Shown: positions 1 through 64,000 of the stretch, piece by piece
Layout: every line of letters begins with the position of its first letter
How positions within the stretch are numbered: the stretch's first letter is position 1
Source of the DNA: Candidatus Desulfolinea nitratireducens
GTDB lineage: Bacteria; Chloroflexota; Anaerolineae; Anaerolineales; Villigracilaceae
Length of the DNA: 64,000 nt
Reading direction: 5' to 3'
Assembly: GCA_014382535.1 (NCBI GenBank)
Contig: JACNJN010000119.1
Location: 1 to 64,000, forward strand
Notes under the pieces: model-generated
Databases searched by the model: none
Told to the model about the DNA's origin: nothing
What the model saw: the letters and a program-made list of their open reading frames with translations, nothing else
Program-made: the position numbers and the translations under genes

Positions 1-19
1 ACACTCGCCTAGCCGATAA

Positions 20-886
20 TTGAGAAATGTCAAAATATTTTCAGCGAATGGACAGCTATTATTCTTCATTAACCTTATTTTATGGATGGAAAAAGGGCCT
101 AAGCGCGATTTATCCCTTTGGATTACAGGAAGTATTTTACTTTCCTCGTTGGTAAGCATTTCAGTGATGGCGCTGGCTCCCGGCAATGTTTTACGTATAG
201 GGGAAGTACCAACAATTTTTATTTTCATTCAACGGATATTGACTTATCCTATTGATTTTATTGTTGATTCTATAAAAACTTTTCCGCTTCCAAGCACACT
301 GACTGTTTTGGTTCCTTTCTTGATTGTCTTTCTATTGAATGATGCTGATAGACAAAACTATTTAGTAGTCACCAGTAAGAAATTACTGACTTCATTTTTA
401 GCGGCTCCGATAATTCTATATATATTATTAATGACCAATTTTTCGCCTAGCGCATATGCATTAGCGTATCCTGCCGACAGGGCATTATTTGAAGCACGCT
501 ATTTAATGACATTAATTCTCATCTTTGAGGGGGCTCTACTTGGATTTTATCTTTCACAGATGAAATCACCATTTTTGCGTTCAATGTATACGAAATACTT
601 CGCGTTAGTAATCTTAACTATATTTTCTTTTTATCCATTGCGGTCTGCTCTGCAAACAGCAGCCACCTTTGATTTTTACCGTCAACGGGCAGCATCCTGG
701 GACTTACGTGACGCAAAGATCCGTGCTGCTCAGAAAAATGGGGAAATGATTATCATCGTCCAGGAATTTGATAGCTTGCACGGCATTAAGGAGTTGGATA
801 AGGATCCAAAGCATTGGGTAAACCGTTGTGCTGCTCGTTATTATGAAGTAGATTCAATTAGCGCCTATCCTTTGGATTCGGAATAA
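20..886 (+). CDS. DUF6056-like polytopic membrane protein, probably N-terminally incomplete
   Basis: Hydrophobic ORF with an 'ALAPGN..R' motif as in DUF6056 proteins; starts at TTG immediately after an in-frame TAA (17-19), so the N-terminal half is missing or out of frame. Confidence 0.55.
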   Translation: MRNVKIFSANGQLLFFINLILWMEKGPKRDLSLWITGSILLSSLVSISVMALAPGNVLRIGEVPTIFIFIQRILTYPIDFIVDSIKTFPLPSTLTVLVPFLIVFLLNDADRQNYLVVTSKKLLTSFLAAPIILYILLMTNFSPSAYALAYPADRALFEARYLMTLILIFEGALLGFYLSQMKSPFLRSMYTKYFALVILTIFSFYPLRSALQTAATFDFYRQRAASWDLRDAKIRAAQKNGEMIIIVQEFDSLHGIKELDKDPKHWVNRCAARYYEVDSISAYPLDSE

Positions 887-887
887 G

Positions 888-1712
888 ATGAGTAATAAAT
901 CCTCCGACACGAACGCGACCTCGGGCTTGCCTCTGGTCTCAATCATCACCCCATCTTTTAATCAGGCCCCATTTATCGAGGCGACGATCAACTCGGTGCT
1001 GGAGCAGGATTATCCAAATATCGAATATATGATTGTGGATGGTGGCTCCACAGATGGGAGCGTGGATATCATTAACGGCTTCGAAGATCAATTGGCGTGG
1101 TGGATTTCTGAAAAAGACAAGGGCCAAACCGAAGCGATCAATAAAGGTTTTGCGAGGGCAAAAGGTGAAATTTTAGCCTGGCTCAATTCAGATGATACTT
1201 ATCAGCCTGGTGCAGTGCGTGAGGCAGTCGAATTTTTAATGGATAACCCTGAGGTAGGGTTAGTTTACGGGGACTGTAATTTTATTGACGATCATGGTCA
1301 GAAATTCGGCAAATTTAATGCCGCGCAAACCAATTATGAGAAGCTCCGACGAGGGTATGTCCACATCCCACAGCAGGCTGCTTTTTGGCGGGCTGATCTT
1401 TGGCGGGAGGTCGGTCCCTTGGATGAGAGTTTTTATTTTGCGATGGATTATGATCTCTGGGTGCGTCTTGCAAAAACCACCCAGATCAAATACTTGCCTG
1501 GCAGGAATTGGGCGAACTTTCGTCTGCATAATGATGCAAAATCCATTGCCGCAGATGATCGCTGCTGGCCCGAGATGATGCGTGTCCATTATCGTGATGG
1601 CGGCTCTTTCTTCTCGGCAATTAATGCCAAATATCTGATCCGCAAAGTAGTCGCACCCTGGTGGATTTGGCGTCGACGTCGTCAGATTGAGAAAGCTCTC
1701 CAGGAGAAATAG
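888..1712 (+). CDS. Glycosyltransferase family 2
   Basis: VSIITPSFNQAPFIEATINSVLEQDYPNIEYMIVDGGSTDGS and LNSDD motifs of GT-A family 2. Confidence 0.95.
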   Translation: MSNKSSDTNATSGLPLVSIITPSFNQAPFIEATINSVLEQDYPNIEYMIVDGGSTDGSVDIINGFEDQLAWWISEKDKGQTEAINKGFARAKGEILAWLNSDDTYQPGAVREAVEFLMDNPEVGLVYGDCNFIDDHGQKFGKFNAAQTNYEKLRRGYVHIPQQAAFWRADLWREVGPLDESFYFAMDYDLWVRLAKTTQIKYLPGRNWANFRLHNDAKSIAADDRCWPEMMRVHYRDGGSFFSAINAKYLIRKVVAPWWIWRRRRQIEKALQEK

Positions 1713-1713
1713 A

Positions 1714-2430
1714 ATGAAATTATTGCTTGCCTCTCCTTCTTTGGAAGATTTTCTCAGATTATTGCGTGCCTGGCGCTTTTGGATATTGGCTTCATTCCTG
1801 GGTGCAGCGCTGGGGGCTGCGGCATTCTACATCTTTCCTCCAGATTACCGTGCACAGGCGACCGTGGTTGTAGACTTCAATCTCGAAGAATCCTTAACTG
1901 AAGGAAATGATCGCGACCTTTTCTATTACCTTGAACGGGAAACACGTAAATTGGAAGAAGTTGCCTGGGCAGATAAAACGGTGGATGCTGTTTCTCAAGC
2001 TATCGGCGATATAACGGTGGCAGAATTACGCAATGAGCGGCTCCAACTCTCCCAGCCTCAGGATGGCGGTTGGCATTTTTATGCGGATGATCCTGATCCC
2101 GCACGGGCTGAGAAGATCGTCTCATTATGGACGGAGAGTTTCAATCAGCAGGCTCAAGAGGGAGCAGCAAATGCCCTGGCATTAAACGCGTTGAAGACTG
2201 CCTTAGAAAAAAATGCGATTGATCTTGCTGAAGTTGAGCAAGATATCGAAAGACTCGAATCTGAATCTTTGGGGATCAGCGCCTATTTGCAGACATCTTT
2301 GAGCCAAAAAGAATCCTTACCGATTTCCCGCAAAACATCGTTGGGGGAATATGTTTTTTTAGGCGCGTCGGGAATACTTTTCTTTGCAGCATTGGCAATT
2401 CTCTTTACAGGGAAGGTGCATGAAGAATAA
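1714..2430 (+). CDS. Wzz-type chain-length determinant-like membrane protein
   Basis: Two TM segments flanking a coiled-coil region, in polysaccharide context; ATG at 1714 preferred over the ORF-track start at 1687. Confidence 0.65.
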   Translation: MKLLLASPSLEDFLRLLRAWRFWILASFLGAALGAAAFYIFPPDYRAQATVVVDFNLEESLTEGNDRDLFYYLERETRKLEEVAWADKTVDAVSQAIGDITVAELRNERLQLSQPQDGGWHFYADDPDPARAEKIVSLWTESFNQQAQEGAANALALNALKTALEKNAIDLAEVEQDIERLESESLGISAYLQTSLSQKESLPISRKTSLGEYVFLGASGILFFAALAILFTGKVHEE

Positions 2431-3940
2431 GTCTTTGGAAGCAACTCATCACGAAAGTATGCAGGGCGCAAAGAAAAGTTTTTTTATCTCTTTGGAGAGA
2501 GTCTCGCGTCTCTTTTGGGGGCTTGTTTTGCTTTCTCTGCCCGTAACAAGTTTTCGCTTTTTCCCCTTCTTGGGACAACATACCTACGTTCGGCCCTTGG
2601 CATTTTATCCTCTGGTATTGCTTTATTTGATTTTAATGCTGCGTGTGTGGAGAAAAGAGATCAGGCTTCCATGGAGCAACGCTATCCTGCCTCTTTTCCT
2701 TTTCCTGATTATTACGCTATTTACCACTGCCACAGGCGGCTTGCTTGCCCCGATCCCCATGCGTGGACAGGAATATTGGGGACGTGCCTTGCGTGCTTTC
2801 ATCACCTTTGGGATTGGGTTATCTTTTTTCATAGCTGCGCTGTGGATGCACAGCGATCGGGACGATTTACGCCATTCGCTAAAATGGCTTTATGCGGGGC
2901 TTGCCCTGACCCTTCTCTGGGTCGGTATTCAGGCGATTGCCTTGCATACACCCTTGTTGACAAAGGGACAAGTTTCAGATTGGCAAACACTTTTTTCGGT
3001 GCGAGGTTTGCCAAAATTAAACCGTGTTTCTGGCTTTGCTTTTGAACCCTCCTGGCTGGCGGGGCAAATCGCAACCTTATATCTCCCCTGGCTGGTCGCC
3101 TCCTTGCTGATGCGTTTTCGCGTGACAAAATATCGTTGGCTGGAAATTTTGTTGTTGATCGGCGCTATCGCAGCTTTATTACTAACCTATTCACGTGGTG
3201 GGTTGATCGTTGCCATCGCTGCGACGGGGCTGACCCTCCTCATCAGTGGGAGAAACGCGATCTCTCGTGGATTGCGGTGGTTTATTCGCCCTTCTGAAAT
3301 TGATCGCATCTATGCCTTTGGGGTGCGGGCGATTCTACTTATACTCATTGTAAGCATGGCCTGGGGCGGGATCTCCTTTTTAGCCCAGCAAAACTACGTC
3401 AACCGCCTCTGGACAGTCGAAGCAGATAGTCTTGCCGATTATTTTGTCAAAACCAATGCAGGTGGACGGATCACCTATCTTTGGGCGACAGCCCAAATAT
3501 TTTTAGACCACCCCTGGCTGGGTACGGGACTTGGTAGCTCCGGGCTCTATCTTTACCAATACTTTCCTGATTGGGCCCTATTCAATAACCCGGAAATAGC
3601 CAGACATCTCAGTCCCACCAGTAATCTTTTTCCAAACTCAAAAAATCTATATCTTCGTCTTTTGGCGGAAACGGGTATCTTTGGTTTCGCTATTTTTGGC
3701 AGCTTTCTGCTTGCGATCCTGTCCCAAATTGGAGAAGCCTTTCGCCGCTCAGAGAAACTTATTGGCATGGCTGGCCTTTCCTCTTTCTTTGCCATTTTGA
3801 TTTATTATCTGATGCAGGATTCATTTGCAATGGCAGAATTATGGATCAACTTCGGAATTGTTTTGGGAATTGCCTCTGCTTCCCTCACCCCCAGTCTCTT
3901 TCCCGCCAGCGAGAGAGGGGAGTTACAGGAGAATTTATGA
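2420..3940 (+). CDS. O-antigen ligase family protein
   Basis: Polytopic, 'LTYSRGG' and 'HPWLGTGLGSS' motifs typical of the Wzy/WaaL family; start overlaps the upstream stop. Confidence 0.85.
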   Translation: MKNKSLEATHHESMQGAKKSFFISLERVSRLFWGLVLLSLPVTSFRFFPFLGQHTYVRPLAFYPLVLLYLILMLRVWRKEIRLPWSNAILPLFLFLIITLFTTATGGLLAPIPMRGQEYWGRALRAFITFGIGLSFFIAALWMHSDRDDLRHSLKWLYAGLALTLLWVGIQAIALHTPLLTKGQVSDWQTLFSVRGLPKLNRVSGFAFEPSWLAGQIATLYLPWLVASLLMRFRVTKYRWLEILLLIGAIAALLLTYSRGGLIVAIAATGLTLLISGRNAISRGLRWFIRPSEIDRIYAFGVRAILLILIVSMAWGGISFLAQQNYVNRLWTVEADSLADYFVKTNAGGRITYLWATAQIFLDHPWLGTGLGSSGLYLYQYFPDWALFNNPEIARHLSPTSNLFPNSKNLYLRLLAETGIFGFAIFGSFLLAILSQIGEAFRRSEKLIGMAGLSSFFAILIYYLMQDSFAMAELWINFGIVLGIASASLTPSLFPASERGELQENL

Positions 3941-4668
3941 TCGTTTTATCTGTTGGGATGCCCCGCGCCGGGTCAGGATGGCACTATAACCTGATCCACG
4001 ATCTGATGGAAACAGCAGGATATGATGAAGCCCGCGACATCCGCGAGAATTATAAATTGCAAAATATACTTACGGAAGTCAATTGCAATATAGGTGTTTT
4101 ATCATTGCGACGTTTGTTGATGGTGACAGTTCCCACGCTCCTGGGGAAGAATTTTGTGCTCAAAGCGCATGCTGGCCCAACGATTTGGTCGCGGACGCTC
4201 GCAGCCCTGGGCTTGCTTCAAATCGTTTACATTTACCGTGACCCCCGCGACGCGATGCTCTCTGCCTATGAATATGGGCAACGCTCCATCGAAAAAGGGC
4301 GCCCAAACTTCTTTTCACACCTGACAAACTTCGAGGAAACCCTCGACTTTATGACCGACTACGTCCACATTTGGGAAGGGTGGATGGCGGAAAAGAAAGC
4401 GCTTATCGCTCGCTACGAAGACTTGCTCACCGACTATGATACCGAGACCGTGCGTCTGATAGCATATTTGGGATTGGATGCAGATGACGATGCCGTGAAA
4501 GCCGTTGTTGAAGAATATCGTCCTGGGCAGGCAGAATCAGGGCAACAGGGCTTGCACTTTTTTAAGGGCAAAATGGGCCGGTTTCGTGATGCGTATACAA
4601 GCGATCAGCAAGTTGTAATGTCTGAGCGTTTCGGTGCTGCTCTTAAAAAAATGAATTACAAGCTTTAG
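3937..4668 (+). CDS. Sulfotransferase domain protein
   Basis: N-terminal 'SVGMPRAGSGWHYNLI' PSB-loop-like motif and 'YIYRDPRDAMLS'; ATGA overlap with the upstream gene. Confidence 0.85.
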   Translation: MIVLSVGMPRAGSGWHYNLIHDLMETAGYDEARDIRENYKLQNILTEVNCNIGVLSLRRLLMVTVPTLLGKNFVLKAHAGPTIWSRTLAALGLLQIVYIYRDPRDAMLSAYEYGQRSIEKGRPNFFSHLTNFEETLDFMTDYVHIWEGWMAEKKALIARYEDLLTDYDTETVRLIAYLGLDADDDAVKAVVEEYRPGQAESGQQGLHFFKGKMGRFRDAYTSDQQVVMSERFGAALKKMNYKL

Positions 4669-4709
4669 AGTTTTCCAAAAATGTATCTCATCATTTTATT
4701 CTTTTTTAA

Positions 4710-4739
4710 TTTACAGTTTCAATCATTTTAGAGTATTAT
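4710..4739 (+). promoter_or_regulatory. Putative sigma70-type promoter (TTTACA-N18-TATTAT)
   Basis: Hexamers at 4710-4715 and 4734-4739, 6 nt upstream of the ATG at 4746. Confidence 0.45.
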
Positions 4740-4745
4740 AAGGCT

Positions 4746-6482
4746 ATGCGGAAATTTGACTCTCCCTATATCGCAGACTGGATTGCCATTTCATTGCGAT
4801 GGCTGATCCTTTTTGCTTTAACAATGATCCTGGCAGAAAATAATAAGCTGCTCGCACTTTGGCCGCTCTTTGTAATGGTGCTTTGGAATTTAACCATGAG
4901 TGTGATGGCAGGATTAAATATTCGCCTTCGCTATCATCGCCGATTGGCAGTTATTGTCGATCTTCTCTTTGCCAGTCTGTTATTTTGGACAAAACAAGGT
5001 TTTACAGGCCCTGTTTTGTGGGTGGGTATTTTACCAATTGTCAGCGGGGCGATTTATTTTGAGATTTGGGGGGGGCTTCTAACTGCGAGTGTGATTGCGG
5101 TAGTTGAATTAGCGTATGCCTATGATAAGATGCCACCAAGTTTTTTGGTAAAAGGGGGCATCGTCGCTGCAGTAACTTTGGCGCTGGGACTTTTATTTGG
5201 TTTTCTGGGCTATAAGTTAAGTCGAAACCTGCGAAGAAATCGAGAATCTCAACAGGGAAAACAACGAAAAAAGTTGGGGATGGAAAATGAACGACTAAAC
5301 GCTATTTATGAACTGGCATCTACGCTAACAGCCACACTTAATTACCGTCGTGTTTTAGAATCGGCTCTTGACCTGAGTGTGAGAGCTTTGCACCCTGATG
5401 AGGATGAAGATTTTAGCGATCAAGTAGTGAGTGCAGTTTTACTTTTTGTGGGGAATGAGTTAATCGTAAAATCGGCACGACGATTTACAATTGCTGATCA
5501 GCGGATCGCGTTTTCCGGTTCCGAGGGAATTTTAGGAACCGCCATCTCGGGAGGGGAATCTGTTTTGACCCAAAACGTGGGTTATGACCCCGAACTGGGA
5601 CGCTCTATTGCGTTGCGCACATGCACATCGAGCTATTGCATTCCCCTGCGAACAGGTTTCACGATTTATGGCGTATTGCTTTTTGCGCACCCTGACCTTG
5701 ATTTTTTTACCCAGGAGCGTCGCGAAATGCTCGAATTGATCGGGAGACAATCGATTATCGCGATTCAAAATGCGCGCCTTTATCAAGATCTTGTTGAAGA
5801 AAAAGAACGCATGATTGAAGTGCAAGAAGAAGCAAGGAAAAAACTTGCCCGCGATTTGCACGATGGTCCGACTCAAACCATCTCGGCAATTGCGATGCGG
5901 ATGAACCTGATTCGGATGATGCTCACGCGCGCCCCTGAAAAAGTTGAAGATGAGCTGTTTCGTGTAGAAGAAATGGCTCGCCGCACCACAAAAGAAATCC
6001 GTCATATGCTTTTTACGCTTCGTCCGCTTGTGCTTGAATCACAAGGGTTGCGCGCTGCTCTGGAATCAATGGCGGAAAAGATGAACGAAACCTACGGTCA
6101 AAACGTTCAAGTTGATGTGGATGAAAATCTGGCTGAAAAACTTGAAATTGGGAAACAAGGTGTCATCTTTTTCATCGCAGAAGAGGCGGTTAATAATGCC
6201 CGTAAACATGCCAAAGCAAGCCTGATTAAAATTCGCTTGCGAAATTTGGAGCCCGGTCTTTCTCTCCTTGAAATTCAGGACAATGGTGTTGGTTTTGATC
6301 TTGGCCTTATCAGCAAAGATTATGAAAAACGGGGTAGTTTGGGTATGGTCAATCTCAACGAACGCACTGAAATGATAGGAGGGCTGCTTCATATTGATTC
6401 TGTACTTGGCAAGGGAACAAATGTACAAATCTTTATCCCTCTCACCGAAGAAGCTGCCGAACGTCTTCACCATCGAAAATAA
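4746..6482 (+). CDS. Sensor histidine kinase, GAF domain, NarL-type HisKA_3 kinase
   Basis: N-terminal TM region, GAF-like domain, 'ARKKLARDLHDGPTQTISAIAMR' HisKA_3 and HATPase 'DNGVGFD' motifs. Confidence 0.92.
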   Translation: MRKFDSPYIADWIAISLRWLILFALTMILAENNKLLALWPLFVMVLWNLTMSVMAGLNIRLRYHRRLAVIVDLLFASLLFWTKQGFTGPVLWVGILPIVSGAIYFEIWGGLLTASVIAVVELAYAYDKMPPSFLVKGGIVAAVTLALGLLFGFLGYKLSRNLRRNRESQQGKQRKKLGMENERLNAIYELASTLTATLNYRRVLESALDLSVRALHPDEDEDFSDQVVSAVLLFVGNELIVKSARRFTIADQRIAFSGSEGILGTAISGGESVLTQNVGYDPELGRSIALRTCTSSYCIPLRTGFTIYGVLLFAHPDLDFFTQERREMLELIGRQSIIAIQNARLYQDLVEEKERMIEVQEEARKKLARDLHDGPTQTISAIAMRMNLIRMMLTRAPEKVEDELFRVEEMARRTTKEIRHMLFTLRPLVLESQGLRAALESMAEKMNETYGQNVQVDVDENLAEKLEIGKQGVIFFIAEEAVNNARKHAKASLIKIRLRNLEPGLSLLEIQDNGVGFDLGLISKDYEKRGSLGMVNLNERTEMIGGLLHIDSVLGKGTNVQIFIPLTEEAAERLHHRK

Positions 6483-6493
6483 CGAGACATCTC

Positions 6494-7288
6494 ATGCCTA
6501 CCGCTGCCGGTTTATATTATTTTTCTCATCAGGCAGATGATCCCTCCAGCCTGCCATTAATACTGATTCACGGCGCCGGGGGCTCTCACCTCCATTGGCC
6601 CCCTGATCTCCGTCGCTTAGATGGTTTTCAAATTGCCTCCCTTGATCTGCCCGGGCATGGAAAATCTGAGGGCATTGGGCGTCAAACCATCACTGAGTAT
6701 GTCCAGGTAATGGAGGAGTTTATGGATGCGCTCACCTTGCCTGCCGCAATCATCGTGGGACATTCGATGGGCAGTGCCATTGCCCTACAGATGGCGTTAG
6801 ACCTTCCCGAGCGTGTGCTTGCTCTCGTTTTGGTGGGCAGTGGCAGCCGTTTGCGCGTGGCTCCGTCAATATTGGAGAATTCAGCCAGTGAAGCAACTTT
6901 TCCACTTGCTGTCAAAACCATCAATGATTGGGCTTTTGGACCAGATACTCCCGAACGCCTGAAAGAACTTGCTGCCAAACGGATGGGAGAGACCCGCCCC
7001 TCCGTGCTATATGGCGACTTCATCGCCTGTAATGAGTTTGATGTAGATGAGCGGCTTGCTGAGATCAAAACCCCCACATTGATCATCTGTGGTTCAGAAG
7101 ATAAATTGACCCCGCCAAAATATTCAAAACTTCTCCATGAGCATATTTTACATTCTGACCTCGTTAATATTGAGAGAGCAGGGCATATGGTTATGCTCGA
7201 AAAATCCCGAACTGTGGCGGACGCGATGATGGAGTTTTTTTCCAATATTAATACCGATCTTTCACTGAAAACCAAAAATGGCATCTGA
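6494..7288 (+). CDS. Alpha/beta hydrolase
   Basis: 'LIHGAGGSHLHW', nucleophile elbow 'GHSMGS', C-terminal 'AGHMV'. Confidence 0.93.
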   Translation: MPTAAGLYYFSHQADDPSSLPLILIHGAGGSHLHWPPDLRRLDGFQIASLDLPGHGKSEGIGRQTITEYVQVMEEFMDALTLPAAIIVGHSMGSAIALQMALDLPERVLALVLVGSGSRLRVAPSILENSASEATFPLAVKTINDWAFGPDTPERLKELAAKRMGETRPSVLYGDFIACNEFDVDERLAEIKTPTLIICGSEDKLTPPKYSKLLHEHILHSDLVNIERAGHMVMLEKSRTVADAMMEFFSNINTDLSLKTKNGI

Positions 7289-7304
7289 GCAGATGCCATT
7301 TTTT
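7274..7304 (+). terminator. Rho-independent terminator overlapping the stop of the hydrolase gene
   Basis: AAATGGCATCT-gagc-AGATGCCATTTTTT. Confidence 0.8.
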
Positions 7305-7326
7305 ATTAGTTGGAAATTATTTCTTT

Positions 7327-7515
7327 TTAGAAATCGTCATTGCCATACTCGCTACTTTCATCGTAATCGTCATAGGCATAAGCCCAATCTAGTTCGATAG
7401 GGGTGAGACCAACCACTTCCAGATCATCACGACATTCAGGGCAAACCTTTTTTTGCCCCAGGTAAGGTGTTTTATTGAAGATGATATCTGCATCACACTC
7501 CGGACAAGCACCCAT
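7327..7515 (-). CDS. LysW-like zinc-binding carrier protein with acidic tail (62 aa)
   Basis: 'MGACPECDADIIF...GQKKVCPECRDDLEVVGLTPIELDWAY...' matches the CPxC...CPxCxxxLEVV layout of LysW; start re-chosen inside the 88-aa ORF. Confidence 0.7.
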   Translation of the reverse strand: MGACPECDADIIFNKTPYLGQKKVCPECRDDLEVVGLTPIELDWAYAYDDYDESSEYGNDDF

Positions 7516-7528
7516 GACAATATTTTTC

Positions 7529-7714
7529 CTAGTAGTCTTCATCTGAATAATCGTCGTCATCATCATATTCATCGGTAGGCCAATCCAGTTCAAGGGGTTC
7601 TAACCAGACTACCTCCAGACGGGCATCACACTTTGGGCAAGTAATTATCTTACCTAACAATGGATTGTTTCCCGCGTTGACCATTTCCTGACAAGAAATA
7701 CAATTGGCTTTCAT
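7529..7714 (-). CDS. LysW-like zinc-binding carrier protein with acidic tail (61 aa)
   Basis: 'MKANCISCQEMVNAGNNPLLGKIITCPKCDARLEVVWLEPLELDWPTDEYDDDDDYSDEDY'. Confidence 0.75.
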   Translation of the reverse strand: MKANCISCQEMVNAGNNPLLGKIITCPKCDARLEVVWLEPLELDWPTDEYDDDDDYSDEDY

Positions 7715-7873
7715 ATTAAACAACCTCCAAAACAGCATATACGAATTGGGATCAAAGCTGTGATACGCTTTGAAGTAATTTATATTTTACGGATAGGCTG
7801 TATAAAACTTGTAAGATTATTTGGGTAAAAGGTGTGTCAAAAGACTTAATTTGTATAAAAAAATACGTTTTCT

Positions 7874-8551
7874 TTATGGTTTTAGTGTATACCCTGCCCC
7901 AGTAACAGTCAAAATATAACGTGGGTTTTGTGAATCCGTTTCAATTTTTGCTCTTAAACGTTTAATTAATCCGCGCACAAGGTCGCGATTCCCTTTGCCG
8001 CTATAACCCCAAACATACTCAACTAATCTATCGGAAGAGATCGTCTGTCCAGTGTTGATGATCAATATATACAGTAAGCGAAATTCGAGCTGGGTTAGTC
8101 GCTGTGGTGGGCGCTCCTTGATCCTCACTGATCGCTCGGACGGATCCAGCAAAATATCTCCTTTGGTCAGCACTGGCAGGCTAAAAAAGGGAACCCCTGA
8201 AGCGCGTCGCAACAAGGCACGCACCTGAGCGATAAAAACACGTGTACTATAAGGGCGCAAAAGGACCAAATCTACGCCCGCGTCGAGAAGGGTAACATAG
8301 GCATCTTCGTTTTTATACTCGGCAATGACGATAAAAGGAGCGGGAGTAAAGGCGCGCAATTGCTTGATCCCACTAATAGGTAAATTGTGGTCAGGGAAGG
8401 TCAGCACGATTAAGTCAACAACAATTTCCCGCCAGTCTGTAAGGATTTTTTCGAAATCCATGCTGATCTTTACAAAAAAACCTGCTCGCTGAAGTGCCAG
8501 TCGCAGCATAGCACTTTCGTCAGAATTATGCGAGAGCAATAACGCTTCCAT
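7874..8551 (-). CDS. Response regulator transcription factor with winged-helix DNA-binding domain
   Basis: Receiver-like N-terminus, OmpR/PhoB-type C-terminus 'LTQLEFRLLYIL...RGLIKRLRAKIE...ILTVTGAGYTL'. Confidence 0.88.
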   Translation of the reverse strand: MEALLLSHNSDESAMLRLALQRAGFFVKISMDFEKILTDWREIVVDLIVLTFPDHNLPISGIKQLRAFTPAPFIVIAEYKNEDAYVTLLDAGVDLVLLRPYSTRVFIAQVRALLRRASGVPFFSLPVLTKGDILLDPSERSVRIKERPPQRLTQLEFRLLYILIINTGQTISSDRLVEYVWGYSGKGNRDLVRGLIKRLRAKIETDSQNPRYILTVTGAGYTLKP

Positions 8552-8564
8552 TGTAGCCTCCGAT

Positions 8565-9158
8565 TTAGAGCAGTTTTAGTAGAACAGGACGGGCCTTTGC
8601 CAACGCCCTTGCTCTATGACTAAGATGATTTTTCTTTTCTTCTGGCAACTCAGCCATCGTGCATGCTGTGTCGGATAGACAGAAAATTGGATCGTAGCCA
8701 AAGCCTCCATCGCCACGCTCCTCGGGAATGATTTCACCTTCGCAGACACCCTCGCTAAAATGGATTTCTCCGTTTGGCTGGGCAATCGCAACGGTGGCGC
8801 GAAAACGCGCTGTCCAAGGGCGGGGGTGCGGAAGCAAGTTTTTTAGCAGAAAATTGCGTCGGTCGCCATCATCCGCATTTGGGCCGGGGGCGTACCGTGC
8901 AGAGAAAAGACCCGGTGCGCCATCCAGCGCATCAACTTCCAATCCTGAATCATCCCCCAGTGCGATCAGTCCGCTCGCTTGCATGAAGGCTTTCGCTTTT
9001 AGGGCTGCGTTTGAGGCGTAAGTCTGTCCATTTTCTTCTACGTGAAGATCCAGCCCTAGATCGGCGGGAGTGATAATCTCGATGGGCAGATCCTGAAGGA
9101 TGAATTTCATCTCGATTAACTTGCCCGGATTTTGGCTTGCGAGCAATAACTTTAGCAT
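8565..9158 (-). CDS. rdgB: XTP/dITP diphosphatase (RdgB/HAM1 family)
   Basis: 'LLLASQNPGKLIEM', 'ALGDDSGLEVDALDGAPGLFSARYA', 'GFGYDPIF', 'LSHRARAL'. Confidence 0.96.
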   Translation of the reverse strand: MLKLLLASQNPGKLIEMKFILQDLPIEIITPADLGLDLHVEENGQTYASNAALKAKAFMQASGLIALGDDSGLEVDALDGAPGLFSARYAPGPNADDGDRRNFLLKNLLPHPRPWTARFRATVAIAQPNGEIHFSEGVCEGEIIPEERGDGGFGYDPIFCLSDTACTMAELPEEKKNHLSHRARALAKARPVLLKLL

Positions 9159-10195
9159 TATATTCTCTTTGATTTGATTCTATCCAACGCCCAGCGAGCA
9201 TGGTCTCGAACAAGCGGTTCGATGTCATTCAGTGCCTTTTCCAGTGCAGGAATCGCGGCTGGATCGCCTACATTGCCCAGGGCAACAGCCACATTTCTCA
9301 GGTAGCCTCGCCGTTTGGCACGCTTGACAGGATTGTTTTTGAATTTCTTATTGAACTCTTGCGGCGTGAGATCTAACTCGGTGATCAGATTGGGATGAGG
9401 GTCAATTTTAGCTTCGGTGACAGGCGAGGCAAATCGATTCCAGGGGCAGATCATTTGACAAATATCGCATCCAAAAATCCAAGCGCCAATTTTGGGACGC
9501 AGTTCTTCTGCAATTTCGCCCTTATTTTCAATGGTGAGATAAGAGATGCAGCGGTTTGCGTCCAGTGTGCGATTGGGGAGGATAGCCTGCGTGGGGCAAG
9601 CTTCGATGCAGCGGGTACAGGTTCCACAATGGTCGGCATTAATCGCTTCGTCTGAAGGGAGTTCAATCCCTAAAAGGATTTCGGCGAGGAAAAAGTAAGA
9701 GCCATGTTGTGGGTTGATAAGGCAGGTGTTTTTACCGATCCAGCCAAGACCAGCACGTTGCGCCAAATCCCGCTCAAGAATGGGGCCAGTATCGGTATAC
9801 CAGCGGTTGGGGATGCTGTGACCCTCCTCACCTTCAATGAATGTAACAATGGCCTTCATCTTTTCAGGAAGCAGGAGATGATAATCTTCGTTCCAGGCGT
9901 AGGACGCGACTTTCCCCGTACCCTGCTCCGGTTTAGCGGTCGCAGTTTTTGGGTCCGGGTAGGGGACAGCAAGGAGTAAGATGGATTGGCATTCGGGGAG
10001 AATTAATCGGGGGTTATTGCGACGGGAGCGGGCGCGCTCGTTTTCCAGATAGGTCATGGACCCATGACGCCCCGCATCCAACCAGTTTTGGTAAGTTGAG
10101 ATGTGGGGCGGTGTTTCGGGTGTGGTGATTCCCGCAAGGGTGAATCCCAACCGCAGGGCTTCGGCTTTTATTTTCTTTGCCAGTTCTTTTGACAC
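9158..10195 (-). CDS. queG: Epoxyqueuosine reductase
   Basis: 'DTGPILERDLAQRAGLGWIGKNT', 'CGTCTRCIEACPTQAI', 'CDICQMICPWN', C-terminal HEAT-like repeat. Confidence 0.95.
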   Translation of the reverse strand: MSKELAKKIKAEALRLGFTLAGITTPETPPHISTYQNWLDAGRHGSMTYLENERARSRRNNPRLILPECQSILLLAVPYPDPKTATAKPEQGTGKVASYAWNEDYHLLLPEKMKAIVTFIEGEEGHSIPNRWYTDTGPILERDLAQRAGLGWIGKNTCLINPQHGSYFFLAEILLGIELPSDEAINADHCGTCTRCIEACPTQAILPNRTLDANRCISYLTIENKGEIAEELRPKIGAWIFGCDICQMICPWNRFASPVTEAKIDPHPNLITELDLTPQEFNKKFKNNPVKRAKRRGYLRNVAVALGNVGDPAAIPALEKALNDIEPLVRDHARWALDRIKSKRI

Positions 10196-10198
10196 AGT

Positions 10199-10816
10199 TT
10201 AACGGACGACGATATCAACGTAGAAAAATTCGCCAAAATTGGCACCAGCTGAGTTGCGCATCCGCCAGTAACTTTGATATGAACCCGTTGTGAGCGGAGC
10301 GGTGAAGACAACGGTAACTTCCACAGTTTCTTCGGGGTTGATAATGGAGTTAAGGTTGCGGGCCTGGCCGCTCATTTCTTCGCCATAGCCATAGACTAAT
10401 TGGTAGCCTACGTCCCAGATGCAGGAGCCGGTATTTTTAATGCGCCAGATCTTCTCAAACCCTTGCCCAGGCGACATCTCGGTGCCATCCTGGACGCTGA
10501 CATCAGCAACCCAAATGGCATTATCACAGATTTGGGAAGTGGGCGAGGATTCAACAAGGATCGTGACAGGTGTTTCTGTGACAGAAATTGATGTAGGTAC
10601 TGATGTTGCGATTTCTGCGGCTTGGGTTGCTGTAGTCGTTGCTTTGGGTGTAGATGTATTCACTATTCCTGTTTGGGTCATTTCGGCTACCACTGTTTCT
10701 GCCGCAATGGTGTAAATCGCGTTAATATCAGGTGTAGGGGAGACAGGTACAGTTTCTCCGCAGGCGCTCAACAAAAATATCGTGAGGAAAGAAACAATGA
10801 TAAATTTTGCTTTCAT
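10199..10816 (-). CDS. Lipoprotein with NBR1-Ig-like domain
   Basis: Lipobox 'LLSAC', Thr/Pro-rich linker, 'FEKIWRIKNTGSCIWDVGY'. Confidence 0.85.
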   Translation of the reverse strand: MKAKFIIVSFLTIFLLSACGETVPVSPTPDINAIYTIAAETVVAEMTQTGIVNTSTPKATTTATQAAEIATSVPTSISVTETPVTILVESSPTSQICDNAIWVADVSVQDGTEMSPGQGFEKIWRIKNTGSCIWDVGYQLVYGYGEEMSGQARNLNSIINPEETVEVTVVFTAPLTTGSYQSYWRMRNSAGANFGEFFYVDIVVR

Positions 10817-10833
10817 AGCACCTCCTTTAGGCG

Positions 10834-11583
10834 TTAATTACCCTTAACGACAATATATACAGAGAGAATGCCGCCAAAATAAACGCCCCGGTCGTTTTGC
10901 AACCTAAAGTGAGTTTCATATTCTCCTACATCAAGAGGGGCGGTCAATTTAACGCCAATATCAATCACGCCACCTGGTTCGACGATTTTACTTTTTTTAC
11001 TAGATCCCCATGCCGGATTGGCAGCATCAAGGGGATTATTGTCATCAGATCTAGAGCTTTTGCTGCCAACAGGAACGAGCATATAACCTTCATCCCAGGT
11101 ACAAACGCCAGTATTGTAAACACGCCAAATTTTTTCGAAATTGTGACCAGCTTTTACAGTTGAGCCATCAGGATAGTTGACATCTACCGGATTGCCATAG
11201 GTCATTTCGTCGCAGATGGGGCCAGTCGGGGTGGTTAAAAGTGTCCCCGGGGTAAGCGTTGGAATAAGGGTTGGGGCGCCAGGGATGAGGGTTGGTGCGG
11301 TACCGATGGGAGTTGCTTCAAGATTGACCAAGGGAGTGACATTTAAATTAATTAACGTAGCTGTAGGGAGTGCTGTTGGGATTTCTGTTGCCGGCTCTGG
11401 TGTGGGAGAGAAGGAGATTGCGGTTTCTGTGAGTTGGGCAGCAACGGTTGCTGCGGCAGAAGTGAAGATGGCAACAGGATCAATTTCTGTGGGGGGCGGT
11501 TCTGCTGCTCCTCCACAGGCTGTTAAAGTGAGGATAAGTGTTATTAGCAGGACAATACGCCATTTTGTGTGTGTGTGTTTCAT
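10834..11583 (-). CDS. Lipoprotein with NBR1-Ig-like domain (tandem paralogue)
   Basis: Lipobox 'LTAC', 'NFEKIWRVYNTGVCTWDEGYMLV'. Confidence 0.85.
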   Translation of the reverse strand: MKHTHTKWRIVLLITLILTLTACGGAAEPPPTEIDPVAIFTSAAATVAAQLTETAISFSPTPEPATEIPTALPTATLINLNVTPLVNLEATPIGTAPTLIPGAPTLIPTLTPGTLLTTPTGPICDEMTYGNPVDVNYPDGSTVKAGHNFEKIWRVYNTGVCTWDEGYMLVPVGSKSSRSDDNNPLDAANPAWGSSKKSKIVEPGGVIDIGVKLTAPLDVGEYETHFRLQNDRGVYFGGILSVYIVVKGN

Positions 11584-11748
11584 TTTAATTCTCCGTGAGC
11601 GATGTAAAATAATACGCTCTTATCTTTATTTAGCATAATTTCATTATAATCTACCCGCTCAAGCAGGCAAAGGGGTGCGGAGGTACTTTTGGTTCAAAAA
11701 AGACCGCCAGATTTATTCCAGCAGTCTTTGTTTGCCCAAAACTCGTGT

Positions 11749-12777
11749 TTAGGGGTTGACCCCTGTCAGAATATACCCTGCCTGCAATTGAGCCAACACA
11801 TCCTGGGCCTGCTGTTCTTTTCCAGGTGGAAGATGCTCAGAGCTTATATCCACCAAAATCAGCGGTGAGGCGATGCTCATTCCGCCAGCGCCGGCAACCA
11901 GGTTGGGCCAGGCAAATTCAATTGCGTGGATCACATCTGGTTGAATGGTAGCGACCCAGTTACCTAATTTCTGTTGGGGGGAAAGATCACTGATTACCAA
12001 TATTCCATTACTGGAGAGATAGGTAAGTAACTCAGGGGTCGCGAACTGGGGAGCGATATACATTGTTTCGATTTGTCTTTGGAGAATCAGAAAATCGGCA
12101 TAAGCATTATAAGCAGCTGGATCTTCCTCTGCTGGAATTTCTACAAACTGGGGAAAGCAAGGTAGAAAGGTACACCAAGGGGGAAGGATATAGGGGCTGC
12201 AAGTACCACAATAATATTCGATTCCCTTCCGAAAAGCTGCTAAGGTTGTTTGCCCAAGGGCATTATCTTTTGGGATGATTAATCCTGCCCGATAATCTTC
12301 AGTAATCATTGCGGCGATATAACCTGATATAAAAGCCGCGATATCTGGGCGATCGGTGTTGGCAAGAACGCTAAGATTTCCTCCAGCGACCATGTCTGGG
12401 ATATTAACGGAGAGAAATTGTGTTTGCGGTGCAGCAGGGGCCAGATCCATTAGACCGGGATCGGGTGGCAAAGCGATAACGACTCGCAACGAAGGTTCAA
12501 GATCAGCAGCGGTAAGCGTATTGCGCACCTGAAAACGCATTCCCGCGCTTTGGGCGAGGGTATAAACAAGGGCCTGGTAGGTGTCCGAGACTTCCTGATC
12601 CATATCAGCAGGGAGAACCAGCAAGGCCAGGGGAATTTCGGGTGTGGGTGTCAGTGTGGGTTCAGAAGCAGGCGTGGAGCTGGGAGCAAGCGTAGGGATC
12701 GCGCTCGGTTCCGCGGTAGAGCCACATCCCATTAACAAAGAGACAAGGATTATTATCAAGACAAATTGTTTTTTCAT
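11749..12777 (-). CDS. Substrate-binding-type (BMP/PBP1-like) lipoprotein
   Basis: 'LLMGCGST' lipobox, Thr/Pro linker, then a periplasmic-binding-protein-like domain. Confidence 0.6.
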   Translation of the reverse strand: MKKQFVLIIILVSLLMGCGSTAEPSAIPTLAPSSTPASEPTLTPTPEIPLALLVLPADMDQEVSDTYQALVYTLAQSAGMRFQVRNTLTAADLEPSLRVVIALPPDPGLMDLAPAAPQTQFLSVNIPDMVAGGNLSVLANTDRPDIAAFISGYIAAMITEDYRAGLIIPKDNALGQTTLAAFRKGIEYYCGTCSPYILPPWCTFLPCFPQFVEIPAEEDPAAYNAYADFLILQRQIETMYIAPQFATPELLTYLSSNGILVISDLSPQQKLGNWVATIQPDVIHAIEFAWPNLVAGAGGMSIASPLILVDISSEHLPPGKEQQAQDVLAQLQAGYILTGVNP

Positions 12778-12832
12778 AAAGTTTTCTCCATTTGAACTGT
12801 CCTGAATTTTACCCGAAAGCCACACTTAAAAG

Positions 12833-12867
12833 AATAACCCGTTCCTTCAAAAGGAACGGGTTATTTT
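12833..12867 (-). terminator. Rho-independent terminator downstream of hsp20
   Basis: AATAACCCGTTCCTT-loop-AAGGAACGGGTTATT. Confidence 0.8.
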
Positions 12868-12885
12868 CTTGATTATTTAAAAAGA

Positions 12886-13269
12886 TTATTTTGCCAGTAC
12901 CTTGATCTGTTTCGGGCGAGCGGACTCGACCTTGGGCAGGCTGAGGGAGAGAATCCCGTTTTTGATCTTGGCTTCAACTTTGTCGGGGTCGACCTCGCTG
13001 GGCAGGCGCAATGTGCGAATAAACTTGCCCTCAGGCAATTCGCGCAACAGATGCTCACCATCAGATGTTTGGTACTCACCTTCGATGCGGATGACGTTTT
13101 CAAGAATTTGAATATTTAAATCGTCGGCGCTCAGGCCGGGAACGGCAGTGGTCAGGACGAAATTATCATCTTCTTCGCGGACATCAACACGCAGGGTATA
13201 AGCTTCATTTTGGCCAGCCAAACGGCCCCTCATCATTCTGTGGTTGTAAGGGCGGGTATAGTAACTCAT
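12886..13269 (-). CDS. Hsp20/alpha-crystallin family small heat shock protein
   Basis: 'VDVREEDDNFVLTTAVPGLSADDLNIQILENVIRIEGEY...ILSLSLPKVESARPKQIKV'. Confidence 0.95.
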   Translation of the reverse strand: MSYYTRPYNHRMMRGRLAGQNEAYTLRVDVREEDDNFVLTTAVPGLSADDLNIQILENVIRIEGEYQTSDGEHLLRELPEGKFIRTLRLPSEVDPDKVEAKIKNGILSLSLPKVESARPKQIKVLAK

Positions 13270-13459
13270 TTTGATCTCCTTTTAGATTATCAATAAAATT
13301 TGAACTGTAGTAGATATAATATCCTGTGAGTGTTAGAAGAATGGCAACAAAAGATTTAAATTCTATAAGAACGGGATGACCAAATTCTTAATTGTTAGCT
13401 GAAGGAAAATAGAATGATAAAGTTTTATAGTTGGGGACCTATTTACATGCTTCAGTCGT

Positions 13460-13777
13460 CTACCTCTCAGTATTCCTTTTTCTACTCACGAAAGGAGATC
13501 TTATGAAACTGATCCATACTAATGCCCACGGGACTTTGCTTCTCATCTTGGTTCTTACGGCTTCCTCTGCCTCGGCTTCCAGCGCCTCGATTTCCTCGGG
13601 GGTAATGGCTGCCAAACCACCCTCAATGCGGGCCTGCGTGGTTTCCCAAGTGCGCAGTTCGGGGCCTACATCTACAGGCTTATAGTCGGGCAGATCTGAT
13701 GCGACTGAAACTGCCATAGGGACTAATGTCAATAGCAGGGCTAGAATACCAAATAAAGCAAATAACTTGCGGTTCAT
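13460..13777 (-). CDS. Small secreted protein, possibly the truncated N-terminus of a larger exported protein
   Basis: Clear signal peptide (MNRKLFALFGILALLLTLVPMAVSVAS) and AGGAGG SD; basic low-quality C-terminus suggests truncation or frameshift. Confidence 0.5.
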   Translation of the reverse strand: MNRKLFALFGILALLLTLVPMAVSVASDLPDYKPVDVGPELRTWETTQARIEGGLAAITPEEIEALEAEAEEAVRTKMRSKVPWALVWISFIRSPFVSRKRNTER

Positions 13778-13882
13778 TTGTTCCTCCTAAAAAGTTGGCA
13801 GTTCTTTTTGTTATATGCAATGATACTGAAAATCTATGACAATTAATAATCCTGAACGATCACCTCCTTCGTGAAGGTACGG

Positions 13883-13907
13883 CAAAAAAGCCTGCCAAGG
13901 GTGCAGG
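13883..13907 (-). terminator. Second rho-independent terminator in the riboswitch leader
   Basis: Minus strand CCTGC-accctTG-GCAGG-CTTTTTTG. Confidence 0.6.
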
Positions 13908-13952
13908 ATTTATAAAACAAATTGAAGAGAGCTTAGAAAGGGAATATTCAAT

Positions 13953-13988
13953 AAAAAAACCGAAGGGCTATAACGTTCTGGCCTTCGG
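13953..13988 (-). terminator. Terminator overlapping the aptamer 3' end (expression platform)
   Basis: Minus strand CCGAAGG-N15-CCTTCGG-TTTTTTT; the 5' arm is also the 3' end of the aptamer. Confidence 0.8.
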
Positions 13989-14071
13989 CGGTCTGGCGGT
14001 CTGCATGCTTTTCAATTGCGGATCCCATGACTTTGCGCCCCCATCTCGCGATGGGTTTACCTTTTCGTGGT
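13982..14071 (-). ncRNA. Probable cyclic-di-GMP-I (GEMM-I) riboswitch aptamer
   Basis: Minus strand CACGAAAAGGTAAACCCATC-GCGA-GATGGGGGCGCAAAGTCATGGGATCC...GCATGCAGACCGCCAGACCGCCGAAGG fits the GEMM-I pattern: GG(C/T)AAACC, GNRA-capped P2, (A/G)CGCAAAG, 3' GCC.G..(T/C)GCCGAA. Confidence 0.75.
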
Positions 14072-14281
14072 TGAATTAAAATAGAGTTCTATTAAATAGA
14101 TCACACATCTGGACCCATCATATCGTAAGAAAGGCTGTAAAAGTGGCTTCAAAAAAGCGTTAGTGTCTAGCCCTTGAGATATAAAAATTCAACGAGATGA
14201 TCAGATTTACAATTCATAAATTTATATTAGCATTTTTGCAGAGTGATTCCAAGTGTTTTGCACGAGGTATAATCCTGACTC

Positions 14282-14980
14282 ATGTCAAGGCGTTTAGTCC
14301 TCTCCACACTTTTTGTCGTCGCAATAGTTGGCGGCTATCTGACCTATCGGAGTATGCGCTCATCAGGTGCGCGTTCGGTGCAAGTCATGCGATGGTTCCG
14401 TGATTCTGATTCCCATGCTGACTGGGAAATCTTGCAAGGCACACGCTGTGGTGATGCCCCTTTTATCCTCCCCACAGATGGGATCATCGGCTATCTCTGG
14501 GATGATTCCTTTCGTCCCGGCCATCGGCATCAGGGGCTTGATATTTTCGGCGGAAAAGAACTCGGCGAAACGCCCGTGATTGCGGCTTACGAGGGTTATC
14601 TGAGACGTCTACCCGATTGGACATCTTCCGTTATCATGCGTGTACCCAGTGATCCCCTTGAACCAGGGCGTCAAATTTGGCTCTATTACACTCATATGGC
14701 AGATGCGGATGGAAATTCTTTTATTGATGATGCCTTTCCGCGCGGGACAAGTGAAGTTCTCATTCCCGCTGGGACACTGCTCGGTTATCAGGGAAATTAT
14801 TCGGGCGACCCCTTCAACCCGACGGGAATTCATCTGCATTTCTCCATTGTTCTGGATGACGGAAATGGCACCTTCCTGAATGAGCTGGAGATCAAGAATA
14901 CCCTTGACCCAACCCCTTATCTTGGGATGGCATTGAATGCAAAAGTTAATCAGGATGGGATTCCGACTTGCAATGAGTAA
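14282..14980 (+). CDS. M23-like peptidoglycan endopeptidase family protein
   Basis: 'PFRPGHRHQGLDIFGGKELGETPVIAAYEGYL' and 'GIHLHFSI' (HxxxD...HLHF). Confidence 0.8.
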   Translation: MSRRLVLSTLFVVAIVGGYLTYRSMRSSGARSVQVMRWFRDSDSHADWEILQGTRCGDAPFILPTDGIIGYLWDDSFRPGHRHQGLDIFGGKELGETPVIAAYEGYLRRLPDWTSSVIMRVPSDPLEPGRQIWLYYTHMADADGNSFIDDAFPRGTSEVLIPAGTLLGYQGNYSGDPFNPTGIHLHFSIVLDDGNGTFLNELEIKNTLDPTPYLGMALNAKVNQDGIPTCNE

Positions 14981-15000
14981 AGAGTTGGTAGAAGTAAAAT

Positions 15001-15088
15001 ATTAAACACGAAGGCCACGAAGAGGCACAAAGATAAAAACATGAGCTTGAGTTTTCCTTCGTGCAACTTAGGGATCTTGGTGTTTAAT
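15001..15088. repeat. Intergenic imperfect inverted repeat
   Basis: ATTAAACAC...GTGTTTAAT ends with internal CACGAAGGCCACGAAG / CCTTCGTG. Confidence 0.6.
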
Positions 15089-15104
15089 AAACGAGAGATA
15101 AACT

Positions 15105-15785
15105 ATGAAATTCAAGGATAAAGTCGTTCTAATCACCGGAGCAGGGCGTGGCCATGGCCGCGAGATCGCCAAAGCCTTTGCTGCTGAAGGTGCGCGCATG
15201 GCCCTTAATGATATTTCCCCAGTAAATCTCAACTTGCTTATTGAAGAGATTCAGGCTGAAGGCGGCGAAGCCAAAATCTATGTACAGGATATTGCCAAGA
15301 AAGTTCCTGTGCAAGGATTGGTGATGCACGTTGAAGACGATTTCGGAAAGATTGATATTCTGATCAACCACTCTGCTGTAGAGCCCAAGAAATCCCTGCT
15401 CGAAATTGACGAATGGGATTGGCAACGTACAATCATGGTTAATTTATCCGCAGCGTTTTTAATGACCCAATCTGTGGGGCGGATCATGAAGAAGAATGGG
15501 GGCGGGGTGATCGTCAATCTGATCCCTTTGGCGGGGCGCGATGGTTTGAAAGACAGAACTGCGTACGTTGCCAGTATGATGGGATTAATCGGATTCACGC
15601 GTCAGGCCGCGGGCGAACTCGCCTCAGATAATATTCGGGTTCACGCAGTTTGCTCGGGGATACCAGAAATGCACCAGGCGCAACGGGATTTCCCATCATC
15701 TTTTAATAAAGCTGTGTTATACCTGTGCGGGGATGAAGCCATTGATTTACATGGCGAGATTTTGAATGTCGAGGAGAAAATATGA
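15105..15785 (+). CDS. SDR family oxidoreductase
   Basis: 'VVLITGAGRGHGREIAKAFAAEGA', 'LINHSA', 'YVASMMGLIGFTRQAAGELA' (degenerate YxxxK). Confidence 0.88.
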   Translation: MKFKDKVVLITGAGRGHGREIAKAFAAEGARMALNDISPVNLNLLIEEIQAEGGEAKIYVQDIAKKVPVQGLVMHVEDDFGKIDILINHSAVEPKKSLLEIDEWDWQRTIMVNLSAAFLMTQSVGRIMKKNGGGVIVNLIPLAGRDGLKDRTAYVASMMGLIGFTRQAAGELASDNIRVHAVCSGIPEMHQAQRDFPSSFNKAVLYLCGDEAIDLHGEILNVEEKI

Positions 15786-16234
15786 AGGGTTCACCTGGAA
15801 AAATGATGGCTGCTGCTGAAAGATATCGTGCAGCCTGCCACGCTGTGTCCGATGATAAGGCTCCGCTTGAAGAGGGTGGCTGGAATCTGCACCAGTTGAC
15901 ATCTCATACGCGAGATGTGGAAATCTATGTCTATGGAGCGCGAATGCGCCGCACCGTCGAGGAGGAGAATCCTGAATTTCAGGATTTCGATGCTGAGGCG
16001 TGGATGGCCGAAAACTACGATCCCAATGAACCGTTCGCTGATCTGCTGGACAATTTCATGTCGAGCGTGCAAAAGGCGGTAGATTGGCTGGATGCTTTAC
16101 CCTCCGGATCCTGGGATCGTGAAAGCCGTCATGAGATGGCCAAGGGGAGTGTTTTTACCTTGCGAGACTGGGTTGAGCGAGATATTGCCCATATTGAAGA
16201 GCATCTTGAAACGATAGAAAAAGCGAACAATTAA
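15782..16234 (+). CDS. DinB/maleylpyruvate isomerase-type four-helix protein
   Basis: 'WNLHQLTSHTRDVE' and C-terminal 'ERDIAHIEEHLETIE' His-containing helices; ATGA overlap with the SDR gene. Confidence 0.6.
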   Translation: MKGSPGKMMAAAERYRAACHAVSDDKAPLEEGGWNLHQLTSHTRDVEIYVYGARMRRTVEEENPEFQDFDAEAWMAENYDPNEPFADLLDNFMSSVQKAVDWLDALPSGSWDRESRHEMAKGSVFTLRDWVERDIAHIEEHLETIEKANN

Positions 16235-16344
16235 TATTGTCTAGGGTTCTCCCCCCGTAAACGGGGGGAGCCAGAGGGGGGCGTAAAAACCCCCACCTAA
16301 CCTCCCCCGCGTGCAGGGGAGGAGTTACTGATAAGGAAAAAAAA

Positions 16345-17340
16345 ATGGAATATCGTCGTTTAGGATCAGCAGGATTACAGGTTTCAGCACTATCATTTGG
16401 TTCGTGGGTTACCTTTGGTGATCAAATTGGAGAAGACGCTGCACATGATATGATGCAGGCTGCAATTGACGCAGGTGTAAATTTCTTTGATAACGCCGAG
16501 GCTTACGCAGGTGGAAAATCCGAAACCATGATGGGCAAGGTTGTCAAAAAGGCAGGCTGGAAACGCTCTGATCTGGTTATTTCGACCAAGATCTTCTGGG
16601 GTGGTGATGGCCCAAATGATACCGGGCTTTCACGCAAGCATATCGTCGAAGGCGTGGATGCTGCCTTGGCACGCCTGCAAATGGACTACGTCGATCTGGT
16701 CTTTGCCCACCGCGCCGATCTGCGCACTCCCATCGAGGAAACGGTTCGGGCCTTTACCCATGTTATCAATCAGGGCAAGGCGTTTTATTGGGGGACAAGT
16801 GAGTGGAGTGCAGCCCAGATCATGGAGGCGTACGCCGTCGCCCGCCGTGAGAATTTGATCCCGCCCCAGATGGAACAACCACAATATCATATGTTCCACC
16901 GGGAACGCTTCGAGGCTGAGTATGCCCGTCTTTATCAGGAGATCGGCTATGGGACGACGATCTGGAGCCCTCTCGCGAGCGGCTTGCTGACCGGTAAATA
17001 TAACGCCGGGATGCCCGAAGGGACGCGCGCCACACTCAAAGGATACGAGTGGTTGAAGAAACGTTTCACGGATGAGACAGCCGTTGAGAATATTGCCAAA
17101 GTTGGAGAGTTGATCCCGATTGCCGAGAAGATCGGCTGCACGATGGCGCAGCTTGCCCTGGCGTGGACCTTGAAGAATCCCAATGTGAGTACAACCATCA
17201 CAGGTGCCTCACGTCCAGAACAGGTCGTCGAGAATATGAAGGCGATCGATTATGTTGAAGAACTCACCCCTGATGTAATGGAACGGATTGAAAAGATTTT
17301 GAATAATAAACCTGCGCAAGAAACAGATTGGCGCGCATAG
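16345..17340 (+). CDS. Aldo/keto reductase (Kv-beta/YghZ-like)
   Basis: '[25 protein letters not shown]', '[14 protein letters not shown]', '[13 protein letters not shown]', '[14 protein letters not shown]'. Confidence 0.95.
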
Positions 17341-17393
17341 CCCTCACCCCAACCCCTCTCCCACGAGTAGGAGAAGGGCCCTGTATATAAAAT

Positions 17394-17426
17394 AAGTACC
17401 CGTTCCCTGCCAGGGAACGGGTACTT
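17394..17426. terminator. Bidirectional terminator between convergent genes
   Basis: AAGTACCCGTTCCCT-gcc-AGGGAACGGGTACTT with T-rich flanks. Confidence 0.75.
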
Positions 17427-17444
17427 GGTTTTTATAGAATAAAC

Positions 17445-18887
17445 CTAGTTCTTTTGGAGATACTCGTCGATAGCGGTTGCGGTTTTGCGGCCCGCCACCA
17501 TGGCGGTGACCACCAGATCGGGGCCAGTGGCTGCATCACCACCGGCATAGACACCAGGAATGGATGTGGCGCCTGTATCATAATCGACGGTGATCAACCC
17601 CCAGTCGTGGGTTTCCAAATCTGGCGTGGATTTGCTAATGGTTTCATCAGGCCAATACCCTAAGGCCAGCACGGCTGTATCTGCTTCGACGATAAAGTTG
17701 GAGCCTTCTATCTTTGCGGGGCGGCGGCGACCAGAATCATCGGGTTCTCCCAACTCCATCCGTAGGCATTCGACACCGGCCAGGTTGCCATCTTCATCAG
17801 GAATAAACTTTATAGGTTGGGTGAGGAACTGATAATTGGCACCCTCCTCTTTGGTCATCTTTCGATCTTTGGCACCACCAGGCATTTCTCTCAAAGTTCG
17901 TCGATAGAGACAAGTCACTTCTTCAGCGCCCAGACGCAGAGAGGAACGCAACGCATCGGAGGCGGTATCGCCACCACCGATCACGACCACCTTTTTCCCC
18001 ACATTTGTAATTGGTTCCACGCCTTCAGGGAGATAGGCCAAATTGACGTTTGTGCGGATCAGAAAATCGGTCGCGAGATGTACGCCTGGCAGGTCAACAC
18101 CTTCAGCTTTTAGTGGCGCATCGATTTGAGTGCCTACGCCAATGAATACGGCTTCAAAACCTTCCTTGAATAAATCATCGATGGTTTTATCTTTGCCGAT
18201 GATGGTGTTATATACAAATTTTACGCCTGCATTTTCCAAATCTTGAATGGATTGAAAGACAACTTCTTTTGGAAGCTTGAAATTGGGGATCCCGTATGTA
18301 AGCAATCCGCCAGCAGCAGGTTTGGATTCGAAAATGGTAACCTGATACCCTTTTTGAACAAGTTGTTCTGCACAACCGTGTCCAGAAGGTCCTGCTCCGA
18401 TAATTGCCACCTTTTTTCCATTCAACCCAGGGACTGGAATGGCGTAGCCTTTTACCATGCGTTCATAATCCATCACAAAGGTTTCGAGCATTCCTGTCAG
18501 GACAGGTGCATCCCCTTCATTTTTGGCAAGCACGCATGACCCCTGGCATAGCTGTTCATGCGGGCAGACACGGCTGCAAACTTCGGGAAGGGAGCTGGTT
18601 TGTCGGTAAAGTTCGGCTGCCTTCAGAAATTCGCCCTGCTCAATTAGCCACATGGCCGAGGGAATATCATTATGGCAAGGGCAGGCAACCATGCATCCGG
18701 CCGGATCTGGACAATGGATACATCGGGAGGCAGCCATTTGAGCGCAGTCTTCCGAAAAGGGGATCACCACGTCATTAAAATCGCCAATCCGCTCGGTGGG
18801 TGGCCGGAGCTGTATGCCATCACAGACAGTTAAGGCACGTGATTTTCGATCAATAGCCAGAAATTCGCCAGGGATGGATTGAGACAT
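17445..18887 (-). CDS. GltD-like NAD(P)-dependent FeS flavo-oxidoreductase
   Basis: N-terminal CxxC/CxxxCP FeS motifs, 'VAIIGAGPSGHGCAEQL', 'VVVIGGGDTASDA'; start at MSQSIPGEF. Confidence 0.9.
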   Translation of the reverse strand: MSQSIPGEFLAIDRKSRALTVCDGIQLRPPTERIGDFNDVVIPFSEDCAQMAASRCIHCPDPAGCMVACPCHNDIPSAMWLIEQGEFLKAAELYRQTSSLPEVCSRVCPHEQLCQGSCVLAKNEGDAPVLTGMLETFVMDYERMVKGYAIPVPGLNGKKVAIIGAGPSGHGCAEQLVQKGYQVTIFESKPAAGGLLTYGIPNFKLPKEVVFQSIQDLENAGVKFVYNTIIGKDKTIDDLFKEGFEAVFIGVGTQIDAPLKAEGVDLPGVHLATDFLIRTNVNLAYLPEGVEPITNVGKKVVVIGGGDTASDALRSSLRLGAEEVTCLYRRTLREMPGGAKDRKMTKEEGANYQFLTQPIKFIPDEDGNLAGVECLRMELGEPDDSGRRRPAKIEGSNFIVEADTAVLALGYWPDETISKSTPDLETHDWGLITVDYDTGATSIPGVYAGGDAATGPDLVVTAMVAGRKTATAIDEYLQKN

Positions 18888-19093
18888 TTTGGATACCTCC
18901 GGAGGGCTCAATTCAATACAACTTTGCCAGACCAAATAATAATAAAGATAGCTTCTCCATATTAGTTCCATTTGTCACAAGCATTAGTTCTGTTTGTCAC
19001 AAATATTATCCATTCTATGGATTTGGCTAAAAAGGAGATTGTATTTTTGGGTTTTTTCTCGTGAGACAGCTATTTTCCTGTGTACATATATGA

Positions 19094-19128
19094 AAAAGCC
19101 CTCTTTTCCACCAAGGAAAGGAGGGCTT
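19094..19128 (-). terminator. Rho-independent terminator
   Basis: Minus strand AAGCCCTCCTTTCCTTGGTGGAAAAGAGGGCTTTTTC. Confidence 0.7.
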
Positions 19129-19145
19129 CCGCTTCATAATTAGGT

Positions 19146-19625
19146 CTATGGCTTTGTTTCGATAAATGCTTTCAATATTTCCAACTGACCGAGGTGGAAG
19201 CTTTCATGCCAGTGAAAACTTCCAATATGTTCATAACGCGTCTTTTCGCCCCGATAATTGGTGAAGTTTTCATCCAGCCATTCCGCGCTGACATTTTCCA
19301 GCGCGGCCTCAAGGAGCTCCACGCTTTCATCGAGATATGCGATCAACTTCTCAAATTTGATGGAAGGGCTTTCCTGCGTTACAGGCTGGGTATCCTGATG
19401 ATAAAGCGCGCGGACCTCTTCCTGCCACCCGTGCGCTGCATCGACCGTTTCGAGGACATGACTGCGGTTGGTGACGATATGACCGAGGATCCAGTTCATG
19501 CAATTGTGTTTGAAGGGGAGTTGTAAAACGCTCTCTTCGTGGCTTATGCCCTTCATGAAAACATGCATAATGCGGTTGTGGAATTGATATTTCTCGTAAA
19601 GTGATTGTGCTTTTTTGGTGGGCAT
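19146..19625 (-). CDS. DinB family protein
   Basis: 'LNWILGHIVTNRSHVLE'-like and 'HWHESFHLGQLEILKAF' motifs. Confidence 0.85.
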   Translation of the reverse strand: MPTKKAQSLYEKYQFHNRIMHVFMKGISHEESVLQLPFKHNCMNWILGHIVTNRSHVLETVDAAHGWQEEVRALYHQDTQPVTQESPSIKFEKLIAYLDESVELLEAALENVSAEWLDENFTNYRGEKTRYEHIGSFHWHESFHLGQLEILKAFIETKP

Positions 19626-19660
19626 GAGTTATTCCTAATCTACTGATAAATAATACTTCC

Positions 19661-20221
19661 TTACCAAAGTACCAAGCCAGACCAGCCAAGAAACCATTCA
19701 TAGATCGCAGGGTAAATCGCGAAGCCGATCCAGCCGCCGAGGACGCCGAGCAGCCCACCGACGACGATATCCGAAAGATAATGAACGCCCATCGCGACGC
19801 GGGCCAGCGCAACCAGCGGCCCCCAGATGACAAGGATGATCGTCAACCAGAGCGGGCCGAGGAAGACCGCCATCATGGCGATCAAAAAGGAGCGAGCCGC
19901 ATGCCCGGAGGGAAAGGAGTGTGGGTCGGTGCTGCGATACATGAGTCCCCATTCCCCTTCGGGCCGTTTGCGTTTGACGGAAAATTTAACGGTCAGGACG
20001 ATGGCGGCCATGATGATGATCGCCCCCAATTGGATGGCGGCCCACTGTTTCCAGGAGGGATTGCCGAGAAACCACAGGATGAGTAATCCTGCCGCCCAGA
20101 ACCATGAATCCCCAGAGTGGGCGAAGAAGGCGGCGGCAGAGCGCAATGCCCCCGGGTTTTCTGCGATGCGCATTTTTTTTGAGAGTTCAGCGTCGAGTTC
20201 GAGGATGTTTTTGATGGTCAT
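19661..20221 (-). CDS. PAP2 family phosphatase
   Basis: 'KRKRPEGE', 'SFPSGHAARS', 'RVAMGVHYLSDIVVG' signature. Confidence 0.95.
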   Translation of the reverse strand: MTIKNILELDAELSKKMRIAENPGALRSAAAFFAHSGDSWFWAAGLLILWFLGNPSWKQWAAIQLGAIIIMAAIVLTVKFSVKRKRPEGEWGLMYRSTDPHSFPSGHAARSFLIAMMAVFLGPLWLTIILVIWGPLVALARVAMGVHYLSDIVVGGLLGVLGGWIGFAIYPAIYEWFLGWSGLVLW

Positions 20222-20233
20222 AAATTATTAGGT

Positions 20234-20325
20234 GTCATTGCGAGAAGCCGCTTTGCGGCGACGTGGCAATCTCCCATTTATGGAGGAGATTGCTTCGTCA
20301 CTGTACGACAGTTTCTCGCAATGAC
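20234..20325. repeat. Intergenic palindromic repeat (GTCATTGCGAGAA...TTCTCGCAATGAC)
   Basis: 13-bp perfect terminal inverted repeat with nested GCAATCTCC/GGAGATTGC. Confidence 0.85.
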
Positions 20326-20331
20326 AATAGA

Positions 20332-21108
20332 TTAAACTGTCTTTTCCAAATCCGCCCGCAGCATTTCAAGCTGATGCGGCTTATCCACGTCCATGGCGCC
20401 TTCAGCATAGGGCCAAATGAGGGCGCGGCCAGTGAAATTAAGTTTTTTGGTGGCGCGCTTAACCGCGTCTGCCAGAGAGAGGCGTCCAAGCAGTAGCAAG
20501 ACCAATGTCAGGATGCCGATCGAAGCAGCCTGTTTGAGGGGATTTTTTCGTTGACCGATCAGCACTTCCCATGTGGCGAGGTGCTCGGGATCAGTCGTCA
20601 TCGAGTGGTGGGCTATGTGGATATCCGCGCCGCAGAGTTCCATATCCTTTAATTTGGTGAAGGTGCGGTTTGAGTTCGGGTAGCGGGCATCCATTGTTTC
20701 TCTTTTGACCACGCCGTAGTAGAGATCATGTTTGGTTTCCATGGCGGCATCGATCAGCCAATCGATCATTTCCCCAGTGATGGCGGGAATATCAGCAGAC
20801 GAGGAGAGGACATACTCTGCCTCGGGGTTGAGTTCGCGCATTTTGTCGATGCCTGCCTCGATATTGGCGAGCATCCGCCCCTGGTTGGGGATGTGATAAG
20901 TCGGTTTTTTGCAGGTGACGCTCATCTCTTCGGGTAATCCAATGATGATGACATTCCCCACCTTTTTGGCGTCGCCGAGGGCATCCAATACCCATTGCAC
21001 CATCGGCTTACCAGCGATATCAAGCATGGCTTTTGCTTTGCCTTGCGTATATTCGTAGAGTGGCTGATCTGGTTTGGGGATGCCACCAGCGATAACAATT
21101 GCGTCCAT
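20332..21108 (-). CDS. Nucleotidyltransferase (NTP-transferase/MobA-like)
   Basis: 'MDAIVIAGGIPKPDQPLYEYTQGKAKAMLDIAGKPMVQWVLDAL'. Confidence 0.8.
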   Translation of the reverse strand: MDAIVIAGGIPKPDQPLYEYTQGKAKAMLDIAGKPMVQWVLDALGDAKKVGNVIIIGLPEEMSVTCKKPTYHIPNQGRMLANIEAGIDKMRELNPEAEYVLSSSADIPAITGEMIDWLIDAAMETKHDLYYGVVKRETMDARYPNSNRTFTKLKDMELCGADIHIAHHSMTTDPEHLATWEVLIGQRKNPLKQAASIGILTLVLLLLGRLSLADAVKRATKKLNFTGRALIWPYAEGAMDVDKPHQLEMLRADLEKTV

Positions 21109-21120
21109 ATTTACCTCCAC

Positions 21121-21220
21121 GTCATTGCGAGTATCTTTTTGCGACACGTGCGCCGCACTGCGTGCTCCCAGCGCTGCTCCGCTTTGCGGGGCAGGTGTTG
21201 CAGTGCAGGTGAGTAATGAC
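21121..21220. repeat. Degenerate copy of the GTCATTGCGAG palindromic repeat
   Basis: GTCATTGCGAG at 21121 and GAGTAATGAC at 21211-21220. Confidence 0.55.
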
Positions 21221-21223
21221 AGG

Positions 21224-22129
21224 CTAATTTAATTCCTGCATTTGGGGTTCGAAACCCAATTGGTCCAGAAGTTCGCCATACTCATCCCAACTGAGGGGGC
21301 GTCCCTTGCCAGAGATGGCGACAAGGGCAGCTTCCATCATATTGGTACCAAAGGAGCGACCATCCAGAACGGGGGTCGTGGTGATCAAATATTTTACGCC
21401 AAGCTTTTTGAAAAGCTGCACATCTTCAGGTGTGGTGGTATTGGTGACGATAACTTTGCCTTCCATATTGTCAGGCATATAGCGCTTTATATAGTGGCAA
21501 TCGCCAGCGATGACAGTTGCCCAATCGTAGTATTTTCCCCATTTAGGCGTTCGCTTTTCCTGTTTTTCGCCAGTTGGGTAGATCCATTCAAAGGGTAATC
21601 GTCCAGCGATGGGCATCAGAAGGCTCCCAACTACTTTAAGATGGCTAAGTTTATGGATTGCAATTGGAATGTCCAGACCGAACATCAAATCGCCAAAGAC
21701 TGTCTCGTACCCGGCCTCGGCAAAAGATTTCGAGAGTCCCCAACGGTCTACTCCAAGAGCTACCAAGACTTTACGTCCCTTTTGGTTAATATAATCACCG
21801 ATTTTTTCATCAAGAAAAGCGGCAGATTTATTTTCTAGGGTATTTTTCAATCCGCCCCCATCTACCACAGGCGTTTTTTCAATATAGCGTACCATCGGTT
21901 TCACTGAATAAAGAGGGAACCATTTTCCATCTATCAGCGCACCCAGGTCTGCACCACCGACGCCAAAAGCATCTACTGTGCCATCCAGTTCCTTATATTT
22001 CAGGGCAGCGGCTTCCATATCTCCATCTGTCCCAATGCGTTCTATGCTGATCTCTTGTCCAAGCAAAGTCACTGTTACGGCTTTGTCTCGTTTTGATGAG
22101 CCAATACTCACACTCACTGCTCTTTTCAT
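21224..22129 (-). CDS. Conserved protein resembling those annotated 'quinate 5-dehydrogenase'
   Basis: 'MKRAVSVSIGSSKRDKAVTV...', 'ALGVDRWGLSKSFAEAGYETVFGDLMFGL'; function not established from sequence. Confidence 0.5.
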   Translation of the reverse strand: MKRAVSVSIGSSKRDKAVTVTLLGQEISIERIGTDGDMEAAALKYKELDGTVDAFGVGGADLGALIDGKWFPLYSVKPMVRYIEKTPVVDGGGLKNTLENKSAAFLDEKIGDYINQKGRKVLVALGVDRWGLSKSFAEAGYETVFGDLMFGLDIPIAIHKLSHLKVVGSLLMPIAGRLPFEWIYPTGEKQEKRTPKWGKYYDWATVIAGDCHYIKRYMPDNMEGKVIVTNTTTPEDVQLFKKLGVKYLITTTPVLDGRSFGTNMMEAALVAISGKGRPLSWDEYGELLDQLGFEPQMQELN

Positions 22130-22210
22130 TTCATTCTCCTTCGGGTGAAAATAAATTCATCGCATAAATGATTGGATCATTTCAAACACTTTGATTATAC
22201 CCATATTAAG

Positions 22211-22249
22211 AAAAAAACTCAGCCAGAGTTTGTTGCTGACTGAGATTTG
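22211..22249 (-). terminator. Putative terminator
   Basis: Minus strand CTCAGTCAGC...GCTGAGTTTTTTTC. Confidence 0.5.
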
Positions 22250-22314
22250 GAGGTGAGGGTCACTTTCAATATAACAGACACCTGATATTTTTCATATTTT
22301 TCGTGTTTGGAATT

Positions 22315-22938
22315 TCAGGAATTCTTTATCAATCCATCCAGAACTTTTTGCGATTTTTCTTCCACAACGGCATGTTGGCTTCCACCATGACTGTCCATCG
22401 TCACCACGACCAGGAAATCTTTTACATCGATCACCCAGATCGCTTCGGGAACGCCAAAATCCAGTTTGTGGACGGCGAGAACCTTTTGTACACATTGGGC
22501 GATCAGCGACGCTGCGCCGCCGATGGCGTGGAAGTAGACTGCAGGCGTATCCTGACAGCCTTTGAGCGTCTTTGCGCCCATGCCGCCTTTGCCGATGACG
22601 CCTTTTATGTTGAAATGCTCCATGACCAGAGCCTGATAGGGTTCCTCGCGAATGGAAGTAGTTGGTCCCGCCGCGACAAATTTATAATCACCTGTTTCCA
22701 CACCGGAGACAACCGGTCCACAATGATAGATGATCCCACCATCTAGAATTGGTTTAATTGCCTCGAAGACTTCAAGGTCATCGCCTACGGGCTGACGTTT
22801 TTTGGTGATGAAGGTATCGTTCATCCACTTGTGGACGGCATCGCGCCCGGTCAGCATCACACCTGAGAGCAAAACCGAATCGCCGACTTTCAATTCGCGG
22901 ATGGCTTCATCACTGATTGGGATGGTTATTTTTTTCAT
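22315..22938 (-). CDS. Class I fumarate hydratase, beta subunit
   Basis: 'LSGVMLTGRDAVHKWM', 'YHCGPVV', 'GKGGMGAKTL' typical of the FumA C-terminal domain. Confidence 0.93.
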   Translation of the reverse strand: MKKITIPISDEAIRELKVGDSVLLSGVMLTGRDAVHKWMNDTFITKKRQPVGDDLEVFEAIKPILDGGIIYHCGPVVSGVETGDYKFVAAGPTTSIREEPYQALVMEHFNIKGVIGKGGMGAKTLKGCQDTPAVYFHAIGGAASLIAQCVQKVLAVHKLDFGVPEAIWVIDVKDFLVVVTMDSHGGSQHAVVEEKSQKVLDGLIKNS

Positions 22939-22953
22939 TTTCTTCTCCGATTG

Positions 22954-23031
22954 CACCACAAAGGCACAGAGTACACAAAGTTTTTCCTAATCGTCACAAA
23001 GAATCCTTTGTGTCTTCGTGCCTTCGTGGTG
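22954..23031. repeat. Intergenic palindromic repeat (CACCACAAAGGCAC...GTGCCTTCGTGGTG)
   Basis: 14-bp near-perfect inverted ends between the two fumarase genes. Confidence 0.8.
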
Positions 23032-23038
23032 AAAAAAA

Positions 23039-23914
23039 TTAATCGTAAATTACTTCGCTACCCTTCACCGTCATTTTGCGGCGTCTATAAGCCCAGCACA
23101 TATACGAGACAGAAACAAAATAGCTTGCAGGCAGACGATGTAGCCCTTTGATTTTTGTATCCAGCACAGTGGTTTTGCCGCCAAAACCCATCGGGCCGAC
23201 ACCCATCTGATTGGCTTCTTCGGTGATCTGTTTTTCCATCGCATTGAGTTCGGGATTGGGGTTTTCCTCGCCAATCTCGCCTAGCAATGTTTCTTTGGAG
23301 GCAAGGTAAGATGAACTCCGATCCCCGCCGATGGCAACACCGAGAATGCCCGGAGCGCAGCCCCTGCCCTGGGCTTGATGCACGGCATCGAGTACCACCT
23401 TGCGGACACCCGCGAGGTCACGACCGGCACCCATTTCGGTGTTGGGCAATGTATACTGCGCCCCAACATTTTCGCATCCGCCGCCTTTGAGCATCAATTC
23501 AATGGTCAGAGGCTGATCCTGATCGACTTCCTCAAAGTGGATCGTGGGATAATGATCGTCGCCTGTATTATCGCCGGTATTTTTGCCAGTGATGGCATTG
23601 ACCGAGTTGGGACGCAGATAGTTTAGCCTGGTCGCTTCGACGACGGCATCCTGGATCATTTTCTTGATTTTGCGGGTACTATTCCCTTCAGGGTAGTGGA
23701 CGTAGAAGAGGGGTGTCCCCGTATCCTGGCAGATCGGAGTGGAGTTTTTCCTCGCCAATTCCACATTCTTTAGTATGGTATCAAGCGCACCCTGCGCAGC
23801 GGACCCGTCTTCCTCATCCGCATAGGAGGCGCGCAGCTTGGCTTCCACATCCGGGGGCAGATCGGTGGATGTGCGCCGCACGAGTTCGAGTATTTCTTGA
23901 GTCAGATCTTGCAT
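23039..23914 (-). CDS. Class I fumarate hydratase, alpha subunit
   Basis: 'CQDTGTPLFYVHYP', 'KGGGCENVGAQYTLPN', 'PMGFGGKTTVLDTKI'. Confidence 0.94.
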   Translation of the reverse strand: MQDLTQEILELVRRTSTDLPPDVEAKLRASYADEEDGSAAQGALDTILKNVELARKNSTPICQDTGTPLFYVHYPEGNSTRKIKKMIQDAVVEATRLNYLRPNSVNAITGKNTGDNTGDDHYPTIHFEEVDQDQPLTIELMLKGGGCENVGAQYTLPNTEMGAGRDLAGVRKVVLDAVHQAQGRGCAPGILGVAIGGDRSSSYLASKETLLGEIGEENPNPELNAMEKQITEEANQMGVGPMGFGGKTTVLDTKIKGLHRLPASYFVSVSYMCWAYRRRKMTVKGSEVIYD

Positions 23915-24097
23915 AGTGATCTCCAAATTAGAAATGAAAAGATACTTCAATCATACTCTAAAATAATGAGAATTTGAGTAGTGAAGAACATAATATTGCA
24001 TATGAAAAGGTTATCGGCTATCAATTATTTCTGCCTTTCGTGTACAATAGACATAATAATTGGCCTATTTATTGGTATGTCATAAGGAAGCCTTGAA

Positions 24098-25966
24098 ATG
24101 CAAGAGATACGAGAAACATTTTTTGATTTACTGAAATCTTCTCCAAAACCCATTCTCGCAGATGGAGCAATGGGGACGGTATTGCACTCCCACGGGGTGG
24201 GATTTAATCAATGTTTTGATGAACTCAATCTGACAAACCCTGCCCTGGTGGGAGAAACACATCGTGCTTATATTGAAGCTGGCTCGCAGATCATTTATGC
24301 CAACACTTTTAGTGCCAACCGATATAAGTTGGCTGACCATGGCCTGGAAGATAAAGTAGCCGAGATCAATAAGGCAGGGGTTGAGCTGGCCCGGCGAGTG
24401 GTGGCTGCATCCTTTAGGTCTGTGCTTGTGGCCGGAGATGTCGGTCCACTTGGGGTACGATTGGCACCCTATGGACGTGTGCAAATTGAAGATGCTAAAG
24501 CCGCATTTACGGAGCAAATTGCTGCCCTGTGTGAAGCGGGCGTTGATCTATTGGTGATCGAGACCTTTGGCGATCTGTATGAGATTCGTGAAGCGGTAAT
24601 TGCTGCCCGTGAATTTTGTGATATGCCTATTGTGGCTTCAGCGACATTCACGCAAGATGATCGCACAGTATTAGGTGATACTCCTGCAAAGGTGGCACAG
24701 GCGCTTCATAAGGCTGGAGCCGATATTATCGGGGCAAATTGCTCAGGAGGTCCGGCCCAGTTATTCCGTATTTTGGGGCAAATGAAGCAGGCAGTTCCGG
24801 ATACAAGGTTTGTCGTCAAACCGAATGCAGGCTGGCCTGAGCAAATTGGCGGGCGGGTGATGTACTCGGCTGGGCCGGATTATTTTGGTGAATATACTCA
24901 ATCGTTTGTGAATTTGGGTGTCAGTATCCTTGGTGGATGTTGTGGTACAACCCCAGAGCATATTGCCCAAATGCGGATTGCGCTTGATAGGGAGGTTTCT
25001 CCGGTAAGTCAGGAAAATCTTCAGATCCAAATACCTTCTCTTGATATCGATCAAATTGTCCCGGAACAACCAACCCAATTGGCCCAAAAATTTGCTGCGG
25101 GAGAATTCGTTATCTCCGTTGAAATGGATCCGCCACGGGGCCTTGCTCCGCATAAAATCATTGCCGGGGCATCAACATTGAAAGAAGCGGGTGCAGATGT
25201 GATCAATGTAGCCGATAGTCCGAGGGCAAGCATGCGCATGTCGCCGTGGGCGGTCTGCGAGTTGATCCAGCGAGATGTTGGGATTGAGACTACACTGCAT
25301 TTTCCCACTCGTGGACGTAATCTCCTGCGGGTGCAGGGTGATCTGCTGGCATCTCATGCCCTTGGTATTCGAAATGTTTTTGTCGTGATGGGTGACCCAA
25401 CTTCGATTGGCGATTACCCCGAAGCGATGGACGATTATGATCTGGTCCCTTCAGGATTGATGAAATTAATCGCTCAGCGATTTAACCAGGGTGTTGATCA
25501 TGCTGGTTCCGACATCGGACAACCGACCAGCTTTTTTGTAGGTTGTGCACTCAATTTGATGCCGAAAAATCAAGAACGGGAAATTAAAGTGCTAAGACGC
25601 AAAATTGCTAACGGGGCAAATTTTGCACTTACGCAACCGGTTTATAAGCCTGAAAAAGCACTTAAATTTCTCAAGCACTATGAAGACCAGTTTGGAAAAT
25701 TAGAGATACCACTTTTGGTGGGCATCCTGCCTCTATATGGCACGAGGCATGCGGCCTTTTTGCATAATGAAGTTCCGGGTATCGTCATTCCTGGTGAGAT
25801 CCGTCAGCGGATCGAACGCGCCGGAGACAATGCTCCCAAAGAAGGTGTCAGGATTGCATCGGAACTGGCTGAAGAAATCAAGGAGTGGGGACAGGGAATA
25901 TATATCATGCCCGCTTTTGGTCGCTATGACCTGGCAGTGGAAATTGTGGATGCGGTGAAAAAATAA
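24098..25966 (+). CDS. Bifunctional homocysteine S-methyltransferase / methylenetetrahydrofolate reductase
   Basis: N-terminal 'ILADGAMGTVLHSHG', 'GGCCGTTPEHI'; C-terminal MTHFR-like 'VSVEMDPPRG', 'DSPRASMRMSPWA'. Confidence 0.93.
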   Translation: MQEIRETFFDLLKSSPKPILADGAMGTVLHSHGVGFNQCFDELNLTNPALVGETHRAYIEAGSQIIYANTFSANRYKLADHGLEDKVAEINKAGVELARRVVAASFRSVLVAGDVGPLGVRLAPYGRVQIEDAKAAFTEQIAALCEAGVDLLVIETFGDLYEIREAVIAAREFCDMPIVASATFTQDDRTVLGDTPAKVAQALHKAGADIIGANCSGGPAQLFRILGQMKQAVPDTRFVVKPNAGWPEQIGGRVMYSAGPDYFGEYTQSFVNLGVSILGGCCGTTPEHIAQMRIALDREVSPVSQENLQIQIPSLDIDQIVPEQPTQLAQKFAAGEFVISVEMDPPRGLAPHKIIAGASTLKEAGADVINVADSPRASMRMSPWAVCELIQRDVGIETTLHFPTRGRNLLRVQGDLLASHALGIRNVFVVMGDPTSIGDYPEAMDDYDLVPSGLMKLIAQRFNQGVDHAGSDIGQPTSFFVGCALNLMPKNQEREIKVLRRKIANGANFALTQPVYKPEKALKFLKHYEDQFGKLEIPLLVGILPLYGTRHAAFLHNEVPGIVIPGEIRQRIERAGDNAPKEGVRIASELAEEIKEWGQGIYIMPAFGRYDLAVEIVDAVKK

Positions 25967-26007
25967 ATAGTGTGATAGCTGCCCTCCTATTTTACCCACC
26001 AGAGGAC

Positions 26008-26016
26008 TGATATAAT
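26008..26016 (+). promoter_or_regulatory. Extended -10 promoter element (TGATATAAT)
   Basis: TGnTATAAT 7 nt upstream of the ATG at 26024. Confidence 0.5.
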
Positions 26017-26023
26017 ACGATTT

Positions 26024-27940
26024 ATGAAGAAACTGAATACGATTCGAGGGCGGATTGCAGTTCTCCTCGGATCATTTTTTTTACTGGTCATTATTTCGGT
26101 GGGGGTCATGTTATGGAGTGTGGCAACCCAGAAAAAAGATGCGCTAATTATCAATATGGCGGGGCGGCAACGCATGCTTACCCAGAAAATGACCTGGCTG
26201 GCGCTAGCACAACCTGAAGATCCCGAATTATCAGCTTCGATAAAACTTTTTGACCAAACATTGCAAGCCCTTCGGTATGGGGGAATAACGATTGATTCCG
26301 CGGGCAATAATGTAATCCTGCCTATGGCACCGGACTCTGGTCTGAACGCCCAATTGGACGAAGTAATGAAAACCTGGGAGAAATTCCGTGCAACCTTGGA
26401 ACCGCCGGATGCTTCAGCTATTCCTGTCATTGCACCCCAAATACTGGACCAGATGGATGCTGTGGTGACAGGGTTTGAAACTCGCGCAGAGGCAAAACAT
26501 CTTCGCCTGGAGTTGATTCAAACCATATTTTTGCTAGTGGCGATGGGTCTTTTGGTCTGGGGATTTTTCAGCACCCGCCAAATGATCATCAGCCCTTTAT
26601 CAGAGTTGGGTACAGCCGTGCAGAAAATGGGTGAAGGAAATCTTGACTGGCCTCTACCTCCAATGGAAAAAAACGAGTTGGGTGAGTTAGCTCAGTCATT
26701 TGAGACAATGCGTACCGAGTTGGCTCAATCTCGGAAGGTCCTGGAAAATCAGGTAGCTCAACGGACGCAAGAATTAACCACGGCCTTTGAATTCAGTCAG
26801 GAAATTGTAGCCCAGCGTGAATTGAATGTATTGATGAATTCTGTAGTCGAACGAGCGCGGGTATTGATGCATGCACAATCTGCAGCTCTTTGTGTATTAT
26901 CCTCGGATGGAAAAACCCTGGAACTAGTTGCAAATAGCGGTGAGAATAAAGTTGATCTGGGTATGATTCAAACCATTGAAGGTGGTGTTGCTCTGCCTGT
27001 TATTTGTTCTGGGCGGACAGTGGTGAGTCATACGAGTTGTTCGAACTGCGATTTTCTTCATGCTCACTCCCCTGGCCGATGTGTTGCCACTCCTCTTCGG
27101 GCTGGCAATCATACCCTTGGCGCATTATGTGTGGTGCGTTCAAATCAGGAAAATAATGGTGATTTTGCATCCTTTGATGCGGAGGGCCAGCGTGCTCTCA
27201 GTCTTCTGGCAAATTCAGCTGCAATCGCCATTGCCAACGCTCACCTTGTGAGTGCGGAACGGGAGAAGGCAGAACAGGCTGCTGCTCTCGCCGAGAGAGA
27301 AGAGTTGGCTGCAGATCTACATGATAATTTAGCGCAAACATTAAGTTATACAAAAATTAAATTAGAGTATTTGGACGAAATTCTGGTTGATGATCAAGAT
27401 GCTGAAAAGCGAACTACGCTAAAACAAATAGAAAGAGCTACCGAAACAGCCTATCAGCAGGTTCGGGCATCCTTAGTGGGTCTCATCAAGCCGCATTCAG
27501 CAGGTGAAAATTTTGCCAGGAAATTTTTTGCCGGCGTGGATGAGTTTCGCACGGCTTATGAATTCCCCATTGAGTTGGAGATACTTGATTCTTCTGTTTT
27601 GGATCTGCCTACTACCACGCAAAGCCAAATCCTCCACATCCTTAGTGAGGCACTCTCCAACATTCAACGACATTCTCAAGCCAAGCATGTATGGGTACGG
27701 GTCGAACGCGTAAACGGTCATGCCCGCTTTACAGTTGAAGATAATGGCCTCGGATTTGATCCTGAAACATCGACCGGAGGAGATCACTTCGGGTTGCGGA
27801 TCATGCAGACGCGGGTTGAAAGAGCAGGAGGAGAATTTTCGCTGGTATCCAATCTTGGAAAAGGCACCAGAATTTCTGCGGTCTTCCCGTTACAGAAATC
27901 CAACGAGTCTGAGAGTCAAAAATCAGGAGTAAAAGCGTGA
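26024..27940 (+). CDS. NarX-like sensor histidine kinase
   Basis: 'NMAGRQRMLTQKM' type IV pili/NarX-type sensor motif, HAMP, GAF, 'REELAADLHDNLAQTLSYTKIKLEYL' HisKA_3, HATPase; upstream of NarL-like gene and nar operon. Confidence 0.9.
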   Translation: MKKLNTIRGRIAVLLGSFFLLVIISVGVMLWSVATQKKDALIINMAGRQRMLTQKMTWLALAQPEDPELSASIKLFDQTLQALRYGGITIDSAGNNVILPMAPDSGLNAQLDEVMKTWEKFRATLEPPDASAIPVIAPQILDQMDAVVTGFETRAEAKHLRLELIQTIFLLVAMGLLVWGFFSTRQMIISPLSELGTAVQKMGEGNLDWPLPPMEKNELGELAQSFETMRTELAQSRKVLENQVAQRTQELTTAFEFSQEIVAQRELNVLMNSVVERARVLMHAQSAALCVLSSDGKTLELVANSGENKVDLGMIQTIEGGVALPVICSGRTVVSHTSCSNCDFLHAHSPGRCVATPLRAGNHTLGALCVVRSNQENNGDFASFDAEGQRALSLLANSAAIAIANAHLVSAEREKAEQAAALAEREELAADLHDNLAQTLSYTKIKLEYLDEILVDDQDAEKRTTLKQIERATETAYQQVRASLVGLIKPHSAGENFARKFFAGVDEFRTAYEFPIELEILDSSVLDLPTTTQSQILHILSEALSNIQRHSQAKHVWVRVERVNGHARFTVEDNGLGFDPETSTGGDHFGLRIMQTRVERAGGEFSLVSNLGKGTRISAVFPLQKSNESESQKSGVKA

Positions 27941-28599
27941 CAGTTTTTCGTATTTTGCTCGTGGACGACCATGATTTATTTCGTGCCGGGTTAGCAGGGT
28001 TGATTAATGCCCAGCCGGATCTTGAAGTTGTTGGAGAAGCCGGAGATGGCCTGGAAGCGCTCAAAATGGCTCGTGATTTGAAACCCGATTTGATCGTGAT
28101 GGATATCAATATGCCTATTTGTGATGGACTGGAGGCAACCCGTCTGATTTGTACAGAGTTGCCAGGCTCACGGATCCTTACCCTTACTGTTCATGATGAA
28201 GATGAGAAGCTCTTCGCAGCAATAAAAGCGGGGGCTGTTGGCTATCTGCTCAAAAGCACGGATAAAGCGAATTTTCTGGAGGGCTTGCGCAATGTTCTTG
28301 CTGGTGAATCAGCGTTACCGCCAAAGTTGGCGACGCGCGTACTGGATGAATTCGCCCGAATGATGAACCAAGCTATCGCGATAACGTCAGACGAAGATGC
28401 TCCTGATCTCACTCACCGGGAGCGTGATGTTTTGCAATATATCGGAGCTGGCTCATCAGATAAAGAGATCGCAGCGCAATTATCAATCAGTATCTACACC
28501 GTTAAAAGCCATGTACGCAATATTCTTGGAAAATTACACGCGGTAAATCGGCGGGAGGCTGCAAGACTCGCATCTCAGCATGGACTATTGAAAAAATAG
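27937..28599 (+). CDS. NarL/FixJ-family response regulator
   Basis: 'VDDHDLFRAGLAGLI', 'DLIVMDINMP', LuxR HTH 'LTHRERDVLQYIGAGSSDKEIAAQLSISIYTVKSHV'; GTGA overlap with the kinase. Confidence 0.94.
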   Translation: MTVFRILLVDDHDLFRAGLAGLINAQPDLEVVGEAGDGLEALKMARDLKPDLIVMDINMPICDGLEATRLICTELPGSRILTLTVHDEDEKLFAAIKAGAVGYLLKSTDKANFLEGLRNVLAGESALPPKLATRVLDEFARMMNQAIAITSDEDAPDLTHRERDVLQYIGAGSSDKEIAAQLSISIYTVKSHVRNILGKLHAVNRREAARLASQHGLLKK

Positions 28600-28632
28600 G
28601 ATTTGCGGACTTTCGTATTTTTAAAGCGCTTG

Positions 28633-28684
28633 CCCCAATGCTCTGCGTTGGGGTCTTGGAGACAAGCCGCACCGCAGAGCATTG
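28633..28684. other. Structured intergenic element with two competing hairpins
   Basis: CAATGCTCTGCG (28636-28647) pairs with CGCAGAGCATTG (28673-28684); CCCCAA (28633-28638) alternatively pairs with TTGGGG (28648-28653). Confidence 0.6.
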
Positions 28685-28752
28685 CTGCGAGAAAAGGTGT
28701 TTGTAAGTCCTTTATTTTTTTAAGCGGATAAACGGGGAACTAATCCTTTTTT

Positions 28753-28783
28753 AGAAGAGCGGTCATTTAGATCGCTCTTTTTT
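28753..28783 (+). terminator. Rho-independent terminator
   Basis: AAGAGCG-gtcatttagat-CGCTCTTTTTT. Confidence 0.7.
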
Positions 28784-28843
28784 CATCCTTTGTACCATTG
28801 ACGACGGATAGACACGCATTCTCTAGTTCGTTATTCTTGATAG

Positions 28844-29212
28844 ATGGAATTGCGCAATGTTTTTGTCGTTGGAGATTCATTATTTGCTGAAACTTTAATC
28901 CAATTATTGGGGGATAGTCAGACCGTTTCGGTAATTGGTACAGCGCCCACGCCTGAAGATGCAATCCCAAAACTGAAAAGCCAGACGCCTGATGCTGTGA
29001 TTGTGGCTGTGGCTGACGAATCCATTGTCGCTGCTTTTACTCCCATTTTGATTGCCAATCCAAATCTTCCGATCATTCACGCGGATCTGAATACCAACCA
29101 AATGCAGGTCATCACCAACCAATCCATCGATGCCAGGGTGTCAGATCTGCTTGCTGCCATTGCAGCCTTGCCCAAACAGGACGCATCAAAAGATGAAAAT
29201 ATAAAAGCATAA
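28844..29212 (+). CDS. Receiver-like (degenerate CheY-fold) protein in the nitrate locus
   Basis: 'VFVVGDSLFAETLIQLLGDSQTVSVIGTAPTPEDAIPKLKSQTPDAVIVAVADES' has receiver-like pattern, phospho-acceptor Asp position appears replaced. Confidence 0.6.
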   Translation: MELRNVFVVGDSLFAETLIQLLGDSQTVSVIGTAPTPEDAIPKLKSQTPDAVIVAVADESIVAAFTPILIANPNLPIIHADLNTNQMQVITNQSIDARVSDLLAAIAALPKQDASKDENIKA

Positions 29213-29240
29213 TGCTAATAAATACGTAGAGGAGTGTCTT

Positions 29241-30125
29241 ATGGAAGTCAAGCATAATATCTGGAGATCACTGGCAGAAAGATCTTTTGTAATTATCTTG
29301 TTAAGTGGGGTTTTGCTGACTGGATCTTTTTATCAGGCAACAGCATCCCCGAAACACCAATCCTCTGATGAGGGCCAGGGTATTTTTGAACAGAAATGCA
29401 TATCCTGCCATTCAATCGGCGGAGGAATAGTTGTTGGCCCTGATCTGGAAGGAGTATTGGATCGGCGCGATCGGGATTGGGTAGCCAGTTTTATCAGTGC
29501 CCCGGATCAAATCCTGGCAGATGGAGATCCAATCGCCACGGGTTTACTGGCTGAATTTAACGGCATCCCGATGCCAAACCTAGGGCTACCAGACGCAGAA
29601 GTGGAATCGCTGCTGACTTTTTTTGAAGGTGGTGAAAGTGTCGCTCCCGTTACCAGTGACCCTCTACCATCAGGAAAGATTAGCCGGGGTGAAGGGCTTT
29701 TTACCGGCGGAGAAGCATTTGACAATGGCGGTACACCTTGTATTGCCTGCCACACTGTTGGCGGTGTTGGTTTATTTGGTGGCGGCAGTCTGGGTCCTGA
29801 TCTGACCCATGTTTTCCAGCGATATGGAGAAGTGGGTTTAGCCAGTTCAATTCAGAATATTGCATTTCCCACCATGCAGGGTGTTTATGCTGAGAAAGCT
29901 TTATCAAACCAGGAAATCGCGGATTTATTGGCCTTTTTTGCAGCTGCTGATTCAGAGGGGAAAGAGGGCGTTGCTACCGGAGCCACCTCGTTATTCTGGG
30001 GTGCAGGTCTTTTGGGTGCCGGAGTACTTTTTGGAGTCATGGCATTTTTCTGGCCAAAACAACGAGAGAATCTATCAGATCGCTTGAGAAGAGATGCAGG
30101 GATCACTTCAAGGAGACACTCATGA
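29241..30125 (+). CDS. Diheme cytochrome c with C-terminal TM helix
   Basis: Two CxxCH motifs ([18 protein letters not shown]), N-terminal hydrophobic segment and C-terminal TM; ATGA overlap with narG. Confidence 0.88.
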
Positions 30126-33100
30126 AAGAATGGACTAAGGAAAAAGTTTCACCCACTGAGCGAAAATGGGAAGAGTTCTACCGCAATCGACACCAGCATG
30201 ATAAGCGGGTGCGAACCACCCATGGTGTAAATTGTACGGGTAGCTGTTCGTGGGAAGTATTCGTAAAAGATGGCATTGTCACCTGGGAAATGCAAGCCAC
30301 GGATTACCCTCAGTTGGAAGAGGGACTCCCACCCTATGAGCCGCGTGGCTGCCAGAGGGGGATCAGTTACTCCTGGTATCTCTACAGCCCCATTCGCGTC
30401 AAATACCCTTATGGGCGCGGAGCATTGATCGATCTCTGGCGGGAGGCTAAAGCCCTTCATGGAGATCCCGTCAAAGCCTGGGCAGCCCTGATGGAGGACG
30501 AAGATTCCCGGAAACGTTATCAGCAAGCCCGGGGCAAGGGCGGTTTTCGACGTATTTCCTGGGGTGAATCTCTCGAATTGATCGCAGCCTCCATGATCCA
30601 CACCACCAAGAAATATGGTCCCGATAGAGTGGCTGGCTTTTCCCCGATTCCGGCTATGTCGCAGATCAGTTATGCTGCCGGGAGCCGATTTATGAGCTTG
30701 CTGGGTGGCGTGATCATGAGCTTCTACGACTGGTATTGTGATCTCCCACCTGCCAGCCCTGAAATTTGGGGTGAACAAACCGATGTTCATGAGTCAGCCG
30801 ACTGGTTCAACTCCCGTTTTATCGCCGTGGTGGGATCCAATCTCAATATGACCCGCACACCTGACACCCATTTCATCTCAGAAGTGCGTCACGCCGGTGG
30901 TAAGCTGACGGTCTTTGCCCCAGATTTCTCACAGGTTGCCAAATACGCCGATTACTGGATTCCTGTCCATGCCGGACAGGATACTGCTTTCTGGATGGCG
31001 GTCAATCATGTGATTTTGACTGAATTCTATGTTCAGCGGCAGGTGCCATATTTTATGGATTACCTCAAGCAATACTCCGATATGCCCTTCCTGGTTCAGA
31101 TCGATGAGAAGAGACCGGGCAAATATATGCGTGCCAACAGAGTAGGCGAATACAAGGATGTTGAAAACGGTGATTGGAAACTGCTCATTTGGGATGAAAA
31201 GAGTGGGCGCCCCCGCATGCCAAAAGGCACGGTCGGCTTCCGCTGGGCAGAGAAGGAAAAGGGGAAATGGAATCTCGAACTAAAAGATGGTCTGACCGAT
31301 GAAGAGATTAACCCGCAATTGAGCTTTGCCGAATCCCACGACGAAGTTGTCGATCTTGAATTTGATGATTTCTCAACCAATACATCCAACGCACGCGGTG
31401 TGCCAGTACGTTATATTGAAACTGAGCAGGGCCGGATCGCTGTAACCACCGTTTTTGATCTTGTGATGGCTCAATTTGGTGTCAATCGTGGTCTGTCTGG
31501 TGAATATCCGGAAAGCTACGAAGATGAGGATGGTGTCTACACACCGGCCTGGCAGGAGAAATATACTGGCATCCACCAGGATACATGCATCCGTTTTGCT
31601 CGAGAGTGGGCCACCAATGGTGAAAAGACCAAAGGCAAGAATATGGTCATCATCGGTGCTGGGGCGAATCACTGGTATCACAACAATTTGCTCTATCGCT
31701 CATCCATTGTCGCATTGATGCTGACTGGTAGTGTGGGCGTCAATGGCGGTGGTCTGGCTCATTATGTAGGACAGGAAAAACTTGTCAATATCGGCTCCTG
31801 GGCCACCATCGCATTTGCTACTGATTGGGGGATGGCTCCACGCCAACAGAATACACCCTCTTTCCATTATGTGCACAGTGACCAATGGCGTTATGAGCGT
31901 GGTTATACCGCTTATGACGAATTGCCAAATAAGCCTGCAAGAGACCATACCATCGATCATCAAGTTCGTGCAGTGCGCCGAGGTTGGCTGCCCTTCTTCC
32001 CGCAATTTAAACGGAATTCAGTTGATGTGGTGCAAGATGCCCTTGACGGTGGTGCTAAAGATGATGCTGAGATTGTGAAATATGTTGTAGATCAATTCAA
32101 AGAAAAGAAACTCGATTTGGCGGTTGAAGACCCGGATGCTCCTGAAAATTGGCCCAGAGTATGGGTGATTTGGCGCGGTAATGCGATCGGCACCAGTGCC
32201 AAAGGACATGAGTTCTTCATGAAGCATTACCTGGGTACACATAGTACTGCCATCGCTAAAGAGCAAGCCTTGGGACATACCAGCGAAGTTGTTTATCACA
32301 AGCATGCACCAGAAGGAAAAATGGATTTGGTGGTGGATCTCAACTTCCGCATGGATACTTCGGCTTTATATTCCGATATCGTCCTGCCGGCTGCATCCTG
32401 GTATGAGAAAGATGATCTCAACACCACAGATATGCATACTTATATTAACCCCATGCAGGCAGCGGTGCCACCGGCTTGGGAATCCAAGAGTGATTGGGAT
32501 ATCTTCAAAACCCTGGCTCAAAAAGTAAGTGAGTTATCTGAAACACATCTTTCTGAACCGTTCAAAGATGTGGTTATGTTGCCGCTCCAGCATGATACGC
32601 CTGATGAGATTGCTCAACCCAGCGTGCAAGATTGGCAAAAAGGTGATGTCGAGCCAATCCCTGGTAAAACCATGCCTCATTTCAAGGTGGTTGAACGCGA
32701 TTATGTGAAATTGAGTGAGCGTTTTGTCAGCTTGGGCAAAGGCGTTGAGAAAAACGGGATCGCTGCCCACGGGTTGCGCATCCCTGTGGCAGATGAATAT
32801 CAATATCTTAAGCGTCAACAGCCCAGGACATTCGGCAAAAACCTGCCTGAACCTGGAGATGTTTACCCCTCCCTGGAGTTTGGACGGGAGGTTTGCGACA
32901 CAATTTTACGCCTGGATCCGGCATCCAATGGTGAGTTGGCCTATCGTGCTTTTGAAGCGGAAGAAAAGAAAACAGGACTATCCCTCACCGATTTGGCCGA
33001 AGGGACACGCTCAGCCCGTATCTCCTTTGCTGACATTATTAGTCAGCCCCGTCGAGTGTTGACAACCCCAACCTGGTCTGGATTAATCAATGAAGGCCGC

Positions 33101-33739
33101 GCGTATTCGCCTTTCACCCTGAATGTTGAACGCATGGTTCCCTGGCGGACGCTGACGGGACGACAACATTTCTATCTCGACCATGAAGGTTATCTGGATT
33201 GGGGTGAGCACCTGCCAGTCTACAAGCCGCGCCCTGATCACACCATGCTCGATGATACCGAGCGAAGTATGGCCGAAGCACAAGGCAAGATGCTCAACTA
33301 CATTACTCCGCATGGCAAGTGGAGTATCCACTCAACCTATTCTGATAACCATCGTATGATGACTCTCTCCCGGGGTAACTATCCGGTATGGCTCAATCAC
33401 AAGGATGCCGCAGAGATGGAGATCAAGGATAATGATTGGGTTGAACTCTATAATGATAACGGGGTCTTCGTACAGCGAGCCATCGTTTCTTCTCGCATCC
33501 CCAGCGGCACGGTATTTGTCTATCACGCTACCGAGCGAACGATAGGCATTCCGAAATCTCCGCTCCGAGGGAATAAACGAGCGGGTATGAACAACTCGTT
33601 GACCCGTGCTCGCCTCAAACCAGTGCTGATGTCTGGCGGTTATGCCCAGTTCACCTATGCCTTCAATTACTGGGGCCCTACAGGCGTCAATCGAGACACA
33701 TTCGTCTTCGTACGAAGGATCGAAAAGCCAGACTTCTAA
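30122..33739 (+). CDS. narG: Respiratory nitrate reductase alpha subunit
   Basis: '[34 protein letters not shown]', '[17 protein letters not shown]', C-terminal NarG motifs. Confidence 0.97.
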
Positions 33740-33812
33740 ATCATCCCTCAACCTCTCAACCCCGCCCCTTTCTCAGAAGGGGGCGGGGAGAGATTAAGGT
33801 AAGGAGAATTTT

Positions 33813-35321
33813 ATGAACGTACGTACCCATATGAGTATGATCTTCCACCTCGATAAATGCATCGGTTGCCATACCTGCTCAGTGGCATGCAAAAATATTT
33901 GGACAGACCGTAAAGGCGCCGAGTATATGTGGTGGAATAATGTTGAAACCCGCCCAGGGACAGGATACCCCACCCAATGGGAGAATCAGGAAGAATTTAG
34001 AGGGGGGTGGGAGAGAAAAAAGAATGGGCTCAACCTGAAGTTGCATACCCGTTTTCAGGGTTTACTCAAACTATTTTACAATCCGAGTCTCCCTGATCTG
34101 AGAGATTACTACGAACCCTTCACCTTTGACTATCAGAATCTGTTCAACTCTCCTCAAAAAGATGTGCAGCCTATAGCCGAACCAGTCTCTATGATCACAG
34201 GGGATCCCATCGATATTGAGACGGGACCCAACTGGGATGATGATCTTGGTGGCTCGAATGTCTACGCAAAAAATGATCCCAATCTGGAATCGCTTCCCGA
34301 GGAAGTTCGCGAGCAGATGAATGAACTGGAGCGCCTGGTATTCAATTACCTGCCCAGAATCTGCAATCACTGCCTGAACCCTGCTTGTGTGGCGGCCTGT
34401 CCCTCTGGCGCGATTTACAAGCGCGGAGAAGATGGCGTGGTTCTGGTCAACGAAAATAGCTGCCGCGCCTGGCGGATGTGTGTCGCAGCCTGCCCGTATA
34501 AAAAAGTTTATTACAACTGGTCAACGGGTAAATCCGAGAAGTGCATCCTGTGCTTCCCCCGCATGGAAACAGGGCAGGCTCCGGCGTGTGCACATTCCTG
34601 CGTTGGACGTATTCGTTATATGGGCGTGCTGCTTTATGATGCAGATCGAATTCCTGATGCAGCCGATGTTCCTGATGAGGAACTTATCGCGGCCCATCGA
34701 GAGATTATCCTCGATCCCCATGATCCGGAAGTGATCGCTGCGGCCAAGGCTAACGGAATCGATGATGGTTGGATTGAATCCGCTCAAAACTCCCCGGCCT
34801 ATAAGTTTGTCAAGGAATGGGAATTGGCCCTGCCTCTTCACCCTGAGTTTCGCACCATGGTGATGATGTACTACATCCCGCCGCTATCCCCGATTGTCAG
34901 CATAATAGAAAAGAATCTCTTCCGACTTGATTTGATGAATGAAGATTATGACTTCGAGTTATTCGACCGCCTCGACGCTGCTCGCCTTCCGGTCAAGTAC
35001 CTGGCAAATTTATTCACCGCGGGAAATGAGGGCATCATGCGTACTGTCTTGCGCAAACTATTGTCGGTGCGAATTTATATGCGCCGTAAGACAGTTGATG
35101 GTGTAGTTGACGATGTCGCCCTTAAAACGCTCGCAGATGCAGGCCTCACTGAAGAAGAAGCCATTGCAATCTATAAGATGACTGCTTTGCCAACTATGGA
35201 AGAACGTTTTGTTTTCCCGCCTTATCATCGCGAGATGAGTATTGAAGCTGGAATGGACCCATTGGCCCATAAAGGCGAAGCCGGTTTGGGATATATTCAA
35301 CAGCCGAAGAGAGGTTCATAA
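33813..35321 (+). CDS. narH: Respiratory nitrate reductase beta subunit
   Basis: 'HLDKCIGCHTCSVACKNIWTDRKGAEYMWWNNVETRPGTGYP', 'CRAWRMCVAACPYKKVYYNW' cysteine clusters. Confidence 0.97.
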   Translation: MNVRTHMSMIFHLDKCIGCHTCSVACKNIWTDRKGAEYMWWNNVETRPGTGYPTQWENQEEFRGGWERKKNGLNLKLHTRFQGLLKLFYNPSLPDLRDYYEPFTFDYQNLFNSPQKDVQPIAEPVSMITGDPIDIETGPNWDDDLGGSNVYAKNDPNLESLPEEVREQMNELERLVFNYLPRICNHCLNPACVAACPSGAIYKRGEDGVVLVNENSCRAWRMCVAACPYKKVYYNWSTGKSEKCILCFPRMETGQAPACAHSCVGRIRYMGVLLYDADRIPDAADVPDEELIAAHREIILDPHDPEVIAAAKANGIDDGWIESAQNSPAYKFVKEWELALPLHPEFRTMVMMYYIPPLSPIVSIIEKNLFRLDLMNEDYDFELFDRLDAARLPVKYLANLFTAGNEGIMRTVLRKLLSVRIYMRRKTVDGVVDDVALKTLADAGLTEEEAIAIYKMTALPTMEERFVFPPYHREMSIEAGMDPLAHKGEAGLGYIQQPKRGS

Positions 35322-35824
35322 TGGATAACTTTTCATTGTTTGCTCAAGCCTTGCGTTATCCCTTCCCTGGCCATATTGATACATTATCTACGCAGATTGC
35401 CCCCTTGGACGGTCAGCCTGGCAGCAAGGAGTTTGTAAAATTTCTGACGAAATTTCAACGGCTTTTACTCAGCGAGCAGGAAGAGCTCCATACCCGTACT
35501 TTAGACCTGACCCCCTTGGTGGCCCCTTATGTTGGGTATCAGATTTGGGGCGAGAGTTATAAGCGCGGTGAGTTTATGGCTGACCTTAGCCGCGAAATGA
35601 AAGCATATCAAATCGATCTGGAAGGCGAATTACCCGACCATCTGCGCCCGATCCTGCAATATCTCACAGCCTCATCGGCACCATTGCCAGAATTGATCGA
35701 AGTCCTCGATCAGGCTGTGAACACGATGCGTAAATCCCTGAAAAAAACTGAGGATAATAACCCCTATTTGCACTTGTTTGATGCGATCGCTAAGGCCTGC
35801 AAATCATTGCAGGTTGCAGCCTGA
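35321..35824 (+). CDS. narJ: Nitrate reductase assembly chaperone (NarJ/TorD-like)
   Basis: Position between narH and narI, 'LRYPFPGH', 'LPDHLRPILQYL'. Confidence 0.85.
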   Translation: MDNFSLFAQALRYPFPGHIDTLSTQIAPLDGQPGSKEFVKFLTKFQRLLLSEQEELHTRTLDLTPLVAPYVGYQIWGESYKRGEFMADLSREMKAYQIDLEGELPDHLRPILQYLTASSAPLPELIEVLDQAVNTMRKSLKKTEDNNPYLHLFDAIAKACKSLQVAA

Positions 35825-35860
35825 GGCCTGGAGCAAATCGAGAATTCTGGAGAGTAAATT

Positions 35861-36547
35861 ATGGACTGGAACCAACTATTCTTTGTTCTAATCCCCTACA
35901 TTTCGGTGACCCTGTTTATCGCGGTAACAATTTACCGTTCGATCTTCAGGCCCTTTACCGTCTCAAGTCTGTCATCCCAACTGCTGGAACGGAAAAAACT
36001 GTATTGGGGATCGGTCCCTTTTCACTATGGGATTGTATTGATTTTATTAACCCACCTCCTGGCTTTGATTTTCCCCAAAGCGTTGTTGCTCTGGAATGCA
36101 GTTCCTATTCGCCTCTATTTGCTGGAAATCAGTGGCCTTGCACTTGGCTTATGGGCTTTGGCTGGCGTGGTTTTATTGATTTATCGACGCATATCTGTCG
36201 CTTATATTCGGAAAGTGACTACGCCAATGGATATCGTTGTTCTCCTGTTGACATTGGTATCGATCATCACAGGAGTTCTAACCGCAGTTGGCTACCGTTT
36301 TGGTTCGACCTGGTTTACGGGTGTGTTTACGCCCTACCTCTGGTCGATCCTGACCCTGCAACCCCGCCCCGAGCTGGTTGCACCGCTGCCCTGGCTGATC
36401 CAATTGCACGTGCTCAATAATTTCATCTTGTTGGCGGTTTTCCCCTTTTCACGACTGGTCCATATCCTAACATGGCCATTGCATTACCTCTTTCGTCCCT
36501 GGCAAATTGTGATTTGGGTAAGAGAACGTCGTCAATTGGCGGAATAA
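35861..36547 (+). CDS. narI: Respiratory nitrate reductase gamma subunit (cytochrome b)
   Basis: 'FHYGIVLILLTHLLALIFP', 'LIQLHVLNNFILLAVFPFSRLVHIL'. Confidence 0.93.
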   Translation: MDWNQLFFVLIPYISVTLFIAVTIYRSIFRPFTVSSLSSQLLERKKLYWGSVPFHYGIVLILLTHLLALIFPKALLLWNAVPIRLYLLEISGLALGLWALAGVVLLIYRRISVAYIRKVTTPMDIVVLLLTLVSIITGVLTAVGYRFGSTWFTGVFTPYLWSILTLQPRPELVAPLPWLIQLHVLNNFILLAVFPFSRLVHILTWPLHYLFRPWQIVIWVRERRQLAE

Positions 36548-36568
36548 CAATATTTATTGAGGAGCATC

Positions 36569-38041
36569 ATGCAAGAAAAGAACACAGCCTACAGAGTTCT
36601 GGCTCTTAATACAATCGCATTTACCGTCTGTTTTGCAGCCTGGATGTTGAATGGCGTTTTGGTCACCTTCCTGGTGGATAACCGGATTTTTGACTGGAAT
36701 GCGGCTCAAATGGGCATGATGATCGGCATCCCGGTGCTGACGGGTTCGATCATGCGCCTGCCCTTGGGCGTGCTGACCGATAAATATGGCGGTCGGCCGG
36801 TTTACACTCTGCTGATGTTGCTCAGCGCCATTCCCATGTATATGCTGGGGCAGGCAAACTCTTATAACGAATATATGCTCTATAGCCTGGGTTTCGGCAT
36901 GACGGGTACCTCCTTTGCTGTTGGGATTGCCTTCAGTTCAGTCTGGTTTTCGAAGGAACGACAGGGAACTGCGTTGGGAATTTTTGGGGCAGGCAATGCC
37001 GGTGCCGCGCTGACCACTTTGGGTGCGCCCAGTTTATTGCGCTGGCTGACCAATAACGGAGAAAACCTTGATAACTGGCGTAAACTCCCGGCTTATTATG
37101 CTGCTGCATTGGTTGTGATGGCTGTGGTCTTTTATATGTTTACAACTAATCGCAAACCGGCTAACGGTCAACGTTCAATCATCCAGATGTTGGCACCGCT
37201 TAAGCAGGTGCGCGTCTGGCGCTTTGGGTTGTACTATTTCCTGGTCTTTGGCGGTTTTGTGGCTCTGGCGCAATGGTTGGTGCCCTATTATGTCAACGTT
37301 TATGCGATGACAATCGTGACAGCCGGGCTGCTTACCTCGATCTTCTCGCTGCCTTCAGGGATTATCCGGGCACTTGGCGGCGTTTTGTCGGATAAATTTG
37401 GCGCTCGGTCCGTAATGTATTGGGTCTTCGGAATTATTGCCTTATGCTGCTTCCTGTTGTTCTTCCCCAAAATGGAAATTGAATCCCCGGGTAGTGGTGT
37501 GATGGCTCAGCGTTCAGGAACAGTTACTGCCCTTTCTGCAAGCGAAATCCAGGTGGATGAATTGACCTATCCCCTGATCCCCAAAGTGGAAGTTAACTAC
37601 GAGGATGATGCTGTCATCTTGCTGCCCAAACTAAACACCTGGCAGGAATCTAACGTAGAGGTTGGAGATCAGGTTGCCAAGAAAGAATTATTGGCTAGCG
37701 GTGTCACGCATATCTACTTCCAGGCCAATGTTTGGGTATTCACTTTTTTTGTATTCGTGATTGGAATCGCGATGGGGATTGGCAAGGCCGGTGTTTATAA
37801 ATTTATTCCCCAATATTTTCCAACCGAGGTCGGTGTCGTGGGCGGGATTGTCGGTGTGGTCGGCGGCCTAGGCGGATTCGTCAGCCCATTGATTTTTGGA
37901 CGCTTGCTACAGTCGATTGGGTTGTGGACCACGACCTGGATATTTTTCTTCGTCTTCACAATGGTCTGCCTGATCTGGATGACCCTGGTTGTGCGGAAAA
38001 TTTCAAAAAAGGATACTCGTATTGAAGTAGCGGGATCCTGA
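36569..38041 (+). CDS. NarK-type MFS nitrate/nitrite transporter with inserted soluble domain
   Basis: MFS motifs 'RLPLGVLTDKYGGRPVY', NarK-like 'GAGNAGAA'; hydrophilic insert MAQRSGTV...IYFQAN. Confidence 0.9.
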   Translation: MQEKNTAYRVLALNTIAFTVCFAAWMLNGVLVTFLVDNRIFDWNAAQMGMMIGIPVLTGSIMRLPLGVLTDKYGGRPVYTLLMLLSAIPMYMLGQANSYNEYMLYSLGFGMTGTSFAVGIAFSSVWFSKERQGTALGIFGAGNAGAALTTLGAPSLLRWLTNNGENLDNWRKLPAYYAAALVVMAVVFYMFTTNRKPANGQRSIIQMLAPLKQVRVWRFGLYYFLVFGGFVALAQWLVPYYVNVYAMTIVTAGLLTSIFSLPSGIIRALGGVLSDKFGARSVMYWVFGIIALCCFLLFFPKMEIESPGSGVMAQRSGTVTALSASEIQVDELTYPLIPKVEVNYEDDAVILLPKLNTWQESNVEVGDQVAKKELLASGVTHIYFQANVWVFTFFVFVIGIAMGIGKAGVYKFIPQYFPTEVGVVGGIVGVVGGLGGFVSPLIFGRLLQSIGLWTTTWIFFFVFTMVCLIWMTLVVRKISKKDTRIEVAGS

Positions 38042-38223
38042 TCGGGAAGCCTGCTTAACGGGATGGGTTGTCATTTGGAAAATCGCTCACTAATTAATGG
38101 TGGCAAGCCTAAATTTAGTACGCCCCATATTTATTCATATCCAAAGTAGAAGATTATTACCTGGTCCATCGTTTTGCAATGAAAAGTGAATCAATATTTC
38201 TTTGCAAAAGGTAAGGAGAAAAT

Positions 38224-39750
38224 ATGTCAAGCTATATTGAAAAATGGGATGTTGAAGATGAAAGTTTTTGGGAATCAACAGGAAAAAAGATTGCCGCGCG
38301 CAATCTCTGGATTTCCATCCCCAGTTTATTATGCGCTTTTGCGGTTTGGTTGGCATGGAGCGTAATTACTGTCCAGATGAAAAATATGGGTTTCCCCTTT
38401 GACACGGTACAGCTTTTTACCTTATCAGCAATTGCTGGCTTGTCGGGGGCAACGCTACGTATTCCAAACTCCTTCCTGATTGCGATTGCCGGTGGAAGGA
38501 ACGTGATTGCACTAACAACTGCCTTGTTGATGGCCCCAACTTTGGGTTTGGGATTTGCCTTGCAAGACATCAACACCCCCTTTACAACTTTTGCCATTCT
38601 CGCTGCTCTCTCTGGCTTGGGTGGTGGAAATTTTTCTTCGTCGATGTCTAATATTAATTTCTTCTTCCCGAAACGGATGCAAGGAACTTCTTTGGGATTG
38701 AATGCTGGGCTTGGCAATATTGGCGTGAGCATTATGCAAATACTGATCCCCTTTGTTGTAACCTTCAGCCTTTTCGGGGCAATGGGTGGTGAAGGATTAT
38801 CTGTTAATGGCGGGATGTCTTATATCCAAAACGCTGGTTTTGTGTGGGTTCCCATTTTGCTTGTACTTGTTTTGGTTGCCTGGTTTGGGATGAATAATCT
38901 TTCAACAGCTACGCCAAATCTTGGCTCAACCTCATCGGCATTATTTAAAATCCTGGGTTTGGTTGGAGTCGGGGGCGTAGGTGCTGCGATTGGTCTCTAT
39001 CTTTTGCTTGGCTTGGAACTCAATATGTGGCTTGTTTTACCCGTGACCATTCTCGTTACAGTCTTGATGATGAAGGTGATCCCTGGTGAAATTAAATCAA
39101 ATTTGGATACCCAATTTGCGATTTTCAAGAATAAACATAATTGGATTATGACCTATCTATACACAATGACTTTCGGCTCTTTTATCGGATATTCAGCCGC
39201 TTTCCCATTGCTTATTCGCGTGGTCTTTGGCGAACTGCCTGATGGCAGCATTAATCCCAATGCCCCCAATCCCTTTGCTTATGCCTGGCTTGGACCTCTG
39301 GTTGGTTCCCTGGCCCGACCGATTGGTGGTTGGATTTCAGACAAAGTGGGCGGTGCAAAAATCACTCAATGGGATACGGTTGTGATGATCTTGTCTACGC
39401 TGGGCGTTGCTTATTACGTCAAGCAAGCCAGCGCATCCAGCCAGCCAGAACAGTTCTTCATCCCCTTCCTGCTTCTCTTCCTGGTCTTGTTTATCACCAC
39501 AGGAATTGGTAACGGCTCTACCTTTAGAATGGTTCCCATCATCTTCAAGCCCTCAGAAGCAGGTCCCGTTTTAGGCTGGACTGCGGCAGTTGCCGCTTAT
39601 GGTGCTTTTATTATCCCAAGAGTATTTGGTCAGCAAGTGAATGCCGGAACACCAGAATTTGCTTTATATGGTTTTGCGGTCTATTACTTTACTTGTTTAA
39701 TTCTGAACTGGTATTATTACGCCCGAAAAGGGGCAGAAATTGAGTGCTAA
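38224..39750 (+). CDS. NarK-type MFS nitrate/nitrite transporter
   Basis: 'GLNAGLGNIGVSIMQILIP', 'FGSFIGYSAAFPLLI', 'GNGSTFRMVPIIF'. Confidence 0.92.
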   Translation: MSSYIEKWDVEDESFWESTGKKIAARNLWISIPSLLCAFAVWLAWSVITVQMKNMGFPFDTVQLFTLSAIAGLSGATLRIPNSFLIAIAGGRNVIALTTALLMAPTLGLGFALQDINTPFTTFAILAALSGLGGGNFSSSMSNINFFFPKRMQGTSLGLNAGLGNIGVSIMQILIPFVVTFSLFGAMGGEGLSVNGGMSYIQNAGFVWVPILLVLVLVAWFGMNNLSTATPNLGSTSSALFKILGLVGVGGVGAAIGLYLLLGLELNMWLVLPVTILVTVLMMKVIPGEIKSNLDTQFAIFKNKHNWIMTYLYTMTFGSFIGYSAAFPLLIRVVFGELPDGSINPNAPNPFAYAWLGPLVGSLARPIGGWISDKVGGAKITQWDTVVMILSTLGVAYYVKQASASSQPEQFFIPFLLLFLVLFITTGIGNGSTFRMVPIIFKPSEAGPVLGWTAAVAAYGAFIIPRVFGQQVNAGTPEFALYGFAVYYFTCLILNWYYYARKGAEIEC

Positions 39751-39823
39751 AAAAATGAAAATAACAAATACTTTTTTAGGTGAACATTGGGCCGCGCATC
39801 GTTCTGTAAACTTGAAATAATAG

Positions 39824-39853
39824 TTGACAAATGACATTGAAATTTGCTAACAT
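39824..39853 (+). promoter_or_regulatory. Putative sigma70 promoter with extended -10 for the FmdE-to-NirS operon
   Basis: TTGACA (39824-39829)-N18-TAACAT (39848-39853) with TG at 39845-39846. Confidence 0.6.
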
Positions 39854-39868
39854 CGTGAAGAGGATCCT

Positions 39869-40510
39869 ATGAACGAACTCGAATATTTTTTGGCAGAATC
39901 TGTATCCCGTCACAACTCTCTTTGCCCGCGGCAGGTGCTAGGGGTTCGGATCGGGTTGGCAGGTGCAGGTGCCCTGGGAATTGATGTGCCCCGCGAAGAT
40001 AAAAAGTTGCTTGTAATTGTTGAAACTGATGGGTGCTTTGTCTCTGGGGTGGAAGTTGTTACTGGCTGCGCTGTCAGACACAGAACCCTCCGCGTGGAAG
40101 ATTATGGCAAGGTGGCGGCCACTTTCGTAGATGTGGAAAGCGGTCACGCAGTGCGTGTTGCTCCTCGCCTGGATATTCGCCAGCGTGCAAAGGACTATGC
40201 CCCTGATGAAAAGCAACGATATTCCGCTATGCTAAAGGGCTATCAACGCATGCCAACGGAATCTTTACTTTCAGTTGAGAAGGTCAGCTTATCAGAGCCC
40301 GTCGAATCGATTGTGAGCCGTGCAGGTATTCGCGTAAATTGCAGTACCTGTGGGGAGGAAATTATTAACGAACGTGATATTATTATGGCAGGTCGTACCT
40401 TATGCCGACCTTGTGCAGGTTCGATCTATTACAAATCCCCTAAATCCTATAATTTTGGTTATAATTTGCTGCCTTCAAATTTATTGGTAGACGACACAGC
40501 AAATGAATAG
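39869..40510 (+). CDS. FmdE-family protein with C-terminal C4 zinc finger
   Basis: 'RHNSLCPRQVLGVRIGLAGA...VETDGCFVSGVEVVTGC' FmdE pattern; 'CSTCGEEI...CRPC' zinc finger. Confidence 0.85.
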   Translation: MNELEYFLAESVSRHNSLCPRQVLGVRIGLAGAGALGIDVPREDKKLLVIVETDGCFVSGVEVVTGCAVRHRTLRVEDYGKVAATFVDVESGHAVRVAPRLDIRQRAKDYAPDEKQRYSAMLKGYQRMPTESLLSVEKVSLSEPVESIVSRAGIRVNCSTCGEEIINERDIIMAGRTLCRPCAGSIYYKSPKSYNFGYNLLPSNLLVDDTANE

Positions 40511-40521
40511 AGGAGTACTAT

Positions 40522-42594
40522 ATGACTTTTAAATATCAAGTTACCGTCCCTGGAATTGACGATTGGCGAGACATGATTTCTTGTCAGGCTGCATGCCCGG
40601 TTAATACAGATGCACGAGGTTATGTTACAGCAATGGCTCGCGGTGAAATGGAATTGGCTTTTGAAATCTCGCATGATCCAAATCCACTCTCAACGATCTG
40701 CGGTCGTATTTGCGGTGCACCCTGCGAAGTTGCCTGCCGTCGCGGAGCTGTTGTCAGCCCTGATGCAGAACCGGTGGCTATTCGCCCAATCAAACGCGTA
40801 TTGACAGAGCGCTATGGACCAGAAGCCGGAAAAATAGTACCCAGTCGGGAAAAGCTAAAGGATCTGATTCCAATTAATTCTATTATCCCGGAAGAGGGCT
40901 TACCGACATTCTCATCCCACATGGGTAAATTTGGTGAACAAGCCACTGTTCCTGGTACTGGAACGTCCCTGGATTATTCATCCTCACGCTGGTCTCGTAG
41001 AGAGTTGAAGCGATTAGCTTCCCACCCCGGGCGTAAAAAAGGAAATATTGCGATCATCGGTGCTGGCCCGGCCAGTCTGACAGTTGCCCATGATCTGGCC
41101 TTACTACGATATAAAGTTACGATCTATGAAGGTGGCCCAAAAACCGGTGGTATGTTGCGCTATGGTGTCCCAATTTATCGTATTGATCAGGAAGCGATGG
41201 ATCTGGAAATCCAGGAGATACTCGACCTTGGTGTTGAGATCCATTTTAATACACCGATTGGTAAAAAGATCACCCTCGATGATTTGCGTCGGGACTACGA
41301 TGCCGTCTTTTTGGGTATCGGGTTGATGAAAGGTCACGCCCTGGATATTGAAGGTTCTGACCTTGATGGTGTCATCATCGCCGTAGATATGTTGCTCAAC
41401 TATAATCTTGGATACAAGGTTGATCTTGGCAAGCGAGTGTTGGTGATAGGCGGCGGCGATGTGGCTATGGATGCTGCCCGTACAGCCTTGCGCATGGGTC
41501 AGATGACGGATGAGCAAAGAGCTGCTTTGGATGATGCGGATGCCCGTGCGGAAGACGAATCCGAATCTGTCAGCACTGCATTGGATGTGGCCCGCGTGGC
41601 CCTCCGCTTGGGTGTCGCCGATGTCAAGATGATTGCCCTCGAAGATTGGGATGAATTACCCGCAACCCCCTTCGAAATCGAAGAAGCCTTGGAAGAGGGT
41701 ATTCAAATGTCCCCACGTGTGGGCCCAAATCGGATTATTGGAAAAGATGGAAAAGTCACCGGTCTGGAAGTGATCGATGTTGAATCCGTCTTCGACGAAG
41801 ATAAGCGTTTTAATCCAAAATTCAAGGCCGGTACCGAACGTGTCTGGGATTGTGATACCGTTATTTTGGCTATCGGTCAGAAAGCCGATCTGGATGTACT
41901 CGGTGGCGCAGACGATGTCAAGTTGACACCGCGAGGTCTGGTGGAGATCAACTTTGAGAACGGTCAGACTACTGCTCCGGATGTTTTTGCAGGTGGGGAT
42001 GTGGCCTATGGCCCTAAACTGATCATTGATGCTGTGCTCCACGGCCATTTAGCTGCCCTTGGCATTGAAGAATACGTCCAAAACAAGAAACTTAAAACTG
42101 AGGTCAAAACTGAGTGGACAGTACTCTCAAACCATGTCATGTTTGAAAACTGGACCAAACTCGAACACCGCAAACCTCCTACACTCCCTGTAGATCGACG
42201 TACTGGAATTTCGGTAGTTGAAGTTGGTTACTCAGAAGCGGAAGCCGCAGCAGAGGGCAGTCGCTGTTTGGAATGTAGTGTCAACACGATCTTCGATGGA
42301 TCAGAGTGTATATTATGCAATGCTTGTGTTGATGTGTGCCCCTGGGATTGTCTAAAAATTGTCAGCCTTGACCAGCTTGCCGGTGATGAAACCCTGCATC
42401 AGGTAGTGGAAGAGCATACCGGAGTTCCGCTAATTGAGATTACAGAAGGTCATGATGTAACCACTCAAATGGCTGCAATGCTCAAAGATGACGAAGCCTG
42501 CACCCGCTGTGCTTTATGCGCTGTACGCTGCCCAACCGATGCCATCACCATGGAGGCATTTCGGTTTGAAGAAGAATTAACCCTTATAGATTAA
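40522..42594 (+). CDS. GltD-like FAD/NAD(P) oxidoreductase with extra ferredoxin domains
   Basis: 'CQAACPVNTDARGY', 'IAIIGAGPASLTVAHDLA', 'VLVIGGGDVAMDAARTALR', C-terminal 'CILCNACVDVCPWD' and 'CTRCALCAVRCPTDAI'. Confidence 0.92.
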   Translation: MTFKYQVTVPGIDDWRDMISCQAACPVNTDARGYVTAMARGEMELAFEISHDPNPLSTICGRICGAPCEVACRRGAVVSPDAEPVAIRPIKRVLTERYGPEAGKIVPSREKLKDLIPINSIIPEEGLPTFSSHMGKFGEQATVPGTGTSLDYSSSRWSRRELKRLASHPGRKKGNIAIIGAGPASLTVAHDLALLRYKVTIYEGGPKTGGMLRYGVPIYRIDQEAMDLEIQEILDLGVEIHFNTPIGKKITLDDLRRDYDAVFLGIGLMKGHALDIEGSDLDGVIIAVDMLLNYNLGYKVDLGKRVLVIGGGDVAMDAARTALRMGQMTDEQRAALDDADARAEDESESVSTALDVARVALRLGVADVKMIALEDWDELPATPFEIEEALEEGIQMSPRVGPNRIIGKDGKVTGLEVIDVESVFDEDKRFNPKFKAGTERVWDCDTVILAIGQKADLDVLGGADDVKLTPRGLVEINFENGQTTAPDVFAGGDVAYGPKLIIDAVLHGHLAALGIEEYVQNKKLKTEVKTEWTVLSNHVMFENWTKLEHRKPPTLPVDRRTGISVVEVGYSEAEAAAEGSRCLECSVNTIFDGSECILCNACVDVCPWDCLKIVSLDQLAGDETLHQVVEEHTGVPLIEITEGHDVTTQMAAMLKDDEACTRCALCAVRCPTDAITMEAFRFEEELTLID

Positions 42595-42611
42595 GAACTA
42601 ACGGAGCAACT

Positions 42612-43367
42612 ATGAAGAAACTCAAAGATTTCATTGTCAATTCCCGTGTTTGGAGATCTTTCTTCCGCCACGGATGGCCTGACAATCCATTGGATCGTTC
42701 CCTGATAATGACGACCAATGTCTTTTTCCATTTGCATCCAGTACGGGTAAATAAAAGGAGTATCAAAGCCCTATATTCTTTTGGCCTGGGTGTGATCACA
42801 ACGATCATGTTTGTAGTACTTTCAATCACAGGTATACTGGAAATGTTTTATTATGTGCCATCTGTCGATACGGCCTATTTTGATATCATCACATTGCAAA
42901 CACAGGTACCTTTTGGACAGCTATTGCGTAATATGCACCGCTGGTCTGCCCACTTAATGGTCCTCACGGCAGTCTTGCATATGGTGCGCGTATTTTATAC
43001 CGGCGCATATAAACGCCCCCGTGAGTTTAACTGGGTTGTTGGTGTTGTTTTGCTTATCCTGACGCTAGGCGCCAGCTTTACCGGATATTTGCTCCCCTGG
43101 GATCAACTTGCATTCTGGGCCATTACAGTGGGGACAAGCGTGGCTGGTTACGAACCCATGTTTGGAAAATTGATCCAAAAATTATTACTTGGTGGCGCTG
43201 AAGTTGGGCAAGCCTCGCTAACACGTTTTTATGGCCTGCATGTCATGGTTATTCCAGGCCTCTTGTTATTAATTATCTCCCTCCATCTCTGGCGTGTCCG
43301 CAAAGATGGCGGGCTGGCTGCCAATGAAGTAAAAGACGAGATTGAAACGGAGGTGGAAAATGCCTGA
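42612..43367 (+). CDS. Cytochrome b N-terminal domain (b6-like) of a bc complex
   Basis: 'LLRNMHRWSAHLMVLTAVLHMVRVF', 'GYLLPWDQLAFWA', 'FYGLHVMVIPGLLLLIISLHLWRVRKDGG'. Confidence 0.95.
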   Translation: MKKLKDFIVNSRVWRSFFRHGWPDNPLDRSLIMTTNVFFHLHPVRVNKRSIKALYSFGLGVITTIMFVVLSITGILEMFYYVPSVDTAYFDIITLQTQVPFGQLLRNMHRWSAHLMVLTAVLHMVRVFYTGAYKRPREFNWVVGVVLLILTLGASFTGYLLPWDQLAFWAITVGTSVAGYEPMFGKLIQKLLLGGAEVGQASLTRFYGLHVMVIPGLLLLIISLHLWRVRKDGGLAANEVKDEIETEVENA

Positions 43368-44142
43368 TAATAATATTCCTGAAGAAAATAAAAGTTTTTC
43401 GCGATCATCCAAAAAAACCTATAGCCTTGTTGAAATCGTAAAAGCCCCCACCACGATGGTGGACAAAGGCCCGGAAGATACGATCTTTGCCTTTCCAATT
43501 GTTGCAATCCTGGAATTAATGCTGGCCATTGGCTCTACCCTGGTTTTGGTCATATTCTCGCTACTGAAAGATGCCCCTCTTGAGGAGTTGGCAAACCCCC
43601 TGATTACAACTGACCCGGCAAAAGCACCCTGGTATTTTATGGGTTTGCAGGAAATGCTGGAACATATGCACCCCACCCTGGCAGGTATCATTTTGCCTGC
43701 GCTGGCAGTAGGTTTCCTGATCTCTATCCCTTATATTGACTACAGTCGTGAGGGAGCAGGGGTTTGGTTTACCTCAAAGCGCGGCAAAAGCATTGTTGGC
43801 TGGACTGCATTGTATACCTTGGTTGCCATGACAGGCTTCGTTTTGGTGGATAACGCCTTTCCACCCCGTGAGCTGCTCCGGGACATGCTGCCAAACCTCG
43901 TTACCCAATCGCTAATTCCAGGGGCTGTGATGACCTTCCTGGTTGTCTTGCCCTTGTTGGTACTCTGGCGCTCAAAGGAAGGCATCAAAAACGCTAGAGA
44001 AGTGATGCTGGTTTTATTCACAGTTCTTTTCATTACGGCTGTCGTGCTGACATTAACGGGCTTCTTATTCCGTGGCCCCGGATTTGAACTCTACTGGCCC
44101 TGGGCAATGCCCAATGGATACAATCCCATGGATGGTTTGTAG
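43360..44142 (+). CDS. Cytochrome b C-terminal domain (subunit IV-like)
   Basis: 'ADPAKAPWYF'-type motif (TTDPAKAPWYFMGLQEMLEHMHP), TM helices; overlaps the upstream gene. Confidence 0.88.
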   Translation: MPDNNIPEENKSFSRSSKKTYSLVEIVKAPTTMVDKGPEDTIFAFPIVAILELMLAIGSTLVLVIFSLLKDAPLEELANPLITTDPAKAPWYFMGLQEMLEHMHPTLAGIILPALAVGFLISIPYIDYSREGAGVWFTSKRGKSIVGWTALYTLVAMTGFVLVDNAFPPRELLRDMLPNLVTQSLIPGAVMTFLVVLPLLVLWRSKEGIKNAREVMLVLFTVLFITAVVLTLTGFLFRGPGFELYWPWAMPNGYNPMDGL

Positions 44143-44174
44143 AATTTTCTATAACCCATAATTGAGGAGAATAA

Positions 44175-44672
44175 ATGACTAATCAAACTGATACACAAGA
44201 AAAAAGCAAAGTAAGCCGCAGACAATTTCTGGGATTTGCCTGGCTGACCGCAATTGTTGCCTTTACAGGCGAAACTCTGGCTGCCCTGTTTAAATTTGTT
44301 CAACCTGTCACTGCCGGGGGCTTTGGCGGTATTATAAAAGCTGGAAAAGTGGATAAATTTGCACCCGGGAGCGTGACCTATTTCCAACAAGGACGTTTCT
44401 ACCTGCACCGTCTTGAAGATGGCAGTTTCCTTGCCCTTTGGCAGCGTTGTACACATCTCGGATGCAGCGTACCCTGGGAAGAATCTGAAGATCAATTTCA
44501 CTGCCCTTGTCATGGATCGTTATTCAGCAAAGTTGGAGTGGTAGCGGGTGGGCCAGCGCCTCGTCCAATGGATTATTTTCCCGTCATCATTGAAGAGGGC
44601 GAAGTTCTTGTAAATACTGAGAGCCCAATCGAGCGGAAAGCGTTCGATTCAACACAAACAACACCCGCGTGA
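44175..44672 (+). CDS. Rieske iron-sulfur protein
   Basis: 'RCTHLGCSVPWEESEDQFHCPCHGSLFSKVG', N-terminal 'SRRQFLG' Tat-like segment. Confidence 0.95.
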   Translation: MTNQTDTQEKSKVSRRQFLGFAWLTAIVAFTGETLAALFKFVQPVTAGGFGGIIKAGKVDKFAPGSVTYFQQGRFYLHRLEDGSFLALWQRCTHLGCSVPWEESEDQFHCPCHGSLFSKVGVVAGGPAPRPMDYFPVIIEEGEVLVNTESPIERKAFDSTQTTPA

Positions 44673-44681
44673 GGAGAAATC

Positions 44682-47033
44682 ATGCTACGAAACGAAAATT
44701 ACGATAAACAAATTCTCATCGGGTTGGTCATTACTGTTATTCTAATTGCCAGCTTTTCATTCCTGATGTTTGGGGAAGATGGTCGTATTGTTAGCGATAC
44801 AGAGCTTCAAAAAGAAGAAAGTATTGAACATGGGCAGGCAATCTATGCAGAGAATTGCGTTGCTTGCCATGGGGCAAATGGTGAGGGAGTTTCTGGCCCT
44901 GCACTAAACGATTTGAACCTTCTTGAGAAAGCAAGCGATGGTGTTTTATTTGCCACGATTCAAACCGGACGCCCCAACACTGCCATGCCAGCCTGGGGGC
45001 AGGTTTATGGTGGTGCATTGACAGATGAGAATATACATGCTGTCGTCAGTTTCATCCGATCTTATGAGGAGAATGCTTCAGAAACTGGGAGTAGTCAGCT
45101 AGATTTATATGGCGATGAGCTGGCTGCACAAGCCTTTAAAAAAGGTGGCTGTGGTGCCTGCCATACAATCCCAGGTATAGCTGGTGCTGTTGGTACGCTT
45201 GGCCCCGATCTTTCTGAAATCGGAAAAATGGTTGAAGGCCGCATTCAGGATGGTGAGTACACTGGAAATGCAACGACAGTAGAAGGATACATGGCCGAAG
45301 CGCTTGAGGATCCGAATGCCTTTGTCGCCCCAGAATGCCCGACAGGGCCGTGTCAAAAAGATTTGATGCCATCCTTCTCTGGGACGTTTAGCACTCAAGA
45401 AATCGAGTCAGTGATAAGCTATTTGGCAGATCTTCCTGATGGCGCTGCTGCTCTAGAAACTGAAGAGGGTACTATAACCGTAGGTCCAGGTCCGGAACTC
45501 ACGGATGAAGAATTTACCTGGGCAAAACAGGAATTCTTTGAGCGCTGTGCCGGTTGCCATGGTACTTTACGCAAAGGAGCTACGGGGCCTGCGCTGACAC
45601 CTGATTTGACACAGCCACAAGGAACGATTGCACTTTCTGCCATCATTTTCAATGGCACACCGCGTGGTATGCCAGATTGGGGTAAACAAGGTGCCTTAAC
45701 GCAAGAAGAAACTGAAGTTATGGCGAAATATCTGCAAAATGAGCCCCCCATACCACCAGAGTTATCTCTGGAGCAGATGCTTGAGACCTGGAAGGTACTT
45801 GTTGAGCCGGATGATCGGCCGACATCTCCGCAAACGACACGCGATTGGGAAAATTATTTCGTCGTTACCTTACGTGACGCCGGACAGGTGGCTGTGATCG
45901 ATGGGGATACATACGAAATCGTGAATACTGTCGACACTGGCTATGCTGTTCACATTACCCGAATGTCGGCTACCGGACGTTACGCCTATGTGATTGGGCG
46001 CGATGGCAGGCTGGCCCTGGTTGATCTGTGGATGGAAGTACCGGATAAAGTTGCCGAAGTACAACTCTGCTATGATGCCCGCTCAGTGGAAGTTAGTAAA
46101 TACGAGGGTGAAGAAGGTGATTTCACCGATAAATACGCTGTTGTAGGTTGCTATTGGCCGCCGCACTTCGCCATTTTGGATGGAGAAACACTGGAACCAT
46201 TCAAGATCATCAGCACACGTAGTTATACCTACGATACAGAAGAGTATCATCCCGAACCGCGCGTGGCGAGTATTCTGGCCTCTCACTTTAAACCGGAATG
46301 GGTCATCAATATTAAAGAGACCGGGCAAGTCTGGATTGTAAACTATGCTGATCCCATTAACCCAACCATCAAAATGATCGAAGCTGAACGCTTCCTCCAC
46401 GATGGTGGCTTGACTATGTCTAAACGCTATTTCATGGTGGCTGCCAACCAGGCCAATAAAGTCGCAGTGATTGACTTGTTGGAAGGAAAACTTGAAGCCT
46501 TGGTTGAGACTCCGGCAATCCCACACCCCGGCCGGGGTTCAAACTGGATGGATCCTGATTATGGCCCAGTCTGGAGTTCTTCTCATCTTGGTGAAGCCGC
46601 AGTGAGCTCCATAGGTACTGATCCAGAAGGACACCCGGATTCAGCCTGGAAAGTAGTGCGCACAACACCCTTGCCTAGTGCGGGTAGCTTATTTATCAAG
46701 ACGCATCCTAACAGCCAATGGGTTTGGGTGGATATGGCTCTGAATTCTGATCCGGCTTTATCTCGGACGGTCTGTGTTTTTGCCAAAGCCAAGCCAGAAG
46801 AAACACATAAATGTTGGGAGATCGCCGACTATGGTCGCGCTGTCCACATGGAATACAACAGACAAGGAACCGAAATTTGGATCAGTGTTTGGGGTAGCGC
46901 AGATAAGCCAGGTGAGACAGGTGAGATTGTGGTTTATGATGATGCAACGCTGGAAGAAAAAGCACGCATCCCGGATTTGATTACACCAACCGGAAAATTT
47001 AATGTATATAATACTGTACATGACGTTTACTAA
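44682..47033 (+). CDS. nirS: Membrane-anchored fusion: three cytochrome c motifs plus cytochrome d1 nitrite reductase (NirS-like)
   Basis: N-terminal TM; CVACHG, CGACHT, CAGCHG; d1 domain 'DAGQVAVIDGDTYEIVNTVDTGYAVHITRMSATGRYAYVIGRDG', 'EYHPEPRVASILASHF', 'AERFLHDGGL', 'HPGRGSNW', 'TPTGKFNVYNT'. Confidence 0.95.
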   Translation: MLRNENYDKQILIGLVITVILIASFSFLMFGEDGRIVSDTELQKEESIEHGQAIYAENCVACHGANGEGVSGPALNDLNLLEKASDGVLFATIQTGRPNTAMPAWGQVYGGALTDENIHAVVSFIRSYEENASETGSSQLDLYGDELAAQAFKKGGCGACHTIPGIAGAVGTLGPDLSEIGKMVEGRIQDGEYTGNATTVEGYMAEALEDPNAFVAPECPTGPCQKDLMPSFSGTFSTQEIESVISYLADLPDGAAALETEEGTITVGPGPELTDEEFTWAKQEFFERCAGCHGTLRKGATGPALTPDLTQPQGTIALSAIIFNGTPRGMPDWGKQGALTQEETEVMAKYLQNEPPIPPELSLEQMLETWKVLVEPDDRPTSPQTTRDWENYFVVTLRDAGQVAVIDGDTYEIVNTVDTGYAVHITRMSATGRYAYVIGRDGRLALVDLWMEVPDKVAEVQLCYDARSVEVSKYEGEEGDFTDKYAVVGCYWPPHFAILDGETLEPFKIISTRSYTYDTEEYHPEPRVASILASHFKPEWVINIKETGQVWIVNYADPINPTIKMIEAERFLHDGGLTMSKRYFMVAANQANKVAVIDLLEGKLEALVETPAIPHPGRGSNWMDPDYGPVWSSSHLGEAAVSSIGTDPEGHPDSAWKVVRTTPLPSAGSLFIKTHPNSQWVWVDMALNSDPALSRTVCVFAKAKPEETHKCWEIADYGRAVHMEYNRQGTEIWISVWGSADKPGETGEIVVYDDATLEEKARIPDLITPTGKFNVYNTVHDVY

Positions 47034-47055
47034 AAGAAAAGAACTATTATAAGAA

Positions 47056-47093
47056 AAGAGAACCGAAGGCAATAGCCTTCGGTTCTCTTTTTA
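47056..47093 (+). terminator. Strong rho-independent terminator after nirS
   Basis: AGAGAACCGAAGGC-aata-GCCTTCGGTTCTCTTTTT. Confidence 0.9.
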
Positions 47094-47222
47094 ACCCAAT
47101 CTAATTTGAAAAATTAGCAGCTAATGGGTGAGGTAGTCCAGAAAATTTTGGGAGATAGTGGGTAAAAAAATACATATGGAATTAACAGAATATAATATTT
47201 GTCGCTCAAAATCAGACAATTC

Positions 47223-47254
47223 TGATATAATTTTCCGAGACTGACCGGTCTGTC
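47223..47254 (+). promoter_or_regulatory. Extended -10 promoter (TGATATAAT) followed by TetR/AcrR-type palindromic operator
   Basis: TATAAT at 47226-47231; GACTGACCGGTCTGTC at 47239-47254. Confidence 0.6.
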
Positions 47255-47396
47255 CCTGCCATATGGAAAAGACCCTTCTTACGGGGATATAAAACTGCAT
47301 CGATGATGTTGGCTTTAGCTCAGGCTTATGCGGTCAAAACAAAAATCACCCAATAACAGATTGGCTAAAAGCCTATAAAAAGTAGGAGTATTTATA

Positions 47397-48635
47397 ATGA
47401 GTAATGCTACAGCAATTGGATCTTTACCGGCTATCGGTAAATTGCCGGAAAAAATGTTTGCGCAAGTGGTCCGTCAGGATCGCTTTGGGGACCCCAGGAC
47501 CGCCTTCCGGGTCGAGGAAGTGGAAATCCCGCGAATCAAGCCACATGAAGTGTTGATCGGAGTCATGGCAGCTGGAATCAATTTCAATAACGTCTGGGCC
47601 GCACGAGGTATTCCCATCGATGTGATCCGTATTCGACAAAAGATGGGTGAGCCCTACGACTTTCATGTTGGCGGCAGTGATGTTTCAGGCATCGTTTACG
47701 CAATTGGAAGCGATGTGAAAAACGTCTCTGTTGGTGATGAGGTTGTCGTACATCACGGTTATTGGAATATGGATGATCCCTGGATCAAAGCTGGTAAAGA
47801 TCCCATGATCGCTCCATCGGCTCAAATCTGGGGATATAACACGAATTTTGGTTCTTTCGGACAATTTTCTGTTGCGCAAGCTCATGCTGTTTTACCAAAA
47901 GCGCCTCATCTGACATGGGAGGAGGCTGCCGCACCTACTCTGGTTGGGACTACAGCTTATCGCATGCTTTTTGGTTGGGAAGGGAATGTGTTGAAAGAAG
48001 GAGAGGTTGTCCTGGTCTGGGGTGGATCAGGTGGTCTGGGCGGGCAAGCCATTCAACTGGCGACAACGGTCGGGGCCAGAGCAGTCGCAGTTGTCTCGGA
48101 CGATGAACGAGGTGAATATTGCAAAAATTTGGGAGCAACTGGATATATCAACCGCAATGATTTTTCCCATTGGGGCATCCCTCCGCATTGGACGGATAAT
48201 GAGGGTCAGAAAGAATGGACCAGCGGATGTCGGGCATTTGGCAAAGCGATTTGGGATATCCTGGGCGAAAAGCGGAATCCTGATATTGTTTTTGAGCACC
48301 CCGGAGAAAGCACCATCCCAACCAGCATTTTTGTTTGTGAGGCCGGTGGCATGGTGGCTATATGCGCAGGGACAACAGGGTATTCTGCCATGGTAGATTT
48401 ACGTTATCATTGGGTACGCCAGAAACGATTACAGGGATCCCACGGCACGAATGATGAACAGGCTCAAGCCTATAATCAATTGGTAGTTGATGGAAAGATT
48501 GATCCTTGCCTCGGGGAAGTATATGCCTTCGAGGATATTGGAGAGGCTCATTATGATATGGAACAAGGAAAAGTAGTTCTGGGAAATCGAGTTGCTCTGG
48601 TGGGTGCACCCAAGCCAGGATTAGGACGCAAGTAA
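47397..48635 (+). CDS. Crotonyl-CoA carboxylase/reductase-like MDR family enzyme
   Basis: 'GINFNNVWAARG', 'HVGGSDVSGIVYAIG', 'VLVWGGSGGLGGQAIQLA', 'FEHPGESTIPTSIFVCEAGG'. Confidence 0.88.
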   Translation: MSNATAIGSLPAIGKLPEKMFAQVVRQDRFGDPRTAFRVEEVEIPRIKPHEVLIGVMAAGINFNNVWAARGIPIDVIRIRQKMGEPYDFHVGGSDVSGIVYAIGSDVKNVSVGDEVVVHHGYWNMDDPWIKAGKDPMIAPSAQIWGYNTNFGSFGQFSVAQAHAVLPKAPHLTWEEAAAPTLVGTTAYRMLFGWEGNVLKEGEVVLVWGGSGGLGGQAIQLATTVGARAVAVVSDDERGEYCKNLGATGYINRNDFSHWGIPPHWTDNEGQKEWTSGCRAFGKAIWDILGEKRNPDIVFEHPGESTIPTSIFVCEAGGMVAICAGTTGYSAMVDLRYHWVRQKRLQGSHGTNDEQAQAYNQLVVDGKIDPCLGEVYAFEDIGEAHYDMEQGKVVLGNRVALVGAPKPGLGRK

Positions 48636-48674
48636 AAGAAAAAGCTGTTTATATTTTTGTAGTGGAGAGAAGTT

Positions 48675-49838
48675 ATGAGTAATGCCGAAAAAATTATAGA
48701 GGCAGCGAGATACCATTCTGAAGAGATAATTTGCCCTAATGTCGATCAATGGGAATCTTCATTGGATTACCCAATAGATGCAGCGAAAGAAGCCGCCAAA
48801 AATGGTTTGCTTGGTTTATATTGTCCCAAGGAGTTTGGTGGACAAGGTTTATCGTTTGCAGAAGGGATTCCTGTATTTGAAGAACTTGGCAGGGGCGAAG
48901 GGCTGTATGCATTTTCATTTTCAATGCATAATATCGTAACATTCGCCATTTGTAGTTTTGGTCAGGAGAAATTACGCGATCATTGGGCACCAAAGTTGAC
49001 TTCCGGAAAGGCCTTGGGTGGTTTTGTGTTGACAGAACCTCAATCCGGGTCGGATGCTGCAAGAGTGCGCACACATGCAGTCGTCAATAAGAACGGTTCC
49101 TACACAATTAATGGCAGTAAGGCATGGGTCTCACTTGCAGATGTGGCTGATATCTTTTTGGTTGTCGTAAAAACAAGTGAAAAACCCGGGAAGGATGATA
49201 TCGCCATGGTAGCTGTCCCAAAAGATACACCGGGACTAAGTTTTGGGAAACCATATGACAAGTTGGTATCCTCATTCCTGCCAATTGCGGATATGTTCCT
49301 GGAAAATGTGACCGTACCAGCCGAAAATGTGATTTTTCCACCTGGAAAAGGACTGAGTGGATCTTTGATGGCAATTGATATTGCGCGCACCTCTATTGCC
49401 GCTGGTTGCTGTGGCTTAATCTCATCATCGCTCGATCTGGCCCTGACATTTGCCAGAGATCGCAAAATGTTCGGAAGGTCAGAGTTAGAGTTTCAGGGCA
49501 TCCAATGGATGCTTGCTGATGTAGCCACCGACCTGGAAGCCAGTCGGCTTTTATATAAGAACGCTGCAAGATTAATTGGCACACCGGAAGGTACCGTTGC
49601 TGCAGCCCACGCAAAAAGATTTACCCCAGATGCTGCACAACGGGCGATTGCAACCTGTATGCAGGTGCTCGGTGGTACCGGATTATTAACCCCCTCTGCG
49701 ATCGAACGAAACTATCGAATTGCTCCCGTCATGAAAATGGTTGACGGAACAACTGAGATACAACGAGTTGTAATTTCAAGGTCTCTACAGAAATATGCAG
49801 AAACTCTGCCTACAAAAGAAGAGCAAGAGTGTAATTAA
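48675..49838 (+). CDS. Acyl-CoA dehydrogenase
   Basis: 'FVLTEPQSGSDAARVRT', 'DRKMFGRSELEFQGIQWMLADVATDLEA', 'QVLGGTGLLTPSAIERNYR'. Confidence 0.95.
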   Translation: MSNAEKIIEAARYHSEEIICPNVDQWESSLDYPIDAAKEAAKNGLLGLYCPKEFGGQGLSFAEGIPVFEELGRGEGLYAFSFSMHNIVTFAICSFGQEKLRDHWAPKLTSGKALGGFVLTEPQSGSDAARVRTHAVVNKNGSYTINGSKAWVSLADVADIFLVVVKTSEKPGKDDIAMVAVPKDTPGLSFGKPYDKLVSSFLPIADMFLENVTVPAENVIFPPGKGLSGSLMAIDIARTSIAAGCCGLISSSLDLALTFARDRKMFGRSELEFQGIQWMLADVATDLEASRLLYKNAARLIGTPEGTVAAAHAKRFTPDAAQRAIATCMQVLGGTGLLTPSAIERNYRIAPVMKMVDGTTEIQRVVISRSLQKYAETLPTKEEQECN

Positions 49839-49887
49839 ACCTTCTTGCTCTTTTGAATACCAGGTTTTAGCGACCAGCAGGAAAATA

Positions 49888-51306
49888 TCAAAGGGAGTTT
49901 ATATATTCCTCCCCTTTTCCAATCAGAACATCGTAATCATCCGGAGCGGGTAAATCCTGCAATAAAGCCTGAGTCTTTTCGCGTAATAAATCCCGTGCTT
50001 CGGGTTGCCCCTCAGCCTGCCACTTTTCCATATTCCAACGCGGATAGAGCGGGCTTTTGTAATAGCCTGTTTTGTAGTTTCTACGCGTGGAGGGCGAGGA
50101 TAGAAAATCCCCACCGGGGCCGACCTTGGCAATTTCATCCAGGGCGGCTTGCGCATCATCCAGTTGGAAACCATTTGCAAAACGGAAGGCCTGATCAATG
50201 ATCTCGTGTGCGTGTACTACCGTACACGGAGAAATTGATTTCCCTGCAAGACCATCCCCTATAAAGGGTGCCAGCCCTCCCTTCGTCAGGGCATAGGTTA
50301 AGAAATTCATCCCGTAGGTATCCGCTGCAATCAAATCCATGCCCCATCCCATCCCGGAGCAGGAAGCGCCACAATGCGGCAGCTTATAATGCGCCATCAT
50401 TTCAGCACAGGCTACATTCAATAGCACGCTTTGTGGATCGTAGAAATTTAGCATGGTCTGCATATCAAAATAGGATGGCAGCATCCCTACGGCTATCGGC
50501 GTTCCGGGCTTCATCACCTGGCTGATGGTCAACCCGGCCAGCAATTCGGCAAGCAGTATTGCCAGGGTCCCGGCCGGTGTGAGCGGCGTACTGGCTCCCG
50601 CCATACTAAAGTTTGAAAAGATGAAGGGCAGACCGCGCTCAATCGCCATCTCCATTTTAAGCAGAGTTCCTGAATCCATCACCAATGGTGAAATCGGGTT
50701 GAAATATGGCAGAACGAAGGGTTTCTCCCCAAGTTCACCATGCAAATGCTCAAACATGTTTATCAGTGGTAAAAATTTATTCTCGTCTGATGTCAACACC
50801 ACCATCGTCTTGCTGGTATTTGCAAACATCTCCAAATTGCCATAAAGATCACCAAGCTCTTCCGGAACATCCCGCACAATACCAGGCGTTGAAATGACAT
50901 CATAATGTGGCAAGCTGCTTCCCAACCGCGTCATGGCACGCATGTGGCGGCGCTGGAATAGTTCCAGGTTATCACCAACGGGTTCCTGGTAGTACAGGGC
51001 CGTAACCCCCACACCGAAACGCAGACGATCATCACCGAGTCGAAAGCTTGGATTCCCACGACGGTCGTACATCTGGATCACCGGTGGAGCAGACTGGATG
51101 GATTGCTCAATAAGTTCGGGGGAGATCTTTACGGTTCTTCCCTGGACCTCAACCTGCCCGGTTTTTCCCAGCATCTCAATCACTGAGGGCGAAACCACCC
51201 TAACCCCAGTTTCAGAGAGGATCCGTAAAACATACTGATGTACTTGCTGAATTTGATCTTCAGAAAGCATTTTTAGTTGCGGACGGACGTTATTCATCAT
51301 GGCCAC
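49888..51306 (-). CDS. Trimethylamine methyltransferase (MttB) superfamily protein, non-pyrrolysine
   Basis: MttB-type 'MLSEDQIQQVHQYVLRILSETGVRV', 'VQGRTVKISPELIEQSI', C-terminal family layout; no in-frame stop. Confidence 0.92.
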   Translation of the reverse strand: MAMMNNVRPQLKMLSEDQIQQVHQYVLRILSETGVRVVSPSVIEMLGKTGQVEVQGRTVKISPELIEQSIQSAPPVIQMYDRRGNPSFRLGDDRLRFGVGVTALYYQEPVGDNLELFQRRHMRAMTRLGSSLPHYDVISTPGIVRDVPEELGDLYGNLEMFANTSKTMVVLTSDENKFLPLINMFEHLHGELGEKPFVLPYFNPISPLVMDSGTLLKMEMAIERGLPFIFSNFSMAGASTPLTPAGTLAILLAELLAGLTISQVMKPGTPIAVGMLPSYFDMQTMLNFYDPQSVLLNVACAEMMAHYKLPHCGASCSGMGWGMDLIAADTYGMNFLTYALTKGGLAPFIGDGLAGKSISPCTVVHAHEIIDQAFRFANGFQLDDAQAALDEIAKVGPGGDFLSSPSTRRNYKTGYYKSPLYPRWNMEKWQAEGQPEARDLLREKTQALLQDLPAPDDYDVLIGKGEEYINSL

Positions 51307-51333
51307 TTTCTTTTATCGATAATCAATTTCCTA

Positions 51334-51375
51334 CCTGGTATGGTGTCTTTTTATTCATATAGACACCATACCAGG
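51334..51375. promoter_or_regulatory. 15-bp perfect inverted repeat upstream of mttB-like gene 1
   Basis: CCTGGTATGGTGTCT (51334-51348)-N12-AGACACCATACCAGG (51361-51375), no adjacent T-tract. Confidence 0.7.
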
Positions 51376-51432
51376 TTCATCCAATGTCATTAGAGTTTAA
51401 TCTAACTAATGTTGTAAATAGAAAAGGGGGCA

Positions 51433-52278
51433 TTATTTCTTTTGCTGGGAGCGATAAAATTTCAGATAGCGCAAACTGGATTTATCTCGGCCCATGAGCA
51501 GGTCTGTAGCTCGGATTATACTTGTCAGTTTAACCGGGTCGGTAATTGCACAAGTAGCGCCCTTGCTGATTGCCAATGACAAGAACGCCTGATTTACAGT
51601 ATGGCGATCCGGGAGGCCAAATGAAACATTGCTGGCGCCCAGATTAATGTTTACGCCAAACTCTTTTCTGATCATGTCGATGGTTCCAAGTGTGACTAAG
51701 GCGGCGTTACTATCTGCTCCCACAGTTAAGACCAGGGGATCAATAACAATATCCTCTTCACTGATGCCAAGTTTTGCTGCTCTTTCGATGATTTTTCCCG
51801 CGATGGAAACGCGTGTTTCAACATCAGAGGGGATGCCATCATCATCCATGGTCAGTCCTATTACCGCTGCACCATATTCTTTTACCAGGGGCAGGACTTT
51901 TTCCAGGGATTTCTCCTCACCATTTACGGAGTTGATCAATAGCTTTCCTGGTAAAACGGCTAAGGCTGCCGCCAAAGCATCGTGGTTGGCTGAATCCAGG
52001 CATAAGGGCAGATCGTAATTATCCGAAATCAGTTTTGCAACCTCTGGCAAAACTTTTACCTCATCAAGGCCAGGGACCCCGACATTTACATCCAATATAT
52101 CTGCCTTGGCATCGACTTGTTTCTTCACCAGCTCCAGAACATAATCATAGTTTCCTTCAGCAAGTGCTCCCGCTAGTATTTTACGCCCTGTAGGATTGAC
52201 CTTTTCCCCAATAACGACAAAGGGCTTATCTATACTGATCTTTACTTCTTTGGTTGTGCTCTTTAGAATTGTATCCAT
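51433..52278 (-). CDS. Methyltetrahydrofolate (pterin-binding) methyltransferase, MtgA/AcsE-like
   Basis: 'FVVIGEKVNPTGRKIL', 'ADILDVNVGVPG', 'LCLDSAN', 'NLGASNVSFGLPDRHTVNQAFL'. Confidence 0.92.
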   Translation of the reverse strand: MDTILKSTTKEVKISIDKPFVVIGEKVNPTGRKILAGALAEGNYDYVLELVKKQVDAKADILDVNVGVPGLDEVKVLPEVAKLISDNYDLPLCLDSANHDALAAALAVLPGKLLINSVNGEEKSLEKVLPLVKEYGAAVIGLTMDDDGIPSDVETRVSIAGKIIERAAKLGISEEDIVIDPLVLTVGADSNAALVTLGTIDMIRKEFGVNINLGASNVSFGLPDRHTVNQAFLSLAISKGATCAITDPVKLTSIIRATDLLMGRDKSSLRYLKFYRSQQKK

Positions 52279-52338
52279 TCTATTCTCCTCATTACATATT
52301 TGTTGATCTAAAACAACGATGGCCAATAAGCGTACGCG

Positions 52339-53925
52339 TTAATGAATTCTCTTCTCTAAGCCCTCCCAATATGGTTCACGCAGTTCCTTTTTAAGGATTT
52401 TTCCTGTCCCTCCCTTGGGCAATTCTTCTCGAAATTCAACTGACTTGGGCACTTTGAAGCCAGCCAAATATCCACGTACAAAATCCAGTATTTCTGACTC
52501 CTTTGTTTTCATATCTGGTTTCAACACTACCAGTGCTTTGGGTACCTCTCCCCATTTTTTATCGGGAATACCAATGACCACTGCCTCAAATACTGCCGGA
52601 TGATTGAGGATGATCTTTTCCACTTCAACAGAAGAAATATTTTCTCCACCAGAGATGATAATATCCTTTTTCCGATCCACGATGGTGATATACCCTTCAC
52701 CATCAACCACTGCCATATCGCCAGAATGAAACCAACCCTCTTTGATCACATTGTCTGTAGCAGCCTGGTCCTTTAAATACCCTTTCATCACTGCATTGCT
52801 GCGAAATACGATCTCACCAATATCTTTTTCGTTTGCAATCACATCCTTGCCATTCTCATCAACCACGCGTAAACGAACCCCCACAATGGGTAGCCCGGTT
52901 TTGACTTGTGTATCCAGTCTGGTTTTCTTATCCTTTTTTAAATGCGGTTTTGGCCTTGCAATCACCCCAAAGGGAGATGTTTCCGTAAGCCCATAACCTA
53001 CGATCGCTTTACATCCAAGCTCTGCTTCCAGTTTTTCGATCAATGCTAGCGGTGAAGCCGCGCCACCAATGATCACTTCTTTCAGAGAGCTTAGATCAAA
53101 TTTCTTTAGATCAGGATATTGCAAAAGACCGTTGAATATGGTCGGAACCCCCAGGATTTTTGTAACCCTTTCCTCTTCAATCAAACGCAATAGTTCTCCA
53201 AAATCAACCTTACGCAACATGACATGTTTGCCCCCTACTGCGGTCAGGAATTGAGGAGTGCCCCACCCATTGACGTGGAATAAGGGTACTACATGGAGAA
53301 GGGTATCTTCATCTGATACCTGAAAGCCAATAATTGCATTTAGCGAGTGCAAATATAAGCTCCGGTTTGTTATTTCAACACCTTTTGGGTGACCAGTTGT
53401 CCCGGATGTATAAAAAAGCTCAATGACCGCGTTTTCATCAATAGCAGACAGGTCGATATTGGCGACTGGATCCGCGTTCTCTAATAATCTCTCATAGTCT
53501 TTTGCCCAGTCACGCCTGGTATCTGACTCAAAGATTATATATTTTTCCACTGTTTTGAGATCAGGTTTTATCTGCTCGACCACATTCACGAAATCTTGGT
53601 GGAAGCATAAAATCTGAGCTTCGGCATGATTGACGATATACTCAATCTCAATGGGTGAAAGACGAATATTGATCGGGTTTAAGACACCATTCACTTGCGG
53701 AACTGCAAAATAAGCCTCAAGTAATTGATGGGAGTTATAGGTAAGAAATGAAACAGTTTTCCCCTTTTCCAAACCCAATTTTGTTAATGCGTTTGCAAAA
53801 CGATTAACACGCTGATCATACTCAGCATAGGTGAATCGCTTCTCCCCATCAACAACTCCTGTTTTGGAGCCGTATAAATTAACAGCCCTTTCTCTAAATT
53901 CAAGAGGGGTCAGAGGAACTAACAT
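52339..53925 (-). CDS. AMP-forming acyl-CoA synthetase
   Basis: 'ELFYTSGTTGHPKGVEITN', 'GYGLTETSPFGV', 'GWFHSGDMAVVDGEGYITIVDRKKDIIISGGENIS'. Confidence 0.96.
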   Translation of the reverse strand: MLVPLTPLEFRERAVNLYGSKTGVVDGEKRFTYAEYDQRVNRFANALTKLGLEKGKTVSFLTYNSHQLLEAYFAVPQVNGVLNPINIRLSPIEIEYIVNHAEAQILCFHQDFVNVVEQIKPDLKTVEKYIIFESDTRRDWAKDYERLLENADPVANIDLSAIDENAVIELFYTSGTTGHPKGVEITNRSLYLHSLNAIIGFQVSDEDTLLHVVPLFHVNGWGTPQFLTAVGGKHVMLRKVDFGELLRLIEEERVTKILGVPTIFNGLLQYPDLKKFDLSSLKEVIIGGAASPLALIEKLEAELGCKAIVGYGLTETSPFGVIARPKPHLKKDKKTRLDTQVKTGLPIVGVRLRVVDENGKDVIANEKDIGEIVFRSNAVMKGYLKDQAATDNVIKEGWFHSGDMAVVDGEGYITIVDRKKDIIISGGENISSVEVEKIILNHPAVFEAVVIGIPDKKWGEVPKALVVLKPDMKTKESEILDFVRGYLAGFKVPKSVEFREELPKGGTGKILKKELREPYWEGLEKRIH

Positions 53926-53971
53926 AGGGTTTATCCTTTTGGGCCAGGAGTTCGATTAGGACTGCCCAAAA

Positions 53972-54745
53972 CTAAAGGGTTGCACCTTGCGCAACAGGGC
54001 AAGCCAATTCGCAATACCGGCAGGGCTTCATGACCATGCTGGGCTCTTCGATTCCCATGATCGAACCATCGAGCATTTCCTCATTGGCATATCGTTCATC
54101 GTTCTCTTCCTTGCAGATCGACCTGTCGAAGGACCCGCTACGGAATACGTTCCTCGGGCATGCGCTGTGACAAGGCTTGTCGCAGCCATTGCAAGGGTCG
54201 AAGTTGCTGGGGCCGGTTGGCTCGAGTTCGGCTTCGATAAAAATGCCTCGTAGGCGGACACGCGTACCAAATTCCGGTGTTACCAGGAGATTGTTTTTAC
54301 CGATCACGCCAATCCCAGCCAGGTGGGCTGAATCCTTGAGGAAAGCCCCACCGTATTCGATCTGGTACGGAAGCGAATATGCCTTGATTCCGAACTCTTC
54401 CTCCATCCATAACCGCAGTTGTCTGGACTGAGTTCTCATCACACCGTTACCGGGGGTAAAACCATTCACCTTCAGGCTCCACCAATCGAGAACGGGCTCG
54501 GATTCCGGATGGGACAAAGCCCACACCAGCACGGATTTATGCTCATCGCGCCATTTCACCCCCTTGAATTCATGATAATCTGAGGTTGATGGATCGTACT
54601 CTTCGTAGAAAGGATTATTGGCATAGATCTCATAGGAAGGGGAAGCCTTAAGATCTTCGATCCTCGCTATTCCTGCCAACGAGGCCCCTAACTCTTTCGC
54701 CTTCTCGACGATTTTCTTTTCAATCAAATTATTTTCAGATGTCAT
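53972..54745 (-). CDS. QueG/reductive-dehalogenase-like 2x[4Fe-4S] protein
   Basis: 'AHLAGIGVIGKNNLLVTPEFGTRVRLRGI', 'CNGCDKPCHSACPRNVF', 'CRYCELACPV'. Confidence 0.8.
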   Translation of the reverse strand: MTSENNLIEKKIVEKAKELGASLAGIARIEDLKASPSYEIYANNPFYEEYDPSTSDYHEFKGVKWRDEHKSVLVWALSHPESEPVLDWWSLKVNGFTPGNGVMRTQSRQLRLWMEEEFGIKAYSLPYQIEYGGAFLKDSAHLAGIGVIGKNNLLVTPEFGTRVRLRGIFIEAELEPTGPSNFDPCNGCDKPCHSACPRNVFRSGSFDRSICKEENDERYANEEMLDGSIMGIEEPSMVMKPCRYCELACPVAQGATL

Positions 54746-54809
54746 AATTAAAACTCCTTTTCATTTTTAGAAGAGTCAATCCAGATTTCTTCTTGGAATT
54801 TATCTATCG

Positions 54810-56858
54810 TTAATTTTGATTCAAGCGGATCAGGGCATCAGCCGCAACCACTCCCTGACCTTCGGCCAGGATCATCAGGGGGTTGATGTCCAGCTCGACA
54901 ATGGAATCTGGATCGCTCTCCACCATATTTGCTACCGCCAAAATGGCATCGACCGCGGCGTTCAGATCAGAGGGGGGAGCGCCTCTGAAACCATTTAATA
55001 GCGGCGCACATTTCAGTTGGGCCAATGCGTGCAATACTTTTTCTCTGGTGGTTGGCAAGAGGAGCGATGCTGTATCTTTCATCAATTCGACCAGAATTCC
55101 ACCGCCACCCACCAACAGATAGGGTCCAAACTGTGCATCACGGGCTACACCGACGATCAATTCTGCTACAACCCCCTCGACCATTTTTTCGATCAGATAG
55201 GATTCTGAGAGATCAGACATCACCTTCACAGCAGCAGACACTTCGTCTGCATCCCGAAGGTTAATCCTGACCCCCCCAACATCCGTCTTATGGGCAACAC
55301 CCAAGGTCTTTGCAACTACCGGATAGCCCAACGCTTCGGCTGCAGCAACCGCTTCTTTGGGATTATGAACCACCTGCGATGGGGGAACTGGAATTCCGGC
55401 CCGGGAAAGTAATGCTTTGGATTCAGCCTCATCCAACACTTTGACGGAAACATCCTGAACTTGATCGCTACTCTTCAGTATGGGTGATGCCACAGGTTGA
55501 CTCCAGGCTGCGCCCACATCAACTGCTGCCTGAATTCCCGCCAGCCCGTCATCAATGCCTGCAAGCGCTACAACGCCATCCTTCATCAAACGAGCCGCAA
55601 CTGGTTCGGATATCGTATCTGAAAAGGTTGACAGAATAGCGGCCTTAGTTCCGGTTTCTTTCGCGGCCCGAACAAAACCCCTCTCCGCCCCACCCCAGGT
55701 CGATTGATCACAGCGGTCAGATCTCGGGTAATCCAATACGCACACTGCCAGATCGAATTCTTGTGAAAGCAGCGCCGAAAAGTTTTTGGCATTCTGTTCC
55801 TCGTCATTCCAGTCGAACATCTGGAAATCAAAGGGATTGGCAGCCACGATCCGCTCGTGAACGGTCTCGCGCAGATGTTTTGTAACCTTTTCTGATAATG
55901 GGGGCATGCTCAAACCTGGACCCATCCCGTCAGCGAGAAGGGTAAGATCTCCACCTGAGGTGCTCCCGGCAGCGATCCTGCCGCCTTTCAATGGGCCCAG
56001 AACGTGTAATACCTTCAGCGCTTCAATCAGTGCTTCCAGGGAATTCACGCGAGCCACACCGACCCGCTCGAAAAGAGCATTTACCAGATCGTCGGAACCG
56101 GCGAGTGAGGCCGTATGCGATACGACCATCTTCTGGGCAACCTCGGAACGACCAACCTTCATCGCCACGATGGGTTTGCCCAACTCCCGGGCCACGTTGA
56201 CTGCCTCCTGGAAGGCCTTCGGATCAGGCAAAGTTTCCAAAAAGAGGCCTATCGCCGTGACCCCATCCTGTTGGGCGAAGGTATGAATCGCATCATGGAG
56301 ATCAAATTTCAGCTTATTCCCCAAAGAAACCATATAGGCGACCGGAAGACCACGCCTTTGCATGGTGAGGTTGAAACCCACATTCGATGACATGGTGATG
56401 ATCGCCACGCCTTCTTCAACCCGTTGACCACCCTGCTGGTCGGGCCAGAGCATGGCACCATTTAAATAGTTGAGCAGTCCATAGCAATTAGGTCCAATGA
56501 TGGGCATATCCCCGGAAGCATCCAGAAGCTGCCTTTGAAGTTCAGCGCCCTCCTCGCCAGCCTCAACAAATCCAGTCGCATAGCAGATTGCGCCACCAGC
56601 ATCTCGGGCAGCGAGTTCCCTGACGATATCGATGGTGAGATTTCGATTGACACCCAGATAGGCGGCATCGGGGCTCCCGGGAAGATCGGCAACAGAACGG
56701 TAAACCTTTCGCCCCAGAATCTCCGTTTTCTTTGGATGGACCGGCCAGATCTCTCCTTCATACCCCATCAGATCGCTCTGGCGAATTACTTCTGCCGCAT
56801 TCGCCCCGCCAAACGCGGCAATGGAATGTGGTTTCAAAAATCGCTCAAAAGTGCTCAT
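54810..56858 (-). CDS. Acetate-CoA ligase (ADP-forming)-type acyl-CoA synthetase
   Basis: N-terminal CoA-binding 'FERFLKPHSIAAFGGA', 'IIGPNCYGLLN', C-terminal ATP-grasp 'GIPVPPSQVVHNPKEAVAAAEALGYPVVAKTLG'. Confidence 0.93.
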   Translation of the reverse strand: MSTFERFLKPHSIAAFGGANAAEVIRQSDLMGYEGEIWPVHPKKTEILGRKVYRSVADLPGSPDAAYLGVNRNLTIDIVRELAARDAGGAICYATGFVEAGEEGAELQRQLLDASGDMPIIGPNCYGLLNYLNGAMLWPDQQGGQRVEEGVAIITMSSNVGFNLTMQRRGLPVAYMVSLGNKLKFDLHDAIHTFAQQDGVTAIGLFLETLPDPKAFQEAVNVARELGKPIVAMKVGRSEVAQKMVVSHTASLAGSDDLVNALFERVGVARVNSLEALIEALKVLHVLGPLKGGRIAAGSTSGGDLTLLADGMGPGLSMPPLSEKVTKHLRETVHERIVAANPFDFQMFDWNDEEQNAKNFSALLSQEFDLAVCVLDYPRSDRCDQSTWGGAERGFVRAAKETGTKAAILSTFSDTISEPVAARLMKDGVVALAGIDDGLAGIQAAVDVGAAWSQPVASPILKSSDQVQDVSVKVLDEAESKALLSRAGIPVPPSQVVHNPKEAVAAAEALGYPVVAKTLGVAHKTDVGGVRINLRDADEVSAAVKVMSDLSESYLIEKMVEGVVAELIVGVARDAQFGPYLLVGGGGILVELMKDTASLLLPTTREKVLHALAQLKCAPLLNGFRGAPPSDLNAAVDAILAVANMVESDPDSIVELDINPLMILAEGQGVVAADALIRLNQN

Positions 56859-56877
56859 TCTTTTTCCTTTTTATCAT

Positions 56878-58086
56878 CTATGCAATAACCTTTTTCTCTC
56901 GCAAGGTCTCTACTTCTTTTTTTTCATATCCCAGCTCCGCAAGAATGGCATCTGTATGCTCACCAAGCAATGGAGGTGGAATTTCTTGTGATGCACGGGT
57001 CCCATCTATGCTTACCGGAGAATCGATCAGGCGCAACTCTGGAATCAAAGGATGCGGAAAGGCTTTCAGCAATCCCAGGGCCTGGAGTTGTTCCTCCTGG
57101 ACGAGATCGGCCACTGAATGGATGCGACTGCAGGGAATAGATCGGGCCCGTAGAGCCTCCTCCCATTTTACAGCCGTGCGTGTTTGGAAACGATCGATGA
57201 TCAGCCTGCGCAACTCAGCCCTGTTTTTTACGCGCATTGGGTTGGTCGCGAAACGCTCATCTGCTGCAAGCTCAGGGATTTCCAACTCTTCTACAAATCT
57301 TTGAAAAAGATTGTCATTTCCGGCACAAACCAACAGCCCTTCATCTGAGGCCGGGTAGACCTCATAGGGAGCAAGCCAGGGTGTGCCCGTTCCACAGCGG
57401 ACGGGGGTTTCCCCGGTCGCCAAATTACTCGTGATGTGATAATTCATCCACCAGGAGGCTGTTTCAAAGAGGCTGGTTTCCACGAGGCAACCCTGCCCGG
57501 AAATTTGTCTTCTTATCACAGCAGACAGAATTCCCATAACTGCCCACATCCCGGAACCGAGATCATTTACAGCAATGGGAAGTCGCACCGGAGGTTGATC
57601 AGGTTCGCCTGTCATATCCATTATCCCAGTAGAAGCCTGGAGGATCGGATCATATCCCGGGCTATTCCGCAGTGGACCTGTATTTCCATACGCGGAGATT
57701 GAGCAGTAAATTAAGCCAGGGTTTTTTTCTTTAAGCCCTTCATAACCAAGACCACGTTTTTCCAGTGAACCGGGTCTAAAGCTTTCCACCAGAATATCTG
57801 CCTGCAAAGCCAGCTTTTGGACGATTTTTACCCCCTCAGGCGCATTGATATCAATCGCCATACTGCGCTTATTTCGGTTGGCGCTTAAAAAGGTGGTGCT
57901 TTCACCGTGCCAGGTAGGAGGTGACCAACTGCGCGTATCATCTCCATACCCGGGACGCTCAACCTTGATGACATCTGCCCCCATATCACCAAGGATCATT
58001 GTGCAATATGGTCCTGCGAGATTCCGTGTCAGGTCTAAAACACGGAGACCTCGCAGGGATGCTCCCATTCCTGCGTCAAAAGTCAT
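56878..58086 (-). CDS. CaiB/BaiF family (class III) CoA-transferase
   Basis: 'LRGLRVLDLTRNLAGPYCTMILGDMGADVIKVERPGYGDDTR', 'FLSANRNKRSMAIDI'. Confidence 0.96.
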   Translation of the reverse strand: MTFDAGMGASLRGLRVLDLTRNLAGPYCTMILGDMGADVIKVERPGYGDDTRSWSPPTWHGESTTFLSANRNKRSMAIDINAPEGVKIVQKLALQADILVESFRPGSLEKRGLGYEGLKEKNPGLIYCSISAYGNTGPLRNSPGYDPILQASTGIMDMTGEPDQPPVRLPIAVNDLGSGMWAVMGILSAVIRRQISGQGCLVETSLFETASWWMNYHITSNLATGETPVRCGTGTPWLAPYEVYPASDEGLLVCAGNDNLFQRFVEELEIPELAADERFATNPMRVKNRAELRRLIIDRFQTRTAVKWEEALRARSIPCSRIHSVADLVQEEQLQALGLLKAFPHPLIPELRLIDSPVSIDGTRASQEIPPPLLGEHTDAILAELGYEKKEVETLREKKVIA

Positions 58087-58103
58087 AGTTCTATTCCGCT
58101 CTT

Positions 58104-59609
58104 TTATTTATGCCCGCTGATCTCTCTTTTTATAGAATCATCTTTGTCAGCCCTGTCCACAATCTGTCTCAGTTCTTGTTTTACGCTCTCAGACATCGGC
58201 TCTGGTTTATGGTTTTCAAGGATCCAGGTGATGGCTTCGCGGGCAACATCTTTGGGATCGCGCCATTTTCGCCCTTCGGGTTTTCCATCATCATAAAGGA
58301 TCGATTCTTTCGGCCAGGTGGTGCGGTAAAATTTGCCAGTTTCCCGGTGGCTGATATAGCCGCCTTTATGCCCCATTTCTTTGATCATATCAAAGGCAAG
58401 TGTCTTGGGATTAACATCAACCCCATCTGTGATTTCGTCAATTACGCGCAGCATTTCGCGATCAAATAATATGCGGGGGTGATCCAGCAGGCTGACGGCC
58501 TCATACATTCCGCTCGGGCCGAAGGACATATCAGCACCAGCCATCACGCCCAAAAGGTGGGAATATAGATTCTCATATCCGGCTTGCCAGTTTCCGAGTT
58601 CATACTGGCTGCCGCCAAAGGAATGACAGGCAAGGATCGGGATGCCATTGGAATGTGCCATCTGTACCCCGGATACATTGGTCATTTGGGCAACTGCCGA
58701 TCCCATGAAGTAAGCACCCGTGCGAGGATCAACGATCCCGGGATTGACGGATATATAGTTCCCGACACCCGGATTGATGATCTGGGTTAGCATGATCCCA
58801 CTCAGGGTTTCAGCCATCGCAATTGTGAGTGCTCCGGCAGGGTATGGCGGGGCTGTGAGGCCCAGGGTTGGCATCGACATAAACCCGACCGGGATACCGT
58901 ACTCGGCAAAGATCATTGCCGCTTCGATACCGCCTCTATCCTGCGCCAGGGGCTGGATGCAACAAAGCAACTGCGAAAGCACTGGCCGTTCTCTTAGTTT
59001 CTCCTCGCTTCCGGATACAGCAATAGCCATTTCAACCGCATAGCGTGCCGAAACCTCATCCATCACTGATTCGGATTCAACATGTTTTTCTGAGTTGGTA
59101 AAGCAGGCTTCCAAACCGTGTAAGGGAGAAGTTTCACCTTTATCGCTTGCACTGGCCGAGGGCCACATCAACGAGATGATCGGCAAATAATCAGCAATAC
59201 GGGCATGGTTGGCGATATCCTCTTTTACGGATAAACGGCGTTCACCAGTACTAAAATCGACAACCCTGGGGGATTCACCACTGCAGTAGAAATATGTTCC
59301 CTTGCCATCTCCAACGTGAACATCAAGATCAGGGCGTGCACCCGCCATTGTGTAATTACGCGGTGAGGTTGCGAGATATTTATCGAGCAAATCGGCAGCA
59401 ATTTTGACAGTTTGTTTTTCAAAATCTACATTTGCGCCCACCTCGGCAAAGATCTTGAGCGCTTTATCGGATGGAAAAACCACGCCAATTTCTTCCAGTA
59501 CGGTGCGGGTATTTTGGTTGATCTGGCTAATTTCCTGATCGTCGAGAATACTAATCTTTAGTTTGGATTTTATCGGTTTGATACTTGCTTTTCTTTCTTC
59601 AAGTTTGAT
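58104..59609 (-). CDS. Second MttB superfamily methyltransferase, non-pyrrolysine
   Basis: 'ILDDQEISQINQNTRTVLEEIGVVFPSDKALKIFAEVGANVDFEKQTVKI' and family layout; uninterrupted ORF. Confidence 0.93.
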   Translation of the reverse strand: MKLEERKASIKPIKSKLKISILDDQEISQINQNTRTVLEEIGVVFPSDKALKIFAEVGANVDFEKQTVKIAADLLDKYLATSPRNYTMAGARPDLDVHVGDGKGTYFYCSGESPRVVDFSTGERRLSVKEDIANHARIADYLPIISLMWPSASASDKGETSPLHGLEACFTNSEKHVESESVMDEVSARYAVEMAIAVSGSEEKLRERPVLSQLLCCIQPLAQDRGGIEAAMIFAEYGIPVGFMSMPTLGLTAPPYPAGALTIAMAETLSGIMLTQIINPGVGNYISVNPGIVDPRTGAYFMGSAVAQMTNVSGVQMAHSNGIPILACHSFGGSQYELGNWQAGYENLYSHLLGVMAGADMSFGPSGMYEAVSLLDHPRILFDREMLRVIDEITDGVDVNPKTLAFDMIKEMGHKGGYISHRETGKFYRTTWPKESILYDDGKPEGRKWRDPKDVAREAITWILENHKPEPMSESVKQELRQIVDRADKDDSIKREISGHK

Positions 59610-59667
59610 CATTTCAGATATTCCTCTTGTGAACAAATTTATCCAGATTACTTAATCGATAATTGAA

Positions 59668-60318
59668 TTATGCTGGGGCGTCTGCAAGCCTATAGGCAAT
59701 GTCAACAGCTGAAATCGCATCTTCAGCATAGCCATCCGCACCGATCTGGTCTGCATAGCTCTGGGTGACAGGCGCTCCCCCAACCATAACCTTGACCTGA
59801 TTCTTAAGGCCAGCTTCGTCCAAAGCCTCGATGATCTTTTTCTGTTGCAACATGGTTGTGGTCAATAATGCTGAAGCTCCCACGATTGTGGCATTATTTT
59901 CCTTGACTGCCTCGATAAATTCTGCAGCGGTTTTGTCAACACCAATATCAGTTACCTGGAAACCATTTGCCGAAAGCATAGTTCCGACAAGGGTTTTTCC
60001 GATCTCATGAAGATCACCCTCTACCGTGCCGATGACAACCCGGCCAACAACTTCGCGCTCTTGACCCCCAGCGAGAGCAGGTTCAAGGATATCCATGGCA
60101 ACCTTCATCGTATCAGCACTGATGATCAACTCTGGAAGGTAGTATTCACCGCTGGCAAAGAGTTCCCCGACCTGCTGGATGCCTTTGGTCAGGCCATTGG
60201 TGATGCATGCCAGCGGATCGAGCCCTTGATCCAGGGCTTGCCTCGCCAATGCTTCAGCATCATCCGCTTCCCCATCAATGACAGCCTGCGCTAATTTCTT
60301 GTACATTTCTTCTGACAT
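59668..60318 (-). CDS. Corrinoid (B12-binding) methyltransferase carrier protein, MttC/MtbC-like
   Basis: 'GTVEGDLHEIGKTLVGTMLSANGFQVTDIGVD' (DxHxxG), 'SALLTTTM', 'VMVGGAPVTQSYADQIGADGYAEDA'. Confidence 0.95.
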   Translation of the reverse strand: MSEEMYKKLAQAVIDGEADDAEALARQALDQGLDPLACITNGLTKGIQQVGELFASGEYYLPELIISADTMKVAMDILEPALAGGQEREVVGRVVIGTVEGDLHEIGKTLVGTMLSANGFQVTDIGVDKTAAEFIEAVKENNATIVGASALLTTTMLQQKKIIEALDEAGLKNQVKVMVGGAPVTQSYADQIGADGYAEDAISAVDIAYRLADAPA

Positions 60319-60376
60319 TATAAATTCTCCTTTTTAAAAATTGTGTTTTTATATAATATGGCGATCTAATCTGGCA

Positions 60377-61678
60377 TTACCATTGGTGCTTACGCAAAAT
60401 TTCAATAATGATATCCACTCCTTTACTGGCTTGTTCCCTGGTGATGGTCAAAGGCGGAGCAAAACGAATTGAACTTGCACCGCATTTGGTCAATACGATA
60501 CCATTTGAACTCATTTCTTTAACCAACGATTTAATAATCTCCCCAGCCGGACTGCCATCAGCATTGATCAGTTCCACGGCAATCATCAAACCTTTACCGC
60601 GAATATCACCAATCATTGGTAATTCTTTCTGAGCTTTATGAAAACGCTGCTGGATATAATTTCCCACTTCCACGGCGTTGGGCATTAAATTCTCTTTTTG
60701 GATAATCTTCAATGTGGCCGACCCAGCCCGGCAGGCAACAGGGTTACCACCAAAGGTCGTGCCCTGAGCCGCTGGGGGCCAGGCATCCATCAGTTCCGCT
60801 TTTGCTAATACCGCGCCTAGCGGCAAGCCGCCTCCCAATGCTTTTGCCATGCAGACCATATCCGGTTCCACATCCCAATGTTCTACAGCGAACATCTTTC
60901 CAGTGCGCCCCAACCCGGACTGGACCTCATCGGCGATCAGCAAGATGCCATGACGATCACAAATTTCTCTTAATCCCTGAAGAAAACCATCCGGCGGGAT
61001 AATGTAGCCGCCTTCGCCCGCGATAGGCTCAATGATGATCGCGGCAAGATCCTCAGGGGGCACAACTGTCTCGAGGGTTTTTTCTATCAAATTCAGGCAG
61101 GCCAGACCGCATTTATCAGCTGACTCATGTTTCAATGGGCAGCGGTAGCAATATGGGTATGGTGTGTGGGAGACCCCTGAAAACAAGCCGGTGAGATTAC
61201 GGCGATAAAGAGTATTGCTGGCAGTTAATGCTGCAGCACCCATGGTACGACCATGGAAACTATCCGTAAAGGCCAGGATCATGGGGCGTTTGGTGATAAA
61301 GCGAGCGAGTTTAATGGCCGTTTCCACGGCCTCAGATCCGGAATTTACAAAGATCCCTTTCCCGTTTTTAAGATCGCCTGGAGCGATAGCTTTAAGCGCT
61401 TCCATCAATACTACATAAGGTTCCATATAACCGATATGACAGGCGCCGTGAAGCAGGGTGCGTGCTTGTTCAGTAATGGCTTCGACCACTTCCGGATGAC
61501 AATGGCCTACATTCATCGTGGCGATCCCCGCAACGAAGTCCAGATATTTACGTCCTTCAAAATCGTAAAGATAGACCCCCTCACCCCGCTCAAAGGCAAT
61601 ATCTGTGTACCGATAGATTGTCGAGGCTACGGCAGCATGGTCACGCTCTATGATGCCTGCTGATTTCTTTTCCATCAA
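60377..61678 (-). CDS. Class III PLP aminotransferase (GABA/acetylornithine family)
   Basis: 'FVNSGSEAVETAIKLAR', 'LIADEVQSGLGRTGKMFAVEHWDVEPDMVCMAKALGGGLPLGA'. Confidence 0.95.
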   Translation of the reverse strand: MMEKKSAGIIERDHAAVASTIYRYTDIAFERGEGVYLYDFEGRKYLDFVAGIATMNVGHCHPEVVEAITEQARTLLHGACHIGYMEPYVVLMEALKAIAPGDLKNGKGIFVNSGSEAVETAIKLARFITKRPMILAFTDSFHGRTMGAAALTASNTLYRRNLTGLFSGVSHTPYPYCYRCPLKHESADKCGLACLNLIEKTLETVVPPEDLAAIIIEPIAGEGGYIIPPDGFLQGLREICDRHGILLIADEVQSGLGRTGKMFAVEHWDVEPDMVCMAKALGGGLPLGAVLAKAELMDAWPPAAQGTTFGGNPVACRAGSATLKIIQKENLMPNAVEVGNYIQQRFHKAQKELPMIGDIRGKGLMIAVELINADGSPAGEIIKSLVKEMSSNGIVLTKCGASSIRFAPPLTITREQASKGVDIIIEILRKHQW

Positions 61679-61729
61679 TTGCTCCTCCTCCTCACTTTGA
61701 CTAAAACCTATTCATGGATTGCCGGAGTT

Positions 61730-61775
61730 GCGACTTTAGTCGCTTTCTAAGGGTTAAAGCCCTTACTACCAAGAT
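61730..61775. repeat. REP-like element
   Basis: TTGCGACTTTAGTCGCTTTCTAAGGGTTAAAGCCCTTACTAC: tandem GCGAC-TTTA-GTCGC and AAGGG-TTAAAG-CCCTT hairpins. Confidence 0.6.
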
Positions 61776-61776
61776 A

Positions 61777-63480
61777 CTAGGTTTCAAAGACGCTATCCAA
61801 ATCTTCCTTACTGACATCAAAGACGACGTTATGAGGCGGCAGAGGTTCACGGCTCATCCATTCGGGCAGGCGGTCATCCTGCTTGGTGAATCCTGCTCTT
61901 TTGTTGAATTCTCGCTCCAAGAGGAGAGTCTCCTTCCCCAATTCCTGTAGAAAATCATCTCCAACTTCAAATCCATGGATTGAATTAATTAGTTCACCAA
62001 CGATGCTGTAATCAACACCGATCCCAAATCCAGCCATGATGCAGGCCCCCAGGGAATCGTACCCTGCCATGTTGATCTGGGCGTTGCGAGATACCTCAAC
62101 CTGACCATTCGGATCGGTGGGTTTAACTTTTGCGCGAATGGTCAGCCCACAGGTGTGGTCAGCCCCCTGAGGGGAGGTAGCATAGGTAACACCCGTCCCT
62201 TTGATCGCTCTCGGGTCATAGGCAGGCATTGCCTGACCTTTTGCGACAGGCACTCTTTCCACACCAAAGGCCTTTCCTGTAAATGCTGCCCCGTTCCCCA
62301 GGATTCTTCCCAAGGGCGTACCCTCTCGAATTTCCTGAAGCAAGTCGAAAGCACGTTCGCCATCCCCAAAGTCCATCAAACCCGCATCTGCGGCTACTCC
62401 CAATGCGGCTCCAATCTCGATGGTATCAATTCCAATATCATTCGCGGCCTGATTTAATTTCGCGATCTTATCCAAATCATTGATCCCAAGGTTTGATCCC
62501 ATCAGGCCAATGGTTTCATAATCAAGGGGCGAAACAAGTACGGTTTCCCCATCAATATCTCCAACAGTATTGGAGCATTTAATGATACAGCCAGCCATGC
62601 AGGCGTGGGTTGTATCACTGACACCGCCTCTTTCCAGCAACATTTCTCGCAATCGATCCCCGCTGATCTTTTCGGCGTCCTCAAAAATACCTGAGGAAAA
62701 ATTTCTGGTAGGCATTGCACCGATGCCATCACAGAGGCTGACCATCGCAGAAGTTCCATAATCAGCATAAGTTGTCGTCTGCGGGTGGGCCAAGACAGCA
62801 GATGTGTATTTTTTTCGCGCCTGCTTGAAAGCGTCAAGATCCTGAATAGGCGGAGAATCTTCTCCTGCTGTGTCAATCACGATTGCCTTAATAAATTTCG
62901 ATCCCATGACAGCCCCCAACCCGCCGCGAGCAGCTATTCGGGAGGGCACTTTGTCCTTGTCAATATTCTGGATGCCCGAGGACATCATTTTCATTTCGCC
63001 CCCAGGGCCAATCAATGCAATGGCAACATCTCCACCATATTTTTCGATCAGCCCCGATGCAGCCTTGTACACTCCCTGCCCAAGAAATGATTTGGCCGAA
63101 TCAAAGCGAACACCATCCTTGCTGATGTGGATCACGCCCCAGTCAGCATCTTCAGGTCTGTCTTCCAGAATCAACGCCTTAATTCCTAATTTAGTAAGTT
63201 CATATCCGGTACGTCCCCCGGCGTTAGATTCTTTGATACCGCCTGTCAGAGGGCTTTTGCCCCCTATTGATATTCGATCAAGACTGGATAGACGATGCCC
63301 TGTAAGCAAGCCGGGAGCAAAAATTAACTTGTTTTTTGGACCGAGTGGATCACATTCAGGATCTACCTCATCAAGTAATATTTTTGCGGATAAGCCTCTT
63401 CCTCCGAGAGATGCCCAAGACTGCGGTATATCTTCAATTAATGAGGTTTTGGATTTTGTATTTACTCGCCAGATTTTCAT
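61777..63480 (-). CDS. Aldehyde ferredoxin oxidoreductase family protein
   Basis: 'GGRGLSAKILLDEVDPECDPLGPKNKLIFAPG', 'RIAARGGLGAVMGSK', 'CMAGCIIKCSN'. Confidence 0.93.
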   Translation of the reverse strand: MKIWRVNTKSKTSLIEDIPQSWASLGGRGLSAKILLDEVDPECDPLGPKNKLIFAPGLLTGHRLSSLDRISIGGKSPLTGGIKESNAGGRTGYELTKLGIKALILEDRPEDADWGVIHISKDGVRFDSAKSFLGQGVYKAASGLIEKYGGDVAIALIGPGGEMKMMSSGIQNIDKDKVPSRIAARGGLGAVMGSKFIKAIVIDTAGEDSPPIQDLDAFKQARKKYTSAVLAHPQTTTYADYGTSAMVSLCDGIGAMPTRNFSSGIFEDAEKISGDRLREMLLERGGVSDTTHACMAGCIIKCSNTVGDIDGETVLVSPLDYETIGLMGSNLGINDLDKIAKLNQAANDIGIDTIEIGAALGVAADAGLMDFGDGERAFDLLQEIREGTPLGRILGNGAAFTGKAFGVERVPVAKGQAMPAYDPRAIKGTGVTYATSPQGADHTCGLTIRAKVKPTDPNGQVEVSRNAQINMAGYDSLGACIMAGFGIGVDYSIVGELINSIHGFEVGDDFLQELGKETLLLEREFNKRAGFTKQDDRLPEWMSREPLPPHNVVFDVSKEDLDSVFET

Positions 63481-63620
63481 CCTGATTCTCCGTTTTAGGG
63501 TAGTGGGAAAAACAACCCTTTGTATGTTTATTCTCTACTGAGAGAGAGACGAATGTTGATCGGATTCAATACTCCATTCGTTTAGTGAATAAAGTGTCGT
63601 AGAGTCTTTTTCTTTCCTTC

Positions 63621-63654
63621 CTAATGGGTACAAAATTAATTCTGTACCCATTAG
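63621..63654. promoter_or_regulatory. 12-bp perfect inverted repeat between the Lrp-like gene and AOR
   Basis: CTAATGGGTACA (63621-63632)-N10-TGTACCCATTAG (63643-63654), overlapping the Lrp-like stop codon. Confidence 0.6.
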
Positions 63655-63986
63655 AAAGCTTGCCCCAGGTCCCCAGGATATTCTACAAAATCAGCCTCCG
63701 GGGGAATCCACTCATAGGCTGCTCTTACAACACTTGGAACAAGAACTGTTTTTGTTCGCTGAATTTCTGGAATATTGGACAACTTTTGAACAAAATCAAA
63801 GGCTTTTTCTCCATCTTTAAATACTGCCTGGACACTTAAATCTTGATCGCCAAATGAATAAGCGATATAGGTGATTTCATGAAATTCCTTAAGCATCTCA
63901 GCAACTTTTTCCACTTTATTTAATTCAACTTGGCAATAAATATCTACTGTCATTCGATACTCAAAGCTTTGGCGGTTGATGACCAC
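63651..63986 (-). CDS. Lrp/AsnC-type ligand-binding (RAM) domain protein, possibly continuing past the window edge
   Basis: 'VDIYCQVELNKVEKVAEMLKEFHEITYIAYSFGDQDLSVQAVFKDGEKAFDFVQKLSNIPEIQRTKTVLVPSVV'. Confidence 0.7.
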   Translation of the reverse strand: MVINRQSFEYRMTVDIYCQVELNKVEKVAEMLKEFHEITYIAYSFGDQDLSVQAVFKDGEKAFDFVQKLSNIPEIQRTKTVLVPSVVRAAYEWIPPEADFVEYPGDLGQAF

Positions 63987-64000
63987 CGTAGGGAGAATAT

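What the first reader, a model, noticed from the sequence alone, without database searches (positions are those of the whole stretch)
13883..14071. Probable c-di-GMP-I riboswitch with tandem terminators controlling a truncated secreted protein
Minus-strand leader has the GEMM-I core (GGTAAACC, GNRA-capped P2, GCGCAAAG, GCC...CGCCGAA). Its 3' end CCGAAGG doubles as the 5' arm of a terminator (CCGAAGG...CCTTCGG-T7), so aptamer folding and termination compete: predicted ON switch. A second terminator follows at 13883-13907. The next gene (13460-13777) encodes a signal-peptide protein that seems truncated, so the switch may now be orphaned.
Basis: partly seen in the sequence, partly recalled or inferred. 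Interest (0 to 1): 0.7.

Follow-up and report, generated by a model that had tools for sequence, protein, structure and literature searches.

The report
Orphaned c-di-GMP riboswitch beside deleted protease
This is a genuine cyclic-di-GMP sensor RNA (c-di-GMP-I riboswitch) that, in sister genera, sits in front of a secreted metalloprotease gene; here that gene has lost most of its length, leaving the switch as a relic with probably nothing useful to control.

Summary
Confirmed. Window 13984-14071(-) is a c-di-GMP-I (GEMM-I, RF01051) aptamer: 47.5 bits, E=3.6e-6, gathering score 35. Its last six bases plus the next two (GCCGAAGG) form the 5' arm of a terminator (3' arm 13966-13959, U7), so ligand-bound aptamer and terminator exclude each other: an ON switch is predicted, not shown. 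Seven of nine aptamers at this locus share the overlap, against none of 34 other aptamers sampled. The "second terminator" (13891-13907) is weak and not conserved. The 105-aa ORF is the N-terminus of a ~700-aa secreted HExxH metalloprotease with an InhA-like MAM domain. In other genera of the family, the slot between the Hsp20 gene and a divergent M23-like gene holds intact GEMM-I-controlled peptidases; in other species of this genus neither aptamer nor peptidase was found there. The window keeps only the riboswitch, leader and ~75 codons: a deletion relic. Unexpected: all nine leaders, and the eight closest intact homologues, carry a strong Shine-Dalgarno site far upstream of the start codon, nearly always with no start codon behind it, resembling the mRNA-stabilising STAB-SD of cry3A. 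New member of a known kind; interest modest.

The parts
13984..14071 (-). c-di-GMP-I (GEMM-I) aptamer; P2 capped by a GCGA loop, no tetraloop receptor in P3; the positions corresponding to G20, A47 and C92 of Vc2 are kept
   Evidence: cmscan RF01051 47.5 bits E=3.6e-6; alignment with locus relatives. Assignment of ligand contacts is from knowledge of the Vc2 structure.
13953..13989 (-). Intrinsic terminator: 5' arm GCCGAAGG (13989-13982) = aptamer 3' end, P1 3' strand and the C92 equivalent; 3' arm 13966-13959 (closing G-U); U run 13959-13953
   Evidence: same overlap in G183 (two), G211 (two), G281 (two)
13884..13907 (-). Weak second terminator-like hairpin (CCUGC/GCAGG, then CU6); not conserved in relatives
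13858..13870 (-). Stand-alone extended Shine-Dalgarno site GAAGGAGGTGATC, about 80-93 nt upstream of the ATG, no start codon behind it
   Evidence: 9/9 locus leaders and 8/8 closest homologue leaders carry one; 0/22 distant homologues; 2/34 other aptamer leaders have an SD match and both have a start codon near it
13783..13788 (-). Ordinary Shine-Dalgarno AGGAGG for the truncated ORF (ATG 13777-13775)
   Evidence: sequence
13460..13777 (-). Truncated secreted metalloprotease gene, 105 aa; residues 1-75 homologous to the signal peptide and following N-terminal region of ~670-720-aa homologues, the rest is read-through of junction sequence
13374..13552 (.). Junction sequence between the broken peptidase gene and the conserved Hsp20 upstream region; deletion scar (extent approximate)
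12886..13269 (-). Hsp20 gene, left border of the peptidase slot
   Evidence: Pfam PF00011; synteny
14282..14980 (+). Divergent M23/LytM-like gene (by motif only; no Pfam hit), right border of the slot; found in 86 of 99 family genomes

Best explanation
A c-di-GMP-I riboswitch of the transcription-termination ON type. When c-di-GMP binds, it holds the aptamer's 3' strand (P1 and the ligand-pairing C), so GCCGAAGG cannot enter the terminator and RNA polymerase reads on. Without ligand the terminator forms. Its ancestral target was a secreted HExxH metalloprotease in the Hsp20-M23 slot. In this genome a deletion removed the protease from about codon 75 through to the Hsp20 upstream region, leaving an orphaned, mildly decayed switch with no useful output. 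Shown: aptamer identity, terminator overlap, truncation, synteny with intact loci. Inferred: ligand binding, ON polarity, loss of function.
For: RF01051 hit above the gathering score. Terminator 5' arm overlaps the aptamer 3' end in 7 of 9 aptamers of the same locus and in none of 34 other aptamers sampled. Intact riboswitch-peptidase units stand in the same slot beside the M23-like gene in G183, G211, G281 and, with other secreted peptidases, G308; in G211 and G281 the Hsp20 gene is the other border, as in the window. In the genus, G301, G289 and G303 have Hsp20 adjacent to the M23-like gene, and no aptamer or peptidase was found in the other members' loci. The rest of this peptidase is nowhere else in the genome. 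A c-di-GMP-II-like aptamer in the leader of homologue G168 supports c-di-GMP control of this protease. Lowest RF01051 score of the nine locus aptamers (47.5 vs 54.7-75.7), with a bulged A and a C.A mismatch in P3.
Against: In the nearest-neighbour model the terminator state is about 10 kcal/mol better than the aptamer state (-32.3 vs -22.7), so switching must rely on co-transcriptional kinetics and ligand/tertiary energy that the model omits. No convincing sigma-70 promoter upstream. The N-terminus resembles homologues of another family (G175, G084; 54-57%) more than G183 (33-35%), so lateral transfer into the slot is not excluded.
Confidence: 0.83

Rival explanations
1. The riboswitch is still functional and now drives the 105-aa secreted peptide or read-through into Hsp20, i.e. 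it has been re-purposed rather than orphaned.
For: Aptamer core, terminator, both SD sites, start codon and signal peptide are all intact; Hsp20 lies downstream on the same strand about 190 nt after the stop.
Against: Homology ends at about residue 75, before the catalytic domain, and the rest is unrelated sequence; lowest aptamer score of the locus, P3 defects, weak promoter; relatives without the element keep Hsp20 with its own short upstream region.
Confidence: 0.12
2. OFF switch: ligand-bound aptamer favours termination, as in the C. difficile class I switches.
For: All seven functional class I switches of C. difficile are OFF (PMC6366702); many other aptamers of this order have a separate downstream terminator, compatible with OFF control.
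Against: Here the terminator arm is the aptamer's own 3' strand (P1 side), so both cannot form together; no separate antiterminator is seen.
Confidence: 0.07
3. The truncation is an assembly or consensus error and the gene is intact in the living organism.
For: Fragmented assembly of 223 contigs.
Against: No other contig holds the missing part of this peptidase at 97.9% completeness; Hsp20 and M23-like flanks are in normal order; genus relatives lack the whole gene.
Confidence: 0.05

Closest known systems
c-di-GMP-I riboswitch (GEMM-I, RF01051), Vc2-type aptamers
   Same: Full-length covariance match; conserved GG[C/U]AAACC, CGCAAAG and GCCGAA cores; positions corresponding to G20/A47/C92 kept.
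   Different: P2 loop is GCGA and P3 has no tetraloop receptor, as in the other aptamers of this locus; the four other aptamers of this genome have GAAA with a receptor-like UCUAA...UAUGA or close variant.
Bc2 class I ON riboswitch of Bacillus thuringiensis (cap, collagen adhesion protein)
   Same: Class I aptamer promoting read-through of a terminator for an extracellular protein (review PMC6366702).
   Different: Target is a secreted protease remnant; polarity here only predicted.
zmpI/PPEP-1 class I riboswitch of Clostridioides difficile
   Same: Secreted zinc metalloprotease under a class I c-di-GMP riboswitch (PMC6366702).
   Different: That gene is negatively regulated by c-di-GMP and the protease is intact; here predicted ON and broken.
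STAB-SD of Bacillus thuringiensis cry3A
   Same: Strong Shine-Dalgarno site in the leader about 100 nt from the start that does not initiate translation (PMC4113751).
   Different: No stability test here; sits just downstream of a riboswitch terminator in many of the leaders.

Membership tests
c-di-GMP-I riboswitch (RF01051) | Covariance-model score above gathering (35 bits) | tested here: met
   47.5 bits, E=3.6e-6
c-di-GMP-I riboswitch (RF01051) | Ligand-contact positions G20, A47, C92 (Vc2 numbering) | tested here: met
   GG(U)AAACC, CGCAAAG and GCCGAA present; mapping to Vc2 is from knowledge, not from a structure fetched here
c-di-GMP-I riboswitch (RF01051) | GNRA loop on P2 docking on a tetraloop receptor in P3 | tested here: inconclusive
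   GNRA loop (GCGA) present; receptor absent, as in the relatives at this locus
c-di-GMP-I riboswitch (RF01051) | Binds c-di-GMP selectively | not testable with these tools
   needs in-line probing or SHAPE
Transcription-termination ON riboswitch | Terminator arm overlaps aptamer strand so the two states exclude each other | tested here: met
   overlap in 7 of 9 locus leaders
Transcription-termination ON riboswitch | Ligand increases read-through | not testable with these tools
   needs single-round transcription
Secreted metalloprotease with InhA-like MAM domain | HExxH zincin motif and InhA-like MAM domain | tested here: not met
   Window ORF ends before both; they are present in intact homologues (PF20773 in the four tested; HEYQH). 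The window ORF is an N-terminal remnant, not a working member.
STAB-SD | SD-like site in 5' UTR that binds the 16S rRNA 3' end without starting translation and stabilises mRNA | tested here: inconclusive
   Sequence, position and lack of a start codon fit; binding and stabilisation untested

The most novel reading that the evidence does not exclude
The locus family is a two-part leader: a c-di-GMP-I ON switch followed, past its terminator, by a conserved non-initiating extended Shine-Dalgarno site that captures a ribosome and stabilises (or shields from Rho) the read-through mRNA of exported proteases in this bacterial order. The window is a natural deletion mutant of this device.
Probability: 0.4. 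Interest if true: 0.55.

Novelty: new member of a known kind. Interest (0 to 1): 0.38.

Why it matters
It catches a riboswitch regulon member in the act of being lost: intact in sister genera, relic in one species, gone in its congeners. It also identifies a syntenic slot for c-di-GMP-controlled secreted proteases in this bacterial family (c-di-GMP-I in most, and a c-di-GMP-II-like aptamer in a homologue elsewhere in the order), and exposes a conserved non-initiating Shine-Dalgarno element in their leaders that can be tested directly.

Tried and rejected
(1) Mobile-element or transposon insertion of the cassette into an empty Hsp20-M23 site: first suggested by the empty site in G301 and G289, dropped when the same slot was found occupied by intact riboswitch-peptidase units in other genera. 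(2) c-di-GMP-I-GGC variant (RF03167): the relatives' hits to RF03167 arise from clan competition; they have A, not G, at the A47 position, and the window's own hit is RF01051. (3) The 10-nt direct repeat ATAATCCTGA (13846-13855, 14269-14278) as a target-site duplication: about what chance gives; not pursued. (4) uORF behind the stand-alone SD: no conserved start codon. (5) Genome-wide use of the stand-alone SD: RAAGGAGGTG occurs 23 times, equal to the 23 of the reversed-pattern control, so it is not a general feature. (6) A close-relative scan of genome contigs with the 105-aa ORF found nothing.

Full report
OBSERVATION. The only Rfam gathering-level hit in the 64-kb window is RF01051 (c-di-GMP-I) at 13984-14071 on the minus strand: full model, 47.5 bits against a gathering score of 35, E=3.6e-6. 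The genome (3.65 Mb, 223 contigs, 97.9% complete) has five such aptamers: a pair 201 nt apart on C191 (81.6 and 80.8 bits), C37 (69.1), C147 (66.4) and the window copy, which is the weakest.

EXPRESSION PLATFORM. The aptamer ends GCCGAA at 13984. GCCGAAGG (13989-13982) pairs with CCUUCGGU (13966-13959) at the head of a run of seven U; the hairpin folds at about -11 kcal/mol with z=-2.2. The 5' arm therefore contains the 3' strand of P1 (CC-A-CG at 14070-14066 with CG-AA-GG at 13987-13982) and the cytosine corresponding to C92 of Vc2, which pairs with the ligand (assignment from structural knowledge). The two states exclude each other, which predicts an ON switch. In the nearest-neighbour model the terminator state (-32.3) beats the aptamer state (-22.7 kcal/mol) and P1 is not populated without ligand. 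The model has no ligand or tertiary terms, so this shows only that the default is termination. Among 39 aptamers surveyed, an overlapping terminator was found automatically only in four of this locus; reading the nine leaders of the locus by eye gives seven of nine (window, G183 x2, G211 x2, G281 x2), with one U-A to C-G compensatory difference between ACUGCC/GGCAGU and ACCGCC/GGCGGU. The two G308 leaders have separate terminators. In G211's second leader the run of U after the stem is poor. The 30 order aptamers in the survey were the top-scoring ones, so the comparison is not an unbiased sample.

THE GENE. The 105-aa ORF has no Pfam match and no close paralogue in the genome, but its first 75 residues match the N-termini of 690-750-codon open frames in the order. 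These are secreted proteins with a HEYQH zincin motif and an InhA-like MAM domain, PF20773. The closest group (60-100% identity to the G175 protein) occurs in seven of 300 order genomes. The remainder of the protein is nowhere in this genome; the only other relative, on C122, is a distant 32% homologue without a riboswitch.

SYNTENY SHOWS A DELETION. In G211 (genus g10) the order is M23-like, GEMM-I-peptidase 1, GEMM-I-peptidase 2, a 150-aa ORF, Hsp20, lipoprotein. In G281 (g4) it is M23-like, GEMM-I-InhA, GEMM-I-InhA, Hsp20, lipoprotein. G183 (g2) has M23-like followed by two GEMM-I-peptidase units, and G308 (g116) has GEMM-I in front of an M28/PA-type secreted peptidase and of a second secreted protein. 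In the window's own genus, G301, G289 and G303 have the Hsp20 gene next to the M23-like gene, and no peptidase or aptamer was found beside either gene in the other species examined. Only the window keeps a riboswitch, leader and 75 codons between the same two flanks. I first took this for an insertion into an empty site; the occupied slots in four other genera turn it into a deletion relic. Vertical descent with repeated loss in the genus is simplest, but the N-terminus is closer to homologues of family f5 (54-57%) than to G183 (33-35%), so transfer into the slot cannot be excluded.

IS THE SWITCH DECAYING? Its RF01051 score is the lowest of the nine aptamers of the locus (47.5; others 54.7-75.7). 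Relative to its neighbours P3 has an extra bulged A and a C.A mismatch, the terminator stem is several base pairs shorter than in G211, and no promoter better than chance lies in the 90 nt upstream (7 of 12 matches, 268 of 300 shuffles as good; relatives 8-11 of 12). Each point is weak alone. The GCGA loop and missing tetraloop receptor are not decay: the locus aptamers share a non-GAAA GNRA loop and lack the receptor, while the four other aptamers of this genome have GAAA.

C-DI-GMP CONTROL OF THE PROTEASE. Besides the c-di-GMP-I aptamers, the leader of the G168 homologue holds a c-di-GMP-II-like aptamer (RF01786, 44.5 bits, below its gathering score of 53.5, E=2.9e-8 in a 1-kb search). If real, two unrelated aptamer classes converge on one protease, which argues that c-di-GMP control of it is functional.

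STAND-ALONE SHINE-DALGARNO. The eight closest intact homologues (L080-L087), with or without a riboswitch, carry an 8-12-nt exact match to the complement of the 16S 3' end (general bacterial sequence assumed) 83-229 nt upstream of the start codon; shuffled leaders reach this in 0-4% of cases, and 0 of 22 distant homologues have one. All nine GEMM-I leaders of the locus have one (7-12 nt; eight of nine with no start codon at initiation distance), against two of 34 other aptamer leaders, both with a start codon nearby. In the window it is GAAGGAGGTGATC at 13858-13870. The motif is not enriched genome-wide (23 vs 23 control). The nearest described element is STAB-SD of cry3A, where a bound 30S subunit blocks RNase J1 (PMC4113751). 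This is the least expected part of the work; its function is inferred.

COMPARISON AND VERDICT. The element is a new member of the c-di-GMP-I class, predicted ON like Bc2 of B. thuringiensis and unlike the OFF class I switches of C. difficile, where the secreted metalloprotease ZmpI is also a target (PMC6366702). A literature search for InhA with c-di-GMP riboswitches found no paper on this arrangement, within a partial library. The finding is real, well explained and of modest interest.

Noticed in passing
L182 about 1335-1594 (G300:C114:16776-17035); also G281:C29:16998-17258, G211:C69:11651-11903, G183:C22:45399-45658: Head-to-tail triple c-di-GMP-I aptamers whose model matches overlap by about 6-8 nt with no expression platform between them; a RuvB-like gene follows in G281 and a roadblock-like gene in G300 (names by eye). 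Triplets are known (PMC9481103), but this packing deserves a look.
   Followed up: partly
L086 1205-1309: Sub-threshold c-di-GMP-II aptamer (44.5 bits) upstream of an intact homologue of the truncated peptidase, i.e. a second riboswitch class in front of the same gene.
   Followed up: partly
L001 1300-1588 (G000:C191): Tandem c-di-GMP-I riboswitch pair, 201 nt apart, near a contig end, upstream of a 145-aa ORF of unknown function.
   Followed up: no
L003 1501-1594(-) (G000:C37:3407-3500): A c-di-GMP-I aptamer with no convincing gene downstream on its strand; it faces the 3' end of a membrane-protein gene, possibly a second orphan.
   Followed up: no
window 10199-11583 (-): Two adjacent lipoprotein-like genes each with an N_BRCA1_IG (PF16158) domain.
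   Followed up: no
window 14995-15091, with matches across the genus: A short sequence of about 90 bp just upstream of the SDR gene (query 2296-2392) matches many places in this and related genomes at 70-94% identity: an intergenic repeat family.
   Followed up: no

Follow-up and report, generated by a model that had tools for sequence, protein, structure and literature searches.

Within the window, the 64,000-nucleotide stretch of contig JACNJN010000119.1 from Candidatus Desulfolinea nitratireducens that was analysed, a cytochrome cd1 nitrite reductase (NirS) is preceded by three heme c domains, the first of which, together with a membrane anchor, is traced by homology to the triheme cytochrome c of a Rieske/cytochrome b complex. 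This NirS probably takes the place of the c-type output subunit in a Rieske/cytochrome b complex of its own, the whole forming a dedicated, membrane-bound menaquinol:nitrite oxidoreductase (probability roughly 0.78). It is the Rieske/cytochrome b operon beside NirS, which an earlier sequence-only reading of the gene had not mentioned, that gives the fusion its meaning. The domains and genes concerned are as follows.

44682–47033, forward strand: triheme-c NirS (cytochrome cd1 nitrite reductase) fusion, 783 aa (open reading frame, Pfam, phmmer, Foldseek)
44700–44768, forward strand: N-terminal helix anchoring the protein in the membrane, residues 7–29, a homologue of the triheme cytochrome c anchor in the Rieske/b complex
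44817–45074, forward strand: C0 cytochrome c domain, CVACH at 59–63, Met102 as candidate ligand (alignment)
45078–45107, forward strand: fusion junction and low-confidence linker, about residues 133–142 (end of homology; pLDDT <50 at 135–142)
45114–45437, forward strand: C1 cytochrome c domain, equivalent to the published Chloroflexi C1, CGACH at 157–161, CPTGPCQ insertion, Met229 as candidate ligand
45507–45737, forward strand: C2 cytochrome c domain of NirS, CAGCH at 289–293, Met330 (alignment)
45843–47015, forward strand: heme d1 propeller with His424 (d1 ligand) and His615 and His635 (catalytic pair) (Pfam, alignment)
44175–44672, forward strand: Rieske [2Fe-2S] subunit, CTHLGC...CPCH (Pfam, motif); closest solved structures from Kuenenia, 9rk4 and 9rk3
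43342–44142, forward strand: subunit IV-like protein, the C-terminal half of cytochrome b (homology)
42612–43367, forward strand: four-helix cytochrome b6-type protein with heme-b ligands His109, His123, His210 and His225 (homology, residues)
40522–42594, forward strand: NAD(P)/FAD/FeS oxidoreductase subunit, NfnABC/GltD-like (homology)
39869–40510, forward strand: FmdE-like zinc-finger protein, syntenic (homology)
36557–39750, forward strand: two NarK-type nitrate/nitrite transporters (36557–38041 and 38224–39750; homology)
30122–36547, forward strand: narGHJI respiratory nitrate reductase (homology)
29241–30125, forward strand: diheme cytochrome c immediately before narG, with a hydrophobic C-terminal segment (sequence)

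The open reading frame of the fused NirS is intact and in frame, and its three CxxCH motifs (residues 59, 157 and 289) lie ahead of the d1 propeller as the sequence-only reading had described, including the CPTGPCQ insertion in the second domain (residues 219–225) and the CAGCHG domain preceding the propeller. A Pfam search, which that reading had suggested, returned Cytochrom_D1 across residues 388–778 (E = 3e-129) and Cytochrome_CBB3/Cytochrom_C over the N-terminal part. An AlphaFold2 model built from 60 sequences (pLDDT 89.5) placed three c domains between the N-terminal helix and the propeller; the linker at the fusion junction is flexible, and confidence was low at residues 135–142 only. 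The earlier assignment to NirS rather than NirN or NirF was borne out by phmmer against the PDB (P. aeruginosa NirS, 627 bits; NirN, 129; NirF, 41) and by Foldseek comparison of the model (52–54% identity to NirS, 25% to NirN, 19% to NirF), values that rule out NirN/NirF on the basis of similarity. The d1 pocket is likewise retained: the d1 ligand His182 of P. aeruginosa NirS aligned with His424 and the catalytic pair His327/His369 with His615/His635, and the pocket residues were strictly conserved over six of six divergent fusions. By sequence and fold the protein is a genuine NirS, with a predicted nitrite-to-NO activity.

The first c domain had been read as cbb3/CcoP-like, a view that was not upheld. 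In many other Anaerolineae, a standalone cytochrome of ~380–410 aa, usually triheme, comes after the four genes of the neighbouring complex, and its anchor and first c domain align over the entire N-terminus of the triheme NirS. By pairwise scores, C0 was closest to the first domain of this standalone triheme cytochrome among all classes tested, and C1 and C2 were closest to 2-heme NirS (C1, 55–62% identity to the 2-heme NirS C1). Across the anchor and C0, identity to the unfused triheme cytochrome c of congeners was 64–80% in the window's genus (64–66% for the window protein itself) and 64–70% to the unfused cytochrome in a second lineage, and in both lineages the homology ended just past the first c domain. 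Congeners carry the unfused operon with its standalone triheme cytochrome, the two versions of the operon occur together in one genome (G004), and in other relatives the 2-heme NirS is a separate gene. A CcoP/cbb3 origin was rejected because C0 matches the opening domain of the standalone triheme cytochrome far better than any other class tested, and the shared anchor leaves little doubt. These comparisons show, at the level of homology, a derivation of the N-terminal helix and C0 from the triheme cytochrome c of the Rieske/b complex, and of C1–C2–d1 from the Chloroflexi 2-heme NirS.

A C1–C2–NirS arrangement, with one extra c domain before the usual C2–d1 and the His kept, was previously described in Chloroflexi (Schwartz et al. 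2022, PMC8756737), so two of the three c domains are already published; the earlier reading had remarked that one c heme is usual for characterised NirS. The fused NirS shares C1, C2, d1 and the conserved His with these proteins and differs in its C0 and its Rieske/b-derived transmembrane anchor, neither of which is described there (PMC8756737); with a further c domain ahead of C1, and only C0 being new, the architecture is a new variant of the published one. The published neighbourhoods list no Rieske or cytochrome b gene (PMC8756737), and the 2-heme NirS relatives in this analysis, which mostly look like lipoproteins, have no such operon beside them. Compared with the canonical cytochrome cd1 NirS of Pseudomonas and Paracoccus, the C2–d1 unit (52–54% identity) and the catalytic His pair are the same, whereas two extra c hemes, a membrane anchor and a Rieske/b operon in place of the nir operon distinguish the fused protein. 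No paper was found that brings nirS, Rieske and Anaerolineales together, in a search that had most subscription papers and all preprints outside its reach.

Two further groups of NirS-like proteins were seen among relatives. One group of 2-heme NirS (L206, L208, L211, L214 and L215) carries an extra N-terminal domain (YILTT...FLGVxxxINGxxNPxL) that is probably the cupredoxin variant of PMC8756737; NirS seems to have exchanged its electron-input end repeatedly. Divergent one-heme NirS-like proteins from other Anaerolineae families (L104–L112, e.g. L107:7519–9393; PF02239, E ~1e-71 to 1e-81), several of whose genes adjoin FmdE, NarX/NarL-like and NarGH-like genes, may form a cd1-like family of their own.

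The fused NirS is the last gene of a tight operon in which it follows, in order, the oxidoreductase (40522), the cytochrome b6-type protein (42612), subunit IV (43342) and the Rieske protein (44175), with 9 bases between the Rieske stop and the NirS start (44682) and without any other c1 or f subunit. The oxidoreductase matches NfnABC structures (9bov/9bp5), and the cytochrome b6-type protein contains no Cys, so a b6f-type (covalent) heme cn is not expected. The unfused Anaerolineae operon (L143–L167, L323–L330) shares with it the four upstream genes, the anchor and the first c domain, but ends in the triheme cytochrome of ~380 aa instead of NirS, often with a heme-copper oxidase-like gene nearby. 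Besides the NirS fusion, the window's own genome held no standalone triheme cytochrome of the Rieske/b type. Upstream of the operon and on the same strand are narGHJI, two narK and the FmdE-like gene (39869–40510), a gene that recurs near narK and nirS across lineages (also L207, L211, L252 and L287). As a separate observation, the own genome has four separate cytochrome b loci (C94, C122, C148 and C166), whose output partners, c-type or otherwise, all differ: the triheme NirS, a 630-aa protein, a diheme protein and a seven-heme 702-aa protein.

The same triheme architecture occurs in five further MAGs. Searches of the class (396 genomes), the order (400) and the phylum (400), together with a scan of a GTDB contig collection, yielded no triheme NirS beyond these six among the best-scoring loci, part of the NirS matches having been inspected. 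All sources being MAGs, a chimeric gene created by metagenome assembly was considered; the same in-frame fusion in six MAGs from several projects and two sequence lineages led to its rejection, leaving it a very small probability. Where a NirS locus had 3 kb or more of upstream sequence, Rieske/b genes adjoined the triheme NirS in 6 of 6 cases and other NirS in 0 of 69 (Fisher value, 5e-9, which ignores the relatedness of the loci and is not readable as a probability). One of the six loci (G002, BB38) has an intact NirS but lacks cytochrome b and the oxidoreductase, and of subunit IV and Rieske only frame-broken remnants persist; the broken operon (L036:8900–10328) adjoins a 494-bp repeat, and the breakage may reflect decay or misassembly.

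On sequence evidence, the fusion arose at least twice, since approximately unbiased (AU) tests rejected a single fused clade for the anchor and C0 (p = 2e-12; 0.0019 in a first set), for C1–C2–d1 (p = 0.0017) and for the operon core of cytochrome b and subunit IV (p = 3e-8; 1e-87 with Rieske and fewer rows). The same tests, on both halves and the operon core, reject one fusion that later spread. In the trees, the first lineage corresponds to the window's genus and the second to G055 and G531, which fall beside the unfused operons of G055's genus, and in its NirS part G055 pairs as sister with the 2-heme NirS from a congener, G042. Gene conversion may have occurred in genus g1, because the C0 of G002 and the cytochrome b of G004 group with unfused copies. 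That the same join was made twice argues for a selected function, and the two independent fusions suggest that the cell may plug nitrite reduction directly into the complex, with no soluble electron carrier.

In the proposed mechanism, menaquinol would be oxidised at the Qo site of cytochrome b/Rieske, the first electron would pass from Rieske through C0, C1 and C2 to d1, and nitrite, supplied by the upstream NarGHJI and NarK, would be reduced to NO at d1, at the membrane surface. The second electron would travel via the b hemes and either return to quinone (a Q cycle, contributing to the protonmotive force) or enter the NAD(P)/FeS module. Judging from the fusion and the operon, NirS would physically assemble with the Rieske/b complex. 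The menaquinol:nitrite reading is favoured because of the homology and order of the operon, its unfused counterpart, the ancestry of C0, the 6 of 6 association, the two origins and the retained His, as well as the own genome's lack of an alternative standalone triheme cytochrome, the layout of the model (anchor, three c domains, propeller) and the Kuenenia Rieske proteins as top PDB matches. Counting against it are the intact NirS with a broken Rieske/b operon in G002 and the failure to find NirF, curated NirJ or NOR in the own genome. Alternatively, C0 could be a mere tether and generic heme relay, NirS being fed, as in other Chloroflexi, by diffusible cytochromes or cupredoxins and the adjacency of the operon a by-product of the fusion's origin. 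That 2-heme NirS work without such an adjoining operon, and that G002 retains NirS despite its broken one, fits this explanation, yet the remaining five loci keep the operon, as do both independent lineages, and no other such cytochrome in the own genome could serve the complex; it is judged unlikely.

Among known systems, the Rieske/b complexes of Kuenenia with an NAD(P) module (Kuste4569–4574 and Kustd1480–1485; PMC12954380) are the nearest analogue of the menaquinol:nitrite complex. Shared are a b6-like cytochrome b with four heme-b His, subunit IV, a Rieske protein, whose nearest solved relatives are Kuste4569 (9rk4) and Kustd1480 (9rk3), and an NfnABC-like NAD(P) oxidoreductase, Kuste4570 having been reported with the NfnABC fold (9bp5 homologue; PMC12954380). 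Kuste4569–4574 also has a proposed nitrite-reducing partner (PMC12954380). In Kuenenia, the c subunits are hexa- or octaheme and the reductase is HAO-like and separate, whereas here NirS is covalently fused to the c subunit and cytochrome b has no Cys for heme cn. A nitrite-driven formation of NAD(P)H, as yet unproven, has been put forward for these anammox complexes (PMC12954380), and a similar bifurcation would be a more specific form of the menaquinol:nitrite reading, so that the confidences given to the two overlap: driven by nitrite reduction via Rieske and C0, the other quinol electron would be sent by way of the FeS/FAD subunit to make NAD(P)H and would not enter a Q cycle. The parts shared with the Kuenenia complexes speak for it, and the proposal and its potentials are published (PMC12954380); however, the oxidoreductase also occurs in unfused operons, some near a gene with a heme-copper oxidase motif, and is thus not specific to NirS, and the missing Cys in cytochrome b is a further point against. 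Bifurcation is held possible, with the odds somewhat against it. The full combination, one menaquinol:nitrite oxidoreductase complex that evolved twice by fusion of NirS to a Rieske/b c subunit and couples the reduction of nitrite to NO to a bifurcated formation of NAD(P)H, is put forward still more tentatively.

The sequence-only reading had also held that the protein should be catalytic, which stands for the pocket but is less certain for the host. The biosynthesis set for heme d1 (NirF, NirJ, NirDLGH), a pathway requirement of the host and not a feature of the NirS protein, was not found as such in the own genome (completeness, 97.9%). This genome (C208, C65) has a single PF02239 gene, and therefore no NirF or NirN was found in it, PF02239 (the Cytochrom_D1 Pfam family) being the family to which NirF also belongs; matches to curated NirJ were far below the cut-off (best, a TIGR04053/AhbD-like radical SAM protein), and siroheme decarboxylase gave only a match below the cut-off. 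Other NirS-bearing Anaerolineae likewise show only one strong PF02239 gene. NOR was not found in the own genome, and its sole COX1-family gene is an oxygen reductase and not an eNOR, because it has the oxidase Tyr (SHPAVY). Together these observations could mean that the fused NirS is not a working NO-forming reductase here, heme d1 not being makeable, and that it has another role or obtains d1 from outside. That account is improbable against the strict conservation of d1-pocket residues in six divergent fusions, the siroheme synthesis genes of the own genome and the published Chloroflexi C1–C2–NirS genomes, most of which also lack NOR (PMC8756737).

In the textbook view, NirS is periplasmic and takes its electrons from diffusible cytochromes, so that the step from nitrite to NO contributes to energy conservation only by an indirect route. 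That NirS was joined covalently to the output heme of a Rieske/b complex on at least two independent occasions speaks strongly, on genetic grounds, for direct coupling; the fusion adds to the denitrification of Chloroflexota and shows how respiratory complexes receive terminal reductases. So compact a system makes it testable whether nitrite reduction can power the synthesis of NAD(P)H by such complexes, and a bifurcating NirS complex, if true, would provide a cd1 equivalent of the mechanism that has been proposed, though not proven, for anammox bacteria.
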